From NCBI GenBank assembly GCA_944326425.1, contig CALVDX010000014.1:1-55493 (forward strand): a stretch of DNA of 55,493 nucleotides, read 5' to 3'. Each line of letters opens with the position of its first letter. The stretch's first letter is position 1. Below are positions 1 through 55,493 of this stretch, piece after piece. A model generated the notes under the pieces. It saw only the letters and a list, made by a program, of their open reading frames with translations, did not search any database and had not been told where the DNA came from. The translations under genes were made by a program, and so were the position numbers. Source of the stretch: Candidatus Gastranaerophilales bacterium. GTDB lineage: Bacteria; Cyanobacteriota; Vampirovibrionia; Gastranaerophilales; Gastranaerophilaceae.

Positions 1-17
1 TGGTCTCTTTTTATAAA

Positions 18-93
18 TGGTGGAGCGTAGGGGATTCGAACCCCTGACCCCGACACTGCCAGTGTCGTGCGCTACCAACTGCGCTAACGCCCC
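18..93 (-). tRNA. tRNA-Ala (anticodon GGC)
   Basis: A complete cloverleaf of 76 nt reads on the minus strand. The acceptor stem GGGGCGT pairs with ACGCTCC, the anticodon stem CGACA/TGTCG holds the loop CTGGCAG, and the T-loop is TTCGAAT. The third acceptor pair is G3-U70, the classical alanine identity element, which agrees with the GGC anticodon. The 3' CCA is encoded in the DNA, unlike the other two tRNAs in this window. Confidence 0.95.
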
Positions 94-176
94 GGATATT
101 TATTATTGTATAATAAAAAAAATTATATAAAAAGGGGAGAATATGTATTCTTTGAAAATATTTAGTAATTTTGTCG

Positions 177-267
177 CAGTGCTTCGCACTGAAAGAGTTC
201 TTGTCTCTTAATTAAAAAAAGAAGGAGCCTTGCGGCTCCTTGCTTTAAGTTTGGGCGAGAAGAGACT
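177..267. repeat. Direct repeat copy 1: duplicated tRNA-Leu tail plus terminator
   Basis: This 91-bp segment recurs almost unchanged 195 bp downstream (372-462). It contains the last 16 nt of the tRNA-Leu gene (252-267, identical to 447-462), the 15-nt linker and a full copy of the intrinsic terminator. The similarity stops abruptly inside the tRNA T-arm, so this copy has no intact tRNA. Confidence 0.85.
213..243 (-). terminator. Orphan copy of the tRNA-Leu terminator
   Basis: On the minus strand the hairpin GGAGCC-GCAA-GGCTCC is followed by a run of T. It is a second copy of the terminator after tRNA-Leu, carried by the duplicated segment. A transcript that reads through the first terminator would meet this one. 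Confidence 0.7.
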
Positions 268-371
268 CTCTTGCTCGGTCGCAATAAACGTGTCTCCGGA
301 TTTTGCATTGGCGGCATTCGCCTCCTTCGCAAAATCCCTCCGCACTCTGCTCCCTCGCGCTCGAACTCTAA

Positions 372-446
372 CAGTGCTTCGCTCTGAAAGAGTTCTTGTC
401 TCTTAATCAAAAAAAGAAGGAGCCTTGCGGCTCCTTGCTTTAAGTT

Positions 447-462
<16 letters not shown>
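372..462. repeat. Direct repeat copy 2: genuine tRNA-Leu tail plus terminator
   Basis: This is the copy attached to the intact tRNA-Leu gene. It matches 177-267 with only a few differences (for example gcactg versus gctctg). The 104 bp between the copies is GC-richer than the surroundings. Confidence 0.85.
409..437 (-). terminator. Intrinsic terminator of tRNA-Leu
   Basis: The minus strand reads a GC-rich hairpin, GGAGCC-GCAA-GGCTCC, followed by seven T, starting about 10 nt after the tRNA 3' end. This is a standard rho-independent terminator. Confidence 0.85.
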
Positions 463-528
<66 letters not shown>

Positions 529-831
529 GATTTCTATTTTTTTGTAGATTGTATTTTATCTGCTTTGTTCGGGGAAGAATACACCGGCTTTGCCTTGTTT
601 TCTTTTGCGGGGATGCATTCTTAATGCCTCCACCCTGTTATTCAAAGAATATCAGGTTTGTACCCCTAATGTCAATGCCCTTCTTAAAAAATTGTTAAGA
701 AGTATTTAAATATCATTTGTTTGCACTAGGAAACTCCGCAAAGAAATGTTAAAATAAAGTGTATAATTGTAAATTTTTTCTCAAATTTAAGCAATTTTTT
801 ACATTTATACATCTTAAATAGTTGCAAAGGT
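529..831. other. Intergenic region between tRNA-Leu and the c-di-GMP gene
   Basis: About 300 bp with no supportable gene. It must hold divergent promoters for tRNA-Leu and the gene at 832. A TATAAT hexamer sits at 762-767 on the plus strand, but I see no convincing -35 box at the right distance. Confidence 0.4.
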
Positions 832-2658
832 GTGGGCATAAGATTATTTAATATGAAGAATTTGGATAGCGGCAAAAAGAAAATATCTTCACCAAACGGG
901 AAAGACCTTATAGCAAAAGTAAATCTTTTGCGCGGCGGTTCTTCTCCCCGCTCCGGCTTGTTTACAAACCCGCTTGAAGCCAGAAATATCGGGCTTGATT
1001 ATGAAAATTTTATGACAGGATTTTGTACTCTCGGCCGTATTAATAATCCAAATATTCTCATTCACTCCCTTTACAAAATTATTCCGCCGCAGGTCGGGTG
1101 CCGCTTTATTGCAACCGGGATTTATAATGAAAAATCTAATTGTCTTAATCTTAAACTGCTTGATAAATTAGGTAATATTTATTCGTCAAAAATATTTTTA
1201 ACAGATACGGAAAACCCTGTAACAAAATGCTTTTTATCTTCGGAAACTATTGTTGTAGAGGATACGGAATTCCTTAAATTCGCATATTTTCACAAATCTC
1301 CGGCACTTATTCTTCCTATGATTTCGCTTGGAAGAACTATCGGGGTTATGATTATTTCCGGTTCACACCTTAGTCAGAATGCATCGCTTTACAAATTTAT
1401 TGCTGATTACACAGGGCTTGTTATTCATAACGGACTGCTGCTCGAAAAGTCTGCTGAAGTGGAGAAAACAGACGCCCTTACGCAGTTATACAACCACCGC
1501 GGGTTTCAGGAACGTCTGGCTAAAGAGTTTGAAGATGCTGAAAAGAATAAAAAACATCTTTCAATAGTTATGATGGATGTTAATAATATAACCAAAATTA
1601 ACCGCGAACTTTCCCACGCCAAAGGTGATGAGGTTATAAAACTTGTCGGCGAAAAAGTCCGGCAGAATATAAGAGAAGGTGATATTGCAGGGCGTTACGG
1701 CGGAGATGAAATCGCTATAATTTTACCCGACACAGATGTCGCACAGGCAAAGTATCTTGCAGAATATATTACATATTCTTTATCCTGCTGCTTTATTGAT
1801 GATGTGGGGCCGGTTAAAGTTTCTGTAGGGATTGCAACATACCCTGATTGTTCGCAGGATAAAGAAAAACTGCTTATACTTGCCGAACAGGCAATGTATA
1901 TTTCACAGGCAAAAGGGTATAAAGACGGGATGTCTGCAATTATCAGTTCTTCTGATTTCAATTTCTGGGACGATATGGCTCTCAAATCTTATGCCGAAGT
2001 TATCACAAAACGCCATGCACAGCTTGGAGTAAACTTTGAAGAAGAAATTATAGACAAATTCAATAATGAACAGATTAAATCTTCAAACCACCTTGCAGAA
2101 ATTGCAACATCACTGGCAGGTGCTATTGATGCAAAAGACCCGTATACCAAGGGGCACTCTACATCGGTTTCCCGGTACTCAGAGGCCCTGGCCCGGGCTG
2201 TTAATCTCCCAGAGTCTGAAATTGAACAAATTTCGCTTGGCGCACTTCTTCATGATGTGGGTAAAATAGGTATTCCTGAAAATGTTTTAAGAAAAACATC
2301 AAACCTCTCCGATGATGAATGGAAGATAATGAAACAACACCCTGTTATCGGAGCAGAAAAGGTATTGAAACCAAATCCTATATTGCGGGAGTTGATACCG
2401 ATTGTTAAATATCACCATGAACGTATTGACGGAAAGGGGTATCCAGACGGTCTTAAAGGAGATGAAATTCCGCTTGCGGCTCGTATAGTTGCGATTGCGG
2501 ATACATTTCACGCACTTGTCAGCGACAGACCGTATAGAAAGGGTATGCCTGTTGATAAAGCGTGTGAAATTCTGATGAGCGGAGCAGGTGTTCAGTGGGA
2601 TGAAGATTTGGTACGGAAATTTATTCAAATTGCGCCGTCACTTTCTTCAATGATATAA
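832..2658 (+). CDS. GGDEF and HD-GYP domain protein (c-di-GMP turnover)
   Basis: A 608-residue cytoplasmic protein. Residues about 60-205 resemble a GAF-type sensor. Residues about 210-370 form a diguanylate cyclase domain with the active-site loop GGDEI (290-294). An RxxD product-inhibition site (R281 to D284) lies five residues before it, as in feedback-inhibited cyclases. Residues about 420-600 form an HD-GYP phosphodiesterase with HD at 474-475 and HHE...GKGYP at 528-537. It may therefore both make and break c-di-GMP; which activity dominates cannot be told. No transmembrane segment is visible. The GTG start has an A/G-rich stretch almost abutting it, and an in-frame ATG at 853 is a real alternative. 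Confidence 0.93.
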   Translation: MGIRLFNMKNLDSGKKKISSPNGKDLIAKVNLLRGGSSPRSGLFTNPLEARNIGLDYENFMTGFCTLGRINNPNILIHSLYKIIPPQVGCRFIATGIYNEKSNCLNLKLLDKLGNIYSSKIFLTDTENPVTKCFLSSETIVVEDTEFLKFAYFHKSPALILPMISLGRTIGVMIISGSHLSQNASLYKFIADYTGLVIHNGLLLEKSAEVEKTDALTQLYNHRGFQERLAKEFEDAEKNKKHLSIVMMDVNNITKINRELSHAKGDEVIKLVGEKVRQNIREGDIAGRYGGDEIAIILPDTDVAQAKYLAEYITYSLSCCFIDDVGPVKVSVGIATYPDCSQDKEKLLILAEQAMYISQAKGYKDGMSAIISSSDFNFWDDMALKSYAEVITKRHAQLGVNFEEEIIDKFNNEQIKSSNHLAEIATSLAGAIDAKDPYTKGHSTSVSRYSEALARAVNLPESEIEQISLGALLHDVGKIGIPENVLRKTSNLSDDEWKIMKQHPVIGAEKVLKPNPILRELIPIVKYHHERIDGKGYPDGLKGDEIPLAARIVAIADTFHALVSDRPYRKGMPVDKACEILMSGAGVQWDEDLVRKFIQIAPSLSSMI

Positions 2659-2685
2659 TTAGAGTGGTAATATAAGAGGGATTTT

Positions 2686-3897
2686 GTGAATTTTTCATTT
2701 ATACACACGGCGGATATACACCTTGGGAGAGCGTTTGCGGATATTGATTATGACCTGTCGCCGGAACAAAAGAACATTATTAACACTGCTCACGAAAAAG
2801 CTCTTGAGGAATTGTGTGGTTTTGCAGTAGACAAAGAGGTTGACTTTGTTTTAATAGCCGGTGATACTTTCGATGAATGCGAGCATGATTTACACTCCAG
2901 ACTTGTTCTTTATAACTTTTTAAAGCGTCTTGAAACAAACGAGATTGGAGTATACATTGTACCGGGCAACCATGACCCTGAAAGTTCTTATACAAAAGAA
3001 TTAGAGTTTAAGGATTCAACGTATGTAAAAATTTTTGGTGTAAATACTCCCTCTGAAACACTTGTCATAAAAAACAGGGAAGGTGAAGAGGCTGCTATAA
3101 TTTATCCTTTCGGGTTTAAAACAACAGAATATCCTGCATCGCCCTGTAAAGTTCTTGAAAACGCAAAAAGCAAAGACCTGTTTAATATCGGCCTTATCCA
3201 TTGCGATAAGACCGGCGGGGAGAAAAACGTTTATGCCCCGTGTTCTGAAAAAGAACTTTTAGACTTAGGGTATGATTATTATGCTCTCGGACATATTCAC
3301 AAGCCGGATATAGGCGAAAAACTTGTATATCCCGGAACTATTCAGGCGCGCTCGCGTAAAGATACCGGTGAACACGGGTTTTGTTATGTAAATGTTGATA
3401 ACAACAGGATAGTTTCAAATGAGTTTGTAAAATGTGATAAAGTCAGATATTACAATTTGACTGTTTCTGTGACAGATGACGAAACGGAAATTGATACTAT
3501 TGAAAGAATCCGTAATCTGATTGATGAGTTTTCGCGCGGGGCAGAGCTTGTTATTATTAATCTTACCCTTGAAGGTATTTGCCGGTATAAAAAGATTGCA
3601 GATAATATTCTTAAAACGGAACTATCAACAAATAGAGTTATTATATCCGGAGTTGAGAATAATTCTGCTATTGATACAGATATTAATTTGATAAAAACGT
3701 CCGGCGGAGTTTTGGCGCAGATAGTTTTGGCATCCGAAAACGATGTTGAAATTATTGCGGCTGATACAAATAAGGAACTCGCGGAATTATTAAAATTATC
3801 ACAGGTGACAGATACAACATCGCTTGAATCGCGTGCCACGGAGATTGCACAGAATATTTGCAAAGAGATTTACGGAGGAGAAACTGAAAATGTATAA
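2686..3897 (+). CDS. YhaO/SbcD-like DNA exonuclease, metallophosphoesterase
   Basis: A 403-residue calcineurin-like phosphoesterase. All metal-binding motifs are visible: DIH at 10-12, GD at 59-60, GNHD at 94-97, H172 and GHIH at 202-205. The family holds the nuclease subunit of SbcCD/Mre11-Rad50-type complexes; the length and partner fit the YhaO branch. The start is GTG with an AGAGGG Shine-Dalgarno six bases upstream. It overlaps the next gene, its presumed ATPase partner, by 8 bp, implying translational coupling and a joint role in DNA end processing or repair. Confidence 0.9.
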   Translation: MNFSFIHTADIHLGRAFADIDYDLSPEQKNIINTAHEKALEELCGFAVDKEVDFVLIAGDTFDECEHDLHSRLVLYNFLKRLETNEIGVYIVPGNHDPESSYTKELEFKDSTYVKIFGVNTPSETLVIKNREGEEAAIIYPFGFKTTEYPASPCKVLENAKSKDLFNIGLIHCDKTGGEKNVYAPCSEKELLDLGYDYYALGHIHKPDIGEKLVYPGTIQARSRKDTGEHGFCYVNVDNNRIVSNEFVKCDKVRYYNLTVSVTDDETEIDTIERIRNLIDEFSRGAELVIINLTLEGICRYKKIADNILKTELSTNRVIISGVENNSAIDTDINLIKTSGGVLAQIVLASENDVEIIAADTNKELAELLKLSQVTDTTSLESRATEIAQNICKEIYGGETENV

Positions 3898-6430
3898 ACT
3901 GGTTATAAATTCCGTAAAAATTAATTCTGTAAACGGTCAGACTCTCCCGCTCAAAGAATTTGCCGGAGGATTTAATATTATTTGCGGGGCAAATGAGGCC
4001 GGGAAAAGCACTATGATGAAGTTTTTAAAAGAAGCGTTATTTTCTCCTAAGGATTTGACAGGCGATATTGAACTGGAAAAATCCGGTATAAAATATCTCG
4101 TTAAGGTTGACGGCAAAAAGAGTAAAAATGCGAGATTAAAGGTTTTGTCACCGGAAAATAAAAGTATTGAAGAAGTGTTGGAAGGGTTTGACAGAAATTT
4201 TTATCAAAGGGCCTTTACTATAAACCTTGATGATATAAATGCTGTTGATTCCGAGTTGTTTAGTCTTATTCAAGATCACAATGCACCTGCGCTGACAGAT
4301 TACAAATCAAAGCTGGAAGGGGAATTAAGAGAGTATTTAACAGAAAACTGGAAACCGAATAAAAAACTAACCGGATTAGTTAAAATGATTGCGGATGTTG
4401 ATTTCAGAATACGGGAATTATCAGGCAAGGAAGAGGAATATTCAAAAAATACTTCTTCAATTGCTATAATCAAACGTGAGATTGAAAATATTAGTAAACT
4501 TATTGAAAACAAAAAATTGTTTGCAGCATCGGTGGATTTGAAGATGCAGTTTGATAAACTTCAAGAAGAAACAGAAACAATAAAGAAAACATTTAATCAG
4601 AAGCTCTTTGATAACAAACAACTTTTCTATGAGTTAAGTAAGAAAACAGAACTGATAATCGGGTATTTTGAGGAAATTAACCAACTTGCCGCTTCAAAGA
4701 CAAAACAGGAGATTGATGAACAAATCGGGGGGATAAAACTAAGATATAACGTGGAACTTAATCTTGAACAGGCTGTGAAACTTGATGTTTCAAGAGAGAC
4801 TGAAGAAAGAGTAAGAGAGCTTATTTCGGAAATCGAAAACAGGAAAAATAATCTTGCAAATCTCGGGGATAAAAAACAGGATTTAATTAACAATATTCAA
4901 AAGATTAATGATGAGATTGATAATTTAAAATCGCGTGTTGGTAAACTGCAAATATCAGATATTAATTCCTATGAAACGTCAGTAAACGAATTAAAGTCGG
5001 CCGTGAGCAGCCTTACCGGGATGTCAGAAAATTTCGACGTTAATTTAGAGGGAGCACGTGTTGCCTTAAGAGATTTGTTTCTGTCGGTTTTTCTTGTATG
5101 CTTAGGGATATTTATGGCAGTATCATCGTCTGTTGTTTTGGGGATTGTGGTTGTTATTGCCGGACTTATTCTCGGCGGCTTAGCCTTGCCTATGCTTTTT
5201 AACCGGAATGATAATAACAAAGCGTCTGAAATTTATGATTATTTAAAGGCTAAAGTTATGCCCGTTTTGAATCGTACAGAGTTTCTGCATACGGCACCGG
5301 CGCTTGACAGAATAGCTTACGAGTGCGAAGGAAAATTAAATGAGTATAAGGCGCTAATCTCTGATATTGATAACAGGGAGAAAACACTTGTTTCCGGACA
5401 AAAAGAACTTGCTGATATTGAAGATAAAATGCGTGCTGTAGCAGAGGGTATTGATGAATGCACTTCTTCGCTTAAAACCTTAACTGCTGTTAACGATAAA
5501 GTTTTGCCCCCTAAGGGCTTTCTAGATTTTCTTGTGGAAGTTCGTGCGCTAAGGGAACTTTTGACACGGTTAGAAACAGAAAACGGAAGGAAAAAATCAC
5601 TTGAAGATGAGTGTAATAAGTACTTAGCCGGGTTTGCAGGATTTCTATCGGCTGCGGGCCTTGATAATTCACTGAGCCCGATGTTTTTGAGAGAGAAAAT
5701 TTGTGAAATCCAAAAAGAGATTGAAGAAAATGACAAATTAAAAAACCGGATAGAAGATAATAGTTTGAGGATGGGGGAAATAGAGCAGAAGTTGCTGCAA
5801 GTCACTGTAGAGGACAACTCTCCGGATAAATCTCAGGAAGCACTTGAAGGAACCTATGAAACCCTTATCAATGAGCGTGCACGGCTTATGCAGGATAAAA
5901 AGGGCCTTGAAGAGTTTGAAGGACTCGTAGGTTTGAGAAATGACAGAAACCTTTTGCAAAACAGGCTTAATGATATTGTAAATGATTTGTACTCAAAAAA
6001 ACTTGCATTAAATATAATAGAATACGCAGAAAAGCAACAGCGGGCAATAGAGCCAAATCTTATGAGTGCGGAAAAGCTCTTAAAAGAGATTACTGATGGG
6101 AAATATATAAGCGCAAACTTTGCAAATAAAACAATAACTTCGGCTGACGGTGAAACTAAAGAAGAAAATGAACTAAGCCGCGGGACAAAAGAACAGTTGT
6201 ATCTTGCGTTTAGATTGGGATATGCGCTTAATTACGGTAATGACGGGACTAAATACCGCCTGCCGCTTATTATTGATGATGCATTTGTTAATTTTGATAA
6301 GGAAAGGCTTTCTCATGTATTAAATGCGCTAGTGGAATTTGCAAAGACTAATCAGGTTTTATTTTTTACATGCCACAAAGATTATATTCTTTCGCTTGCG
6401 GGAGTCGGTGTAAACGTCGTGGATATTTAG
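3890..6430 (+). CDS. YhaN-like SMC-type ATPase (Rad50/SbcC family)
   Basis: An 846-residue protein from the ATG at 3890, preceded by GGAGG. The Walker A motif GANEAGKST lies at residues 33-41. Long coiled coils follow. The ABC signature SRGTKEQ and the Walker B segment LPLIIDDAF stand near the C-terminus, so the two ATPase halves must fold together. In the middle of the coiled coil lie two hydrophobic stretches (around residues 400-450) that look like a transmembrane hairpin, as in YhaN rather than SbcC, suggesting a membrane-attached complex. A longer reading frame starts upstream, but the Shine-Dalgarno and Walker spacing support 3890. It is convergent with the next gene, overlapping by 4 bp. 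Confidence 0.88.
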   Translation: MYKLVINSVKINSVNGQTLPLKEFAGGFNIICGANEAGKSTMMKFLKEALFSPKDLTGDIELEKSGIKYLVKVDGKKSKNARLKVLSPENKSIEEVLEGFDRNFYQRAFTINLDDINAVDSELFSLIQDHNAPALTDYKSKLEGELREYLTENWKPNKKLTGLVKMIADVDFRIRELSGKEEEYSKNTSSIAIIKREIENISKLIENKKLFAASVDLKMQFDKLQEETETIKKTFNQKLFDNKQLFYELSKKTELIIGYFEEINQLAASKTKQEIDEQIGGIKLRYNVELNLEQAVKLDVSRETEERVRELISEIENRKNNLANLGDKKQDLINNIQKINDEIDNLKSRVGKLQISDINSYETSVNELKSAVSSLTGMSENFDVNLEGARVALRDLFLSVFLVCLGIFMAVSSSVVLGIVVVIAGLILGGLALPMLFNRNDNNKASEIYDYLKAKVMPVLNRTEFLHTAPALDRIAYECEGKLNEYKALISDIDNREKTLVSGQKELADIEDKMRAVAEGIDECTSSLKTLTAVNDKVLPPKGFLDFLVEVRALRELLTRLETENGRKKSLEDECNKYLAGFAGFLSAAGLDNSLSPMFLREKICEIQKEIEENDKLKNRIEDNSLRMGEIEQKLLQVTVEDNSPDKSQEALEGTYETLINERARLMQDKKGLEEFEGLVGLRNDRNLLQNRLNDIVNDLYSKKLALNIIEYAEKQQRAIEPNLMSAEKLLKEITDGKYISANFANKTITSADGETKEENELSRGTKEQLYLAFRLGYALNYGNDGTKYRLPLIIDDAFVNFDKERLSHVLNALVEFAKTNQVLFFTCHKDYILSLAGVGVNVVDI

Positions 6431-7506
6431 GCCGCAGGCTTTGAATCTACTGTATAACTATTATCAATAATTATTGTATTTCTGATAAAGGAGTGCGCCA
6501 TTAAAAGAAGATAAGGGTTCATCTCGTTTGTTGCGGAAAGATTTACTTTTGCCTGGTGTTCGTCTTTATCCTCCTGTTTTGTAATCAATACTTCTATGTC
6601 AATATTTGTTTGTACGGCATTATTCTTCATTTCGTCCGTCAAGCGTTTGTGAAGAAGTTCTTTGGGGAATTCTTCAGAACATAAAATTAAAACATCTACA
6701 GAATTCTGGGTGGTAAGAGTGAGGGAGCCCTTTACGTTTCCATAATTTTTTGTTTGAATAAGCACTGTTATTACAGAATTAGAACTGTCGCTGTCCTCCG
6801 GCGGAGCACCCACTTCCAGCTCAAAACCGACACCCTGAGGGAGCGGCAGCCAGGGAAGGTAAAGGAGCATAAGACTTTTAAGTGTGGATTGCGGATTATT
6901 GTCATCAATCATTGAAACACAAGAGTTTAGAAGATTCATTGTTTCAAGAATTTGGCTGTTGTCTATACCCTGTTTGGAAGCATTTGTCATAACTGCAATA
7001 AGTTGTGTCATAGCTGCGCGTGAATTGGCACGGATTATGGAGGCCACATCGCTCATTCGTATCATGCCGCTGAAAATTAAATCAAGCTGCTGCTGCGCCT
7101 GTTGTGCAAGTGCTGTTTGCTTTCCTGTCTGGGGTTGCTGCATGAGTTGTTTAACATCTTCGGCATCACTAAATATTTGCATAAACCGCAGGTTGTTCAT
7201 GATATTATTTCTGTCAAGCCTGCTTTGCTGGAGTCTGAGCATAAGTTCCGCAAGCGATTGGGGAAGGTTAAGCAGCATTTTTATGTAGGCGGAGCGCTCC
7301 TGTCCCGCTATATAATTCATTTTTAATTGCTGTTGGGTAATTGTTTGGATTTGCATTTCGCGAATCAGGTTTTGTGCACCGGTTTGTGCTGCAGCTGAAA
7401 AACCGGTGTTGGATCCTGTTACATCTGCTCCCGCCGTACGTATTCCTGTGTATAAATTTTGTCCTTGCAGTCCGGCTATTATTCGCGAAACGTTAATATT
7501 TTCCAT
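6427..7506 (-). CDS. Unknown protein, possible FliK-like C-terminal domain
   Basis: A 359-residue protein I cannot assign to a family. There is no signal peptide and no membrane segment. The N-terminal half is Gln-rich and helical; about 115-145 contains many Q. The C-terminal third (about 215-310) has the beta-alpha pattern and a YGNV segment that recall the hook-length-control (FliK) C-terminal fold, but the match is weak and no flagellar genes are nearby. A TATAAT lies exactly six bases before the ATG and there is no Shine-Dalgarno sequence, so the mRNA may be leaderless. Its 3' end overlaps yhaN by 4 bp on the opposite strand. Confidence 0.75.
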   Translation of the reverse strand: MENINVSRIIAGLQGQNLYTGIRTAGADVTGSNTGFSAAAQTGAQNLIREMQIQTITQQQLKMNYIAGQERSAYIKMLLNLPQSLAELMLRLQQSRLDRNNIMNNLRFMQIFSDAEDVKQLMQQPQTGKQTALAQQAQQQLDLIFSGMIRMSDVASIIRANSRAAMTQLIAVMTNASKQGIDNSQILETMNLLNSCVSMIDDNNPQSTLKSLMLLYLPWLPLPQGVGFELEVGAPPEDSDSSNSVITVLIQTKNYGNVKGSLTLTTQNSVDVLILCSEEFPKELLHKRLTDEMKNNAVQTNIDIEVLITKQEDKDEHQAKVNLSATNEMNPYLLLMAHSFIRNTIIIDNSYTVDSKPAA

Positions 7507-7512
7507 ATCTTA

Positions 7513-7540
7513 ATTATAACAATAATGTCGGTTTAGTCCA
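7513..7540 (-). promoter_or_regulatory. Promoter placing the 7506 gene on a leaderless mRNA
   Basis: On the minus strand TGGACT (7535-7540) lies 16 bp from TATAAT (7513-7518), which is followed by six bases and then the ATG at 7506. No Shine-Dalgarno sequence fits in that space. Confidence 0.55.
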
Positions 7541-7543
7541 GTT

Positions 7544-8365
7544 TTAGTCCTTTGATATTTTGTCGTTTTTTGTTTCGTCTTTGATGTCATCATCGTCATC
7601 ATCATTGTTGTTCAATTCCTGCATTTTTTTGATGACTTTTTCATCAATTTTGGGCTGCGGAATTTCTATTATTTCTTTATATGATTTTTGTTCAAATAAG
7701 TCGGGTATACCGTTTTTATTTTTATCTACTGCAATTTCTATAAATGTTTGAGCTCCGGCGAGTAATCCGATTGTTGAAGATATAACTTTGGAAATACCGT
7801 TTTTGGCAATTGTATTAATAAATTTTTCATCAAACCGTTTCAAGTCCTCTGCGTTCAAATCCTGAACTTTTGTCTTAGCTGCCTTTGCATAGCGTTCAAG
7901 TTCTATATCTTTGTGTATACCTGTTCTTGAATAATTTTTTACTCTTTGCGGTATACTTATCAGGAATTTTTTTGTTCCCCTGACAAATGCGTTTCCCTTT
8001 TCCGGATTAAGTTTGTCAAGCGGTTTTGTGCAGAAGCGGAAACCTTTTCTGAGTCCGTCTGCAATACTGTCGAGATAAATTGTATGGTTTCTTATTGAAT
8101 CCATGATCGACTTGGTAATTCTTTTACCGGTAAAGAAGGCCGCAACTGCAAGCCCGAGGGTCATAAGTATGTTTATGGCTTTTCGGCTTTTAACTTTTCC
8201 TTCGTTTGCCATATCAGCCATAGTATCATTGACGGTATCAACTCCTGGAATTTTATCTAAATCAATGGCTTTAAGTGACGCATTCTGGTTTTCATGCGTC
8301 TTTTGTTTTTTATCTGTACCCCTGAATGTCGGAGATTGTATATTGTAGTTTATACCGACAGACAT
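7544..8365 (-). CDS. Lineage-specific protein with N-terminal SPTFRG motif
   Basis: A 273-residue protein with no recognised family. It has the short N-terminal motif SPTFRG at residues 11-16, related to motifs in other proteins of this window. One hydrophobic segment (around residues 65-80) could cross or touch the membrane. The C-terminus ends in a run of Asn and six Asp followed by Lys/Asp-rich sequence. The start has an AGGAGC Shine-Dalgarno. I infer a structural or surface role only from composition; function is unknown. Confidence 0.75.
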   Translation of the reverse strand: MSVGINYNIQSPTFRGTDKKQKTHENQNASLKAIDLDKIPGVDTVNDTMADMANEGKVKSRKAINILMTLGLAVAAFFTGKRITKSIMDSIRNHTIYLDSIADGLRKGFRFCTKPLDKLNPEKGNAFVRGTKKFLISIPQRVKNYSRTGIHKDIELERYAKAAKTKVQDLNAEDLKRFDEKFINTIAKNGISKVISSTIGLLAGAQTFIEIAVDKNKNGIPDLFEQKSYKEIIEIPQPKIDEKVIKKMQELNNNDDDDDDIKDETKNDKISKD

Positions 8366-8540
8366 ATTAAGCTCCTATACACTACCTATATATAATAAAA
8401 CATCAATTTGATAAAAATTGTTTATTTTTAGTTTTTACCGGGATGTTTTGTTACAAAAGTTAATATATTTAGAAGAGACAATAAATTAAAATATCATTTT
8501 GAACCTGGTTTCACAACTGTCCTGAATGATTTCATATTAT

Positions 8541-8814
8541 TTTATCGGGGGCTATGCACTCCCGAACCCCGCACCAAATTTCTTTCTTGTCTTGAATTGC
8601 TCGCATTAAACGGCATTACTGGCAAAAACTCACGTTTTGCCCTCCAGCCTCTGCTCGCAATTCGCTTTGTTTTGCGATGACAAAAGAAAGAAAATTTGGA
8701 CAAAGAAAGAAAAACTACGCTCCCGAATACAGTTTCTAAACTCAATCCGAGTCTCGTTAACTCGCTTCGCTCAGACAAAACGAGGTTTGTAATTGTTTCG
8801 TTAAGAAACTGTAG
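8541..8814. repeat. Left arm of long imperfect inverted repeat
   Basis: About 270 bp that recurs in reverse orientation at 9277-9463, across the small gene at 8867. The outer end, starting TTTATCGGGGGCTATGCAC, and the inner end, GTTTCGTTAAGAAACT, both have clear counterparts. This arm has an extra insert of roughly 85 bp (about 8588-8680) that the right arm lacks. Confidence 0.85.
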
Positions 8815-8866
8815 AAAAAGTAGAAAAACTCAGCATGACAAATTGAGTTTTACTGGACACTAGTGC

Positions 8867-9145
8867 TTATTTAACAAGACTGAATGCAAGGATTTTATCA
8901 ATATTAACGTGCAGCCAGTCAAAATTTTGGCTCGGGTATTCTTCGCAGTCTCCGTTATCTTCACAGGGATAAAGGTCGTTTAAGTAAATGACTATTGCAT
9001 TTGTAAGGTTTAGAAAATAGTCGTTGTTACATTCATCGCAATTATATATGTGTCCTACAATTTTAAGCCTGTTTGTAAAAATTACAATTTTATCGGTGTT
9101 GCTTTTGTCTATTATGTTTTTGATTTTTTTAATCATATCAGTCAT
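8867..9145 (-). CDS. Small unknown protein inside the inverted-repeat cassette
   Basis: From the ATG at 9145, preceded by AGGAGG at a good distance, the protein has 92 residues. An upstream TTG in frame is less likely because the Shine-Dalgarno would lie inside the gene. After a lysine-rich helix the sequence has alternating hydrophobic strands, a CDEC pair and more cysteines further on, and ends VNIDKILAFSLVK. The strand pattern is compatible with a small beta-barrel, but I recognise no family. Its placement between inverted repeats suggests it could be mobile cargo. Confidence 0.65.
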   Translation of the reverse strand: MTDMIKKIKNIIDKSNTDKIVIFTNRLKIVGHIYNCDECNNDYFLNLTNAIVIYLNDLYPCEDNGDCEEYPSQNFDWLHVNIDKILAFSLVK

Positions 9146-9276
9146 TATGGTTTGCCTCCTACTCAAGAGTATTATTTATTTAAAGCAGGAGTTTGACTAT
9201 CCCCTTTACGGCTATTTTAATAACTGATTGAGGAAGTCTGAATATGCTATCAATTGACAACTTTTACGCTTATTAT

Positions 9277-9463
9277 AGTCTCTTAACGAAACAGCAACAA
9301 GACACATTTTGTTTGAACGAAGTGAGTTAATGTGTCTCGGGTTGAGTTTAGAGACTGTATTTGGGAGCGTATTTTTCTTTCTTTGTCCATATTTCTTTCT
9401 TTTTAATCGCAAAAAAAGAAAGAAATTTGGTGCGGGGTACGGGGGTGCATAGCCCCCGATAAA
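9277..9463. repeat. Right arm of long imperfect inverted repeat
   Basis: The reverse complement of this segment reads TTTATCGGGGGCTATGCAC at its start and then follows the left arm (8541-8814) to GTTTCGTTAAGAGACT, minus an internal stretch of about 85 bp. Similarity is high at the outer end and weaker inward, as expected of an old duplication. Confidence 0.85.
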
Positions 9464-9589
9464 AATTATTTGGAAAAAACGTAAAATTTTTGAGAAATAT
9501 TTTTAATGTTTCTTGTAAACCTAATTTACTTTTTGCTGTACTATGTATTTATTTCCTGATAAAATTAAAACAGATTAGAGGAGAAAAAG

Positions 9590-10873
9590 ATGGTTAAATC
9601 TATAATACTTGCGGCGGGTAAGGGAACACGGATGAAGTCTGAAATCCCAAAGGTTTTACATACAATTTTTGATAAACCGATACTCGGGTATATTCTGGAT
9701 GCAGTAAAAAACAGCGGGATGGTGGATTACGCGTATGTAATAACCGGTCATAAATCTGAAATGGTTGATGGGTATGTAAAAGAAAACTATGGTTATGCTG
9801 AAACGATACTTCAAAATCCGCAGCTTGGTACGGGGCACGCGGTAAGTATGGCGGTCGGTAAACTGCAAGGGTATAAAGGCGAAGTTGTTATAATTAATGG
9901 TGATACTCCGTTAATTAAGCCTGAAACCATAAAATCTCTTGTTATTTCTCACAGAGAAAATAAATCTGATATTACTGTTGCAAGTACTATTTTGGAAAAC
10001 TCTTCAAACTATGGAAGGATTGTAAGGGCCGCGGATGGTGCAGTTGAGGAGATTGTAGAAGAAAAAGACGCATCAACGGAACAAAAAAGAATAAAGGAAA
10101 TTAATACAGGTATTTTTTGTATTAACTGGGATAAAGTAAGCAGAGCTTTTTCTGAATTAAAAAATAATAACGCGCAGGGTGAGTACTATTTGACGGATAT
10201 AGTTAAATGGGGGAAAGAAAATGGTTTGAAAGCAGGTGCGTATATAATTGAGGACAGCAACGAAGTTTTGGGTATTAATTCCTGCAAACAGCTTGCAGAA
10301 CTTACTAAAATTCTTCATGATGAGATTATTGATAAACATTTAAGTAACGGCGTGAATATTGTTTCTCCGGACACTACCTGGATTTCACCTGAGACTGAAA
10401 TCGGGCGTGATACAATTATTTACCCGAATTGTTATATTAGCGGTCAAAATAAAATTGCTTCAAATTGTAAAATAGGTCCTTTTGCGCATATAAGGGGCGG
10501 AGTAGAGATTGATGAATATGTTAAAATCGGTAATTTTGTTGAGTTAAAGAAAGCAAAAGTAAAATCTCACACAAATATCTGCCACCTGTCTTATGTCGGG
10601 GATTCAGAAGTCGGCGCAAATGTAAATATCGGTGCCGGAACGATTACGGCAAACTATAATCCGCTTACTAAAGTAAAAAGTAAAACGATTATAGAAGATA
10701 ATGTAAAAATCGGGTCAAACTCTGTACTCGTTGCACCGGTAAGGATTAAGGAAGGCGCAAATGTCGGCGCCGTAGGCGTTATTACAAAAGATATTGAGCC
10801 GTGGTCGCTTGCCGTAACGCGTGCGCCGTTAAAGGTTTTAGAAGGCTGGGTAAAAAGAGTTCTTAATAAATGA
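9590..10873 (+). CDS. glmU: Bifunctional UDP-GlcNAc pyrophosphorylase / GlcN-1-P acetyltransferase
   Basis: A 427-residue GlmU, slightly shorter than the usual 450 or so. The N-terminal nucleotidyltransferase begins with the signature LAAGKGTRMKSEIPKVLH (7-24). The C-terminal half is a left-handed beta-helix of hexapeptide repeats with HLSYVGD and GAGTITANYNP, the acetyltransferase core. It makes UDP-GlcNAc for peptidoglycan and lipid A-type glycans in the cytoplasm. The start has a GAGGAGA Shine-Dalgarno. The stop overlaps the next gene's start as ATGA. Confidence 0.97.
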   Translation: MVKSIILAAGKGTRMKSEIPKVLHTIFDKPILGYILDAVKNSGMVDYAYVITGHKSEMVDGYVKENYGYAETILQNPQLGTGHAVSMAVGKLQGYKGEVVIINGDTPLIKPETIKSLVISHRENKSDITVASTILENSSNYGRIVRAADGAVEEIVEEKDASTEQKRIKEINTGIFCINWDKVSRAFSELKNNNAQGEYYLTDIVKWGKENGLKAGAYIIEDSNEVLGINSCKQLAELTKILHDEIIDKHLSNGVNIVSPDTTWISPETEIGRDTIIYPNCYISGQNKIASNCKIGPFAHIRGGVEIDEYVKIGNFVELKKAKVKSHTNICHLSYVGDSEVGANVNIGAGTITANYNPLTKVKSKTIIEDNVKIGSNSVLVAPVRIKEGANVGAVGVITKDIEPWSLAVTRAPLKVLEGWVKRVLNK

Positions 10874-11622
10874 TAAAATTGAAACAGTACAAAGAAAGTA
10901 TACACAAGTGTTCAAAGTGCGGATTATGTCAGGAGTCCTGTCCTGTTTATATTGAGAGCGGAAATGAATGTGACACTGCCCGCGGAATGCTTATACTGCT
11001 TAAAGGTATTATAAACGGTGAGGTACCGCTGAGGAACGAAATAAATAAGTATCTTGATAAGTGTCTGCGGTGCGGGAAGTGTTTTGATGTTTGTCCGAGT
11101 GAAATTCCTGTTGAGGATATAATTTTTGCCGCAAAGTGTAAGTATTTATATACTTCATTAGGCGGATTAAAAATAAGAATTTTGCAGTCCGCGTTGTTTA
11201 AACGCCTTTTTTCAAAACCTAAGAAGGTTGTATCGGAAAAATTCGACACAAAAGCACTGTACTTTGGCGGTAATTTTAAAGATGCACTGAAACTTTTGAA
11301 TGCAAACTCAATAGAACTGCTTAATCCGGTTGAATTGGAATGGGGCGCGGAATATGTTTTGAGCGGGAATATAATCAGGTTTAGAAAATGTATCAATGAA
11401 GTTATGCATATGGTTGCCAAATTTAACCCGAAGTTTATTATAACAGATATACCCGCGGATAAATTCAAGAGTATAATAAAAACTTACGGCGGCTATTGCC
11501 CGAATCTTGAAATTAAGTATCTGGGTGAATATCAGGGCGGCGAAGAGTTAGTAAGTCATTTCTTTAATCCGTTATATGCGGAAAAATTGGTTAAAGAACT
11601 TAAAGCGAAAGTACATCAATAA
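10870..11622 (+). CDS. Ferredoxin-type 2x[4Fe-4S] protein, GlpC/GlcF N-domain-like
   Basis: A 250-residue protein with two full cluster motifs: C14xxC17xxC20xxxCP and C65xxC68xxC71xxxCP. This is the arrangement at the N-terminus of iron-sulfur subunits such as GlcF, LldE or GlpC. The Cys-rich CCG domains usual in those families are missing, so the second half (from about residue 95) is unassigned. It is translationally coupled to glmU by an ATGA overlap, and its 3' end overlaps the convergent Hcp-like gene by 23 bp. Probable electron carrier; the partner is unknown. Confidence 0.85.
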   Translation: MIKLKQYKESIHKCSKCGLCQESCPVYIESGNECDTARGMLILLKGIINGEVPLRNEINKYLDKCLRCGKCFDVCPSEIPVEDIIFAAKCKYLYTSLGGLKIRILQSALFKRLFSKPKKVVSEKFDTKALYFGGNFKDALKLLNANSIELLNPVELEWGAEYVLSGNIIRFRKCINEVMHMVAKFNPKFIITDIPADKFKSIIKTYGGYCPNLEIKYLGEYQGGEELVSHFFNPLYAEKLVKELKAKVHQ

Positions 11623-13192
11623 ATTTTTTGTAATCCTCTTTAGGGTTTGTATAAGGGGTTACATCAAAAATCCGGCAAAATTCCTCTGCAACGGCGGGAT
11701 TGAGATTTTTTGCCGCGCATTTCCCCATAAAGACTTTTTTGACTCCTAAATGCAGCAGGTTTAGAATAAGGTTTGTGATATGCTTGTCACACCTCGGAAC
11801 AAACGCAGTAACCGGAATGTCCTGTATATCAAATCGTTCTTTCACCATAGTTAGAATTTCAAAAATTGCGTAAATACGGTAACAGTGTTTGATATTTATT
11901 ATATTTTTTCTCTCATAACTGTTGGCAAAATTAATTACCAGGATATCCTCAGGCAGAAGTTTTATGAATTTGTCAAAGTAGTTTTTATCCTCTGCTGTTT
12001 CGTTACTGTGGGTTATAAGGCATATCCCGTTGATGTTTTCTTTGTTAAGTAATGAAATTTCTGCTTTTACTGTTTCAATGTTAAAACCTGCAACTTCATC
12101 ATCATATTTTTTCCCGCGTTTAAAGCCTTTTGCTTCAAGTGCTGCGGCAATTAGCGGCTCGTAATTTGAGTTTTCTATTTTTACAACACCCTGTGGTACG
12201 ACTATGTCTGTAGTAAATAATCTTCCGCGATAGAGGCTGTCTATATTATCTACTGAATGTCTGCCGATAAAAATTGCGCCCGGGAATGTTGAAAAATCAA
12301 GAAGTGTATTTCCGCTGCCTTTTCCATAATGCCCTTTCAATTCTTTATATTCACGAATTTTAGGGTACGTATGTGCGGTTAGCATTTCTCCGTGGGTATA
12401 AATATCAATTCCCATATTTTGGGCAGCGTTAAGAATATCAACAAGTTCCTTTATATTGCTGCCCTCTACAAGAATTGCTTTATTTGGAACCGTTGAATAT
12501 GAAACAACGGTTTCGTCCGGTGTTCCGTAATCTTCTTTTTGAATTTCCGATAAACGTTTTATTAGTGCAAATTCTTCTTCGGCTGCATTATATAACAATG
12601 ATTTTAAGTCATCTTCTGTAAGTTTTTTTATATTTAATGCATCAAGTAATTCAAGTATGATATGATAACCTCTTTCCGTATCTTCTTCATAGCCGGTAAG
12701 CTCGTAGATATAAGTTGTTATACTTTTAGCGGCAAAAAAGATTAATTCCTGTGCTGTTTTGGGAGTCGTTTCATCCTCCGAACGTTTGTTATATTGCTTT
12801 TCTCCAAGACGTATTGAAGTGATTACGTTGCATCCTTTTTGGGTATCAAACTCGGAGTCTATTAATTCCGGTTCAACTTTTCTCTCTTCACAGGCGGAAG
12901 TATATTTCTGCTTTATCTCTTCAAGTTCTCTTGAGAATGTGCAAATAATATTAGAAAATGCATTGTCAGATATTTCCGGATTAGAAACAAAGGCAGAGAG
13001 AGTATTAAGAATGATTTTTTTGATGTTTTCCTCTTCAATATGAAACTGCTTTAATTTTAGGGCATATCCTGCAAATTCTTTTAAGTACAGCAGTATAATT
13101 TCCTGAATGGACGCCATTCTGGGGCTGATTGTACATACACCTCTTGATGTGCAGCTGTCGTATCCGTAATCTTCAAAGTAATTGTGAAACAT
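11600..13192 (-). CDS. Degenerate hybrid cluster protein (Hcp/prismane) homologue
   Basis: A 530-residue protein with clear Hcp landmarks: THGEML at 266-271 followed by AHTYPK, the segment KGHYGKG, and LNLLHLGVKKVFMG at 477-490. Hcp normally reduces NO or hydroxylamine at a hybrid Fe-S-O cluster. Here the N-terminal CxxC is absent (only the CTSRGVC half remains, C14 and C20). The usual His of GHDL is in SNIKEL context (245-250). The cysteine after the FPG strand is replaced (IGRHSV, 309-314), two later cysteine motifs read ITHSNE and NFANSY, and the WxEQKA glutamate region reads FVPRCDK. Only E269 and perhaps C437 look kept. It is probably not a working Hcp. Confidence 0.8.
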   Translation of the reverse strand: MFHNYFEDYGYDSCTSRGVCTISPRMASIQEIILLYLKEFAGYALKLKQFHIEEENIKKIILNTLSAFVSNPEISDNAFSNIICTFSRELEEIKQKYTSACEERKVEPELIDSEFDTQKGCNVITSIRLGEKQYNKRSEDETTPKTAQELIFFAAKSITTYIYELTGYEEDTERGYHIILELLDALNIKKLTEDDLKSLLYNAAEEEFALIKRLSEIQKEDYGTPDETVVSYSTVPNKAILVEGSNIKELVDILNAAQNMGIDIYTHGEMLTAHTYPKIREYKELKGHYGKGSGNTLLDFSTFPGAIFIGRHSVDNIDSLYRGRLFTTDIVVPQGVVKIENSNYEPLIAAALEAKGFKRGKKYDDEVAGFNIETVKAEISLLNKENINGICLITHSNETAEDKNYFDKFIKLLPEDILVINFANSYERKNIINIKHCYRIYAIFEILTMVKERFDIQDIPVTAFVPRCDKHITNLILNLLHLGVKKVFMGKCAAKNLNPAVAEEFCRIFDVTPYTNPKEDYKKFIDVLSL

Positions 13193-13528
13193 AGTAATAA
13201 TATGTTACGTTGCAGGTAAATAAAAAACATTGGACAGTCGGGGGTAAATATGGGGGATAAGGAGTGAAATAGGGGAATATTAGAGATATTTTATTAATGG
13301 CGTAATTGAAAGAGCCTAAAGCAAATGAATCTATAATAACACTTTAGTGTAAAGAAAACTTAACAAATATACCAATGTAACAAAATGTAAAGATGAATTC
13401 TAAAATGCCTGAAACCTTGATATAATCACCTATACGATATGATATGATGTGATAGTGTGGGCTAAAGTTTTTAAAAAAGCTGCCGTTATACTTCTTGTTA
13501 ATAATTTTTATAAAGAAAGGCGGTAATT
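13193..13528. other. Intergenic region upstream of 13529 and of the Hcp-like gene
   Basis: About 335 bp serving two divergent genes. A TATAAT occurs near 13330 and again near 13422 on the plus strand, neither with a well-spaced -35 box. A G-rich purine stretch lies at 13239-13280. I see no gene or RNA I can support. Confidence 0.4.
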
Positions 13529-14212
13529 ATGGCAGATTTAGTTGATATTGGTATGTTGGGTAAGAAGCTTGGTTTAACGCTGGCACAGCTTAATAAGTTA
13601 GATGCAATAGACGGAGCAAAAGACGGGAAAATAGCAAAGTCTGTTTTTGATACAGCTGCTGCGATTATAGGGAATGATGAAGAAGCGATAAATGCAGCAA
13701 AACAAAATGGTGAGGCGAATTTGTTTGAAAAAGTTAAAAAGGCCCTAAGGGAAGCGGGAGCAGTTGCAGAAGAGGCAACAAGCGATCTTGCCACTGATGA
13801 GCCCCCGATAAAACCGGCTCAAGGTACTGACAATGCTGATGAACCACAGCTGCCTGAGGTCTTAAAAATGCAGGAAATGGCGGAGGCTGCAATAAAATAT
13901 TATGAAATAAATGGTTCTATGAAAGGATTTACTTTTACCGGTTTTCCTCTTGGAATTCAATCTATGGATATAAATACTCAATTGGGATTTGATGATGCGT
14001 CAAATGATACCTTTACATTTACTGATGACGGGCAGCAGGTAGCGACAAGGAAAGCAGATGCCTTTACTCTTAGTATTAAGTTTGTCTTTGATGGCAAATC
14101 TTATACTGTAAATGCTGAATCGAAAAATGTAGAAGTATTTGGAGAAACAGCAAGAGAAGAGTTTATTAGTAATATACCCGGACCTAATTCTAATCCTGCG
14201 TCAGATTATTAG
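13529..14212 (+). CDS. Unknown soluble protein with EF-hand-like loop
   Basis: A 227-residue acidic protein. Residues 24-41 read like a degenerate calcium-binding or dockerin-type loop (D28, D32-G33-K34-I35). A helical, Ala/Glu-rich region follows to about 85, then a linker rich in Pro and Asp, then a C-terminal beta-rich half (about 130-220). There is no signal peptide. AAGAAAGG before the ATG is the ribosome binding site. It stands alone, with a strong hairpin after it. No family recognised. Confidence 0.7.
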   Translation: MADLVDIGMLGKKLGLTLAQLNKLDAIDGAKDGKIAKSVFDTAAAIIGNDEEAINAAKQNGEANLFEKVKKALREAGAVAEEATSDLATDEPPIKPAQGTDNADEPQLPEVLKMQEMAEAAIKYYEINGSMKGFTFTGFPLGIQSMDINTQLGFDDASNDTFTFTDDGQQVATRKADAFTLSIKFVFDGKSYTVNAESKNVEVFGETAREEFISNIPGPNSNPASDY

Positions 14213-14239
14213 TAATAAATAAATATATAGACTGATTTC

Positions 14240-14276
14240 AGCATGTGAGAAAAATTTTTAATTTTTCTCACATGCT
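14240..14276 (+). terminator. Strong hairpin after the 13529 gene
   Basis: A perfect 16-bp stem, AGCATGTGAGAAAAAT with its reverse complement, closes a 5-nt loop, 28 bp after the stop codon. The 3' arm starts with five T, but no T-run follows the stem, so it may be a terminator or an mRNA-stabilising hairpin. Confidence 0.6.
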
Positions 14277-14456
14277 ATATAATAGTGTTAGACAGGTTGT
14301 GTGTTATCCTATGTATTTAATAGCCTCTAAATTTTTGCAAAAATTACTTGCTGCGCAGCTCCTGCTCTAACGTGTTAATTTTTGGAGGTGGTGGCGAGTC
14401 CTATTTTCATCGGTTTTTATTTGAAGCGTATGTGGGAATGATATCTGTTGGTATAA

Positions 14457-15824
14457 TTAGCAAGCGGCCAATCTTCGCTGGGTTTTGCGGATTGATTTGA
14501 CGGCTTTTTTGAGTGCTATTCTGTATCCGGTAAACAGTACTATTGCCGCAAATATCCAGGCAAGCGGTGTTGCAAGGCAAACCCCGAGGTACCCCATATA
14601 AGAACATAAGATAAACGCTGCTGCCGTTCGTGCAACAAGTTCTGCGAGCCCTGATATAAGCGGCGCCTTGACTTTCCCCATTCCTTGAAGAACATTTCTG
14701 AATAAAATAAGAGTGCCGAGAAATATGTAAAAAATAACAATGATATGCAGATATTGCATTGCAAGCGATACCACCTGTTCATCAGGTTTATCCAGAAATA
14801 ACCCGACTAATGTTTCGCCAAGCCCGATAATCAACACTGCGGCAATAACAGACATTGTCACAACAAGAAACATAGATGCTTTTGCACCCTCTTTTATTCT
14901 CTTTAGTTTTCCTGCTCCAAAGTTTTGTGCTGTAAATGTTGCGGCGGTTGCTCCGAGTGTAACAAGACTTTGTGAGAATAACTGGTCGATTCTTACTGCT
15001 GTAGTAAATGCAGCGATTGATATTGAGCCAAGGGTATTAAGTGCAAATTGTACGGCAATGATGCCTATTGTAAGAACAGACATTTGTATACCCATAGGAA
15101 ATCCTATTTTTAAGTGCTCCATTGCAAACTCTTTATCAAATTTCCAATCCTCTTTTCTTAGTTTCAGGATAGGAAATTTTTTAAACATATAAAATGCACA
15201 GAGAACCGCAGATACTCCCTGCGACAGTACTGTAGCAATTGCGGCGCCTGCTACGCCCCAGTGAAGGCTTAATATAAAATAAAGGTCAAGCACTATATTT
15301 AAAATTGATGCTATTATCAAAAAGTAAAGCGGTGTTTTGCTGTCTCCAAGGGCTCTAATAACGTTTGATAAAAGGTTATAAAACAAAATCGTTCCGAGCC
15401 CCAGATAGCTTATAAACATATAAATATACGCTTCATTATAGATATCTGAAGGTGTATGCATAATTTGTAGAACCGGTCCTGCGAGAGGAACGGTTATCAG
15501 GGTAAACAGCAGTGTTGTGAATAGACAAAGAATTATCGATGTGGTAAAAGATTTTCTTACCCCCGCATAATCTTTTGCACCGAAGCGCTGCGCGGTTATA
15601 ATGGTCAAGCCTTGAGTGTAGGCAAATAGAAATCCTATTATGAAAAATATCATCGGGCCTGTGGCTCCGACCCCTGCAAGGGCCTTAATTCCAAGAGTTC
15701 TGCCGACAATTAAGGTGTCAAAAAAACTATATAACTGCTGGAATACGTTCCCGAACAGCAGCGGAATAGTGAATAAGATTATTTCTTTTAAAGGGGCTCC
15801 CTGTGTTAAGTCGCGTTCTGCCAT
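14457..15824 (-). CDS. MATE family multidrug/metabolite exporter
   Basis: A 455-residue inner-membrane protein with about 12 hydrophobic helices. The N-terminal IPLLFGNVFQQLYSFFDTLIVGR is typical of MATE (NorM/DinF superfamily) cation antiporters. I start it at the ATG at 15824, with GAGG three to four bases upstream. A longer frame begins 19 codons earlier, but those residues are cysteine- and lysine-rich and unlike the family. Substrate unknown. No neighbour suggests a pathway. Confidence 0.9.
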   Translation of the reverse strand: MAERDLTQGAPLKEIILFTIPLLFGNVFQQLYSFFDTLIVGRTLGIKALAGVGATGPMIFFIIGFLFAYTQGLTIITAQRFGAKDYAGVRKSFTTSIILCLFTTLLFTLITVPLAGPVLQIMHTPSDIYNEAYIYMFISYLGLGTILFYNLLSNVIRALGDSKTPLYFLIIASILNIVLDLYFILSLHWGVAGAAIATVLSQGVSAVLCAFYMFKKFPILKLRKEDWKFDKEFAMEHLKIGFPMGIQMSVLTIGIIAVQFALNTLGSISIAAFTTAVRIDQLFSQSLVTLGATAATFTAQNFGAGKLKRIKEGAKASMFLVVTMSVIAAVLIIGLGETLVGLFLDKPDEQVVSLAMQYLHIIVIFYIFLGTLILFRNVLQGMGKVKAPLISGLAELVARTAAAFILCSYMGYLGVCLATPLAWIFAAIVLFTGYRIALKKAVKSIRKTQRRLAAC

Positions 15825-15984
15825 AGTCCTCAATACTCTCCGTTTACATGATAAAACGCATTTTTTTTCTTGTCTACACAAAATTATTTATTTTATATAG
15901 ACCAAAGGATTAATATAAAATTCAACCTTATGATTGATGTATGCGGGCATGCAATAATGATATTCTATCATCAGGGAGAGAGAG

Positions 15985-17043
15985 ATGAAGAAATCGTTTT
16001 TAGTAGTGAGTATGTTTTTGAGTGCGCTTATTGCATTCGCTGATGAAAATGTATTGCAAACGATACAAATAGAACCTATTAAAGATACATATAATATTGT
16101 ACTTATTTCTGACAAAGCAGTTGATGTTAAAAAAGAAGTGGAAGAAGACGGTTCTATACTTCTTTCAATGAAAGGTATAAGAGCGTCTGAAATGCTTAAT
16201 ACTGTTTATAACGGAACATCTGATATTGACAGTGTTCTTGTTACCCCGAAGAATAACAACGAAATTGAAATAAGAGTAAAAGGTGATAATGTAGAGCACG
16301 CAACTGTTACGTTTGATTCTCTTACCCCGCCTGTTACCGTTAAAAAATCTCCTAAGCAAGAGATTGTTCTTAATAAACCGATGAAAAATTATGAACCGGT
16401 ATTTAGTATGGATGAAGATGATGAATTAATAGCAGCTTCATTCCCGCCGCTCGGACAAAAAATAGTTAATGTACTTAAAAGTATATACGGCAACAAAACG
16501 AACCGCAGTATTATAAATTTGGGACTATTAGGCCTGATATTGTTTGCGGCAATAAGATTGCTCAGGGTAAGAGAAACAGAGGAAATGAAGGTTGGTCTGG
16601 CGCAAAGTCTTGCTGAACGTGAAATTAATCTTTATAAACCTATGCAGACGCCTGTAACCAATAATTTTACATCTGCTGCTGAAAAACCATATACAACTTT
16701 AAATTACGGACTTAATGCATACAGAAATGTTAATAAAAATCCGTATGAAACACAGCGCAAAATTGATGGTGCCGGTAATGCTATAAATAAAAATGCGGGT
16801 ATCGGTATGGATAAAACAATACAGCATAAGAAGCCTGTAATTAACAAAGCCGTTTCCCAAAATGTTAAATCCACAGGTACTGCAACATTAGAGCCGGATA
16901 ATAAGCAATCATTACAGATGGTAAATCCTCATCCCAATATTGATAATGTTAAATTTCTTGAGACTATGAGTGCTATATATGAAAAAAGCGGAAGACACGA
17001 TTTGGCACAGGGGATTAAAGCAAATTTGTCAAAAGTGAAATAA
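15985..17043 (+). CDS. Exported AMIN-like protein with one membrane segment
   Basis: A 352-residue protein. Residues 1-19 are a signal peptide. Residues about 22-112 have the strand pattern of an AMIN domain, a module that binds peptidoglycan or targets envelope machines. A transmembrane helix lies at 175-193 (IINLGLLGLILFAAIRLL), and the C-terminal 160 residues are polar, ending with a short helical segment. The start has GGGAGAGAGAG before ATG. It is followed closely by the stator-like pair at 17101 and 18012, so I read the three as one operon building an envelope-spanning complex. The AMIN call is from strand pattern only. Confidence 0.72.
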   Translation: MKKSFLVVSMFLSALIAFADENVLQTIQIEPIKDTYNIVLISDKAVDVKKEVEEDGSILLSMKGIRASEMLNTVYNGTSDIDSVLVTPKNNNEIEIRVKGDNVEHATVTFDSLTPPVTVKKSPKQEIVLNKPMKNYEPVFSMDEDDELIAASFPPLGQKIVNVLKSIYGNKTNRSIINLGLLGLILFAAIRLLRVRETEEMKVGLAQSLAEREINLYKPMQTPVTNNFTSAAEKPYTTLNYGLNAYRNVNKNPYETQRKIDGAGNAINKNAGIGMDKTIQHKKPVINKAVSQNVKSTGTATLEPDNKQSLQMVNPHPNIDNVKFLETMSAIYEKSGRHDLAQGIKANLSKVK

Positions 17044-17100
17044 ATTTATGAGACCGGTTTATGACCGGTTTCTTGCAGTAATTGAAAGGGTTTTTCTTAA

Positions 17101-18000
17101 ATGGATTTTGTAAGAGTAGTTTCTGAACCGGCCGTAATTATAATTTTAGCGGTTTTTATTGTTCTTCTGGTTTATACAGTTGCAAGATATTTATACATCT
17201 CTAATAATCTTACCCGGCTGATTTCAAAGTTTGCGGAATATAAAAAACAGGAACTTTTATATAGATTTAAAGAACTGGATGAATATTTTCAGAATGATAA
17301 TTTTACAAACAGTATCTGGAATGAGTTTAAAAAGATAGTTATTTTCCCTGAAAAAATTTATATTAATTCGGACTCTAATACACGTGTAGAAACTGTTTCA
17401 GATATTAATAACTCAATTTATATAACCTGTGATGCTTCTTATTTCTTTAATGAAGAGTCATTGATTACATCAAAAATTAATTATCGTTTGATACAAATAT
17501 TCCCGACAATATTAACAGGGCTTGGTCCGTTTTTTACTTTTTTAAAAATTACGTATGCCTTTTCTTCGCTGAACTTTGCAGATACTGAAAATATGGCTGC
17601 TTCTATGAACAATCTTATTTTTAATATTCAGCTTGCGGCTATATGTTCCGTTCTTGCGGTCGGGTGTTCTTTATTTTTTATGGCTCTGGAAAAAATTATG
17701 TATAATATTCTGTGCCGTTCAAAGGTTATACAAATCCAGACACAGCTTGGCAGCTTATTTGATGTCGGAACATCGGAACGTTTTCTGTTAGATTTATTAA
17801 AGGAAGCAAAAAATAAATCCGGGAGTGAAACACTTATGGCAAATACTTTACCGGAGGCTATGGGAAGAGTTCTAAGCAAAAATATTACTGAAGGAATCCT
17901 CCCGTATTTGGAAAATATTGTATATAGTTTAAATAAATTACATGAAGCTGCTGCAGGAAAAAATAAAGGTAGTACGGATATTATTGATAAGTTATTTTAA
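17101..18000 (+). CDS. MotA/TolQ/ExbB-type channel subunit, ZorA-like
   Basis: A 299-residue inner-membrane protein. Transmembrane helix 1 is at 10-32. A cytoplasmic region follows to about 130, then two helices at about 132-155 (IFPTILTGLGPFFTFL) and 173-197. The LTGLG segment and the final helix pair match the channel core of ZorA and MotA-type proton-channel subunits. The C-terminal cytoplasmic part is short, not the long coiled-coil tail of Zorya ZorA. The next gene encodes a MotB/ZorB-like partner 11 bp downstream. What motion or signal the complex drives is unknown; no flagellar, Tol or TonB genes are present here. Confidence 0.78.
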   Translation: MDFVRVVSEPAVIIILAVFIVLLVYTVARYLYISNNLTRLISKFAEYKKQELLYRFKELDEYFQNDNFTNSIWNEFKKIVIFPEKIYINSDSNTRVETVSDINNSIYITCDASYFFNEESLITSKINYRLIQIFPTILTGLGPFFTFLKITYAFSSLNFADTENMAASMNNLIFNIQLAAICSVLAVGCSLFFMALEKIMYNILCRSKVIQIQTQLGSLFDVGTSERFLLDLLKEAKNKSGSETLMANTLPEAMGRVLSKNITEGILPYLENIVYSLNKLHEAAAGKNKGSTDIIDKLF

Positions 18001-18011
18001 GGTGATGCTCT

Positions 18012-18716
18012 ATGATGAGATTTAGACCGCGAGGCGGAAGCCAGAATGAAGAAAATATATTTTGGATAACAATGACTGACCTTATGCTTGGTTTAGTTCT
18101 GGTGTTTATGATACTGTTTTTTTACTCATCGACAACTAATTATTTTGAAAAAGTTCGCGAGCAGGCCGTTGCAGGAAATATTAACGAGGAACTGGCTGAA
18201 AGGCTGAATGAGCAAAATATTGATGCTTCTGTTGATTTATTTACCGGAGTTGTAAAAATTTCTGATTTAGAACTATTTGATGTTAACAGCTGGGAGCTTT
18301 CAGAAAACGGCAGGGCTTATCTTGATAAATTTATACCGGTTTATATAAATACAATTCTGGCAAATGAAGAATACAAGGGTAAAATTACCGGTCTGGTTAT
18401 ACAGGGACATACTGATTCGCAAACTTTTGCCGGTTTAGATTCTGAGGAAGCACAGTATATGAAAAATATGGAACTTAGCCTTAAACGTGCTTATTCTGTT
18501 GCGTCCTATATTCCAAATACTAATTATGATAAGAAATATTTTAAAGATTTAGAGAAAATTTTGTTTGTGGAAGGCTGCAGTTATAATAATCCTGTTCTTG
18601 ATGAGAACGGTAAAGAGGATTATGATAAAAGCCGGCGGGTGGAATTGAAACTGATTACTAAGGCGGATGCTTCTAATAGTATTTTAAATACTTTAGAGGG
18701 AGTAAAAAATAATTAA
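18012..18716 (+). CDS. MotB/ZorB-like OmpA-domain stator subunit
   Basis: A 234-residue protein with a single N-terminal transmembrane helix (about 18-38) that contains D23 in WITMTDLMLG, the position of the proton-binding aspartate in MotB. The periplasmic part is an OmpA/MotB peptidoglycan-binding domain with GHTD (132-135), LSLKRA (155-160) and RRVEL (208-212). It pairs with the preceding channel subunit. It overlaps the 3' end of maf by 4 bp on the opposite strand. Confidence 0.85.
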   Translation: MMRFRPRGGSQNEENIFWITMTDLMLGLVLVFMILFFYSSTTNYFEKVREQAVAGNINEELAERLNEQNIDASVDLFTGVVKISDLELFDVNSWELSENGRAYLDKFIPVYINTILANEEYKGKITGLVIQGHTDSQTFAGLDSEEAQYMKNMELSLKRAYSVASYIPNTNYDKKYFKDLEKILFVEGCSYNNPVLDENGKEDYDKSRRVELKLITKADASNSILNTLEGVKNN

Positions 18717-19276
18717 GCCTGTTTAATAAGTTCTGTGACAATCTTAGACGGCAGACCTATTACATTATCAAACTCTCCGTCTACGGATTTTACAAATCCG
18801 TCAGGCAGTTCCTGTATTCCGTAGGCTCCTGCTTTATCCATAGGATTAAACTGTTCAATATAATCATTAATCATTTTATCGGATAACTCGTTAAATGTAA
18901 CATAAGTAATTACGTAGGTTTTATAAATTTTGCCGGTTGAATTATCAATCAGGCAAACGCCTGTAACAACGTAATGTGTATCATCGGAAAGTTCTTCAAG
19001 CATTTTACGGGCGTCATCTTTGGACTTAGGTTTTCCCAGTACGTGTTCTTTGTGAACGACAACGGTGTCAGCACCAAGGATGAGCGAGTTTTTATCACAC
19101 CTTGCTGCTGTTTCTGCGGCCTTTTTAAATGCAAGTTCTGCAATCATTTCAGGGGTAAATTTGCTATGCGGCAGTTTTTCATCATAATTTGAAGGTATAA
19201 TAATAAATTTAAATCCTGCTTTTTCCAGAATTTGTTTCCTTCGTGGTGATTTTGATGCGAGAACCAGTTTTTTCAT
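18713..19276 (-). CDS. maf: Maf family nucleotide pyrophosphatase
   Basis: A 187-residue Maf protein, which hydrolyses non-canonical or modified nucleoside triphosphates (dTTP/UTP or methylated forms) and has been linked to septation. The N-terminal LASKSPRRKQIL and the GADTVV motif are diagnostic; C-terminal NVIGLP fits. TAAAAT lies exactly six bases before the ATG and there is no Shine-Dalgarno sequence, so it may be leaderless. It is divergent from era, with overlapping promoters. Confidence 0.92.
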   Translation of the reverse strand: MKKLVLASKSPRRKQILEKAGFKFIIIPSNYDEKLPHSKFTPEMIAELAFKKAAETAARCDKNSLILGADTVVVHKEHVLGKPKSKDDARKMLEELSDDTHYVVTGVCLIDNSTGKIYKTYVITYVTFNELSDKMINDYIEQFNPMDKAGAYGIQELPDGFVKSVDGEFDNVIGLPSKIVTELIKQA

Positions 19277-19282
19277 AAAATG

Positions 19283-19288
19283 ATTTTA
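19283..19288 (-). promoter_or_regulatory. -10 element of maf, leaderless spacing
   Basis: TAAAAT on the minus strand is followed by six bases and the ATG of maf. A poor -35 (TTACTA) stands 17 bp upstream at 19306-19311. Confidence 0.5.
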
Positions 19289-19314
19289 CAACAAACTGAT
19301 GATTATAGTAAAAT
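19285..19314 (+). promoter_or_regulatory. Promoter of era
   Basis: TTTACA (19285-19290), an 18-bp spacer and TAAAAT (19309-19314). It overlaps the divergent maf promoter, so only one polymerase can occupy the site at a time. The era mRNA would have a leader of about 20 nt containing its AAGGAG. Confidence 0.5.
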
Positions 19315-19341
19315 AGAACATAACAAATCAAGGAGAACAAG

Positions 19342-20232
19342 ATGAAATGCGGTTTTGTAACGATTATCGGGCGGCCCAATGTAGGTAAATCGACTCTTTT
19401 AAATCAGATACTCGGACAAAAAATTGTTATTACTACGGATAAAGCGCAAACAACAAGGAAACGTATAAAAGGAATTTATACGGATGACAGGGGGCAAATA
19501 ATTTTTGTAGATACCCCGGGGGTGCATAGACCGCTTAATAAACTTGGTGAGTACCTTCTTGATGAAACAAAAGTTGCAGTTCCTGATGCAGATTTGATTT
19601 TGTTCCTGGTGGACGCATCAGAGCCGGCGGGCAAAGGTGATAAGTGGATAGCTGAAAACCTGCTTAAGGATACAAAAACAAATATTATTCTTATAATGAA
19701 TAAAATAGACAAGGTTAAAAATCCCCAAAAACTGGAAGAAAACCTCATGTCGTATAAACTCTTATTTGATAAAAATATTCAAATATTAAGAGTGTCCGCT
19801 AAAACCGGCAAGAATAAGAATGATTTAGTATCAAATATATTCAGGGCCTTGCCAAAGGGTGAAAAATTATACCCTGACGATATTGTGACAGAAGAAAATA
19901 TGCGCAGTGTAGCTGAAGAAATTATAAGAGAAAAAATACTTCTCAATACAAAAGAAGAAATCCCCCACGCTGTAGCTATAAAGCTTTCTAAATATGAAGA
20001 AAAAGAAGATATAGATAAGATTTATGCGGATATTTACTGTGAAACCAAAAGCCAGAAAATAATTTTAATCGGCAAAAACGGGACAATGCTGAAAACTATC
20101 GGTACAGAAGCAAGAAAAGAACTGGAAGAAATAACAGAAAAAAAAGTATATTTAGAATTAACCGTAAAAGTTGAAAAAGATTGGCGAAAAAACGACAGGC
20201 TTTTAAAAGAGTTCGGATATGCGCAGGAATAA
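19342..20232 (+). CDS. era: GTPase Era
   Basis: A 296-residue Era GTPase. The G1 motif GRPNVGKST (10-18), the DTPG switch, the NKID specificity motif and a C-terminal KH RNA-binding domain (about 200-296, with IGKNGTMLKTIG) are all present. Era assists 30S ribosomal subunit maturation by binding the 3' end of 16S rRNA. Shine-Dalgarno AAGGAG precedes the ATG. Confidence 0.97.
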   Translation: MKCGFVTIIGRPNVGKSTLLNQILGQKIVITTDKAQTTRKRIKGIYTDDRGQIIFVDTPGVHRPLNKLGEYLLDETKVAVPDADLILFLVDASEPAGKGDKWIAENLLKDTKTNIILIMNKIDKVKNPQKLEENLMSYKLLFDKNIQILRVSAKTGKNKNDLVSNIFRALPKGEKLYPDDIVTEENMRSVAEEIIREKILLNTKEEIPHAVAIKLSKYEEKEDIDKIYADIYCETKSQKIILIGKNGTMLKTIGTEARKELEEITEKKVYLELTVKVEKDWRKNDRLLKEFGYAQE

Positions 20233-20241
20233 TGATTTTTC

Positions 20242-20270
20242 TTTACAATAATGATTAAATAAGGTTTAAT
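20242..20270 (+). promoter_or_regulatory. Promoter placing the 20277 gene on a leaderless mRNA
   Basis: TTTACA (20242-20247), a 17-bp spacer and TTTAAT (20265-20270), followed by six bases and the ATG at 20277. It lies in the 44-bp gap after era, and no Shine-Dalgarno sequence is present. Confidence 0.6.
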
Positions 20271-20276
20271 TAGTAT

Positions 20277-21083
20277 ATGAAGAAGAGAGTGTTAGTAATT
20301 ATAGCAATAGTTATTGCAGTTATTTTAACTGCCGGCTTTTATCTCTGGGACGGGTATGAGGGCAGACAGCTTGAAATGCCGGATTCTTATCAGGCAATTC
20401 TTGACCGGGGGTACTTGATTGCCGGTGTAAAAACCGATACAAAACCTTTTGGATTTAAAGACAAAGATGGGAAGCTAACAGGGCTTGATATCGATATTGC
20501 AAAAGCAATTGCCAAAGCCATATTCAGGAATGAAAATAGACTTAAGTTAGTAAGCGTAACCCCGTCAGACAGGCTTATAAAACTTACAACAGGTGAGGTC
20601 GATATCGTTATTGCAACAATGACGGTTACCCCGCAGAGAATGGATTTAATTGATTTTTCGCACTCGTATTTTATTGCCGGACAAACACTCCTTGTACCGC
20701 AGAAAAGTAAAATTACATCCCTTGCTGATTTAGCCGGTGAAGATGTAGGGGTAATTTTTGGCACAACTGCAGAGAAAAATTTAAGAACGCTTGTCCCTAC
20801 TGCTAAAGTTTTGGGATACAGAACGTATGATGAGGCCTATGAAGCTCTTAAAAACGGAACAATAAAAGCAATTACCTCTGATGATACTATTTTGAGAAAT
20901 TATGCACTTAATGATAAATCTGTTAAAATGTTAAACAAGCGTTACTCTAAAGAGCCTTATGCTGTTGGTGTCAGAAAGGGTAAAGAAAATAAAATGCTTC
21001 TTGAAAGGGTTAACTTTGTGATAAAAACGTTAATAGTAAATAATTCCATAAACAGATTGTATGCAAAGTGGGGGTTGAGGTAA
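20277..21083 (+). CDS. Periplasmic amino-acid-type solute-binding protein (SBP_bac_3)
   Basis: A 268-residue protein with an N-terminal signal or anchor helix (4-22). The fold signature follows: LIAGVKTDTKPFGFKD, LTGLDIDIAKAIA, and a TMTVTPQRMDLIDFS stretch. These proteins capture polar amino acids for ABC transporters or serve as sensors. No lipobox cysteine is visible and no ABC permease or ATPase gene is adjacent, so the transporter, if any, lies elsewhere. Start is probably leaderless (TTTAAT six bases upstream). Confidence 0.88.
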   Translation: MKKRVLVIIAIVIAVILTAGFYLWDGYEGRQLEMPDSYQAILDRGYLIAGVKTDTKPFGFKDKDGKLTGLDIDIAKAIAKAIFRNENRLKLVSVTPSDRLIKLTTGEVDIVIATMTVTPQRMDLIDFSHSYFIAGQTLLVPQKSKITSLADLAGEDVGVIFGTTAEKNLRTLVPTAKVLGYRTYDEAYEALKNGTIKAITSDDTILRNYALNDKSVKMLNKRYSKEPYAVGVRKGKENKMLLERVNFVIKTLIVNNSINRLYAKWGLR

Positions 21084-21128
21084 TTAAAGGCCGGCATACA
21101 TAGAACGTGTCAGCTCTGTCGTCCGGGG

Positions 21129-22019
21129 TTATTGAAAATTATTTGTTATTGTATAAATATATTCAAGAATAATTGTGAAATAATCAAGCCCTGAAAGCCC
21201 GTTAATAATTATGTCACAATCTTTTTTTATTGGTTTTATATATTTATCACCGGCCTCGACAATATATTTCCAGTGTTTTTTAGCATTATCCATATCCTGA
21301 TTACGTTCGTTTACCGCACGTGCCAAAAACCAGCCCTTCCTCACTTCGTCATCTGTTTCAACATAGATTTTAGCATCAAAAAGTTCGGTATTTTGTATAA
21401 ACATTGAAGCCATACCTTCAACAACTACAACCTTGTTTGACTTAACAAGTTTTGAGCGGGGTACGGAAATCCCAGTACCGTTTGGAAGGTATTCAGGGCT
21501 GTAAATATCTTCACCAGAGGATATCTTTTCCAAATCCTGTTGTAAAAGTTCAAGCTGGAAGTTATTTGGAGAATCAACGTCAAACCCGTTATCCCTCAGA
21601 TTATCAAAGGTTACGTATTGCTTAATCAGCGCCGAAATATCGTTGAAATAATTGTCTGTTGTAAATATAGAGACAGGCATATTCAGTTTAATTGCAACCT
21701 CCTGTATTCGCCTGCAGATTGTTGATTTCCCGGAGGCTGATTCCCCTGTTATTGATATTAAAATTCTTTTGCGCGGATTATTTACCAGTCTTTTAGAAAA
21801 TCTTTGTATAAAATCGTTTTTGACCTCTGCAAAAATCGGTACAGCTGCTTTTCTGTCGAAAGCAAGTACTTGTTTAAATTTTGACTGCAAATAGTACGCT
21901 AATAATTCTCTGCCCGTTCGTTGGTTAAAATCAGGCTTGTAAAGTTTGTCCTGTGAATGGATTTCTTTATCGATTAAATCGGAAATACCGTCTATTTTAT
22001 TTTGATCATCTATATTCAT
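21129..22019 (-). CDS. Uridine kinase / phosphoribulokinase family P-loop kinase
   Basis: A 296-residue cytoplasmic protein. An N-terminal extension of about 85 residues precedes the P-loop GESASGKST (92-100). The TTDNYFNDIS segment and later VVVEGMASMF match the uridine kinase fold, which phosphorylates uridine/cytidine or related sugars. The N-terminal extension and total length differ from typical Udk (about 210 residues), so the substrate may differ. TAGAAT lies six bases before the ATG with no Shine-Dalgarno. Confidence 0.82.
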   Translation of the reverse strand: MNIDDQNKIDGISDLIDKEIHSQDKLYKPDFNQRTGRELLAYYLQSKFKQVLAFDRKAAVPIFAEVKNDFIQRFSKRLVNNPRKRILISITGESASGKSTICRRIQEVAIKLNMPVSIFTTDNYFNDISALIKQYVTFDNLRDNGFDVDSPNNFQLELLQQDLEKISSGEDIYSPEYLPNGTGISVPRSKLVKSNKVVVVEGMASMFIQNTELFDAKIYVETDDEVRKGWFLARAVNERNQDMDNAKKHWKYIVEAGDKYIKPIKKDCDIIINGLSGLDYFTIILEYIYTITNNFQ

Positions 22020-22025
22020 ACTTAT

Positions 22026-22031
22026 ATTCTA
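22026..22031 (-). promoter_or_regulatory. -10 element of the 22019 gene, leaderless spacing
   Basis: TAGAAT on the minus strand stands six bases before the ATG. No good -35 is seen at 17 bp. Confidence 0.4.
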
Positions 22032-22061
22032 TTATTATCGGGTAAAAATTTTTCAGGTCAA

Positions 22062-24446
22062 TTAAATTTTTACAGGATCCTGATTAAGAAGTTCTATGGA
22101 CTTTAAGAGCTTGACCCTGAGTTCGTATGCTTGCGGTTCAAACCCTTCTATCTTTGTAAACTCCTTATCCACAATATCATATATTTGTTTTAGAAGGTCA
22201 ATTGTTGTGGTGATTTGCCTAAAGAGTAAACCTTCGTATTCAATATTGCTGAACGGGTCAAGGTTGTACATATAAGACCAGTTGTTAACAGAATTGGTAC
22301 CGGGCCTGGAGTTTAATTCTGCAAACCGGTAAATGTTCTGAGCGGTATCTGTATCCAGTTCTACCTCTTCTCCTGTTGCTTTTGTATATTCCTTAAGATA
22401 GGCCCTTAAATTTTGAATTTCCGATTGCAGCATCTCATCCTGTATAGCCAGTGTTCTACGCTCTTTCCCAAAGTCATCTTTGTCTGTGGTAACTCTTTCC
22501 ATATTAGCGAGGATTCCGATAAAGCCGCAAAGTTGTACCGGCGATAAATCCAGCAAGGTGTCATTGCTTAAAAATTCAATAACCGGAATTTGTATATATC
22601 CGTTTAAATGTTTTAATAATTCACCTTTGGGGGTAAGGTAATTATCTTTGTTCATAAACATCAAATTCTTAAGTATATTTTTTCTTTGCTCTATCTGGCT
22701 AAAGAGGAAATTTTGTTTGTGGAATTTTGCTGTTTCGTCTGTATCATAAACATTTAGTGATTTTGACATCATTTCTTTAAGTTTCTCATCATCATTACTT
22801 AATGAATAATAGCTTGCCAGGAAAGAATAGTCCGGGACAAAACTGCTCTTTAAATCGTTGGCTCCGGAAGAGATAAGGCTCTTGATAACATTTTTTTGCT
22901 TAGGGTTACAGCTTAGGGCATAACAGTACCCTATTTTATCAATTCCGCGTCTGCCGGCTCTTCCTGCCATTTGATGAAAATCATTAGGGGTAAGACCTCT
23001 CATTCCGTCATCGCTGTCAGGGTGGTCGGAAGGCTTTCTGATAGTACTTATTACCGTTGTTCTTGCCGGCATGTTAATCCCGGCAGAAAGTGTTTCAGTT
23101 GCAATGACTACTTTTACCAGTTTTTTCTGAAAAAGTTCTTCAATAAGTTCTTTCTGGCTTGGAAGCAAGCCTGCGTTATGGAGTGCATATCCGCGGTATA
23201 ATGCTGTTTTGTCGAGACTTTCTCCAAGGTATTTGCCGGAGGATTCATATTCTTTTATTATTTCATAGATTTGGTGAATTTCCTCTTTTGAGTTTAGGCA
23301 TTCACATTTAGTATTTAGTTCATCAAGCACTCTTTTACTATGATTTTTACTGAAAATAAAAAGAATAGCCGGAAGTTTATCTTCTTCGCATAAATCATCG
23401 ATTAGCCGGCTGTATGCCGATTTTGACGGTCTTGCGGTAATTGATTGGAGTTGTTCGGCCTGTTCTTTTTTGGCGGCTCGTTTTTCTGCTTTTGATATTC
23501 CGCTTTGAATCCGTCTTACTCTTGATTCTGCATGCGATATGATAAATTCCAGTGGAACATGCCTGTTTTCTTTAGGAACATCGATTAATACGGTGCTTCC
23601 CAAACCTGCTCTACCCTTTATACTTTCTCCGGCTGTATTATCCTTGTGTTTATTAAATGCTATATATTTTGTGCCATTCCCTTTTATGCTGGCCATCCAG
23701 TCTGTTATTAACCGGTTATTACCGATAGTTGCTGATAAAGACAAAAGCTGTACATCGTTTGGAGTAAACATGATTGCCTGCTCCCAGACCCCGCCGCGGT
23801 CAATGTCTCCAAGATAGTGAAGTTCATCAAAGATGACTGTTTTTACATTTTTTAAACCTTCAGAACGTGTTCTCCCTTCCATATAGTCCCCAAAGACCAT
23901 GTTGCGGTATATCTCTGTTGTCATTATAACTATTGGAGCGTTAGTATTGATTTTAGTATCGCCGGTCATAATACCGACATTTTCGTCTCCGTATATTTTC
24001 CGAAATGTTTTAAATTTTTCATTAGATAATGCTTTTAGCGGAGTTGTGTAAAGAGTTCTTCCGTTTTGCGCAAGGTTTTTGTTTATGGCAAAATGTGCAA
24101 TGGCTGTTTTGCCGGTACCGGTAGGGGCTGTAACAAGAACGTCGTTCCCCTGTAAAATATTAATTCCCGATGCTTTCTGGAAAATATCGGGGACAAACGG
24201 CTTTCCGGCTTCATCTTTCCCTAATTTAAACCAGTCATTGTTTATTGTTTCCGAAAAAGTTACCTGAACGGCTGAAACGGCAGCGCCGGCTGTAATATAG
24301 GGTAATATGCTGCTTGTTACCGTTTTTACCGGCTGAGGTTTTGATGTTCCGGCCTTTAATGCTTTTCTCATTGCTTTTCTGGCGGCTCCGGAGAGTTTTT
24401 GGGAGCCAAAAGCCGGATTGGTTTCTGTTATTTTCTGTATGAACAT
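22062..24446 (-). CDS. Ski2-like DEAD/DEAH-box RNA helicase with N-terminal extension
   Basis: A 794-residue superfamily 2 helicase. Walker A APTGTGKT is at 107-114. The DEAD-box variant DELH (in IFDELHYLG), the motif III SAT, and QMAGRAGRRG of motif VI define the Ski2/Mtr4 group, which unwinds RNA in decay or maturation. Cyanobacteria and chloroplasts carry relatives (ISE2). The first 100 residues are extra: a short NPAFGS motif (10-15), a basic helix (17-35) and a hydrophobic stretch at 46-62 that might touch the membrane. The C-terminal 250 residues are helical, as in the family. Confidence 0.9.
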   Translation of the reverse strand: MFIQKITETNPAFGSQKLSGAARKAMRKALKAGTSKPQPVKTVTSSILPYITAGAAVSAVQVTFSETINNDWFKLGKDEAGKPFVPDIFQKASGINILQGNDVLVTAPTGTGKTAIAHFAINKNLAQNGRTLYTTPLKALSNEKFKTFRKIYGDENVGIMTGDTKINTNAPIVIMTTEIYRNMVFGDYMEGRTRSEGLKNVKTVIFDELHYLGDIDRGGVWEQAIMFTPNDVQLLSLSATIGNNRLITDWMASIKGNGTKYIAFNKHKDNTAGESIKGRAGLGSTVLIDVPKENRHVPLEFIISHAESRVRRIQSGISKAEKRAAKKEQAEQLQSITARPSKSAYSRLIDDLCEEDKLPAILFIFSKNHSKRVLDELNTKCECLNSKEEIHQIYEIIKEYESSGKYLGESLDKTALYRGYALHNAGLLPSQKELIEELFQKKLVKVVIATETLSAGINMPARTTVISTIRKPSDHPDSDDGMRGLTPNDFHQMAGRAGRRGIDKIGYCYALSCNPKQKNVIKSLISSGANDLKSSFVPDYSFLASYYSLSNDDEKLKEMMSKSLNVYDTDETAKFHKQNFLFSQIEQRKNILKNLMFMNKDNYLTPKGELLKHLNGYIQIPVIEFLSNDTLLDLSPVQLCGFIGILANMERVTTDKDDFGKERRTLAIQDEMLQSEIQNLRAYLKEYTKATGEEVELDTDTAQNIYRFAELNSRPGTNSVNNWSYMYNLDPFSNIEYEGLLFRQITTTIDLLKQIYDIVDKEFTKIEGFEPQAYELRVKLLKSIELLNQDPVKI

Positions 24447-24558
24447 ATCTTATTAAACCCCGTAATAAATTTTTTTGCTACACCGGTAAAAAATCTTTAC
24501 AAATATTAATTAAATATGTTACCATGTATTTAACAAAGCAGGATGTAAGGAGAAACAA

Positions 24559-24735
24559 ATGGCAAGATTAGTAAGACCAACCTGGGCAATAAGATGTGTA
24601 CAATCAGGATGTAAAACATTATTTGAAGTAGCGCAGTTAGAAGAGGGAAAACAGCAGGAAGTTGTTTGCCCGAATTGCGGTGAACACTACGTTTATCCTA
24701 TTTATGACAACGACGCAAATCAAGAACGCCGCTAA
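24559..24735 (+). CDS. Small zinc-ribbon protein
   Basis: A 58-residue protein (MARLVRPTW...) with C13xxxxC18 and C37xxC40, a zinc-ribbon arrangement. AAGGAG precedes the ATG. Its stop codon overlaps the start of the radical SAM gene by one base (TAATG), so the two are translationally coupled and probably act together or are co-regulated. The function is unknown; it could be a nucleic-acid-binding or regulatory ribbon. Confidence 0.85.
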   Translation: MARLVRPTWAIRCVQSGCKTLFEVAQLEEGKQQEVVCPNCGEHYVYPIYDNDANQERR

Positions 24736-25655
24736 TGTTTTTTAATGGTACTGATAAAAGATATAACCAGTACAGTGCTCACTTGAAACAAAAATTCGGG
24801 GCAAAGGTATATAAGATAACACTTGATGCGGGATTTTCCTGTCCTAACCGTGACGGAACTCTTTCTAATTGCGGGTGTATTTTTTGTGACGACGGCGGGA
24901 GTTTTTCGCAGGCTCATTCTAACCAAATAACGATTGAAGAACAAATTCTTACCGGTATAGAAAATCTTTCTAAAAGGTTTAAAGCACAAAAGTTTATGTC
25001 TTATTTTCAGGCTTTTACCAACACATATAAGCCGGTAAAAGAGTTGGAAGGGATTTACAACGCTGCCCTTAAACATCCTGATATTGTCGGTATATCAATA
25101 GGTACACGTCCTGATTGTATCGATGATGGCAAACTTAAATTAATTTCAGGTTATACAAAAGATTATTATACATGGATAGAATACGGTTTACAGAGTGTGC
25201 ATAATAAAACTCTTGAATGGATTAACCGGGGGCATGATTATGATTGCTTTTTACATGCTTATGAAAAAACAAAAAATTATGGTATAAATATTTGTATTCA
25301 TCTGATACTGGGGCTTAATGAGACGTACGAAGAAATGATGGAGACCGTTAGAAAAGTTGCAAAATTAGAGCCTGAGGGGGTAAAAATTCACATGCTCTGC
25401 GCCCTTGAAGGAACAAAAATTGCAGAATTGTATAATAAAGGTGAATTGGAGTTTATGTCAGAGGATGAATATATTAACCTTTGCTGTGACTATCTTGAAC
25501 TTTTGCCGCCGGAGACAACTATACACCGGCTTGCGGGAAACGGCTTAAAAAAGAACCTTGTAGCACCGCGCTGGCTCGGGAAAAAACTGGATGCTCTCAA
25601 TAAGATAGACAGAGAACTCGAAAGGCGTAACAGCTGGCAGGGATGTAAATTTTAA
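24735..25655 (+). CDS. TIGR01212/YhcC-type radical SAM protein
   Basis: A 306-residue radical SAM enzyme. The cluster cysteines lie in a family-specific spacing: C36 in SCPNRDG, then C48 and C51 in CIFCDDGGSF. GIEN, SIGTRPD and GLNETYEEM further mark the YhcC family, relatives of Elp3-like enzymes whose substrate is not firmly known. It is coupled to the upstream zinc-ribbon gene. Confidence 0.92.
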   Translation: MFFNGTDKRYNQYSAHLKQKFGAKVYKITLDAGFSCPNRDGTLSNCGCIFCDDGGSFSQAHSNQITIEEQILTGIENLSKRFKAQKFMSYFQAFTNTYKPVKELEGIYNAALKHPDIVGISIGTRPDCIDDGKLKLISGYTKDYYTWIEYGLQSVHNKTLEWINRGHDYDCFLHAYEKTKNYGINICIHLILGLNETYEEMMETVRKVAKLEPEGVKIHMLCALEGTKIAELYNKGELEFMSEDEYINLCCDYLELLPPETTIHRLAGNGLKKNLVAPRWLGKKLDALNKIDRELERRNSWQGCKF

Positions 25656-25746
25656 CTTTTGTAAATTTTAATTTTGGACATGGCAAAAATTTTTTTTACA
25701 GGTTTTTAAACAAAAGTAATATTTTATTGTGTAGAGTTTAATACTT

Positions 25747-27282
25747 ATGCCTATAGGAATAATGGATAAAATAGGTAACGCAGTTACCTCACTTACAAGG
25801 CCTGATAACGTGTCTCCGATTATTGCTCAGGAAACACTTTGTATTTCCGGACGTACAAGAATGGCATATAAACGCGGCGGTGAACAAGAGGCCAGAGAGC
25901 GTGTTATAGAAGAGGTTTCAGGAACTATAACATGGCTTGGCGGTGTGAAATTCTTAAATTATGTAGGAGATAAAATTTTAGGGTATGTTCTTAAAAATAA
26001 AGGTGTTGCTTTTGATGTCGGTTCTGATATTATGCGCAGACCTTTTGATAATTTTATGATGAACAAGGGAAATTATCCTGCCGGTTTTTCACCTGATAAA
26101 ATCTCAATATTAAAGGGTGTAAAAGTTATTTCTGCTATAGTTCTTGCAAACTTATTTATAGGGTTTGCTGTACCGAAACTTAATCAGGCTCTTTCAAGAA
26201 AAATCAATAAAAAGAAAGCAGAAAAACAGGAGTTATTTCAAAATTTACAGCCGGAACAACCGGCCGCAAATACGGTAAAAAAAGATACTGCACCTGCATT
26301 TAAAGGGCTTGCCGGTCTGAATACATTTACTAACTTTATTGAAAATACCAATGTAGGTAAGCTTCTTGCGACTGATATAGGTATAGCAGGCGGCAGAGGG
26401 TTAAATGCCCGCAGGAAGGAAGAAACACTTGATATTCTTGTAAGAGACCTGGGGTCAATATATTTTTATTACTGGGCTCGTGATGATGCTGCAAAAGTCA
26501 TGAATCTTATTGAAACAGGCGGTAAAACTTCTCAGCGGCTTGACCCCAAATCAGTAAACCGTGTAACAAAGTATCTGGAGGAATATCTGGCTGCCAATGG
26601 GGGCAGTATGTCCGTTGAAGATTTCAGAAAATCAATGTTTGGAACCGGTACAAAAGAAATTCCGCCCCTTAATTTTGAAAAAGAAATCACGTCTAAATTT
26701 TCTGACTTTATGGCTAAATTAGGCAGAAAACCGGCTCCCCCGATTGAAGTAATAGAACTTGATAAATTTCTTGCGGCCCTTACTCCTGCAGAAAAAGAAC
26801 AATACGGTGATGTTGCACGCAAAATGTCCGAACTTCAGCCAAAGCGCTGCGGTGTAAGTATAATAAGTAAAAATCAAATAGCTGATGTTCTAAAAGGCGG
26901 AGAAGCTAATTCTCCAAAACTTCTTCACGTAATGTTCGATAATTATACTGACGGAGCATATAAAAACGAGTACAGATATATTTCACACAAAGATCTGTAT
27001 AAATATAAGGATAGGGTTGTTAAGTATATAGAGGAACTTGCAAATACTTCTAAGAACGGCAGAATTGATTCGGCGCTGCTAAAAGCAGTTAAGAATAAAA
27101 ATCTTGCTTGGACAGGATTGAATTTTATTGTTGGTTTCTCTATTTGTGTTGCATTTATATCAACCATAATTCCTAAGCTTCAATACTACATAACAAGAAA
27201 AGTTACCGGCAAATCCGGCTTTCCGGGTGACGATAACTTTTTAAGCCAGCCTAAAGATAACGTAAGTAAGACGGCTGCTTAG
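25747..27282 (+). CDS. Lineage-specific membrane protein with internal PAFKG motif
   Basis: A 511-residue protein without a recognised family. Hydrophobic segments lie at about 125-145 and near the C-terminus (about 455-480, NFIVGFSICVAFISTI). Between them is a large soluble part beginning with the PAFKGLAG motif at 183-190. The first 120 residues look like a related half-unit (FLNYVGDKILGYVL), suggesting internal duplication. The last 4 bp overlap the convergent radical SAM gene. Likely envelope-associated; role unknown. Confidence 0.75.
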   Translation: MPIGIMDKIGNAVTSLTRPDNVSPIIAQETLCISGRTRMAYKRGGEQEARERVIEEVSGTITWLGGVKFLNYVGDKILGYVLKNKGVAFDVGSDIMRRPFDNFMMNKGNYPAGFSPDKISILKGVKVISAIVLANLFIGFAVPKLNQALSRKINKKKAEKQELFQNLQPEQPAANTVKKDTAPAFKGLAGLNTFTNFIENTNVGKLLATDIGIAGGRGLNARRKEETLDILVRDLGSIYFYYWARDDAAKVMNLIETGGKTSQRLDPKSVNRVTKYLEEYLAANGGSMSVEDFRKSMFGTGTKEIPPLNFEKEITSKFSDFMAKLGRKPAPPIEVIELDKFLAALTPAEKEQYGDVARKMSELQPKRCGVSIISKNQIADVLKGGEANSPKLLHVMFDNYTDGAYKNEYRYISHKDLYKYKDRVVKYIEELANTSKNGRIDSALLKAVKNKNLAWTGLNFIVGFSICVAFISTIIPKLQYYITRKVTGKSGFPGDDNFLSQPKDNVSKTAA

Positions 27283-28094
27283 TTTGTAATAATGGTTTTG
27301 CAGGCTGAACAGGCCATGCAGTAATCAGTTTCTGCGTTTACTGATTTTGAGTAGTCCTTAAAACTGCTTCCGCTCCTTCCTCTATAGTCATTTGCAAGGT
27401 AAGGGCATGTGTAAACTCCGTTCTGTGTAAGAGTTCTGCTCATTGTGCAGTCTTTGGGCTTATTATTATATTCAGCTGGCGGAGTTATCCGATCGAAATA
27501 TTGTCCGATTGATATTTCCGGGTTTACGCCGTATTCTTCAAATTTTTTTCTGAACATTTCTAAGAGCATATTTTCCTCCTCCCTGTAAAAATTAACGATT
27601 TCAAGAACTATTGAAAATCCATATCTTTCAAGGTTTTTCATTGCAAACAGTGTTTGTCTGTAAGAGCCTCTGTATCTTGCGTTATCATTTTTGAGTTCAT
27701 CATAATGAGACAGAGAAAAACGGAAGAACAGACTGTATTTGCTTTCGTCCTCAACTTTTCTTAAAAATCTTGCTTTCTTTTCATTTATGAAAGAAGCATT
27801 TGTACAGATACAAACATTTGTACGCTTAAGGCACAGCCTTAATATATTGTTAAAGCCGGGATGTGTCATTGGTTCTGCACCGGTTAAATAGATACACTCA
27901 ATAGAATTATTCTTAATTTGAGATATCATTTCTTTTATTTTATTGATGTCTATAAAGTCTTTTTGCTGTCTGCCTATAGGAAAATCAATGTAACATTGCT
28001 TGCACCTTTGATTACAAGATTTTGTTGTTAGTACGATATATACGTAATTCAATTCCTCCAGTTTAAAAACCGGAGAGGTAAATATACTGTTCAT
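27279..28094 (-). CDS. Radical SAM protein with SPASM-like C-terminus
   Basis: A 271-residue enzyme. The radical SAM cluster is C27xxxC31xxC34 (CNQRCKQC). The C-terminal part has a cysteine in KPKDCTMS, another in VYTCPY, and C259xxC262xxC265, which fits an auxiliary 4Fe-4S cluster of SPASM/Twitch type. Such enzymes often modify peptides or proteins or assemble cofactors. No RiPP precursor is apparent beside it. Shine-Dalgarno AAGGAG and GAGG precede the ATG. Confidence 0.88.
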   Translation of the reverse strand: MNSIFTSPVFKLEELNYVYIVLTTKSCNQRCKQCYIDFPIGRQQKDFIDINKIKEMISQIKNNSIECIYLTGAEPMTHPGFNNILRLCLKRTNVCICTNASFINEKKARFLRKVEDESKYSLFFRFSLSHYDELKNDNARYRGSYRQTLFAMKNLERYGFSIVLEIVNFYREEENMLLEMFRKKFEEYGVNPEISIGQYFDRITPPAEYNNKPKDCTMSRTLTQNGVYTCPYLANDYRGRSGSSFKDYSKSVNAETDYCMACSACKTIITN

Positions 28095-28213
28095 TTAATC
28101 CTCACTCCTTTATTTTTATTCTAAAAACTATATAGAAAAAATAAATTAATCACTAAGGGAGTTGATGATTAGGCGGCAAGCTAAAAATAAAATAACCCGT
28201 AAGGGTAAAAAAA

Positions 28214-28247
28214 AATAACCTGAAAACTAATTTTCAGGTTATTTTTT
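28214..28247. terminator. Bidirectional terminator
   Basis: AATAACCTGAAAA and its exact reverse complement close a 4-nt loop, with T-runs on both sides. It ends the minus-strand prepilin transcript just after its stop. Confidence 0.8.
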
Positions 28248-28261
28248 ATCTTTAATCACAA

Positions 28262-28866
28262 TTAATTATCCCCATCTTCATTTATTTTTAAGTTAAATCG
28301 GTCTGACATATATTTTGTACAAACATCATCAGCAGATTCCACCGTGCCGCCGTTCAGAACTCTGATTTTGCCAACTTCTACTTCTGTATTTTCTCCTCGG
28401 GACTTAATATTGGTTTTAACGGTTATCTCTGCGGCAGTAGTATTAAGTCCGGTAGCATTTGCATTCTGGAAGTTTATTACGTAGGTAATTCCATCACTGG
28501 TTTTGACAGTCCCGCCTGAATTACCGCCACCTACTGCTCTTGCAAAATAATGTGCAAATTTCTCGGAACCTGATACTGAGTCTGATTGGGCAAGCAGTCC
28601 TATAGGCGCATCGGTTGAACACAGCCCGAAACGCTTAAGATTACCATCTTCATCGTATTCAGTAGGGTACATTTCTGTGTCATTAATCATGCTGGCAGCA
28701 GCAATCTCGGTTCTTGTGTATGCTTTAATAAACAGAGCTTTTTTCTGATCCGGGCGGACACGTGCAATATTTGGACTCATTACGGCAACAAGTATTGCGA
28801 CAAGTGCTAACGCAATTAGTATCTCTACCAAGGTAAAACCTTTTTGTTTTTTAACTTCTCCATCAT
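28262..28866 (-). CDS. Type IV prepilin-like protein with a one-base frameshift in its leader
   Basis: The main frame (28262-28831) begins inside the class III prepilin signature KGFTLVEILIALALVAILVA and has no usual start codon before it. A second frame starting at ATG 28866 or 28863 reads MEKLKNKK and ends soon after. Shifting back one base at CAAAAAGG joins the two into a perfect prepilin start, ...KNKKGFTLVEIL. The mature protein would have about 190 residues with a hydrophobic N-terminal helix and a polar body, like a minor pilin or pseudopilin. Cause: mutation, sequencing error, or slippage (programmed or phase-variable); the sequence cannot decide. Confidence 0.8.
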
Positions 28867-28903
28867 ATTATAAATGGATTGTAACATATGGCGCGCGGCA
28901 AGT

Positions 28904-29851
28904 CTATGATTTTATTAATAAACTGGCGCCTATGACTCCTGCTGTGTTGCCTAGTTGAGCCGGTACAATTTCTACGGCCGCAGCAGAAACAGGGATTGCC
29001 CGTTTTGCAATTGTTTCACGAATTGGACTTAGCAATATATCTCCTGCATCGGCAACTCCGCCGCCAATAATTATTTTTTCGGGGTTGAGAAGATTTACGA
29101 CACTTGTTAGTCCGATACCTATATATTCACCCATTATCGTAAATATTTTTTGAGCAACTCTATCGCCTTGTTTTGCGGCTTCTGAAACAATATACGGTGT
29201 GATATCCGGGTTTGCAAGTTCTCTATACTTGGTAGATTTTCCTCCTCGTATATATTCTTCTGCCATGCTTACAATACTTGGCCCTGAAGCAAAAGCTTCC
29301 AAACATCCGCGGTCGCCGCATCCGCAAAGCGGACCGCCTGTCATATCAAGTTTTATGTGTCCGATTTCTCCGGCCGAGTTGCTTGCTCCTCTTACCAATT
29401 TCCCGTTAATAATAAGACCTGACCCGATGCCGGTGCCTACGGTTATGCAAATCAAATTTTCACAGCCCTTGCCTGCGCCAAAATTTAATTCGCCAAGAGC
29501 AGCACATCTTACGTCATTATCTACGCGGGTTGGAATTTTAAATTCTTCTTCAAAAACCTTTGCAATCGGTACGTTAACCCAGCCCGGAATATTAGGGGCG
29601 AGACGCACAATTCCGTGCTGGTAATCAACTTGTCCGGGAAATCCAAACCCGATACCTTCTATATCTTTCGGGTTTGAATTGGTTTCTTTTAACAAGTCGC
29701 TTACTGCTTGTTTCATGTTGTTAATTGTATATTCATAACCCATTTCTGCCCTTGTAGGGATAGAATTGGAGTAAATAATATTTCCTTTGTCTCCGACCAG
29801 TGCTATCTTAACATTTGTTCCGCCAACATCAATACCTATTCTGTTTGCCAT
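28904..29851 (-). CDS. ROK family sugar kinase (glucokinase-like)
   Basis: A 315-residue kinase. IGIDVGGTNVKIALV at the N-terminus binds ATP phosphate. The ROK zinc motif CGCGDRGCLE and the GHIKLD histidine are present. ROK kinases with this length usually phosphorylate glucose, sometimes N-acetylmannosamine or fructose. Shine-Dalgarno AGAGGG lies before the ATG. It stands alone between the prepilin gene and the terminator at 29991. Confidence 0.9.
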   Translation of the reverse strand: MANRIGIDVGGTNVKIALVGDKGNIIYSNSIPTRAEMGYEYTINNMKQAVSDLLKETNSNPKDIEGIGFGFPGQVDYQHGIVRLAPNIPGWVNVPIAKVFEEEFKIPTRVDNDVRCAALGELNFGAGKGCENLICITVGTGIGSGLIINGKLVRGASNSAGEIGHIKLDMTGGPLCGCGDRGCLEAFASGPSIVSMAEEYIRGGKSTKYRELANPDITPYIVSEAAKQGDRVAQKIFTIMGEYIGIGLTSVVNLLNPEKIIIGGGVADAGDILLSPIRETIAKRAIPVSAAAVEIVPAQLGNTAGVIGASLLIKS

Positions 29852-29990
29852 ATAATCCCTCTTTCAAACTTAACTATTATCAATATATAGGACTATTTTA
29901 TAACAAACGGCGGCAAATGAAATAGTTTTTTTTAGTTTTTTATCCAAAATCCTCTGTATGTATTATGCATGATAAAGTATAATACTTACT

Positions 29991-30024
29991 AAAAGTCCCG
30001 CGGATTTTACCCGCGGGGACTTTT
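29991..30024. terminator. Bidirectional terminator
   Basis: AAAAGTCCCGCGG and its near reverse complement CCGCGGGGACTTTT form a strong stem between the ROK gene and the SIMPL gene. On the minus strand it ends the SIMPL transcript. Confidence 0.8.
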
Positions 30025-30041
30025 CTATAAAATTTAAAAAT

Positions 30042-30788
30042 TTACTTTATTGAATAAGTCATGTTTACACCTGCCTGAATTTTGATAATTCCGGGTTCAA
30101 TAGAAGGTGTAGCAGCCTCAGGAACTGCAGCGTCTGCACTGCCGCAAGCTTTAAGATTGACTGCAGTATATCTTGTTCTGCTGTAAATATTATCATTATT
30201 AACTATTGCGATATCTTTTACTCCCTTAATCGTAACATTTGCTGCCGCCGCCGCTGTTTGAGCCTGTTTCCCTGCTTTTTGGATTGCAAGTGTTAAAAGT
30301 TCATCGCGATATTTATCGTAATTAGATACACTGAAATTTAGATTAGAAATTCCTGTCGCCCCCAGAGAAATTGCTTTTTCTATAACAGCCGGTAGATTTT
30401 CAATTGATTTTGTATGCACAATAACATTATTGGTAACCATGTATTTATCAAAAGATCTTTTATTTCCATTGTATTTGTACAGTGAATCGGCACGAAAATC
30501 TGATGTTTTAATGTAATCACCATCCTCTGGTTTTATTGCAGATTTCAAACCGGTAAGAATTTTTTGTGATATTTCATTATTATCAGTCATAGCTTTTTGC
30601 ATTGATTTTGCATCTTCAGTTTGCACTTCAATATTAATTTCTACGGTATCCGGTGTAACTTCTTTTACGGCATTGGCACTTACAGTAATGGTGTTTGTCT
30701 GTTCCGGACAGGTGCAGTTTTGTGCATATACACTGCTGCTTATACCGATGGCTGATGCCATTGCAATAACTAACAAACTCTTTTTCAT
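30042..30788 (-). CDS. SIMPL-domain (DUF541) exported protein
   Basis: A 248-residue protein with a signal peptide cleaved after about residue 22 (SSVYA-QN). The ITVSANAVKEVTPDTVEINIEVQ stretch opens the SIMPL domain, whose members form envelope barrel-like oligomers; their function is not well known. Two cysteines close together at the mature N-terminus (CTC) are unusual. Shine-Dalgarno AGGAGG before the ATG. Confidence 0.88.
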   Translation of the reverse strand: MKKSLLVIAMASAIGISSSVYAQNCTCPEQTNTITVSANAVKEVTPDTVEINIEVQTEDAKSMQKAMTDNNEISQKILTGLKSAIKPEDGDYIKTSDFRADSLYKYNGNKRSFDKYMVTNNVIVHTKSIENLPAVIEKAISLGATGISNLNFSVSNYDKYRDELLTLAIQKAGKQAQTAAAAANVTIKGVKDIAIVNNDNIYSRTRYTAVNLKACGSADAAVPEAATPSIEPGIIKIQAGVNMTYSIK

Positions 30789-30835
30789 AATAAACCTCCT
30801 ACTTTTTTGTGTTTAATTATTATATCTATAAAACT

Positions 30836-30869
30836 AAATAGTTCAACCTTATATAAGGTTGAACTATTT
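30836..30869. terminator. Palindromic hairpin between the SIMPL gene and the 81-residue gene
   Basis: A perfect 34-bp palindrome (AAATAGTTCAACCTTAT and its reverse complement). On the minus strand it lies just after the 81-residue gene and is followed by T-rich DNA, so it can end that transcript. It could also be an operator upstream of the SIMPL gene. Confidence 0.6.
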
Positions 30870-30899
30870 ATCTTTCTTTTCCTTTTTCTCTGGTGCCGC

Positions 30900-31145
30900 T
30901 TAACTGGCTAATTTTTTGTAATACCTTTTGACATCGCATACAAGATCTTTAACAAAGTCTTTAACAACTGCTTTGAAAGGTTTTTGTTCCATGCCGTCAA
31001 AGATGTAATATAAAGGATCTTTTCCGTTATTAAACCGCATTTGTTTGTCCTTTTTGTTAAGGTAATAGCAGCGGAAATTATCCGGAATTTCTAATGATCC
31101 TATTGGTTTTTTATTTCTTTCAATTGCTTCTCTGTCTAATGCCAT
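30900..31145 (-). CDS. Small unknown basic protein
   Basis: An 81-residue basic protein with no signal peptide or membrane segment. YYLNKKDKQMRF and a Lys-rich C-terminal helix are the main features. AGAAAGAG precedes the ATG. It is a single gene between HU (divergent) and the SIMPL gene. No family recognised. Confidence 0.65.
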   Translation of the reverse strand: MALDREAIERNKKPIGSLEIPDNFRCYYLNKKDKQMRFNNGKDPLYYIFDGMEQKPFKAVVKDFVKDLVCDVKRYYKKLAS

Positions 31146-31431
31146 AATATTAACTCTTTCTTAACATCTTATTTTACTTACATATATATAAAAACATTAT
31201 TTCTTCGCCGATTTCAAAAAACATAAAAAGTGTAACAAAAATTAACAATAATAACGTTTGTAACTTTTTTATACATTAAAAAGCGTTTTACTGTTTTATT
31301 GGCTGTAAATATTCCCGCGGTCCCAATATTGCCTGTTTAGAGCCCTACCTATTTAGTTTTAGAAAAATCATACTTTATGCTTATTTTTTGTAAAAAGCTA
31401 TCAAAAACGGCATTTTTTCTTAAAAAATGGC

Positions 31432-31459
31432 TTGCAATATTTTCTATGATAGGTATAAT
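31432..31459 (+). promoter_or_regulatory. Promoter of the HU gene
   Basis: TTGCAA (31432-31437), a 16-bp spacer and a perfect TATAAT (31454-31459). The transcript starts about 25 nt before the ATG and includes AAGGAG at 31479-31484. The rest of the 31146-31431 gap is AT-rich with no gene I can support. Confidence 0.75.
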
Positions 31460-31491
31460 AAGATTTGTAGACATAAGAAAGGAGTTTTACG

Positions 31492-31770
31492 ATGAACAAA
31501 GAAGAATTAGTTCAAGAGATTTCAAAAAAAGCTAAAGTTACTCAAAAAGAAGCAAGCGAAGTTTTAGGTGCTTTAATTGATACTATTCAAAAAACAGTTT
31601 CTAAGGGTAAAAAAGTTACTTTAGTTGGTTTTGGTACTTTTGAACCGCGTAAGAGAGCTGCAAGAAACGGCAGAAATCCGCAAACTAACAAGGAAATCAA
31701 AATCCCTGCAAAAACAGTTCCTGTTTTCTCTGCAGGTAAAAACTTCAAAACTATTGTTAACGGCAAATAG
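31492..31770 (+). CDS. HU family DNA-binding protein
   Basis: A 92-residue HU protein with the typical VTLVGFGTFEPRKRAARNGRNPQT motif region split by the beta-arm, and a lysine-rich surface. It bends and compacts DNA as a dimer. It has a strong promoter, a strong ribosome binding site and its own terminator, consistent with high, monocistronic expression. Confidence 0.97.
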   Translation: MNKEELVQEISKKAKVTQKEASEVLGALIDTIQKTVSKGKKVTLVGFGTFEPRKRAARNGRNPQTNKEIKIPAKTVPVFSAGKNFKTIVNGK

Positions 31771-31797
31771 TCATTAACTGATTTAAGTTTTTGTTGG

Positions 31798-31827
31798 GGG
31801 AAACCTTTTAGGGTTTCCCTCTTTTTT
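31798..31827 (+). terminator. Intrinsic terminator of the HU gene
   Basis: GGGAAACC, a loop, GGTTTCCC and TCTTTTTT, 27 bp after the HU stop codon. Confidence 0.9.
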
Positions 31828-31936
31828 ATTTCTCATTAAAATAATCGGACAATTTAATATTAATGTGACCTTTGCGACTTGCTAGTGTTTATGTTAGCAT
31901 GTTAATACTTGGTATAGTTTAGATGAGGTATTAAAT

Positions 31937-32734
31937 ATGGAAAAATTAGCTGATATTGGTGTATTTGGCGGATCCGGTTTTTATAAATTTCTTGATGATA
32001 TAGAGGAAGTTCCCGTGGAAACTCCGTATGGAATGCCCAGCGATAATCTTTTTATTGGTAAAATAGGTAATCATAAAGTAGCCTTTCTTCCCCGACATGG
32101 CCGTAATCATACTATTTTGCCTCATCTAATAAATTATAGAGCTAATGTTTGGGCTATGAAAGCTGCAGGGTGTACAAGAGTTATATCACCTTGTGCTGCA
32201 GGTAGTCTCCAAAAACATGTTGCGCCCGGACATTTTGTTGTTTGTGATCAGTTTGTTGATTGGACAGACGGCAGAAAAACGACTTTCTTTGAGGGACCGG
32301 TTGTAACTCATCCGTCTGCTGCAGAGCCTTATTGCCCTGAATTAAGAGAACTTGCTGTTAAAACTGCAAAAGGTTTGGGTATTACTGTTCATGATCATGG
32401 TACGGTTGTAGTTATTAACGGGCCAAGGTTTTCAACAAAGGCGGAGTCTAAATTCTTTACAGCGCAGGGGTGGGAAGTTATTAATATGACCGCATTTCCT
32501 GAAGCATACCTTGTTAAAGAAATGGATATGTGCCCTCTTAACATCTCTCTTATTACGGATTATGATGCGGGTCTTGTAGGTGATGTTCCGCCTGTTTCAC
32601 ATCATGAGGTTATTCAGGTGTTTAATAATAATGTGGCTAATCTCAAAAAACTTTTATTTACTATGATAGAAAATATCCCATCTGAACGTACAAATTGTAC
32701 TTGTGCGGATACAAAAAAATCATCACAGCTATAG
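31937..32734 (+). CDS. mtnP: S-methyl-5'-thioadenosine phosphorylase
   Basis: A 265-residue purine-type phosphorylase. IGVFGGSGFYKFL, PRHGRNHTILPHLINYRANVW (split) and NMTAFPEAYL mark the MTAP branch of the PNP family. It splits MTA, the by-product of polyamine and homoserine-lactone synthesis, into adenine and methylthioribose-1-phosphate. A closely related specificity for guanosine/inosine cannot be excluded from sequence. It is followed 11 bp later by a YggT gene. Confidence 0.93.
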   Translation: MEKLADIGVFGGSGFYKFLDDIEEVPVETPYGMPSDNLFIGKIGNHKVAFLPRHGRNHTILPHLINYRANVWAMKAAGCTRVISPCAAGSLQKHVAPGHFVVCDQFVDWTDGRKTTFFEGPVVTHPSAAEPYCPELRELAVKTAKGLGITVHDHGTVVVINGPRFSTKAESKFFTAQGWEVINMTAFPEAYLVKEMDMCPLNISLITDYDAGLVGDVPPVSHHEVIQVFNNNVANLKKLLFTMIENIPSERTNCTCADTKKSSQL

Positions 32735-32744
32735 AGGAGGATAA

Positions 32745-33011
32745 ATGAGTATAGCATATATTGCAAACCTGTTATTTCATTTTTACTCGCTATTAATATT
32801 TATAAGGATTTTGTTAACCTGGATTCCTAATATTGACTGGAATCAGCAGCCAATAAAGGCAATTAGGGAAGTGTCTGATGTATATCTGAATATTTTTAGA
32901 AACGTTATTCCACCTCTTGGTATGATTGATATATCTCCGATGATTGCCTTGATTGTTCTGTGGATTATTCAGGGGGCCGTTGTCAGATTATTGATTATGG
33001 CAGGGTTATAG
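32745..33011 (+). CDS. YggT family inner-membrane protein
   Basis: An 88-residue protein with one YggT unit: an N-terminal membrane helix, the RILLTWIPNIDW motif, PPLGMIDISPMIAL and a second helix. Relatives are tied to osmotic tolerance and cell-division or photosystem organisation in plants and cyanobacteria. GAGGAGG before the ATG. Co-transcribed with mtnP. Confidence 0.93.
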   Translation: MSIAYIANLLFHFYSLLIFIRILLTWIPNIDWNQQPIKAIREVSDVYLNIFRNVIPPLGMIDISPMIALIVLWIIQGAVVRLLIMAGL

Positions 33012-33035
33012 TTTTTTATTAGTTTAATATTTTTG

Positions 33036-33044
33036 TGTTATACT
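33036..33044 (+). promoter_or_regulatory. Extended -10 promoter of tRNA-Arg
   Basis: TGT followed by TATACT forms an extended -10 element (TGn-TATACT). Transcription would start about 10 nt before the tRNA 5' end. Confidence 0.5.
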
Positions 33045-33061
33045 AATCTGGTAATACACAT

Positions 33062-33137
33062 GCGGTTGTAGCTCAGTAGGATAGAGCGGAGGTTTCCTAA
33101 ACCTTGTCTGCCGTGGGTTCGACTCCCTCCAGCCGCA
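33062..33137 (+). tRNA. tRNA-Arg (anticodon CCT)
   Basis: A 76-nt cloverleaf: acceptor GCGGTTG/CAGCCGC, D-arm GCTC/GAGC, anticodon loop TTCCTAA (CCT, reads AGG), T-loop TTCGACT. The T-stem has one T-T mismatch. CCA is not encoded. Confidence 0.93.
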
Positions 33138-33633
33138 TTTGTCGTTTAAAAGAGCTTTGTAAAAAGGGAGTCGCCCCCATGTTTTGCAAAGCAAAACGGG
33201 TTCTCCCCTCTCGCAAAACGTGACATTTAGTCAGGCAGGGTCTTCAGCCGCATTTTTATTGAGTTGGCGGGCTGCCATTGGTCGTAAGGATAGAGTATAT
33301 AAGTATTTTAAGGTTTTTGCGCTTCCTTTATTACCCCTGTAATCAAGTTATAGCAACAAATCCTGTTTTTGTGTTATTTATCTCAATTTATATAAAAACC
33401 CCATGCTCCGCACAAATACCGCACAACGGAATTTAATAAAAAAGCCCCGTTTTTCAACGAGGCAGAAATAGAGAAATGGAAAGAGATGAGATTGTTTAAT
33501 GCGGAAGTGATTACCTGCCTGCGGCTAGTTTGGCAGATTTGTTGTAAAAAACTGATAAAATTATAAGCATAAATGAACAAATCGAAAGGAAAATCGTATA
33601 GAACAGTCCCTGAAACGTTTTACAGACCCGCGT
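33138..33633. other. Long intergenic region after tRNA-Arg
   Basis: About 500 bp without a supportable protein gene. It contains a repeat of the last 7-8 nt of tRNA-Arg plus flank (CAGCCGCATTT at 33130-33140 and 33245-33255), a GC-rich stretch (33165-33230), and, near 33436-33553, signals for a possible minus-strand small RNA. On the plus strand TTGTTG (33539-33544), 17 bp and TATAAG (33562-33567) could be the promoter of the SUMF1-like gene. Confidence 0.5.
33436..33553 (-). ncRNA. Candidate small RNA (promoter -10 to terminator)
   Basis: On the minus strand TATAAT lies at 33560-33565 and a terminator hairpin (GCCTCGTT-GAAA-AACGGGGC followed by six T) lies at 33436-33463. The hairpin forms fully only on this strand because one pair is a G-U wobble. 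No minus-strand protein gene feeds it, which suggests a short RNA of about 118 nt. No good -35 box. Not similar to an RNA I know. Confidence 0.3.
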
Positions 33634-34221
33634 TTGAAGCCCTGTGTCCGTGTACCGAAAAACGGTTATTTACCTGTTTTAGGGGCTGCGCAAAATGTTT
33701 CCATAGCATACACTCCGGTAACAAATGCTGAATACGCCCGTTTTTTAAGAGAAACAGGTTACAGCAGAATACCTAAAGACTGGACAAATGGTGTTATGCC
33801 TAAAGGGAAAGCAAGTTATCCTGTAATAAATGTTTCATATAATGATGCTTTGTCGTACTGTAACTGGTTGTCACAAAAAAGTAAAGCTGCGAGCTACCGG
33901 CTTCCGACAGAAAAGGAGTGGGAGCAGGCTGCGGGACATATGCCTAAGGATGCCGATTTTAATGCAGGGGAAAACAATGGTGTGACTCCTGTAAGAGCAT
34001 ATTCTCAAACTCTTTCTGCCTCAGGTGCTATAGACATGTGGGGAAATGTTTGGGAATGGACATCTACCGTAAGGAGAAATCAGTCAGGAAAACAGTATGC
34101 AGTTAAAGGCGGGGCCTGGAATTCTGCAAGAACTGAGTGCCGTACCGAGGACCGAACAGAAAGCCGGAATCCTGATAGAGGATATAGTAATGTAGGTTTC
34201 CGTGTCGTTCGTGAAATGTAA
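33634..34221 (+). CDS. SUMF1/FGE-sulfatase domain protein, start uncertain
   Basis: At least 195 residues with clear domain marks: TPVTNAEYARFLRETGY, YRLPTEKEWEQAAG, DMWGNVWEW, KGGAWNS and GFRVVRE. True sulfatase-activating enzymes need two cysteines after the RGGSW-like motif; here only one is present (TEC), so this is more likely a non-catalytic or different SUMF1 domain. The frame opens without an ATG; TTG 33634 lacks a Shine-Dalgarno. An ATG at 33573 lies 5 bp after a -10 element but in another frame, so an N-terminal frameshift is possible. A sulfatase-like gene lies convergently next to it. Confidence 0.75.
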   Translation: MKPCVRVPKNGYLPVLGAAQNVSIAYTPVTNAEYARFLRETGYSRIPKDWTNGVMPKGKASYPVINVSYNDALSYCNWLSQKSKAASYRLPTEKEWEQAAGHMPKDADFNAGENNGVTPVRAYSQTLSASGAIDMWGNVWEWTSTVRRNQSGKQYAVKGGAWNSARTECRTEDRTESRNPDRGYSNVGFRVVREM

Positions 34222-34231
34222 CCGGATATAT

Positions 34232-36004
34232 TTATAATATTTGAGCGAGCAGTCTTTCAATTATTATTTGCGGTGACGGATTAATCAGAATTTCATACTG
34301 AAAACAATTCCTTTTATTTTTGAATAACACTTCGTTAAAGTATTTTTCTGCGTAGTGCGCCTCTAGCAAGCTTATAAATACTGCGTCCGGCTGCAGCTTG
34401 TATATACAATCCGGTGCTATAACATTTCCGCCAAGTTCTTTATTATATACAGGTTCTTTAAAGTTGTTATATTTTATATCCGAAAATCCTACGATATTAA
34501 AATCTGATAGATTATAATTATTTTTGAGCTCCTTGAAAAATATTCCTGTTCCGTAGAATATAATACGTTTGTTTTTATATTTTTGTTTTAGTTTTGCATA
34601 TTTTTTAGAGAAATGGTTTTTATTCCAGATTTGTCCGTAATTATCGACTATTATATGTTTGTTTTCAAGAAGCGGGAAATTAGTATTTAGTATATTGTTG
34701 AATAATATGCGGAAAAGATTAACCAGCGAACAATTATCCGGCAGGCTTTTAGTATATTTATTATTCCCGTATATTGCCAGAAGGATTTTAAACTTATCCT
34801 CTTCTTTTTCTGCACTTACCGAATGATCTCCATGGATTAAAATAATTGAATTCGGGCGCATATTTTTTTTGAGTTCATCAATGGTATTTAGTAGTTTTTT
34901 GTTAGTGTATTTGAGATATGTAAAATAGTATTGCAGATTTCTGCTGTGCTGCGGCGGGATTTTACTTCCGTCCTCATTATACAAATATGGATAATGAGGG
35001 GCCATAAGGTGCCCGAAAAAGTATTTAGGCTGCAGAGATTTATCATTTACAAATTTAGAGAGTGTTCCGGATAGTTCTTTAAAGTTATTTGAGACATAAG
35101 TACACCCCAGAAAACATTGTAATATATATACTATTGAGTTAAAAGACAGGGCTTTTAGTAAGACCGGTTTAAATTCATGTTTGTTATTCAGCAGATGTTT
35201 ATACAGGTTAAAGGTTACTGTATTTATTTTGTATCCTGCATTTTTTAAATAATTAAATACTTTATTTTCTCCGTAATATTTAAGTGCTTCTGACGGCAGT
35301 GCGGAGCCCGTAATATTTTCAATATAATCCATGTTTAAAACGGATGGCACTGAACAAAATGTGTAGTTGTAATTGCTTTTTGCTTTAGTGCAGATATGAA
35401 AACCGCGCTTGAGTAATTCATCTTTAAAATAATTGTCACAGTACTCTACGCGGTCAAAACCTGTATTGGCATCGGTTATTATATGATAAATATCCGGTAA
35501 ATCTTCGGGGATATTAGTGAAAGAACAGTTTGTCTTGTTTATTATATTTTTATTTCCGTAAAAATCTGTAAGTTTTTTAATAATATCAAGGAGTACAAAA
35601 AAACTTATGAAGGCTGATATACAGAATATTATTTTTGTAACTGCGGACGGTGAAAGCAGTTTAAATATAAGTACACTTAAACCTGATATTATTATACAAG
35701 CGGACATAAGCAACCCTGTATACAAAAGTTGATATTGCAGTAAAGAGCGTTTGTATGTACTGAATAATTGTATGAAGAAAATGTTAGAGTACAACAAAAG
35801 AAAAAAGTTTATACAAAAAACTAATTCAGAGATATAAATATTATGTATAAAAGTGTTTAACCCGAAAATTCCGCCGGTGATTATTAATGCCATAATTACA
35901 AGTGAAAAAATATAATCTTTGAGGGATATTTCTCCAATGTTTTGTGCAAATAAAGAATGCAGCGGGAGTGTGCATAATAAATACGGGAAGAGCAGTGCGA
36001 ACAC
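34232..36004 (-). CDS. Membrane sulfatase/phosphoethanolamine-transferase-like protein with extra C-terminal domain
   Basis: A 590-residue protein. Residues 1-145 hold about four or five membrane helices. An alkaline-phosphatase-fold domain follows: DIYHIITDANTGFD (171-184), HLMAPHYPYLY and LIHGDHS are its metal and active-site segments. From about residue 455 a second domain appears, with KRIIFYGTGIFF and NIVGFSD, resembling the nucleotide-binding fold used to name or modify sugars. It probably decorates a surface glycan or lipid. It starts with GTG after AGGAGG, 3 bp after the methyltransferase stop, so it is translated as part of the same operon. Confidence 0.8.
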   Translation of the reverse strand: MFALLFPYLLCTLPLHSLFAQNIGEISLKDYIFSLVIMALIITGGIFGLNTFIHNIYISELVFCINFFLLLYSNIFFIQLFSTYKRSLLQYQLLYTGLLMSACIIISGLSVLIFKLLSPSAVTKIIFCISAFISFFVLLDIIKKLTDFYGNKNIINKTNCSFTNIPEDLPDIYHIITDANTGFDRVEYCDNYFKDELLKRGFHICTKAKSNYNYTFCSVPSVLNMDYIENITGSALPSEALKYYGENKVFNYLKNAGYKINTVTFNLYKHLLNNKHEFKPVLLKALSFNSIVYILQCFLGCTYVSNNFKELSGTLSKFVNDKSLQPKYFFGHLMAPHYPYLYNEDGSKIPPQHSRNLQYYFTYLKYTNKKLLNTIDELKKNMRPNSIILIHGDHSVSAEKEEDKFKILLAIYGNNKYTKSLPDNCSLVNLFRILFNNILNTNFPLLENKHIIVDNYGQIWNKNHFSKKYAKLKQKYKNKRIIFYGTGIFFKELKNNYNLSDFNIVGFSDIKYNNFKEPVYNKELGGNVIAPDCIYKLQPDAVFISLLEAHYAEKYFNEVLFKNKRNCFQYEILINPSPQIIIERLLAQIL

Positions 36005-36007
36005 TAA

Positions 36008-37471
36008 TTACCTCCTCTCCATCAGGTAGATTGTGCGTTTAGAACCGGTGATTGCTCTTTTTTCAATTATTGTATAATAATTTGAAAATTCGTTTTCAAA
36101 ACATTCTTCTGTATAATTCTGGAAAATATCTTCTCTTGTGCTCAATAATATTTGGACTTTTGAGTCATCTTTGGGAACAAATTCAATAATCAGATACTTG
36201 CCTATTGTTGAGAAATATTTTGCAATATTATTAAAAGGCAGGTTATTAGAAATCGCAAGGTGGTGAATAAGAGCGAGTGCTAAAACAGTATCGCATGTAA
36301 ACCTTTCAGTAAAGCTGCAGCGTTCTTTATTTGCAAAACCGATAGCCGGGGTCGGATTTGTTAAATCGAGAGTGAGCGGCAAAATTCGTGTTTCGCGGTT
36401 TTGTTTTACCAGTTTATAGTTTTCTTCAACAGCGGCAGGGTCTATATCAAAGGATAAACAGCGGGTTTGGGGGCAGGCATTTATAACTGTGCGGGAAAAA
36501 TCACCCCTGTTTGCACCAAGGTCGCAAACAGTTTCAGGCCGGAGTTTTTTGATAAACTCCGTTATGATATCTCCTTTTTGAGTAAAGGCCTCCTTAGAAT
36601 AATTCGTATTTGTATAATAATTTCCCCATTCTGTTTTTAGTTCAGGTAATTTTAAATCCTTAATACAATCTTCAAGAGAGTCAATCAGCCCGGTCATTGC
36701 AAGTTTTGAAAATTTGGGGTTCAGCTTTTCCTGACAGGGACTTTCATTATCAATATTTTCTAAACAAGTGTTTTTTAGTCTGTTTTGAGCAAAAAACCGG
36801 CCCCCCCCCTTGTTCATATTTGTTTTATGACCTTTTATTTCACTCTTTTTTATAGAAATAGCGTGCAGGACTATATGGAAAAAAATTATTGGTCGGAGTT
36901 TGGCTTTTAATGGTAACAGTTTGCAGCATAACTCAATCGGGATACCGTCAATGTTTGTAATCAATAGTTTATTAAGACTAATATCTTTATAACTCATAAG
37001 AGCAAGCGGGGCGAGGAAATGTCTGCAAAACTGTCCGTATGCAATCCAGGGTTGGTTTTCTTTGTAGGTTTCAAAAGACAGCGTGTCAATAAAAATCGGT
37101 TTCCCTTCTTTAAACTGGATATTAAACGCAGACGCATCTTTTAATGACATATTGTATTTTAATGCTGTTTTTTGAATATTTAATGTTAAAAGCGCCGCCT
37201 CCTTTAATTCGGAAAAACACCATTCATACGGATATGATATATAATCAATTTGTTCCGGTTTTATGCATTTGTAAAGCTTTTCATTATTTATATCCGGCAG
37301 GCTTACTTCTTTATGCGGAATTAACATTTCCTTTTTTATTAACTCTTCATAAAGCCCGCAGGAGATGAATTTATCATACTCATCTTTATAAACGGTATTT
37401 ATTTGTCTGTATATTTCTCCGTTATGTTTAAATACAAAGCCGGAATTATCACGAAAAGAAGTGTTATTCAT
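36008..37471 (-). CDS. SAM-dependent methyltransferase interrupted by a poly-G tract
   Basis: A 487-residue protein. The N-terminal 210 residues resemble a kinase-like or helper domain found before this type of methyltransferase (KDASAFNIQF, IFIDTLSFE). The methyltransferase domain starts with motif I VCDLGANRGDFSR (315-327), then DIDPAAVEENY and ALALIHHLAI. Between them, codons 222-224 are encoded by nine consecutive G, exceptional in this AT-rich DNA; gain or loss of one base would cut off the catalytic domain. It overlaps the small membrane-protein gene by 8 bp. Likely modifies a surface glycan or its carrier. Confidence 0.82.
   Translation of the reverse strand: MNNTSFRDNSGFVFKHNGEIYRQINTVYKDEYDKFISCGLYEELIKKEMLIPHKEVSLPDINNEKLYKCIKPEQIDYISYPYEWCFSELKEAALLTLNIQKTALKYNMSLKDASAFNIQFKEGKPIFIDTLSFETYKENQPWIAYGQFCRHFLAPLALMSYKDISLNKLLITNIDGIPIELCCKLLPLKAKLRPIIFFHIVLHAISIKKSEIKGHKTNMNKGGGRFFAQNRLKNTCLENIDNESPCQEKLNPKFSKLAMTGLIDSLEDCIKDLKLPELKTEWGNYYTNTNYSKEAFTQKGDIITEFIKKLRPETVCDLGANRGDFSRTVINACPQTRCLSFDIDPAAVEENYKLVKQNRETRILPLTLDLTNPTPAIGFANKERCSFTERFTCDTVLALALIHHLAISNNLPFNNIAKYFSTIGKYLIIEFVPKDDSKVQILLSTREDIFQNYTEECFENEFSNYYTIIEKRAITGSKRTIYLMERR
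36801..36809 (-). repeat. Poly-G(9) homopolymer inside the methyltransferase gene
   Basis: Nine consecutive C on the plus strand, read as G9 in the coding strand. It lies in the linker between the two domains of the protein, the usual place for slipped-strand phase variation in surface-modification genes. Confidence 0.9.
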
Positions 37472-37667
37472 TTTTATTTTTTACAAAAAGATGAAAGATT
37501 TTTAATACAAGCTTTTTGCACAGATATAAAATACTTAACAGTCCGCCAGCGATTGTTTGAAAAATATAACTGCCGGAACCCGGATTAATATATGCCTGCG
37601 CCTCCTGATTATTAACCAGAAAAAATATTATTAATACTAAATAAGTATAATTTAAAAATCTTATCAT
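37464..37667 (-). CDS. Small membrane protein with YINPGSGSY motif
   Basis: A 67-residue protein: a signal-like helix (1-25), the motif AYINPGSGSYIFQ and a second hydrophobic segment, then a Lys-rich tail. The Y-I-(D/N)-P-G-x-G-S motif occurs in small membrane proteins near polysaccharide or sulfatase genes; function unknown. An extended -10 (TGG-TATAAT) stands six bases before the ATG, so the operon may start with a leaderless message. It overlaps the methyltransferase gene by 8 bp. Confidence 0.75.
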   Translation of the reverse strand: MIRFLNYTYLVLIIFFLVNNQEAQAYINPGSGSYIFQTIAGGLLSILYLCKKLVLKIFHLFVKNKNE

Positions 37668-37673
37668 AATCCG

Positions 37674-37682
37674 ATTATACCA
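37674..37682 (-). promoter_or_regulatory. Extended -10 promoter of the small membrane protein/methyltransferase/sulfatase operon
   Basis: TGG-TATAAT, exactly six bases before the ATG at 37667, in the short gap after the aminotransferase gene. No Shine-Dalgarno. Confidence 0.55.
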
Positions 37683-37685
37683 TTT

Positions 37686-38930
37686 TTATTTGTTAAAATA
37701 AAATCCGTCTGCTTTCATACGGTCTATGCATTCCTGAAGTTTTTCATCAGAACATACGATAGACGCTCTGAAAAATCCTTCTCCATACTTGCCAAAACCG
37801 CTTCCGGGAACGACAACAACCCCGGAAGTTCTTAACAAATCATCGGTAAATTCTTTAGAGGTTTTATATCTTGGCGGAACCGGCAGCCATAAATAGAAAG
37901 TAGCATCGGGAACATTGAAATCGCCCCATCCGAGTTCTTTTAACCCTTTCGCAAATATTTCCTGTTTTCTTTTAAATCCTATATTTTTTTCTTTGATATA
38001 CTCATCACCTTCTTTTGATAGAAGGACTGCGGCTCCGGCTTTTTGGATAGCGCGGAAAATACCTGTATCAAGCGTTGATTTAAGTTTTCCGAATATTGAT
38101 ATGATTTCGCTGTTTCCGCAAACCCAGCCTAAGCGCCAACCGGTCATTGCATAAGGTTTTGAGAAACTAAAGAATTCAACTGCACAATCTTTTGCTCCGT
38201 CAATTTCTAATATAGAAAACGGTTTGTCGTTTTCATTGAAATATAAATCTGCATAAGCGGTATCGGAAATAAGTACAATGTTATATTTTTTACAAAAATC
38301 TACAACGGATTTTGCATACTCTCTTGTCATAGTGCATCCGAGCGGGTTGTTAGGATAGTTGATTACAACAGCTTTGAGTTTATCCGGATTGTACCCTTCC
38401 GATTTCATATTCTGCCTGCATTCTTCGAGGTCCGGCATGTAGTTATTTTCTTTTGTTAACGGCAGGGAATAGGCTCTGCCGCCTGAAACTTTAACCATTT
38501 CTTTGTAAGATGCATAACCGGGATCCGGCAGCATAATTATATCTCTGTCCTCCAAATTATGCACAGGGTCTATTAAGATTCTTATAATATTTGCTAAACC
38601 TTCTTTTGAGCCAATTAGAGAAAAAATTTCTTTATCAGCGTCGAGTTCTACGTTAAAACGGCGTTTCATACGTTCTTTTACAGCGTTTCTAAAATAAAGT
38701 TCGCCTTTGGGAGATGAATAAGTGTGAATACCTTCTTCGTCAAGGACTTCTTTAAGTTTGTCAATAACAAATTTTGGCGGCGGGGCAGTAGGAGCACCCA
38801 TTGACAGTGCAATAGGCGCACGGTTTTTAGCCTCTAACTCGGGAGTGATTTTTGCAACCGTTTCTTTTATATAAAACATAATGTACGTTTCTAAATCCTG
38901 AACGTAATAGTTAAAATTCTCTTTCATCAT
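37686..38930 (-). CDS. Class I/II PLP aminotransferase (LL-DAP or aspartate aminotransferase-like)
   Basis: A 414-residue fold-type I aminotransferase. The PLP lysine lies in FSFSKPYAMTGWRLGW; NYPNNPLG and DTAYADLYF bind the cofactor. It resembles the aspartate/LL-diaminopimelate group; in Cyanobacteria and relatives a DapL-type enzyme makes LL-DAP for lysine and peptidoglycan, but I cannot fix the substrate. Shine-Dalgarno GGAGAT before ATG. Confidence 0.85.
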   Translation of the reverse strand: MMKENFNYYVQDLETYIMFYIKETVAKITPELEAKNRAPIALSMGAPTAPPPKFVIDKLKEVLDEEGIHTYSSPKGELYFRNAVKERMKRRFNVELDADKEIFSLIGSKEGLANIIRILIDPVHNLEDRDIIMLPDPGYASYKEMVKVSGGRAYSLPLTKENNYMPDLEECRQNMKSEGYNPDKLKAVVINYPNNPLGCTMTREYAKSVVDFCKKYNIVLISDTAYADLYFNENDKPFSILEIDGAKDCAVEFFSFSKPYAMTGWRLGWVCGNSEIISIFGKLKSTLDTGIFRAIQKAGAAVLLSKEGDEYIKEKNIGFKRKQEIFAKGLKELGWGDFNVPDATFYLWLPVPPRYKTSKEFTDDLLRTSGVVVVPGSGFGKYGEGFFRASIVCSDEKLQECIDRMKADGFYFNK

Positions 38931-38985
38931 AATATCTCCAGCTTCTTAATTATTATAGCACAAGGAATAAAAATATTAAGATTTA

Positions 38986-41900
38986 TCAGTCAACCCACCG
39001 GAAGCTTTTGACATAACCTTCTCCTGTGATATCACCGCGTATTTCCGCAATAAATTTTCTATAATCGTTTTTAGATAATTCGATTCCTGGAATTTTATTA
39101 ATATCACCTATAAACGGACTGTTTTCCTCAAGTTTTACACCCGGAATTAAATTAAATAAGGTGTTTAATGACATATTGCCGACCGCACCGAGCGGGGTCT
39201 TTATCTTTTTGGATAATAGTCCGAATACATACATCTGGGCATTTGATGTTACAAGGTTGTAGTTTCCTTTCATGTAGAGGTTTAGATTCTCGCCTTTTGT
39301 TGAGATTTTTATATCTTCTGCAATTCCGCCGGAAATTTTTATACTTCCTGATATATCTGAAAATTCACCGGTTTTTAACGGAGTAATTATATCAATGATA
39401 CTGTTGATAGACAGGTCTGTAAGCCCTCCTTTAATGAGGTTGCCGGCTTTTAGAAGATATTCAAGCGAACCTAGTTTAGGCATCCTGCCGTCAGATACAT
39501 TGAAAGTACCGTTGCCGCTTAATGTTGACATACATGCCTGATGGCTTGAGCCGTTGCAGGTTAGTGTTGTTGTTCCTGTCAGTGACCCGTACATCTGGTT
39601 AGGGAGATCAAACAACATATCTGAAAGATTGTTTGCATCTATATCTTCGGCGTTAACAATAACAGAAGCCCTGTTGGTAAGGAAATTATACGAAAAATCG
39701 CCGCTTAGTTCTCCGTTTGCAATATCTGCACTGTAGTTGTTTAAGGAGAAGTTCATTTTATCGGTTAGTGATATTATGGTTTTTAAATTTTTTGCAGAAA
39801 TTCCTTTTATTAGAATGTCGTCTGCCGTAAGGTCAAGTTTTTCTATTATCAAGGCACCTAAGTCGAGCTGCTGCTTTCCTTGCGCACCTTCCTGTTTTGG
39901 TTTGTTAATTTCAAACTGTTTAAGGTCTGCAATTGCAGCATTGATATCAAGTTTTTTAAAGTGTATAATCCCGTTTCTTATCCTAAAAGGCGGTTTTAAA
40001 CGGTTGTCTGCTTCTGCGTCAAGATTGATTTCGTTGGAAAAGATTTCTCCCTTGGAACTGATTTTTATTATATCCGGATGGAAATTGAGCGAAATATCTT
40101 TTACTATTGTTTGCAATAATGGCACGTTAATATCGAAGATATGAAAATCTCCCAGAATTTTAAGATTGTATAGATTCCCGTTTAATTTCAGGTTTGATGT
40201 GAATAGTCCCTGCTTTATATTTGGTTTTTTGAATATGACATTAAAAATTCTTGCGTCTGTCGGGTTTTCTGTTTTTATAACAAGGTTGTTAAAATACGGG
40301 GTATTATTTATGAGGTTTATACTGCCTTTGATTTTGAGGAAATTTATTATATTGGAGCGGTTATTTTGAGACAGAACTGATTTATTGTAACTAAAATCAT
40401 TAATTTTTACGGAATTATTTTTGGAAATATCTCCATCAAAATCTATGATTGTTTCGTTTTCTCCATCGCCGATAGTGGCGCCAAGGTAATAAATATTAGC
40501 CTTTTCTCCTATTTTAGCATTGGCTGAGATGTTGTATAAATCAGTATTTCCCCTGATTTTTGCTGAATATATAATGTCTCCCTTTATTTTTAGGGGATAC
40601 ATTATATTTTTGTTGATGTATTTATCTATAAAGGATTGTTTCGGGACTGAATTCAGATAAGTGTCCAGATAAGGTTTTTTGTAGATATTATTTACGCTTC
40701 CATCGATAAAAATGGGCATATCATCTGCAAGTGAATTTATTTTATTCAGCAGAACGCGGTTATTTTTTAACTCAACGCGGCCATTTATTATTTTTACAGG
40801 CAGACTAAGCGGCAAATATACTGTCTCAACATTATTTAATGATATGTTTGTATAGGGCTTATTGTTAACTATCTTAAGATTAATATCTGTTTTCCCTGAT
40901 TTGAAGTCCAGTTTTCTTAGTAATTCTTTTGTTTCTTCCGGAATGAGGTAAAATTCCCGTATCAGGTTTATTGCTGAAAGGTTTGCGTTATCCAGTTTTA
41001 TTTCTGCATTAATATTCTGATTTTTTGGGCCAAGATGTGTAATTTTTGCGTTTGTGACAAACGGATTTTTAGTAACAGAACCTCTTATATTATTTATTGT
41101 GCATGTTCCGTTTTTTACAGTTATGTTGCCTGATGACAGCGAAACCGGTGCTTCCGGGTTTGCCTTTATAATATTTGCATTTAGTGTGATTTTATCAAAG
41201 TTGATGTTATCAGTCTTTCCGTTATATGCGCCGTTGAAACTTATATAATTATCATCGGTTAAGCCTTTAAAGACAGAGTTTCCTAAAATATCTTTTAAAT
41301 TTAGCGATTGTGATGAAGTTCTGATATTTGCAATATTATTTTTAATATCTCCGCTTAGCATGATTACTGAATCATTGATTTGGGATTTTGTATCAAGAGA
41401 CACGTTTGTACCGTCAAATTTAATATTCCCGTTAATGTTAGAGATAGTAATGTCTTTTATTCCACAGGTTACATTGTTTAGCTTAAGGCTGCCTCTGGCA
41501 AACAAATTTTTGTTAAATTCAATATTATTGATATCAGGTATATTCCCTGTGACTGTTAAATTTAAATCTGTAGTTCCGTTTAATTTGTCTACCGGTGGAA
41601 TGAGTGTTTCAAGCTCTTTTAACATCGGTGATGACTTAATTGTACTGAGACCTCTGGATAGGCTGAGATTTTTAGTATCTGCATTAACTTTTAGATTGCC
41701 GAATAAGTCGCATTCGCCTGATAGATTTACCGGATTACCGTCAAGTAAACCTTTCGTAAGTTTAAATACTGCTTTCTGGTTATTAAATTCAATAAAACCA
41801 TCGAGGTTTTTAAATACTAATCCTTTAATATCGGTAAAAGAGGCACAGGAATTCCTGAAATTCATTTTCCCCCAAACATGCGGGTTTTTACGGTTTCCTT

Positions 41901-43329
41901 CTGCGCGGATATTAATATTCCCATAGCCGTCAAGTTTCATAATCGGTACAGGTCCGATATCAAAGTAAAGAATTTTGTGCAGCGGCTCTACTACAAACTG
42001 GGCTGTTGAAAGTTTTACATTCTGAGTGCTTTTTATTTCCATTTTGGAGTATTTATCACCGTAAAGCTTTGTATTTCCGACTACTGTAACTTGTTCCTCT
42101 CCGCCGGCACCTGTTAGAACATCATAATAAACGGATTTATCCTTAAATGTAAGTTTAATTGTTGCTTTTATCTTGTCATTGGGAATAGGCTGTATCAGAT
42201 ACCCGTTATTTATAAGTATATTCCCTGTAATATCCGGTTCAGGCAGGTGGCCTGTTATATGTAAATACCCGTTAGTATTAGCGAGCAGCGGGTATTTTTT
42301 TAATTTATCAAGATTAATATCAGGGGAGTTTATTGCAGGAAGCATTTGTATAACGGTTCCTGTTTTTATATTATTAAGAGTTGTATTGATTTCTACATTG
42401 GGTTTTTGTGACATGTAATTTTTGATTTTAAGATCGGATTGAATATCAATGTTGTCCGCACTTAGTTTGGAAGATGCAATATTTAAATCATTTTCTGTTA
42501 TGTTAAATAATCCATTGTATATGAGTGTTTCTGGGAAAATTATGGATTTATACTTATCTTTGTATATGATTTTTACATTCTTAAGAGCTGTGTTGAAGTT
42601 TCCGTCTGAAATTTGTACGTTAATTATTCCCTGCATTGATGTTATTTCATCCGGTAAGTACTTATTAAAATATTTAAAAACGGGAGAAATATTTAAGTCT
42701 TTAATGCTAAGATTAGTATGAGGGATATTCTTTCCTGCTGTTTTGGGCAGGTATATATCAGCATTAATTACCGACTTATGCCCGTTAGCTGAAATTAGTG
42801 TGCTGCATCTTAAATTTTTAACTTTTTTATTATTGGAAAAGTAGAGGTTTTGTCCGGAAACATTATATCCGTCGGCATTTTGTATCTGTGCAAACTTGAA
42901 CATGTAATTACCCAGTCTCAGGGAATTAGCATTTAATACAATATTTTTCAGGTACTGTACAGATTTTTTGTCCTTTAAAATTTTTTCATCAAGATAAATA
43001 TCGGCTTTACAGGTTTCAATATCAGCCGATTTAATATGTATTTTCCCTGCTAATAGCGGGAAAAGCGATATTTTAAGTTTAGGGTATGTTATATTTATTA
43101 TCGGGGTTTTTACCGGGTTTTTGATAATGAAACTGTCAGCATTCAAATAAATGTATGGCAGTACACTTGTTTTAATATGTAAGTTCTTTTCTGTAATATT
43201 ATACCCGAATTGTTTTTCTATTATATTAATGGCATAAGGCTTTATAAGGTCTGCAGCGTATGGCACTCCTGCAAGCCACAATGAATAGAATACAATTATG
43301 ACAACAGATATAATAACATACTTTTTCAT
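38986..43329 (-). CDS. Giant AsmA/TamB-like envelope protein
   Basis: A 1447-residue protein with one N-terminal membrane helix (about 4-26) and then a very long chain of beta-strand repeats, the build of AsmA-family bridge proteins that carry lipids between inner and outer membrane. The C-terminal 200 residues (KGLTDLSINSI-like, GSIKISGGIAEDIKIST) match the AsmA_2-type end. It supports a diderm envelope. TATAAT lies six bases before the ATG, with TTGATA 19 bp further up and no Shine-Dalgarno. Confidence 0.85.
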   Translation of the reverse strand: MKKYVIISVVIIVFYSLWLAGVPYAADLIKPYAINIIEKQFGYNITEKNLHIKTSVLPYIYLNADSFIIKNPVKTPIINITYPKLKISLFPLLAGKIHIKSADIETCKADIYLDEKILKDKKSVQYLKNIVLNANSLRLGNYMFKFAQIQNADGYNVSGQNLYFSNNKKVKNLRCSTLISANGHKSVINADIYLPKTAGKNIPHTNLSIKDLNISPVFKYFNKYLPDEITSMQGIINVQISDGNFNTALKNVKIIYKDKYKSIIFPETLIYNGLFNITENDLNIASSKLSADNIDIQSDLKIKNYMSQKPNVEINTTLNNIKTGTVIQMLPAINSPDINLDKLKKYPLLANTNGYLHITGHLPEPDITGNILINNGYLIQPIPNDKIKATIKLTFKDKSVYYDVLTGAGGEEQVTVVGNTKLYGDKYSKMEIKSTQNVKLSTAQFVVEPLHKILYFDIGPVPIMKLDGYGNINIRAEGNRKNPHVWGKMNFRNSCASFTDIKGLVFKNLDGFIEFNNQKAVFKLTKGLLDGNPVNLSGECDLFGNLKVNADTKNLSLSRGLSTIKSSPMLKELETLIPPVDKLNGTTDLNLTVTGNIPDINNIEFNKNLFARGSLKLNNVTCGIKDITISNINGNIKFDGTNVSLDTKSQINDSVIMLSGDIKNNIANIRTSSQSLNLKDILGNSVFKGLTDDNYISFNGAYNGKTDNINFDKITLNANIIKANPEAPVSLSSGNITVKNGTCTINNIRGSVTKNPFVTNAKITHLGPKNQNINAEIKLDNANLSAINLIREFYLIPEETKELLRKLDFKSGKTDINLKIVNNKPYTNISLNNVETVYLPLSLPVKIINGRVELKNNRVLLNKINSLADDMPIFIDGSVNNIYKKPYLDTYLNSVPKQSFIDKYINKNIMYPLKIKGDIIYSAKIRGNTDLYNISANAKIGEKANIYYLGATIGDGENETIIDFDGDISKNNSVKINDFSYNKSVLSQNNRSNIINFLKIKGSINLINNTPYFNNLVIKTENPTDARIFNVIFKKPNIKQGLFTSNLKLNGNLYNLKILGDFHIFDINVPLLQTIVKDISLNFHPDIIKISSKGEIFSNEINLDAEADNRLKPPFRIRNGIIHFKKLDINAAIADLKQFEINKPKQEGAQGKQQLDLGALIIEKLDLTADDILIKGISAKNLKTIISLTDKMNFSLNNYSADIANGELSGDFSYNFLTNRASVIVNAEDIDANNLSDMLFDLPNQMYGSLTGTTTLTCNGSSHQACMSTLSGNGTFNVSDGRMPKLGSLEYLLKAGNLIKGGLTDLSINSIIDIITPLKTGEFSDISGSIKISGGIAEDIKISTKGENLNLYMKGNYNLVTSNAQMYVFGLLSKKIKTPLGAVGNMSLNTLFNLIPGVKLEENSPFIGDINKIPGIELSKNDYRKFIAEIRGDITGEGYVKSFRWVD

Positions 43330-43335
43330 ATTGTT

Positions 43336-43366
43336 ATTATAAATTATATTACAAAAAGAATATCAA
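43336..43366 (-). promoter_or_regulatory. Promoter of the AsmA-like gene, leaderless spacing
   Basis: TTGATA (43361-43366), a 19-bp spacer and TATAAT (43336-43341) on the minus strand, then six bases and the ATG. The gene upstream (43368) ends inside this region. Confidence 0.5.
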
Positions 43367-43367
43367 A

Positions 43368-43751
43368 TTAATGACCAAATCGTTTAAGTTTCTTAGCCAT
43401 ACAAGCGTAATCTACAGCACAGTCATTATAAATAAGCTGGTTAAATCTGCCGCCCTGTTTTCCTATAACAACCATTGGTAAATGCTTTATAATAATATAC
43501 CCGTTAAAAAGAGCTGCTGCTTCCTCTTCATTTAAATTAACCCGAACAAAGTTATAATCCGGGAAATTTTTTTGCAGGTTTTTCATATTGTTATAGATAT
43601 CATTATAATTAGACCACCCTGTATATATCAATAAAGCAAATGGTTTGTCAGATTCCAGTGCTTGCTGCAGTGTCACAGCCTTAGCTGCTGAAAAAATACC
43701 GCCTAGCAGCATAATCAATAATAAGCAAATTGTTGAAAAGCTCTTTCTCAT
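43368..43751 (-). CDS. Exported thioredoxin-fold protein lacking catalytic cysteines
   Basis: A 127-residue protein with a signal peptide (about 1-25). The fold pattern FALLIYTGWSNYND and NFVRVNLNEE, then LPMVVIGKQG with the cis-Pro-like LP, matches thioredoxin. The WCxxC centre reads W46-S-N-Y-N50, so no disulfide chemistry is possible there. It probably acts as a binding or chaperone module. Its promoter is excellent (TTGACA-17-TAAAAT) and puts the ATG at the transcription start. It is divergent from the alpha/beta hydrolase gene. Confidence 0.8.
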   Translation of the reverse strand: MRKSFSTICLLLIMLLGGIFSAAKAVTLQQALESDKPFALLIYTGWSNYNDIYNNMKNLQKNFPDYNFVRVNLNEEEAAALFNGYIIIKHLPMVVIGKQGGRFNQLIYNDCAVDYACMAKKLKRFGH

Positions 43752-43757
43752 AGTTGA

Positions 43758-43786
43758 ATTTTAACAATTTCTTTTGAAGGTGTCAA
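43758..43786 (-). promoter_or_regulatory. Consensus promoter of the thioredoxin-fold gene, leaderless
   Basis: On the minus strand a perfect TTGACA (43781-43786), a 17-bp spacer and TAAAAT (43758-43763), then six bases and the ATG at 43751. The ATG is at the expected +1. Confidence 0.75.
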
Positions 43787-43805
43787 GAAATATGTTTGTC
43801 AATAT

Positions 43806-43834
43806 TTGAATGTTTTAATTTTATAGTTTATAAT
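43806..43834 (+). promoter_or_regulatory. Promoter of the alpha/beta hydrolase gene, leaderless
   Basis: TTGAAT (43806-43811), a 17-bp spacer and a perfect TATAAT (43829-43834), then AGTCCT and the ATG at 43841. It rules out the longer frame that would start at 43796, inside the promoter. Confidence 0.75.
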
Positions 43835-43840
43835 AGTCCT

Positions 43841-44614
43841 ATGATTTCGGTATTCAAGAGATTGTTTGCTTTATTAGCATTATTTACAATATTTTGTTCT
43901 TTGCAGGTTGAGGCTGCCAGAAAACCTGTAGAGGTTGAATGTGAAGTCAAAGACGGAAGCCTTATAGTTGCGGATGTTTACTATCCGGATGTAAAAAAGT
44001 CAAAGTATGCTACAATAGTACTTTTGCATTCACTGGGGTATAGTTCGCAAAGATGGGCGGATTTTGCAAACTCTGTAGCAGATGCCGGATACTTAGTTGT
44101 AGCAATAGATTTAAGAGGCCATGGCCGCAGCGTTTATAATTCAAAACTTGTTCGCCAGTCCTGGTCAAATTTTAAGCGCTCAGTGTTCCAAAAATATCCT
44201 GCAGATGTTATTGAGGTTTTAAGACTTGTAAAGGAAGAACATCCTGCTGCATCCTTTGACGATTGGGGAATTGTAGGTGCTGATATTGGTGCAAATACGG
44301 CGGTTTTAGTTGCTGATAAATCAAAACATAAGCCTAAAACGTTAGTTTTAATCTCTCCGCATGAATCCCACAAAGGCTTGTTTATCCCTATAGCACTTGT
44401 AAATATAGGTAAAATTCCGGTATTGTCTATCTCAAGTGAAAATGACAGAACATGTGTAAAATCACAGAACAATCTAAAAAAGTATGCACAATCTGATTTT
44501 GTAATTGCCAACTTTAAAACCAATATAACCGGTATGCTGATGCTTGGTGCTAATGCTGCCGTTCCGGCTCTCATTATAAACTGGCTGGAAGGACATGTGG
44601 CACAATATAAATAG
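43841..44614 (+). CDS. Exported alpha/beta hydrolase with Asp at the nucleophile position
   Basis: A 257-residue protein from the ATG at 43841, with a signal peptide (about 1-25). LLHSLGYSSQRWADFA forms the oxyanion region and VAIDLRGHGRS the next strand. The nucleophile elbow reads G146-A-D148-I-G150, with Asp instead of Ser, as in dehalogenases and epoxide hydrolases. The usual catalytic His near the C-terminus is not evident (ITGMLMLGAN), so it may be inactive or use different chemistry. Confidence 0.82.
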   Translation: MISVFKRLFALLALFTIFCSLQVEAARKPVEVECEVKDGSLIVADVYYPDVKKSKYATIVLLHSLGYSSQRWADFANSVADAGYLVVAIDLRGHGRSVYNSKLVRQSWSNFKRSVFQKYPADVIEVLRLVKEEHPAASFDDWGIVGADIGANTAVLVADKSKHKPKTLVLISPHESHKGLFIPIALVNIGKIPVLSISSENDRTCVKSQNNLKKYAQSDFVIANFKTNITGMLMLGANAAVPALIINWLEGHVAQYK

Positions 44615-44688
44615 GACTTTAAATTCTTAAAAGAAGTGCTATAATAATAGTATAAATTAGTGAGTAAAAAGCAAGGAAGGATAATATT

Positions 44689-45090
44689 ATGAGTTCAGGA
44701 ATGTCTGTTTCCGCAACAAGTATGGATTTGCAGTATATTCAAGCTGCTGCATCTGTTTCTTCTGCAGCAACTAATAATGTAAGTACATCTGCATCTTCCG
44801 AACCGCAGCAAGCTGTTTATGCGACGGAAGGTGATGCACAGTATGATGAAGCTATGGATGAAAATAGCGACGGTACTATTACTTACGAAGAATATCTGTC
44901 TTATGTTCAAAGTAATTTGGCAAATGCTTCCAGTGCAAGTATATCACCGGCTTCCACCAGTGTTACAACACAAACGGATGACGAAGGTAATGTTCAGCCT
45001 GTAAATGCCGGCAGGGCACTTGCTGCATATTCTAACGCCGCATCGGAAGTATCAGGTTTAAATAGTGCAGTAATTTCTGCAGAATCTTAG
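44689..45090 (+). CDS. Ser/Ala-rich protein with one canonical EF-hand
   Basis: A 133-residue low-complexity protein without signal peptide. Residues 57-68 (DENSDGTITYEE) fit the EF-hand consensus exactly: D57, N59, D61, T63, T65, E68. The rest is rich in Ser, Ala, Thr and Gln. AAGGAAGG before the ATG. It stands alone with a strong terminator. Probably binds calcium; role unknown. Confidence 0.75.
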   Translation: MSSGMSVSATSMDLQYIQAAASVSSAATNNVSTSASSEPQQAVYATEGDAQYDEAMDENSDGTITYEEYLSYVQSNLANASSASISPASTSVTTQTDDEGNVQPVNAGRALAAYSNAASEVSGLNSAVISAES

Positions 45091-45112
45091 TTAGCTTTTA
45101 TAAAGTATTAAC

Positions 45113-45140
45113 AAAAAAGCGGGAATTTTCCCGCTTTTTT
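45113..45140. terminator. Bidirectional terminator
   Basis: AAAAAAGCGGGAA and its reverse complement TTCCCGCTTTTTT close a short loop, between the EF-hand gene and the convergent UDG gene. Confidence 0.88.
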
Positions 45141-45164
45141 GTTGTGTTTTATCTGTGTAAAAAA

Positions 45165-45761
45165 CTAGTCGCTAATTAATGTTTTTATATTTTTTAAATC
45201 TTTTAACATCAAATCCCGCGGTTCACCTGGTTCAAGCGAGTGCTTGCGCAAAAGGAACGAAGGGTGGAAAATAGGAATGCCTTTGTATTTTTTACCTTTT
45301 ACATTAATATCCATAAATTGTCCGCGTATTTTTGATATCGGAGTTTTGCTGTCTGAAAATGATTTTAACGCTGTAGCTCCGCAAAAGATTATAACTTTTG
45401 GATTGATTATATCTATTTGTCCAAGAAGATAATTTTCGCACTGTTTTTTCTCTTCTTTTTCCGGTACTCTGTTTTTAGGCGGACGGCATTTTACAGTGTT
45501 TATTATATAGAGGTCTTTTTCTCTTGAAATCCCTGCTTTTTCAAGAAACTCGTTTAAAAGTTTTCCTGCACGTCCAACAAAAGGTGTACCTGTCAAATCT
45601 TCATTTTCTCCGGGGGCTTCTCCTATTAGTACAGTCTTTGCGGTCTCCGGATTACCGTCTGAGAATACTACATTTGTTCTTGTTTTTCCTAATTCACATT
45701 TTTGACAGTTTAAACACTCTTTTTTTAGTTCATCAAGCCTTGTTTGTTTTGTTTTTTCCAT
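45165..45761 (-). CDS. Type-4 uracil-DNA glycosylase (Fe-S), paralogue 1
   Basis: A 198-residue family 4 UDG. C16xxC19 begins the 4Fe-4S site; GEAPGENED, NTVKCRPPKNR and IFHPSFLLR are the family motifs. It removes uracil from DNA. A second member with the same motifs lies at 54065. It overlaps the symporter gene by 29 bp and has AGGGA before the ATG. Confidence 0.93.
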   Translation of the reverse strand: MEKTKQTRLDELKKECLNCQKCELGKTRTNVVFSDGNPETAKTVLIGEAPGENEDLTGTPFVGRAGKLLNEFLEKAGISREKDLYIINTVKCRPPKNRVPEKEEKKQCENYLLGQIDIINPKVIIFCGATALKSFSDSKTPISKIRGQFMDINVKGKKYKGIPIFHPSFLLRKHSLEPGEPRDLMLKDLKNIKTLISD

Positions 45762-47205
45762 AAATCCCTATCCCGTATCTTGTACAATATCGTTTTAATT
45801 CTTTCATTATAACATTTGAAAGCATAAATACTGCTATTAAATTTGGTACAGCAAGGAACAGCGTTACTGCATCAGAAAGGTTGATTATGCTTTTAAAATT
45901 CATGGCGGAGCCTGCAATAATAAACAGACAGTATATTACCTGAAAAACCGATGTTTTCCAATTTTCGCTGCCGAATAAAAAGTTCCACGCTTTAAGTCCG
46001 TAGTATGAGCCGCAAAGCATTGTTGAGAGAACAAAACAGCTGGCCATAAGTGTTAACAGTGCAGGGAAAAACGGAAATGCTGTGCCAAAAGCTTTTGACG
46101 TTAATTCTATACCTGCAATCCCTGTAACATTTAAGTATTCTTTTGAAACAACAATTACAAACGCTGTTGCAACACCTACAATTACCGTATCAACAAACGG
46201 CTGCAGCATAGAGATAAAAGCTTGTTTTACTGGTTTTGAAGTGTTTACGGCAGAGAAAGCAATCGGTGCTGTACCTAAACCTGATTCATTTGCGAACATT
46301 GCGCGTCTGAAGCCCCATAACATACAGGCAAATACACCTCCCTCAATAGCCCGCGGTTTAAAGGCTTCTGTTATAATTAAGGCTATTGTATCAAACAGAT
46401 GATGGATATTCATTACAACAACAATAAGCGCACTTAAAACATACAGAGAACACATTACAGGTGTTACTCTTGATGTAAATTTCCCTATTGCTTTAATGCC
46501 GCCGATTATTGTAAGCCAGGTTATTACGGCAACGATTGTTCCCAGTATCCATCCGTTATTTGCAAAAAAACTGTGCGCGCCGCCTGTTACTTCTGTAATT
46601 TGCGCAGTCATTGCGTTTATCTGAAACAGATTCCATCCGCCAATCATTGCAAACACACAGCAAATTGCGTAGATTTTAGCAAGGTGCGGTGCAACGGGTG
46701 CAAGGAATGTTTTTTTTAAACCTCTTGTTATGTAGTACATCGGTCCGCCTGATACTGTATTATCAGGGTTTAACTGGCGGAACTTTACGCCCAAAAGAAC
46801 CTCTGCAAACTTAAGCGCCATTGACAAAATCCCTGCAATAATCATCCAGAAAATTACTCCGGGTCCGCCGATTGAGACAGCGGCAGCAGAGCCTGCTACG
46901 TTTCCAATACCTGCCGAGGCTGAAATTGTTGCACTAAGCGCCTGAAACGATGACAATTCACCGCGCTTTTTACCTTCAAACCCGTCGTTATGTTTATAGT
47001 TATTTGTGATTAATTCGATTGAGTGTTTAATCCCCCAGAAACCGATAAATCTTGTCCTTACGGTAAAATAAATTGCTGCAAAAATAAGCAGGGCAACAAG
47101 TAACTCAACCTTAACCCCGTTAATTGTTACCGAGTAAAATATAATCCCTGAAATCTTATCCGCTATCGGGGACAAAATACTATCTATAACGGCATCTAAA
47201 TTCAT
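45733..47205 (-). CDS. Sodium:alanine/glycine symporter (AGCS family)
   Basis: A 490-residue membrane protein with about 11 hydrophobic helices. SAGIGNVAGSAAA and GGPGVIFWMIIAG are the AGCS signatures. It imports alanine or glycine with sodium. TACAAT lies six bases before the ATG with no Shine-Dalgarno, so it may be leaderless. Its 3' end overlaps the UDG gene. Confidence 0.93.
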   Translation of the reverse strand: MNLDAVIDSILSPIADKISGIIFYSVTINGVKVELLVALLIFAAIYFTVRTRFIGFWGIKHSIELITNNYKHNDGFEGKKRGELSSFQALSATISASAGIGNVAGSAAAVSIGGPGVIFWMIIAGILSMALKFAEVLLGVKFRQLNPDNTVSGGPMYYITRGLKKTFLAPVAPHLAKIYAICCVFAMIGGWNLFQINAMTAQITEVTGGAHSFFANNGWILGTIVAVITWLTIIGGIKAIGKFTSRVTPVMCSLYVLSALIVVVMNIHHLFDTIALIITEAFKPRAIEGGVFACMLWGFRRAMFANESGLGTAPIAFSAVNTSKPVKQAFISMLQPFVDTVIVGVATAFVIVVSKEYLNVTGIAGIELTSKAFGTAFPFFPALLTLMASCFVLSTMLCGSYYGLKAWNFLFGSENWKTSVFQVIYCLFIIAGSAMNFKSIINLSDAVTLFLAVPNLIAVFMLSNVIMKELKRYCTRYGIGIYGKNKTNKA

Positions 47206-47211
47206 AAGTTG

Positions 47212-47217
47212 ATTGTA
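47212..47217 (-). promoter_or_regulatory. -10 element of the AGCS symporter gene, leaderless spacing
   Basis: TACAAT on the minus strand, exactly six bases before the ATG. A -35 is not clear. Confidence 0.45.
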
Positions 47218-47327
47218 CTATAAACATGAAAATATAAAAATTGAAGAGTAAATAGAGTTGAAAATCTGTTACAAGATTGACCTTAATTTTGAAGGCGGGT
47301 ATAATATTACCTGTGGAGGAGTATAAC

Positions 47328-47666
47328 ATGAATCGCCGCTGGTATGACGAGCACGAAGAAACACAACAAACTTTAGAGCTGTTGAAACGTCTTGACAGCA
47401 GAACAATGCGTTCTTTGTCGAGGGATTTATCTGTAATTGTCAAGCAGATAAAAGAACTTAGAGAAGAGGCAAAGAAGGATGATGAGGACGAAGAAATCAG
47501 TCTTGGTTTGCAGCGGGTGCTCGGGCTTTATCAGAGTGAGAATGCGCGCCGCTGGTATGATAAAAAGCCGGAAGTAAATTATGCTATGCGTTCGATGTCG
47601 ACTCTCCCTAAAGAGGATTTTTACAATATTATGGAAGGACTGCATGTCACTCTTTCTTCCAGATAA
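47328..47666 (+). CDS. Small helical protein upstream of ruvB
   Basis: A 112-residue protein from the ATG at 47328, after GGAGG. The motif RRWYD occurs twice (residues 3-7 and again around 75). The middle is charged and helical ([15 protein letters not shown]). It lies 8 bp before ruvB and likely shares its transcript. No family recognised. Confidence 0.7.
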
Positions 47667-47674
47667 AAGGTAGT

Positions 47675-48742
47675 ATGGCAATTTTTTCAGATAACGCGGT
47701 TAAAGAAACGCCCAAAAAACATAAAAACCCTATAACCCAATCGGACTCTATTGAGTATGACAAAACTTTTGAAAACTCAATACGTCCAAAAAGTTTTGAG
47801 GAATATATAGGACAGAGTGCACTGCTTGAAACCTTAAAAATAAGTATTGAAGCGGCTAAAAAGCGTAATACGACACTTGACCACATGTTATTCTACGGGC
47901 CTCCCGGGCTTGGAAAAACAACTCTTGCCGGAGTTGTCGCAGAACAGATGGGGGCGGCAATTAAAATTACGTCTGCGCCGGCTCTGGAACGTCCGCGGGA
48001 TATTATCGGAATTTTGATGTCGCTTAAGGAGGGTGAAATCCTCTTTATTGATGAAATCCATCGTATGAATAAGGTTTCGGAAGAGATTCTTTATCCGGCA
48101 ATGGAAGATTTTACTTTAGATATGACTACCGGAAAAAGCCAGACGGTCAAAACTATGAGAATTCCGCTGCCGAAATTTACCCTTATCGGCGCTACTACCA
48201 AGGCCGGTGAACTTTCCAGTCCTCTACGTGACCGGTTTGGCATTCTTAAACGTTTAGAGTTCTATACAATTGAAGAACTGGCGAAAGTTGTGAAACGTAC
48301 AGCAAAAATATTAAATATAGACATTACGGATGACGGTGCAAAATCTATAGCGAAACGTTCCCGCGGAACTCCGAGAATTGCAAACAGACTGGTTAAAAGA
48401 GTAAGTGATTTTGCTATCGTTAAATATGATGGTATTATTACCGGAGAGGTTGCGGAAACTTCACTTGATACTTTAAAAATCGATGAGTTTGGCCTTGATA
48501 CAACTGACAGAGCCCTGTTAAAACTTATTATTGAAAAATATGACGGCGGTCCGGTCGGAATAGAAACATTAGCGGCTGCCTTAAGTGAGGATGTAAGAAC
48601 TCTGGAAGATGTGTGTGAACCGTACTTGCTGCAGTCCGGCTTATTACAGAGAACCCCGCGCGGACGTAAGGTTTCTCCTGAAGGTTACAGGCATTTGGGG
48701 ATAAAAGACATTCCGCCAATGCAGGGCAGTCTGTTTGACTAA
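47675..48742 (+). CDS. ruvB: Holliday junction branch-migration ATPase RuvB
   Basis: A 355-residue RuvB. GPPGLGKT (75-82) is the Walker A; IDEIHRMN and [18 protein letters not shown] (sensor and arginine-finger region) follow, and the C-terminal winged helix closes the protein. It drives Holliday junction migration with RuvA, which is not in this window. Followed closely by the YibE/F gene. Confidence 0.97.
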
Positions 48743-48752
48743 GAGGTGCGTT

Positions 48753-49883
48753 ATGAAAAAAATATTTTTTATTATAACCGGTCTATTTTTGCTGTTTATT
48801 TTCGGTACATCTGTAAATGCTGATGAAACGTTTACACTTGGCAGAGCGCATGATATACAGTATGAAGATATTTCTTTAGGTGATACCCCGCAGGTAAGGC
48901 AGATTATTGATGTTGAAATCCTAAACGGGCAGGATAAAGGAAACACTTATAAATTGGAAAATATAATTGGTTCAAATCCTTATTATGACATACATGTTCA
49001 TCCTAAAGATAAACTGCTGCTGCATACAGAAACCGGAGAAACAGGGATTGAATATTTTATTGCAGATTTATACAGAATGAATGTTCTCTATTTTCTTGCA
49101 GGCATTTTTTGTATTCTGGTAATAATTATAGGCCGATTAAAAGGACTCTTTAGTCTTGTATCGATTGCTGCAACTGTATTGTTAATATTTAGCGTCCTTT
49201 GCCCGATGATACTTGCCGGCGTTCCGCCGCTTGCAGGTACTATACTTGTCTGTTTACTCTCAACGGTTATTACAATGTACTTGGTGGGGGGCATAAATAG
49301 TAAAAGTACGTCTGCAACCGCAGGAACAGTGCTTTCACTCATAGTTGCGGGTGCTGCATCGCTTTTAACAATTAAATTTGCAAAACTTACAGGGTTCAGC
49401 GACGAAACAACATTATATTTATATTCTTCTCACCCGGAGCTTGATTTTACTTCAATTACAGCATCTGTAATTATCATAGCGGCACTCGGAGCGGTTATGG
49501 ATATTGCAATGTCTATTGCAAGTACGGTAAATGAGATATATCAGACTAATAAGTCGCTTACGGTCAAAGAATTGTTTGATGCAGGCATGAACGTAGGTCG
49601 TGATGTAATCGGGACAATGGCAAATACTTTAATCCTTGTCTATATGGGCGGGGCTTTACCGCTGCTGCTTCTTGCCGGCGGTATTGATGCATATAAATTC
49701 TTTAATCTTAATGCTGTTGTGACAGAAATTTCTTCTGCAATAATCGGAAGTATAGCCTTGCTCTTGTGTGTTCCGATTACTGCCATAATTTCTGCAAATT
49801 TAATTAAATTTACAGATGAAAAACTCAAAAAAAATGCTATAATAGAAGTAGAAGACATGATAAAGGGTGAAATCAATGATTGA
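48753..49883 (+). CDS. YibE/F family membrane protein
   Basis: A 376-residue protein from the ATG at 48753, with AGAGGTG before it. A signal peptide (about 1-24) precedes a short extracytoplasmic part and then about eight membrane helices (YFLAGIFCILVIIIG...). VMDIAMSIASTVNEI is typical of YibE/F proteins, whose substrate is unknown. It overlaps the next gene by 8 bp. Confidence 0.88.
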   Translation: MKKIFFIITGLFLLFIFGTSVNADETFTLGRAHDIQYEDISLGDTPQVRQIIDVEILNGQDKGNTYKLENIIGSNPYYDIHVHPKDKLLLHTETGETGIEYFIADLYRMNVLYFLAGIFCILVIIIGRLKGLFSLVSIAATVLLIFSVLCPMILAGVPPLAGTILVCLLSTVITMYLVGGINSKSTSATAGTVLSLIVAGAASLLTIKFAKLTGFSDETTLYLYSSHPELDFTSITASVIIIAALGAVMDIAMSIASTVNEIYQTNKSLTVKELFDAGMNVGRDVIGTMANTLILVYMGGALPLLLLAGGIDAYKFFNLNAVVTEISSAIIGSIALLLCVPITAIISANLIKFTDEKLKKNAIIEVEDMIKGEIND

Positions 49884-50382
49884 AATGAAAGTAATGGGTA
49901 TAGCGCTTGATACAAGGACAGGGTCTCCTATTGTAGTGCTGCACGATTTGGAAAACAGGAAGGCGCTTCCTATATGGATTGGTTCGGCGGAGGCGAGTGC
50001 AATAATCAGAAAGATTGAAAATCTCGGGGTTGTACGTCCTATGACTCACGACCTGATTTGTTCTATCATTGATAAAACCGGCTTTACTCTTGACAGGATA
50101 GAGATTAATAATGTTGAAAAAGAGACTTATTACGCAACTTTATATCTTGTAAGAGACGGTGAAGAAATTGAAATAGATGCACGTCCGAGCGATGCTATTG
50201 CGGTGGCTATGAGAATGGATGCGCCGATATACGTTACTGCAAATGTTTTGATGGACGGGTCTGTATCTACTGATGCACAAAAAGACGAAGAAGAAGCTCA
50301 AGAGTTTAAAGATTTTATACAGAGCATTAAGCCTTCGGACTTTGAAAAGTTACTAAAGAACAATAAGGAATCGGATCAGTAG
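49876..50382 (+). CDS. Bifunctional nuclease domain protein (DUF151)
   Basis: A 168-residue protein. LPIWIGSAEASAI, RPMTHDLI, and ARPSDAIAVAMR form the DUF151/BFN domain. Some members degrade DNA and RNA; others have regulatory roles. I start it at ATG 49876 after AAAGGG rather than at the GTG three codons earlier. It overlaps the YibE/F gene. Confidence 0.9.
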   Translation: MIEMKVMGIALDTRTGSPIVVLHDLENRKALPIWIGSAEASAIIRKIENLGVVRPMTHDLICSIIDKTGFTLDRIEINNVEKETYYATLYLVRDGEEIEIDARPSDAIAVAMRMDAPIYVTANVLMDGSVSTDAQKDEEEAQEFKDFIQSIKPSDFEKLLKNNKESDQ

Positions 50383-50694
50383 ATGAAGATAGCAATTGCG
50401 TGTGATGAGGATGAAAAGGTAAAAGAGCACCTTGAAGATGCAGAGCTCTATCGTGTATATGAAATAGAAGGAGGTGACATTAAAAATTCAGAGTTAATCA
50501 GAACAATTAATGCGGGACATCATGTAATAGCGCCTTTTCTGGCAGACAAAAGTGTAGAGGCATTAATATGCGGAGCTGCAGATAAACATGCAAAAAGAAT
50601 TTATGCCAGACACGGATTAATTCTCTATACAGAGAACAAAGGTAATTTAAAAGACATTATAAGTAACTTTATTTCCGGGAATTTTGAGTATTAA
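50383..50694 (+). CDS. NifX/dinitrogenase FeMo-cofactor-type protein
   Basis: A 103-residue protein that begins right after the stop of the nuclease-domain gene. IAIACDEDEKVKEHLEDAELYRVYE and AGHHVIAPFLAD fit the small NifX/NifB-C family fold. No nitrogenase genes are here; such proteins in non-fixers may carry metal clusters or be regulators. Likely co-transcribed with the preceding genes. Confidence 0.8.
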   Translation: MKIAIACDEDEKVKEHLEDAELYRVYEIEGGDIKNSELIRTINAGHHVIAPFLADKSVEALICGAADKHAKRIYARHGLILYTENKGNLKDIISNFISGNFEY

Positions 50695-50782
50695 TATTTG
50701 TAACAATTTTTAAGCAATCCATGTAATATTTGGTCAATTTTGGTAAGTAGAATAACTTTTATAATATAACGATAGGGGAACT

Positions 50783-51787
50783 ATGTCGTCAGAAATATAT
50801 AATAATAACTATACCAAATCAATATATAATTTACGTCTCAATACAATAAACTTCACATCTAACAGGGGAAAAATCTGGTACAAGGGTGGAGCAGATGTTT
50901 TTGAGCGGGAACAGATTGATAACGTGCCTATTGATACAAAGGCAAAGATTTTTAGCAATGAACTTATAAGAATGGTTGATAATCGTCAGGTGACTCCGCA
51001 AAAAATCCAGCAGTCGGTGAAAAAATACCTGCCGAATATTGATGTAAAAATTATTTCAATGGAAGATTATACGGAGTTTGGCCTTAATAACAAAAAGCGT
51101 GTAGCTGCTGCGACGCGCCCGCAGTTTGACAGGAACGGTAAATTGCAAAAACTGGAAATTTATATTCCTGCAATTGAGTATGATGATGAATATTCCAAAC
51201 AGGAATTTATAGATAAACTGACCCATGAAATTACTCATGCAATGCAGTTTGCAGATGATAAGGAAATCCGCGTACAGTATCAAAATACAAAGGAAGGACA
51301 TTTCTATAACTTTTTCCAGCAAAATATTTCCAATATGATAACAGACACACTTGTACAGAAACTTCTGGTGGCAATTGCCCGCAGAGAAAATATAGAAATG
51401 CATTCGATTGAGGATTATAATAAGTTTGTAAGTGCGCCTATGAAAGGTATTGATAAATCGGAAATAATGCATTTAAGCGGGTATGATGATAAAGATAGTT
51501 TTAATAAATATATAAAGGTCGGGTTTGATGTTTACATCGACGAATTAATGAAAAATACCCAGGTATCAAGAGATCCTTTTGCAATGAAAGTAATTAATGA
51601 GGCTGGCGGAGTTGATGAATTTAAGGAAAAAGTTATGGCAATGACAGCTTACACTCTTGAACATGAAAAAGAAGCGTATAAGGCGGGAAACAATGCACGC
51701 AAAACGGCCCGCGGATTTTCCGGTGAGGATTATAACGATGTAATTCCGCTTGTGGTGGGAATGGCTGCGGAGGCGTTAAGTACGTAA
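50783..51787 (+). CDS. Putative zinc metallopeptidase of lineage-specific type
   Basis: A 334-residue protein with HEITH at 148-152, a zinc metallopeptidase HExxH motif inside a predicted helix, and E293HEKEAY a likely helix carrying the third ligand. The N-terminal 35 residues (TINFTSNRGKIWYKGG) are of the lineage-specific type seen in other proteins here, not a signal peptide. AGGGGAA before the ATG. I know no family that matches the whole; the peptidase call rests on the two motifs. Confidence 0.65.
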   Translation: MSSEIYNNNYTKSIYNLRLNTINFTSNRGKIWYKGGADVFEREQIDNVPIDTKAKIFSNELIRMVDNRQVTPQKIQQSVKKYLPNIDVKIISMEDYTEFGLNNKKRVAAATRPQFDRNGKLQKLEIYIPAIEYDDEYSKQEFIDKLTHEITHAMQFADDKEIRVQYQNTKEGHFYNFFQQNISNMITDTLVQKLLVAIARRENIEMHSIEDYNKFVSAPMKGIDKSEIMHLSGYDDKDSFNKYIKVGFDVYIDELMKNTQVSRDPFAMKVINEAGGVDEFKEKVMAMTAYTLEHEKEAYKAGNNARKTARGFSGEDYNDVIPLVVGMAAEALST

Positions 51788-51812
51788 CGTTTGACAAATG
51801 CTGTTTTCAGGT

Positions 51813-52292
51813 TTACTTTCTTATGCTGAGTCTTTCAAGCCAGCGTACAAAACGTGTAGGTATGTTTTCGTTTTCAGCGTTTATGGAATCGACGAGAATT
51901 GTCATACAGCCTGCACGTTTTCCGACCAGTATATCTGTGAGCGGTCTGTCACCGACCATGACTGCTTCTGCCGGAGATATACGGGCATTTGACAGATATT
52001 CAAGAAGAATTTGGGGATCAGGCTTTCTTGCTGCGCCGATTACATCAAATGTTGAGATAGCGCGGACTTTTTCTATATAGGCTTCATTAAAGTTATTGGA
52101 AATGACAGCAATTACAAACTCTCTTTCTATGTCTGAAAGCCAATCTCTGGTCTTTTGGGAATACTCGGCAGATTTTGATTTCATGATAGTGCTGTCAAGG
52201 TCAAAAAGCAGTGCTTTTATCCCTTTTGACTTTAATTCTTCAAAATCAATTTCATAAATATCTTTTAAATTATAATCAGGTTTAAGAAACAT
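51813..52292 (-). CDS. YqeG family HAD phosphatase
   Basis: A 159-residue HAD IIIA phosphatase. FDLDSTI gives the nucleophile Asp, SNN motif II, and KPDPQIL plus VGDRPLTDI motifs III and IV. YqeG relatives act on phosphatidylglycerol phosphate in some organisms. AGGAAG before the ATG. Oriented toward the metallopeptidase gene. Confidence 0.92.
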   Translation of the reverse strand: MFLKPDYNLKDIYEIDFEELKSKGIKALLFDLDSTIMKSKSAEYSQKTRDWLSDIEREFVIAVISNNFNEAYIEKVRAISTFDVIGAARKPDPQILLEYLSNARISPAEAVMVGDRPLTDILVGKRAGCMTILVDSINAENENIPTRFVRWLERLSIRK

Positions 52293-52331
52293 ACTTCCTG
52301 CGCCACCTCTATATCTTTACCCATTTACCCC

Positions 52332-53576
52332 TTACCCTTCTGCTCTTTTTATTCCGACGGTTCTTACAAGCCCGTATTCCAAATTTTGCGGGGCGGGAGA
52401 AAACTTGATTAAAAGTTCCTGATTAGTATTTGCAAATTCAAGATTTTCGTTTTTAACAGGGTCAATTATATCTACTGCTTGAGTTACAAGCTGCTCTGCA
52501 GGGGTAATCATTTCTACATCGGTGTTTTTATAGAATTTATTTTTTACAAGTACTTTTAAATAACCGTCCTGTTCGCCCTGTACTTCTGCCAGAAAATCAG
52601 CGCCTGCAAGTCCTTTTGAAATATCGTAGCTGTATCCGTCTGCAGGGTATACGTCTTGAAGATAAAAACCTGTTGTATACCCGCGGTTGCCGACTTTAAG
52701 CAGTTCCTGCCAGTATTTGCTTAAATCTGCTTCCGGATTTTTAATAACTTCATCAAGTGCTGCACGGTATGCTTTTGCAACGGCTGATACGTAGTAGAGA
52801 CTTTTTGTTCGGCCTTCTATTTTAAAGGAGTCAATACCTGCATCAACCAGTTTTGCAAGGTATTTGATAAGGTTTAAGTCTTTTGTAGAAAGAATATGGG
52901 TTCCTTTAGGGTTTTCTTCAATCTCGTAATATTCGCCGGGGCGTGTTTCTTCAACGAGTTTGTAACTCCAGCGGCATGCCTGCGCACAATTTCCGTGATT
53001 TGCTTTTCGTTCACCGTCCGTCATATAGTCGCTTAAAAGACATCTGCCGGAGAATGATACGCATTGAGCACCGTGTACAAAAACTTCTAACTCCATGCCG
53101 GGAACTTTTTCTTTTATTTCTTTAACATCTTTAATTGAGAGTTCGCGGGCAAGAATGGCTCTTACTGCACCTAAATCCTGCCAGAATTTTACAGCTTCAT
53201 AGTTTAACGTGTTTGTTTGTGTACTGATATGCAAGGCCGTTTTGGGCATATATTTTTGGACAAGTCTTATAATTCCCATATCAGAGACAATAACTGCATC
53301 GGGGGCACTGTCTGAAATAATATCCATACAGCTTTCAAGGTTTTTAATGTCATCGTTAAACGCAAAGATATTAAGCGTAAGATAAGCTTTAGCGCCGAGC
53401 GAATGAGCCTTTTCAATTGCTAATTTGAGGTTTTCGAGGGTTATTAGTTCCCCCTTTCTCATTGCACGGAGACTGAAATCTACAACTCCTAAATATACGG
53501 CATCAGCACCGTATTTGATTGCATATTCAAGTTTTTCCAGATTCCCTGCGGGGAGTAATAATTCAGGCTTATTCAT
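52332..53576 (-). CDS. U32 peptidase family protein, TrhP/YegQ-like
   Basis: A 414-residue protein. PELLLPAGNLEKLEYAIKYGADAVYLG opens the U32 TIM barrel (motif split by position), and VHGAQCVSFSGRCLLSDYM, then GNCAQACRW hold the conserved cysteines. Relatives hydroxylate tRNA uridine-34 rather than cut proteins. TACGAT lies about seven bases before the ATG with no Shine-Dalgarno, so it may be leaderless too, though less clearly. Confidence 0.9.
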   Translation of the reverse strand: MNKPELLLPAGNLEKLEYAIKYGADAVYLGVVDFSLRAMRKGELITLENLKLAIEKAHSLGAKAYLTLNIFAFNDDIKNLESCMDIISDSAPDAVIVSDMGIIRLVQKYMPKTALHISTQTNTLNYEAVKFWQDLGAVRAILARELSIKDVKEIKEKVPGMELEVFVHGAQCVSFSGRCLLSDYMTDGERKANHGNCAQACRWSYKLVEETRPGEYYEIEENPKGTHILSTKDLNLIKYLAKLVDAGIDSFKIEGRTKSLYYVSAVAKAYRAALDEVIKNPEADLSKYWQELLKVGNRGYTTGFYLQDVYPADGYSYDISKGLAGADFLAEVQGEQDGYLKVLVKNKFYKNTDVEMITPAEQLVTQAVDIIDPVKNENLEFANTNQELLIKFSPAPQNLEYGLVRTVGIKRAEG

Positions 53577-53705
53577 AATTATTATCGTAACATAAAAAAT
53601 ATTCTTTCCATCTTTTAATTGTTAATAACTGTTAACTTTTTTCTCATATAAGGCAATTTTTGAATATTACATGTTTTATATTGGTAAGAACAAAAGGAGT
53701 TTAGT

Positions 53706-54023
53706 GTGATACAGCCATTAGGTTATTCTAATAAAACAGTTTTTCAATCTTCAGCTTCGCAATCAGTGAAACCTGCGGGGCAGCGTACGGATTTTGCCGG
53801 CTCTGAAAAAATACAACCTGGTGTAAACAAAAAAGCAGACGGGAAAGAGCATTTGAGTTATTGGAGAAGTTTGGGTATTTCATCCTTATTCGGAGCCTCA
53901 GCAATGGGGTTTGCAACAATATTTTGTCAGAAGTGGCGTACATCAATAGGGTTTGGAGCTGTAATTGCCGGATTGTGCATGCTGTTTGATTTACCGGATA
54001 CTTTGTTTATCGGGAGAAAATAG
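53706..54023 (+). CDS. Small membrane protein with lineage-type N-terminus
   Basis: A 105-residue protein starting with GTG after AAGGAG. Residues 1-50 are polar, with TDFAG like the other motifs. Two hydrophobic helices follow (about 55-75 and 80-97). No family recognised. Confidence 0.65.
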   Translation: MIQPLGYSNKTVFQSSASQSVKPAGQRTDFAGSEKIQPGVNKKADGKEHLSYWRSLGISSLFGASAMGFATIFCQKWRTSIGFGAVIAGLCMLFDLPDTLFIGRK

Positions 54024-54064
54024 TTTCCGGTTGAAATCAGGACATTTTTGCATATCATATATTT

Positions 54065-54649
54065 ATGGTGTATGAAGAACTGGAAGAAGTAAGAAAAAAG
54101 TGTTTGTCCTGCGAAAAATGCGGACTATGTAAAACACGGACAAATACTGTTTTTTCAGGCGGAGTTCCAAATGATAAACTCATGCTTATCGGTGAAGCAC
54201 CGGGATTTTATGAAGATAAGCAGGGCGAACCGTTTGTTGGTAAAGCGGGACAGCTTTTAGATAAAATTCTAGGGTGTGTCGGGCTGTCCAGAAAAGAACA
54301 TATTTATATTTGTAATACTATAAAATGCCGTCCTCCGGAAAACAGGGATCCGCTACCGGAAGAGAAAGCTGCGTGCAGGGAGTATCTGGATAAACAGATT
54401 GAGATTTTAAAGCCGCGGATTATTCTTTTGTGCGGCCGCGTTGCTGTTAATTCAATGATGGAAACAACACAGGGGATTACCAAACTTCGGGGCAAATGGT
54501 TTGAGGGACCGAATTTTTCTAAAATGATGCCGATTTTCCACCCTTCTTATCTTTTGCGCAACGACAGCCGTGAAAAGGGCAGCCCTAAATGGCTTATGTG
54601 GCAGGATATTAAAGAAATAAAACGAGTTTATGACCAGTTGTGCAAATAA
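54065..54649 (+). CDS. Type-4 uracil-DNA glycosylase (Fe-S), paralogue 2
   Basis: A 194-residue UDG family 4 protein. C14xxC17 and later cysteines form the cluster, with GEAPGFYED, NTIKCRPPENR and IFHPSYLLR. It differs from the 45165 copy across its length, so this is an old duplication or separate acquisition, not a recent repeat. It is convergent with the GNAT gene, 2 bp apart. Confidence 0.93.
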   Translation: MVYEELEEVRKKCLSCEKCGLCKTRTNTVFSGGVPNDKLMLIGEAPGFYEDKQGEPFVGKAGQLLDKILGCVGLSRKEHIYICNTIKCRPPENRDPLPEEKAACREYLDKQIEILKPRIILLCGRVAVNSMMETTQGITKLRGKWFEGPNFSKMMPIFHPSYLLRNDSREKGSPKWLMWQDIKEIKRVYDQLCK

Positions 54650-54651
54650 TT

Positions 54652-55146
54652 TTATAATGAGAACTCCATTATATAATCATCCATTATAAAGCCGTTGCCT
54701 ATGTCGGTTTCATCACTTGCAATTGTCTTAAACCCGTACTTATTGTATGCATTAATAGTATTTGTGTTGTACTTGTTTACGGTGAGCCTGATTTTAGAAT
54801 AACCGCGTTCTTTTGCTATTGATTTTATTTTGTTGAAAGCAAGACTGCCAAAGCCTTTATGTCTGTGATCTTTTTTAAGATACAATTTTGACAGGAAGAG
54901 ATATTCCTCTTTGTCTGCAATTCCGAAGTAACCTGCATTTTGTCCGTCTACATTAATAAAATAGTACGTGTAATTTTCATCTGTAACTTGTTTTTGCATT
55001 GCATGTTCAGATTGGAATTTATCTACCATATAGTTAATTTGCTCAGCAGATAACAGGCATGGGAAAAATTCATGCCAGATTTCTGAAGCAAGCTCTGAGA
55101 GTGCAGGGATTTCATGTTTTTGAACAGTTTTAAATGAAATATCCAT
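54652..55146 (-). CDS. GNAT family N-acetyltransferase
   Basis: A 164-residue GNAT. YLKKDHRHKGFGS carries the acetyl-CoA-binding R-x-x-G-x-G motif, and the strand order YTYYFINVDG...AGYFGIAD fits. Substrate unknown; could be a small molecule or protein N-terminus. Confidence 0.88.
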   Translation of the reverse strand: MDISFKTVQKHEIPALSELASEIWHEFFPCLLSAEQINYMVDKFQSEHAMQKQVTDENYTYYFINVDGQNAGYFGIADKEEYLFLSKLYLKKDHRHKGFGSLAFNKIKSIAKERGYSKIRLTVNKYNTNTINAYNKYGFKTIASDETDIGNGFIMDDYIMEFSL

Positions 55147-55189
55147 ATCTAGATATTAACATAAAAGATTTTTTTAAGAGCGGGGGCAT

Positions 55190-55412
55190 TTAAATTTAGG
55201 GTAATATGTAACTCTTTCAAACTTTTTCCGCTCCTTGCGCAAAGTAGAGGTGCAGGTTTAGTGCAGGTTTTTCTTCCACCCCTCTCCCTTCGGGAGGCGG
55301 ATTTGCGGCAGGGCGATGCCGAGTGCAAGCGAGCAAGCCCGTATGGTGGCGGGAAATGTGGAATTTCCCGCCAGCCCGCATAATCCAAGACAAGGGGTTA
55401 GGGGAGAGGGTA
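55190..55412. repeat. GC-rich intergenic element with hairpin
   Basis: About 220 bp much richer in GC than the rest, between the GNAT gene and the gene at the window end. It contains a perfect 10-bp stem (GGCGGGAAAT and its complement at 55348-55372) and flanking CCCTCTCCC/GGGAGAGGG arms. It looks like a dispersed non-coding repeat. Confidence 0.55.
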
Positions 55413-55493
55413 CTATAACCCAGCTTTCCACTGAATAGGCTTAGGCTCTTTTTTTTCTTGCGGGAGTTTTACTTCGGGGACATAGATATTTTG
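55413..55493 (-). CDS. C-terminal end of a protein running off the window
   Basis: An open frame on the minus strand enters from the right edge and ends with TAG at 55413-55415. The last 26 residues read like a Pro/Lys-rich natural C-terminus (QNIYVPEVKLPQEKKEPKPI...). Too short to identify. Confidence 0.45.
   Translation of the reverse strand, partial: QNIYVPEVKLPQEKKEPKPIQWKAGL

What the first reader, a model, noticed from the sequence alone, without database searches (positions are those of the whole stretch)
36801..36809. Poly-G(9) tract inside a surface-modification methyltransferase: likely phase-variable operon
Nine consecutive G occur within an AT-rich coding sequence, in the linker between an N-terminal domain and the SAM-binding domain (codons 222-224). 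A change of one base truncates the catalytic half. In Campylobacter, Helicobacter and Bordetella such G-tracts switch surface-glycan genes on and off. Here the operon also encodes a small YINPGSGSY membrane protein and a membrane sulfatase-like enzyme, so cell-surface decoration is the plausible output.
Basis: partly seen in the sequence, partly recalled or inferred. Interest (0 to 1): 0.7.

Follow-up and report, generated by a model that had tools for sequence, protein, structure and literature searches.

The report
Poly-G switch in glycan-capping enzyme gene
A run of nine Gs lies in the floppy joint of a two-part, probably cell-surface-modifying enzyme of a gut cyanobacterium relative, where a one-base slip would remove only the methyl-transferring half; relatives carry many similar runs in surface genes, so it is probably a random on/off switch, but it has not been seen to change length.

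Summary
The G9 tract is real: it lies on the minus strand, inside CDS 36008-37471. It sits in a disordered linker (residues 215-250) between a kinase-like N-domain and a SAM methyltransferase. G8 or G10 would stop translation after 231 or 240 residues, sparing the kinase-like half and deleting the methyltransferase. One G9 alone is weak evidence: 0.06-0.09 such runs are expected per window, roughly 2-3 per genome, against 19 observed. No same-species reads were available, so length variation is untested.

Comparative evidence favours a contingency locus. In 40 operon loci from 39 other family genomes, only G327 has a G/C run of 7 or more: two independent poly-C tracts in the same operon, both out of frame. 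Congeners carry poly-G/C tracts in acyltransferase, glycosyltransferase and adhesin genes, some ON and some OFF. Other genera carry up to about 115 G>=9 tracts per genome, many inside prepilin-like leaders and mostly out of frame. Against it: all six congeners lack the tract, and mismatch repair genes are intact. Best reading: a probable, unproven poly-G switch between full-length kinase-methyltransferase and kinase-only forms.

The parts
36801..36809 (-). G9 tract (C9 on + strand), CDS nt 663-671, codons 221-224
36008..37471 (-). 487-aa kinase-like / SAM methyltransferase gene carrying the tract; in frame (full-length) at G9
36833..37471 (-). N-terminal domain (residues 1-213), protein-kinase-like fold; K111, D112, N117, D129 invariant
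36722..36829 (-). Disordered linker (residues 215-250, pLDDT <50) containing the tract
   Evidence: variable in length in relatives
36749..36805 (-). 57-nt (19-codon) insertion relative to the closest relative G006, which has only G5 at this point; no other good copy in the four genomes searched
36011..36637 (-). C-terminal class I SAM methyltransferase domain (residues 279-487), lost on a one-base slip
37464..37667 (-). 67-aa small membrane protein with YINPGSGSYIFQ motif, first gene of the conserved cassette; overlaps the methyltransferase start
34232..36004 (-). 590-aa membrane sulfatase-like (PF00884) enzyme, starts 3 nt after the methyltransferase stop

Best explanation
The G9 tract is a translational phase-variation (contingency) tract. 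Slipped-strand replication occasionally adds or removes a G. At G9 the cell makes the full two-domain enzyme. At G8 or G10 translation stops after 231 or 240 residues, leaving the kinase-like N-domain and deleting the methyltransferase; loss of translational coupling may also lower the sulfatase-like gene 3 nt downstream. By analogy with WbdD, the enzyme probably phosphorylates and methylates the end or a side group of a surface polymer, so the switch would change a methyl-phosphate-type decoration to phosphate only. Shown here: tract, frame, truncation points, predicted domain folds, linker disorder, conserved cassette, independent out-of-frame tracts in the same operon elsewhere. Inferred: slippage in this species, the glycan substrate, kinase activity and the phenotypic switch.
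For: Tract is in frame and a +/-1 slip truncates right after the first domain. It lies in a pLDDT<50 linker between two well-folded domains. In 40 operon loci from 39 other family genomes with the gene, only G327 has any G/C run >=7: a C10 in the methyltransferase gene and a C9 in the sulfatase-like gene, both out of frame. Congeners and the own genome carry coding tracts in surface genes: Acyl_transf_3 (own G12, G003, G004), GT2 (G003), AlgX-like (G002, G13, out of frame), adhesins with tracts in the leader (own C10 twice; G002 G11 ON and G9 OFF). Other genera of the family have long G tracts in prepilin-like leaders, mostly OFF with some ON. In Campylobacter, tracts of 8 or more G are experimentally variable and SAM methyltransferases are common phase-variable genes (PMC6321876).
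Against: No length variation in this species could be tested. All six congeners and the other family homologues except G327 lack a tract. One G9 is within genome-wide chance. Most G>=9 tracts of this genome are outside genes. MutS1 and MutL are present. The G327 methyltransferase gene has a second frameshift, so it may be a decayed copy or an assembly error rather than an OFF state.
Confidence: 0.55

Rival explanations
1. The tract is a neutral accident: a G-rich stretch that arose with the 57-nt linker insertion in this species and is tolerated because the linker is unconstrained. It may slip now and then but has no selected role.
For: Species-specific; absent in all six congeners; the linker is variable and disordered; 2-3 such runs are expected per genome by chance; mismatch repair is intact.
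Against: Independent C10 and C9 tracts in the same operon in another genus while 39 other operon loci have no G/C run >=7; other coding tracts in the genus fall mainly in surface genes, with ON and OFF examples.
Confidence: 0.3
2. The tract works by transcriptional or ribosomal slippage: every cell makes a mixture of full-length enzyme and kinase-only protein, with no heritable switching.
For: A run of nine Gs is a possible slippage site (general knowledge), and the out-of-frame products end soon after the kinase-like domain, so a stable short form is conceivable.
Against: No conserved tract in homologues, which a required two-product design would need.
Confidence: 0.1
3. The G9 is a MAG assembly or sequencing artefact and the true length differs.
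For: Long tracts in related genomes sit at contig ends or scaffold gaps, showing that they trouble assemblers.
Against: G9 keeps a 487-aa ORF fully in frame with homologues across both domains, which a wrong length would break.
Confidence: 0.05

Closest known systems
Poly-G phase-variable SAM methyltransferases of Campylobacter (e.g. UbiE_3 G8-10 in C. jejuni; several in C. fetus; PMC6321876)
   Same: G8-G10 tract in a SAM methyltransferase gene; a one-base slip truncates the protein
   Different: Different phylum (gut Cyanobacteria/Melainabacteria); tract in an inter-domain linker that spares an N-terminal kinase-like domain; length variability not shown
WbdD, kinase-methyltransferase chain terminator of the E. 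coli O9a O antigen (PMC3482155)
   Same: One protein with a eukaryotic-type kinase fold and a class I SAM methyltransferase
   Different: Reverse domain order (kinase-like first), no C-terminal coiled coil, compact N-domain, no detected sequence relationship, substrate unknown here
Phase-variable adhesin and pilus genes with homopolymers in the leader (e.g. neisserial pilC, chlamydial Pmp; from general knowledge, not checked here)
   Same: Tracts in leaders of adhesins and prepilin-like genes in the relatives of this genome
   Different: In these relatives dozens of prepilin-like genes per genome carry the tract; this is context, not the window locus itself

Membership tests
Translational poly-G phase-variable (contingency) gene | G/C tract of at least 8 within a coding sequence | tested here: met
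   G9, CDS nt 663-671
Translational poly-G phase-variable (contingency) gene | One-base change shifts frame and truncates the product | tested here: met
   G8 stops after 231 aa, G10 after 240 aa
Translational poly-G phase-variable (contingency) gene | Tract length varies between clones or reads of the species | not testable with these tools
   one genome per species held; no reads; metagenome scans capped at 0
Translational poly-G phase-variable (contingency) gene | Same operon shows tract-linked out-of-frame states in relatives | tested here: inconclusive
   G327: C10 and C9 tracts out of frame, but its methyltransferase gene has a second lesion; other relatives lack tracts
Translational poly-G phase-variable (contingency) gene | Genome or genus carries other such loci in surface genes | tested here: met
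WbdD-type kinase-methyltransferase | Protein-kinase-like domain | tested here: met
   N-domain model: all 50 listed VIA rows are protein kinases or kinase-fold domains, Z 8.7-9.7 (top row rmsd 4.2, 180 aligned); Foldseek best E only 1.2e-3
WbdD-type kinase-methyltransferase | SAM methyltransferase domain | tested here: met
   Foldseek E 1.7e-8; VIA Z up to 18.6, rmsd 2.5, 175 aligned; Pfam Methyltransf_12 E 1.4e-4, below its curated cut-off
WbdD-type kinase-methyltransferase | Domain order methyltransferase, kinase, coiled coil | tested here: not met
   order here is kinase-like then methyltransferase, protein ends at residue 487; WbdD layout from PMC3482155
WbdD-type kinase-methyltransferase | Detectable sequence homology to WbdD | tested here: inconclusive
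   profile searches of PDB sequences list no WbdD chain
WbdD-type kinase-methyltransferase | Phosphorylates and methylates a glycan end | not testable with these tools
   biochemistry needed

The most novel reading that the evidence does not exclude
The Gastranaerophilales family (non-photosynthetic gut Cyanobacteria) runs a genome-wide poly-G/poly-C contingency system on its surface. It includes large repertoires of prepilin-like genes switched by G10-G14 tracts inside the leader, adhesins and glycan enzymes. The window locus is one of these switches, toggling a kinase-methyltransferase between bifunctional and kinase-only forms.
Probability: 0.45. Interest if true: 0.8.

Novelty: new member of a known kind. 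Interest (0 to 1): 0.6.

Why it matters
Two full-text searches pairing Melainabacteria with 'phase variation' or 'slipped-strand' found no report of homopolymer switching in this lineage. If true, gut cyanobacteria diversify their surface much as Campylobacter and Neisseria do, while keeping MutS and MutL. The locus also offers a testable case in which a slip converts a bifunctional kinase-methyltransferase into a kinase alone.

Tried and rejected
Idea that the linker insertion is a mobile repeat carrying a G run: rejected, the stretch has no other good match in four genomes searched. Idea that the tract belongs to the intergenic GGGG-TAAATG repeats of this genome: rejected, the flanks differ. 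Idea that hypermutability comes from loss of mismatch repair: rejected, MutS1 and MutL present. Pfam and NCBIfam gave no name for the N-domain and sequence profiles found no PDB relative of it, hence the fold search. The whole-protein VIA search was filled by the methyltransferase domain, so the N-domain was folded alone. Genome contigs returned only other species, the nearest 67% identical. The first operon scan skipped loci whose motif differed and was repeated on all 40 loci. No same-species strain comparison was possible.

Full report
Observation. Nine Cs at 36801-36809 on the + strand are nine Gs in the minus-strand gene 36008-37471. They cover CDS nt 663-671, codons 221-224, K-G-G-G. It is the only G/C run longer than 6 in the window. 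Markov models of order 1-4 expect 0.06-0.09 G/C>=9 runs per window, thus roughly 2-3 per 2.0 Mb genome; the genome has 19. Most of those are intergenic, often followed by TAAATG/TAAATA. So the tract alone does not exceed genome-wide chance; its interest rests on position and comparison.

The gene. The protein has homologues at 42-75% identity in congeners and in MAGs whose record titles name several phyla (titles not verified). In most of the distant loci it stands between a small membrane protein with a Y-[IL]-[ND]-P-G-[ST]-G-S motif and a large membrane protein; the window's own large protein has a Pfam Sulfatase match, E 2.4e-9. In the window the small gene overlaps the methyltransferase start and the sulfatase-like gene starts 3 nt after its stop.

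Structure. AlphaFold2 with 19 sequences gives mean pLDDT 83.8, with residues 215-250 below 50. The C-domain is a class I SAM methyltransferase (Foldseek E 1.7e-8; VIA Z up to 18.6, rmsd 2.5, 175 aligned). The N-domain, unnamed by Pfam, was folded alone (pLDDT 86.6). All 50 chains listed by VIA are protein kinases or kinase-fold domains (Z 8.7-9.7; top row rmsd 4.2, 180 aligned). The best Foldseek E-value is only 1.2e-3 and Z is modest, so the fold is likely rather than certain. K111-D112...N117 and D129, invariant in the alignments, fit a kinase catalytic loop and metal-binding Asp; that assignment is my inference.

What it works like. A kinase plus methyltransferase in one polypeptide recalls WbdD, which phosphorylates and then methylates the end of an O antigen (PMC3482155). 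The domain order is reversed and no sequence homology was detected, so it may work like WbdD but is not filed as a member.

Effect of a slip. G8 gives a stop after 231 residues, G10 after 240, G7 after 239 and G11 after 232. All of these spare the kinase-like domain and delete the methyltransferase. G9 is the full-length state.

Is it a switch? Direct evidence would be length heterogeneity in reads or strains; none was available. Against: the closest relative G006 (75% identity) has G5 here and lacks a 57-nt linker insertion; the other congeners have no tract; mismatch repair genes are present. For: the gene was found in 41 of 333 family genomes. Forty operon loci from 39 other genomes were fetched; 39 loci have no G/C run of 7 or more, although a few are cut at contig ends, and G327 has two. 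In G327 a C10 lies in the methyltransferase gene, in an N-domain loop, and a C9 in the sulfatase-like gene between its membrane part and its catalytic part; in both cases the downstream part is in another frame. G327 belongs to another genus and its tracts are C, not G, so they arose independently. Its methyltransferase gene has a further frameshift, so decay or assembly error is possible; the sulfatase-like gene shows a single break, at the tract.

The genus. Coding tracts in the own genome: G12 near the end of an Acyl_transf_3 protein, and C10 in the leaders of two large adhesin-like paralogues, one of them checked to have Chlam_PMP repeats. In congeners: Acyl_transf_3 (G003, G004), GT2 (G003), FrhB-like (G003), AlgX-like out of frame (G002), a glycosyltransferase-like gene (by eye) out of frame (G005), and the adhesin leader with G11 in frame and G9 out of frame in one genome (G002). 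The adhesin leader tract is C in one species and G in another. Non-surface exceptions exist, such as a response-regulator/GGDEF gene (G001).

The family. G015 has 115 tracts of G>=9. In 27 sampled G015 genes the tract (G11-G14) lies about 9-16 codons after a Shine-Dalgarno ATG and before FTMAEILLSLTIIGVVAAI, which resembles a prepilin cleavage motif; 6 are in frame with that ATG and 21 are not. Eight of the 21 have a start codon without a Shine-Dalgarno in the open frame, so they are not strictly OFF. A pattern for G8 followed by the motif hits 37 of 146 family genomes and its reversed control hits none. The N_methyl Pfam matches are weak (E 0.002-0.006, below cut-off), so 'prepilin-like' is the safe name. 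The own genus has no such hit in this search.

Verdict. A translational contingency locus is the best reading (0.55), a neutral run in an unconstrained linker the main rival (0.3). Tracts of 8 or more G are experimentally variable in Campylobacter, where SAM methyltransferases are common members of the phasome (PMC6321876), so the kind is known; the lineage and the bifunctional enzyme are new to it as far as the searches here show. The assignment of the family to Candidatus Gastranaerophilales rests on two public contigs (CALVAQ010000001.1, 182720 bases; CALUVO010000087.1, 36823 bases) whose lengths equal those of family contigs G249:C1 and G286:C87.

Noticed in passing
Family relatives G015, G028, G102, G146, G164 and others (L079-L142, L214-L233): Many prepilin-like genes per genome carry G10-G14 inside the leader, just before FT[LM]AE[VI]L; most are out of frame, a few in frame (27 sampled in G015: 6 ON, 21 not; 7 in G028: 1 ON, 6 not). 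Looks like a large phase-variable pilin repertoire.
   Followed up: partly
Own genome L062 and L067; congener G002 L156 and L162: Large adhesin-like paralogues have a homopolymer in the leader: C10 in the own genome, G11 (in frame) and G9 (out of frame) in G002.
   Followed up: partly
G327 operon, L275 and L319: Independent C10 and C9 tracts in the methyltransferase and sulfatase-like genes of the same cassette, both out of frame, plus a second lesion in the methyltransferase gene.
   Followed up: yes
Own genome, e.g. L054, L059, L064, L065, L072: Intergenic repeats, some tandem at about 53-55 bases, with G8-G11 followed by TAAATG/TAAATA; nature unknown.
   Followed up: no
G020 (L245-L253): 89 G>=9 tracts but almost none before a prepilin motif; several share flanks such as TAAACCGCTCATACCAAAGGTTTTGGCG.
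   Followed up: no
L143-L153: Three-gene cassette (small DPGTGS membrane protein, kinase-like/methyltransferase, large membrane protein) is conserved in MAGs labelled as several phyla.
   Followed up: partly
G015, G006, G102 contigs: Some contig ends and scaffold gaps (NN) fall at or near long G tracts, so tract counts from MAGs are probably underestimates.
   Followed up: no
window 33634-34221 (+): Convergent FGE-sulfatase-domain gene (E 5.9e-34) next to the sulfatase-like gene; whether it acts on it is unknown.
   Followed up: no
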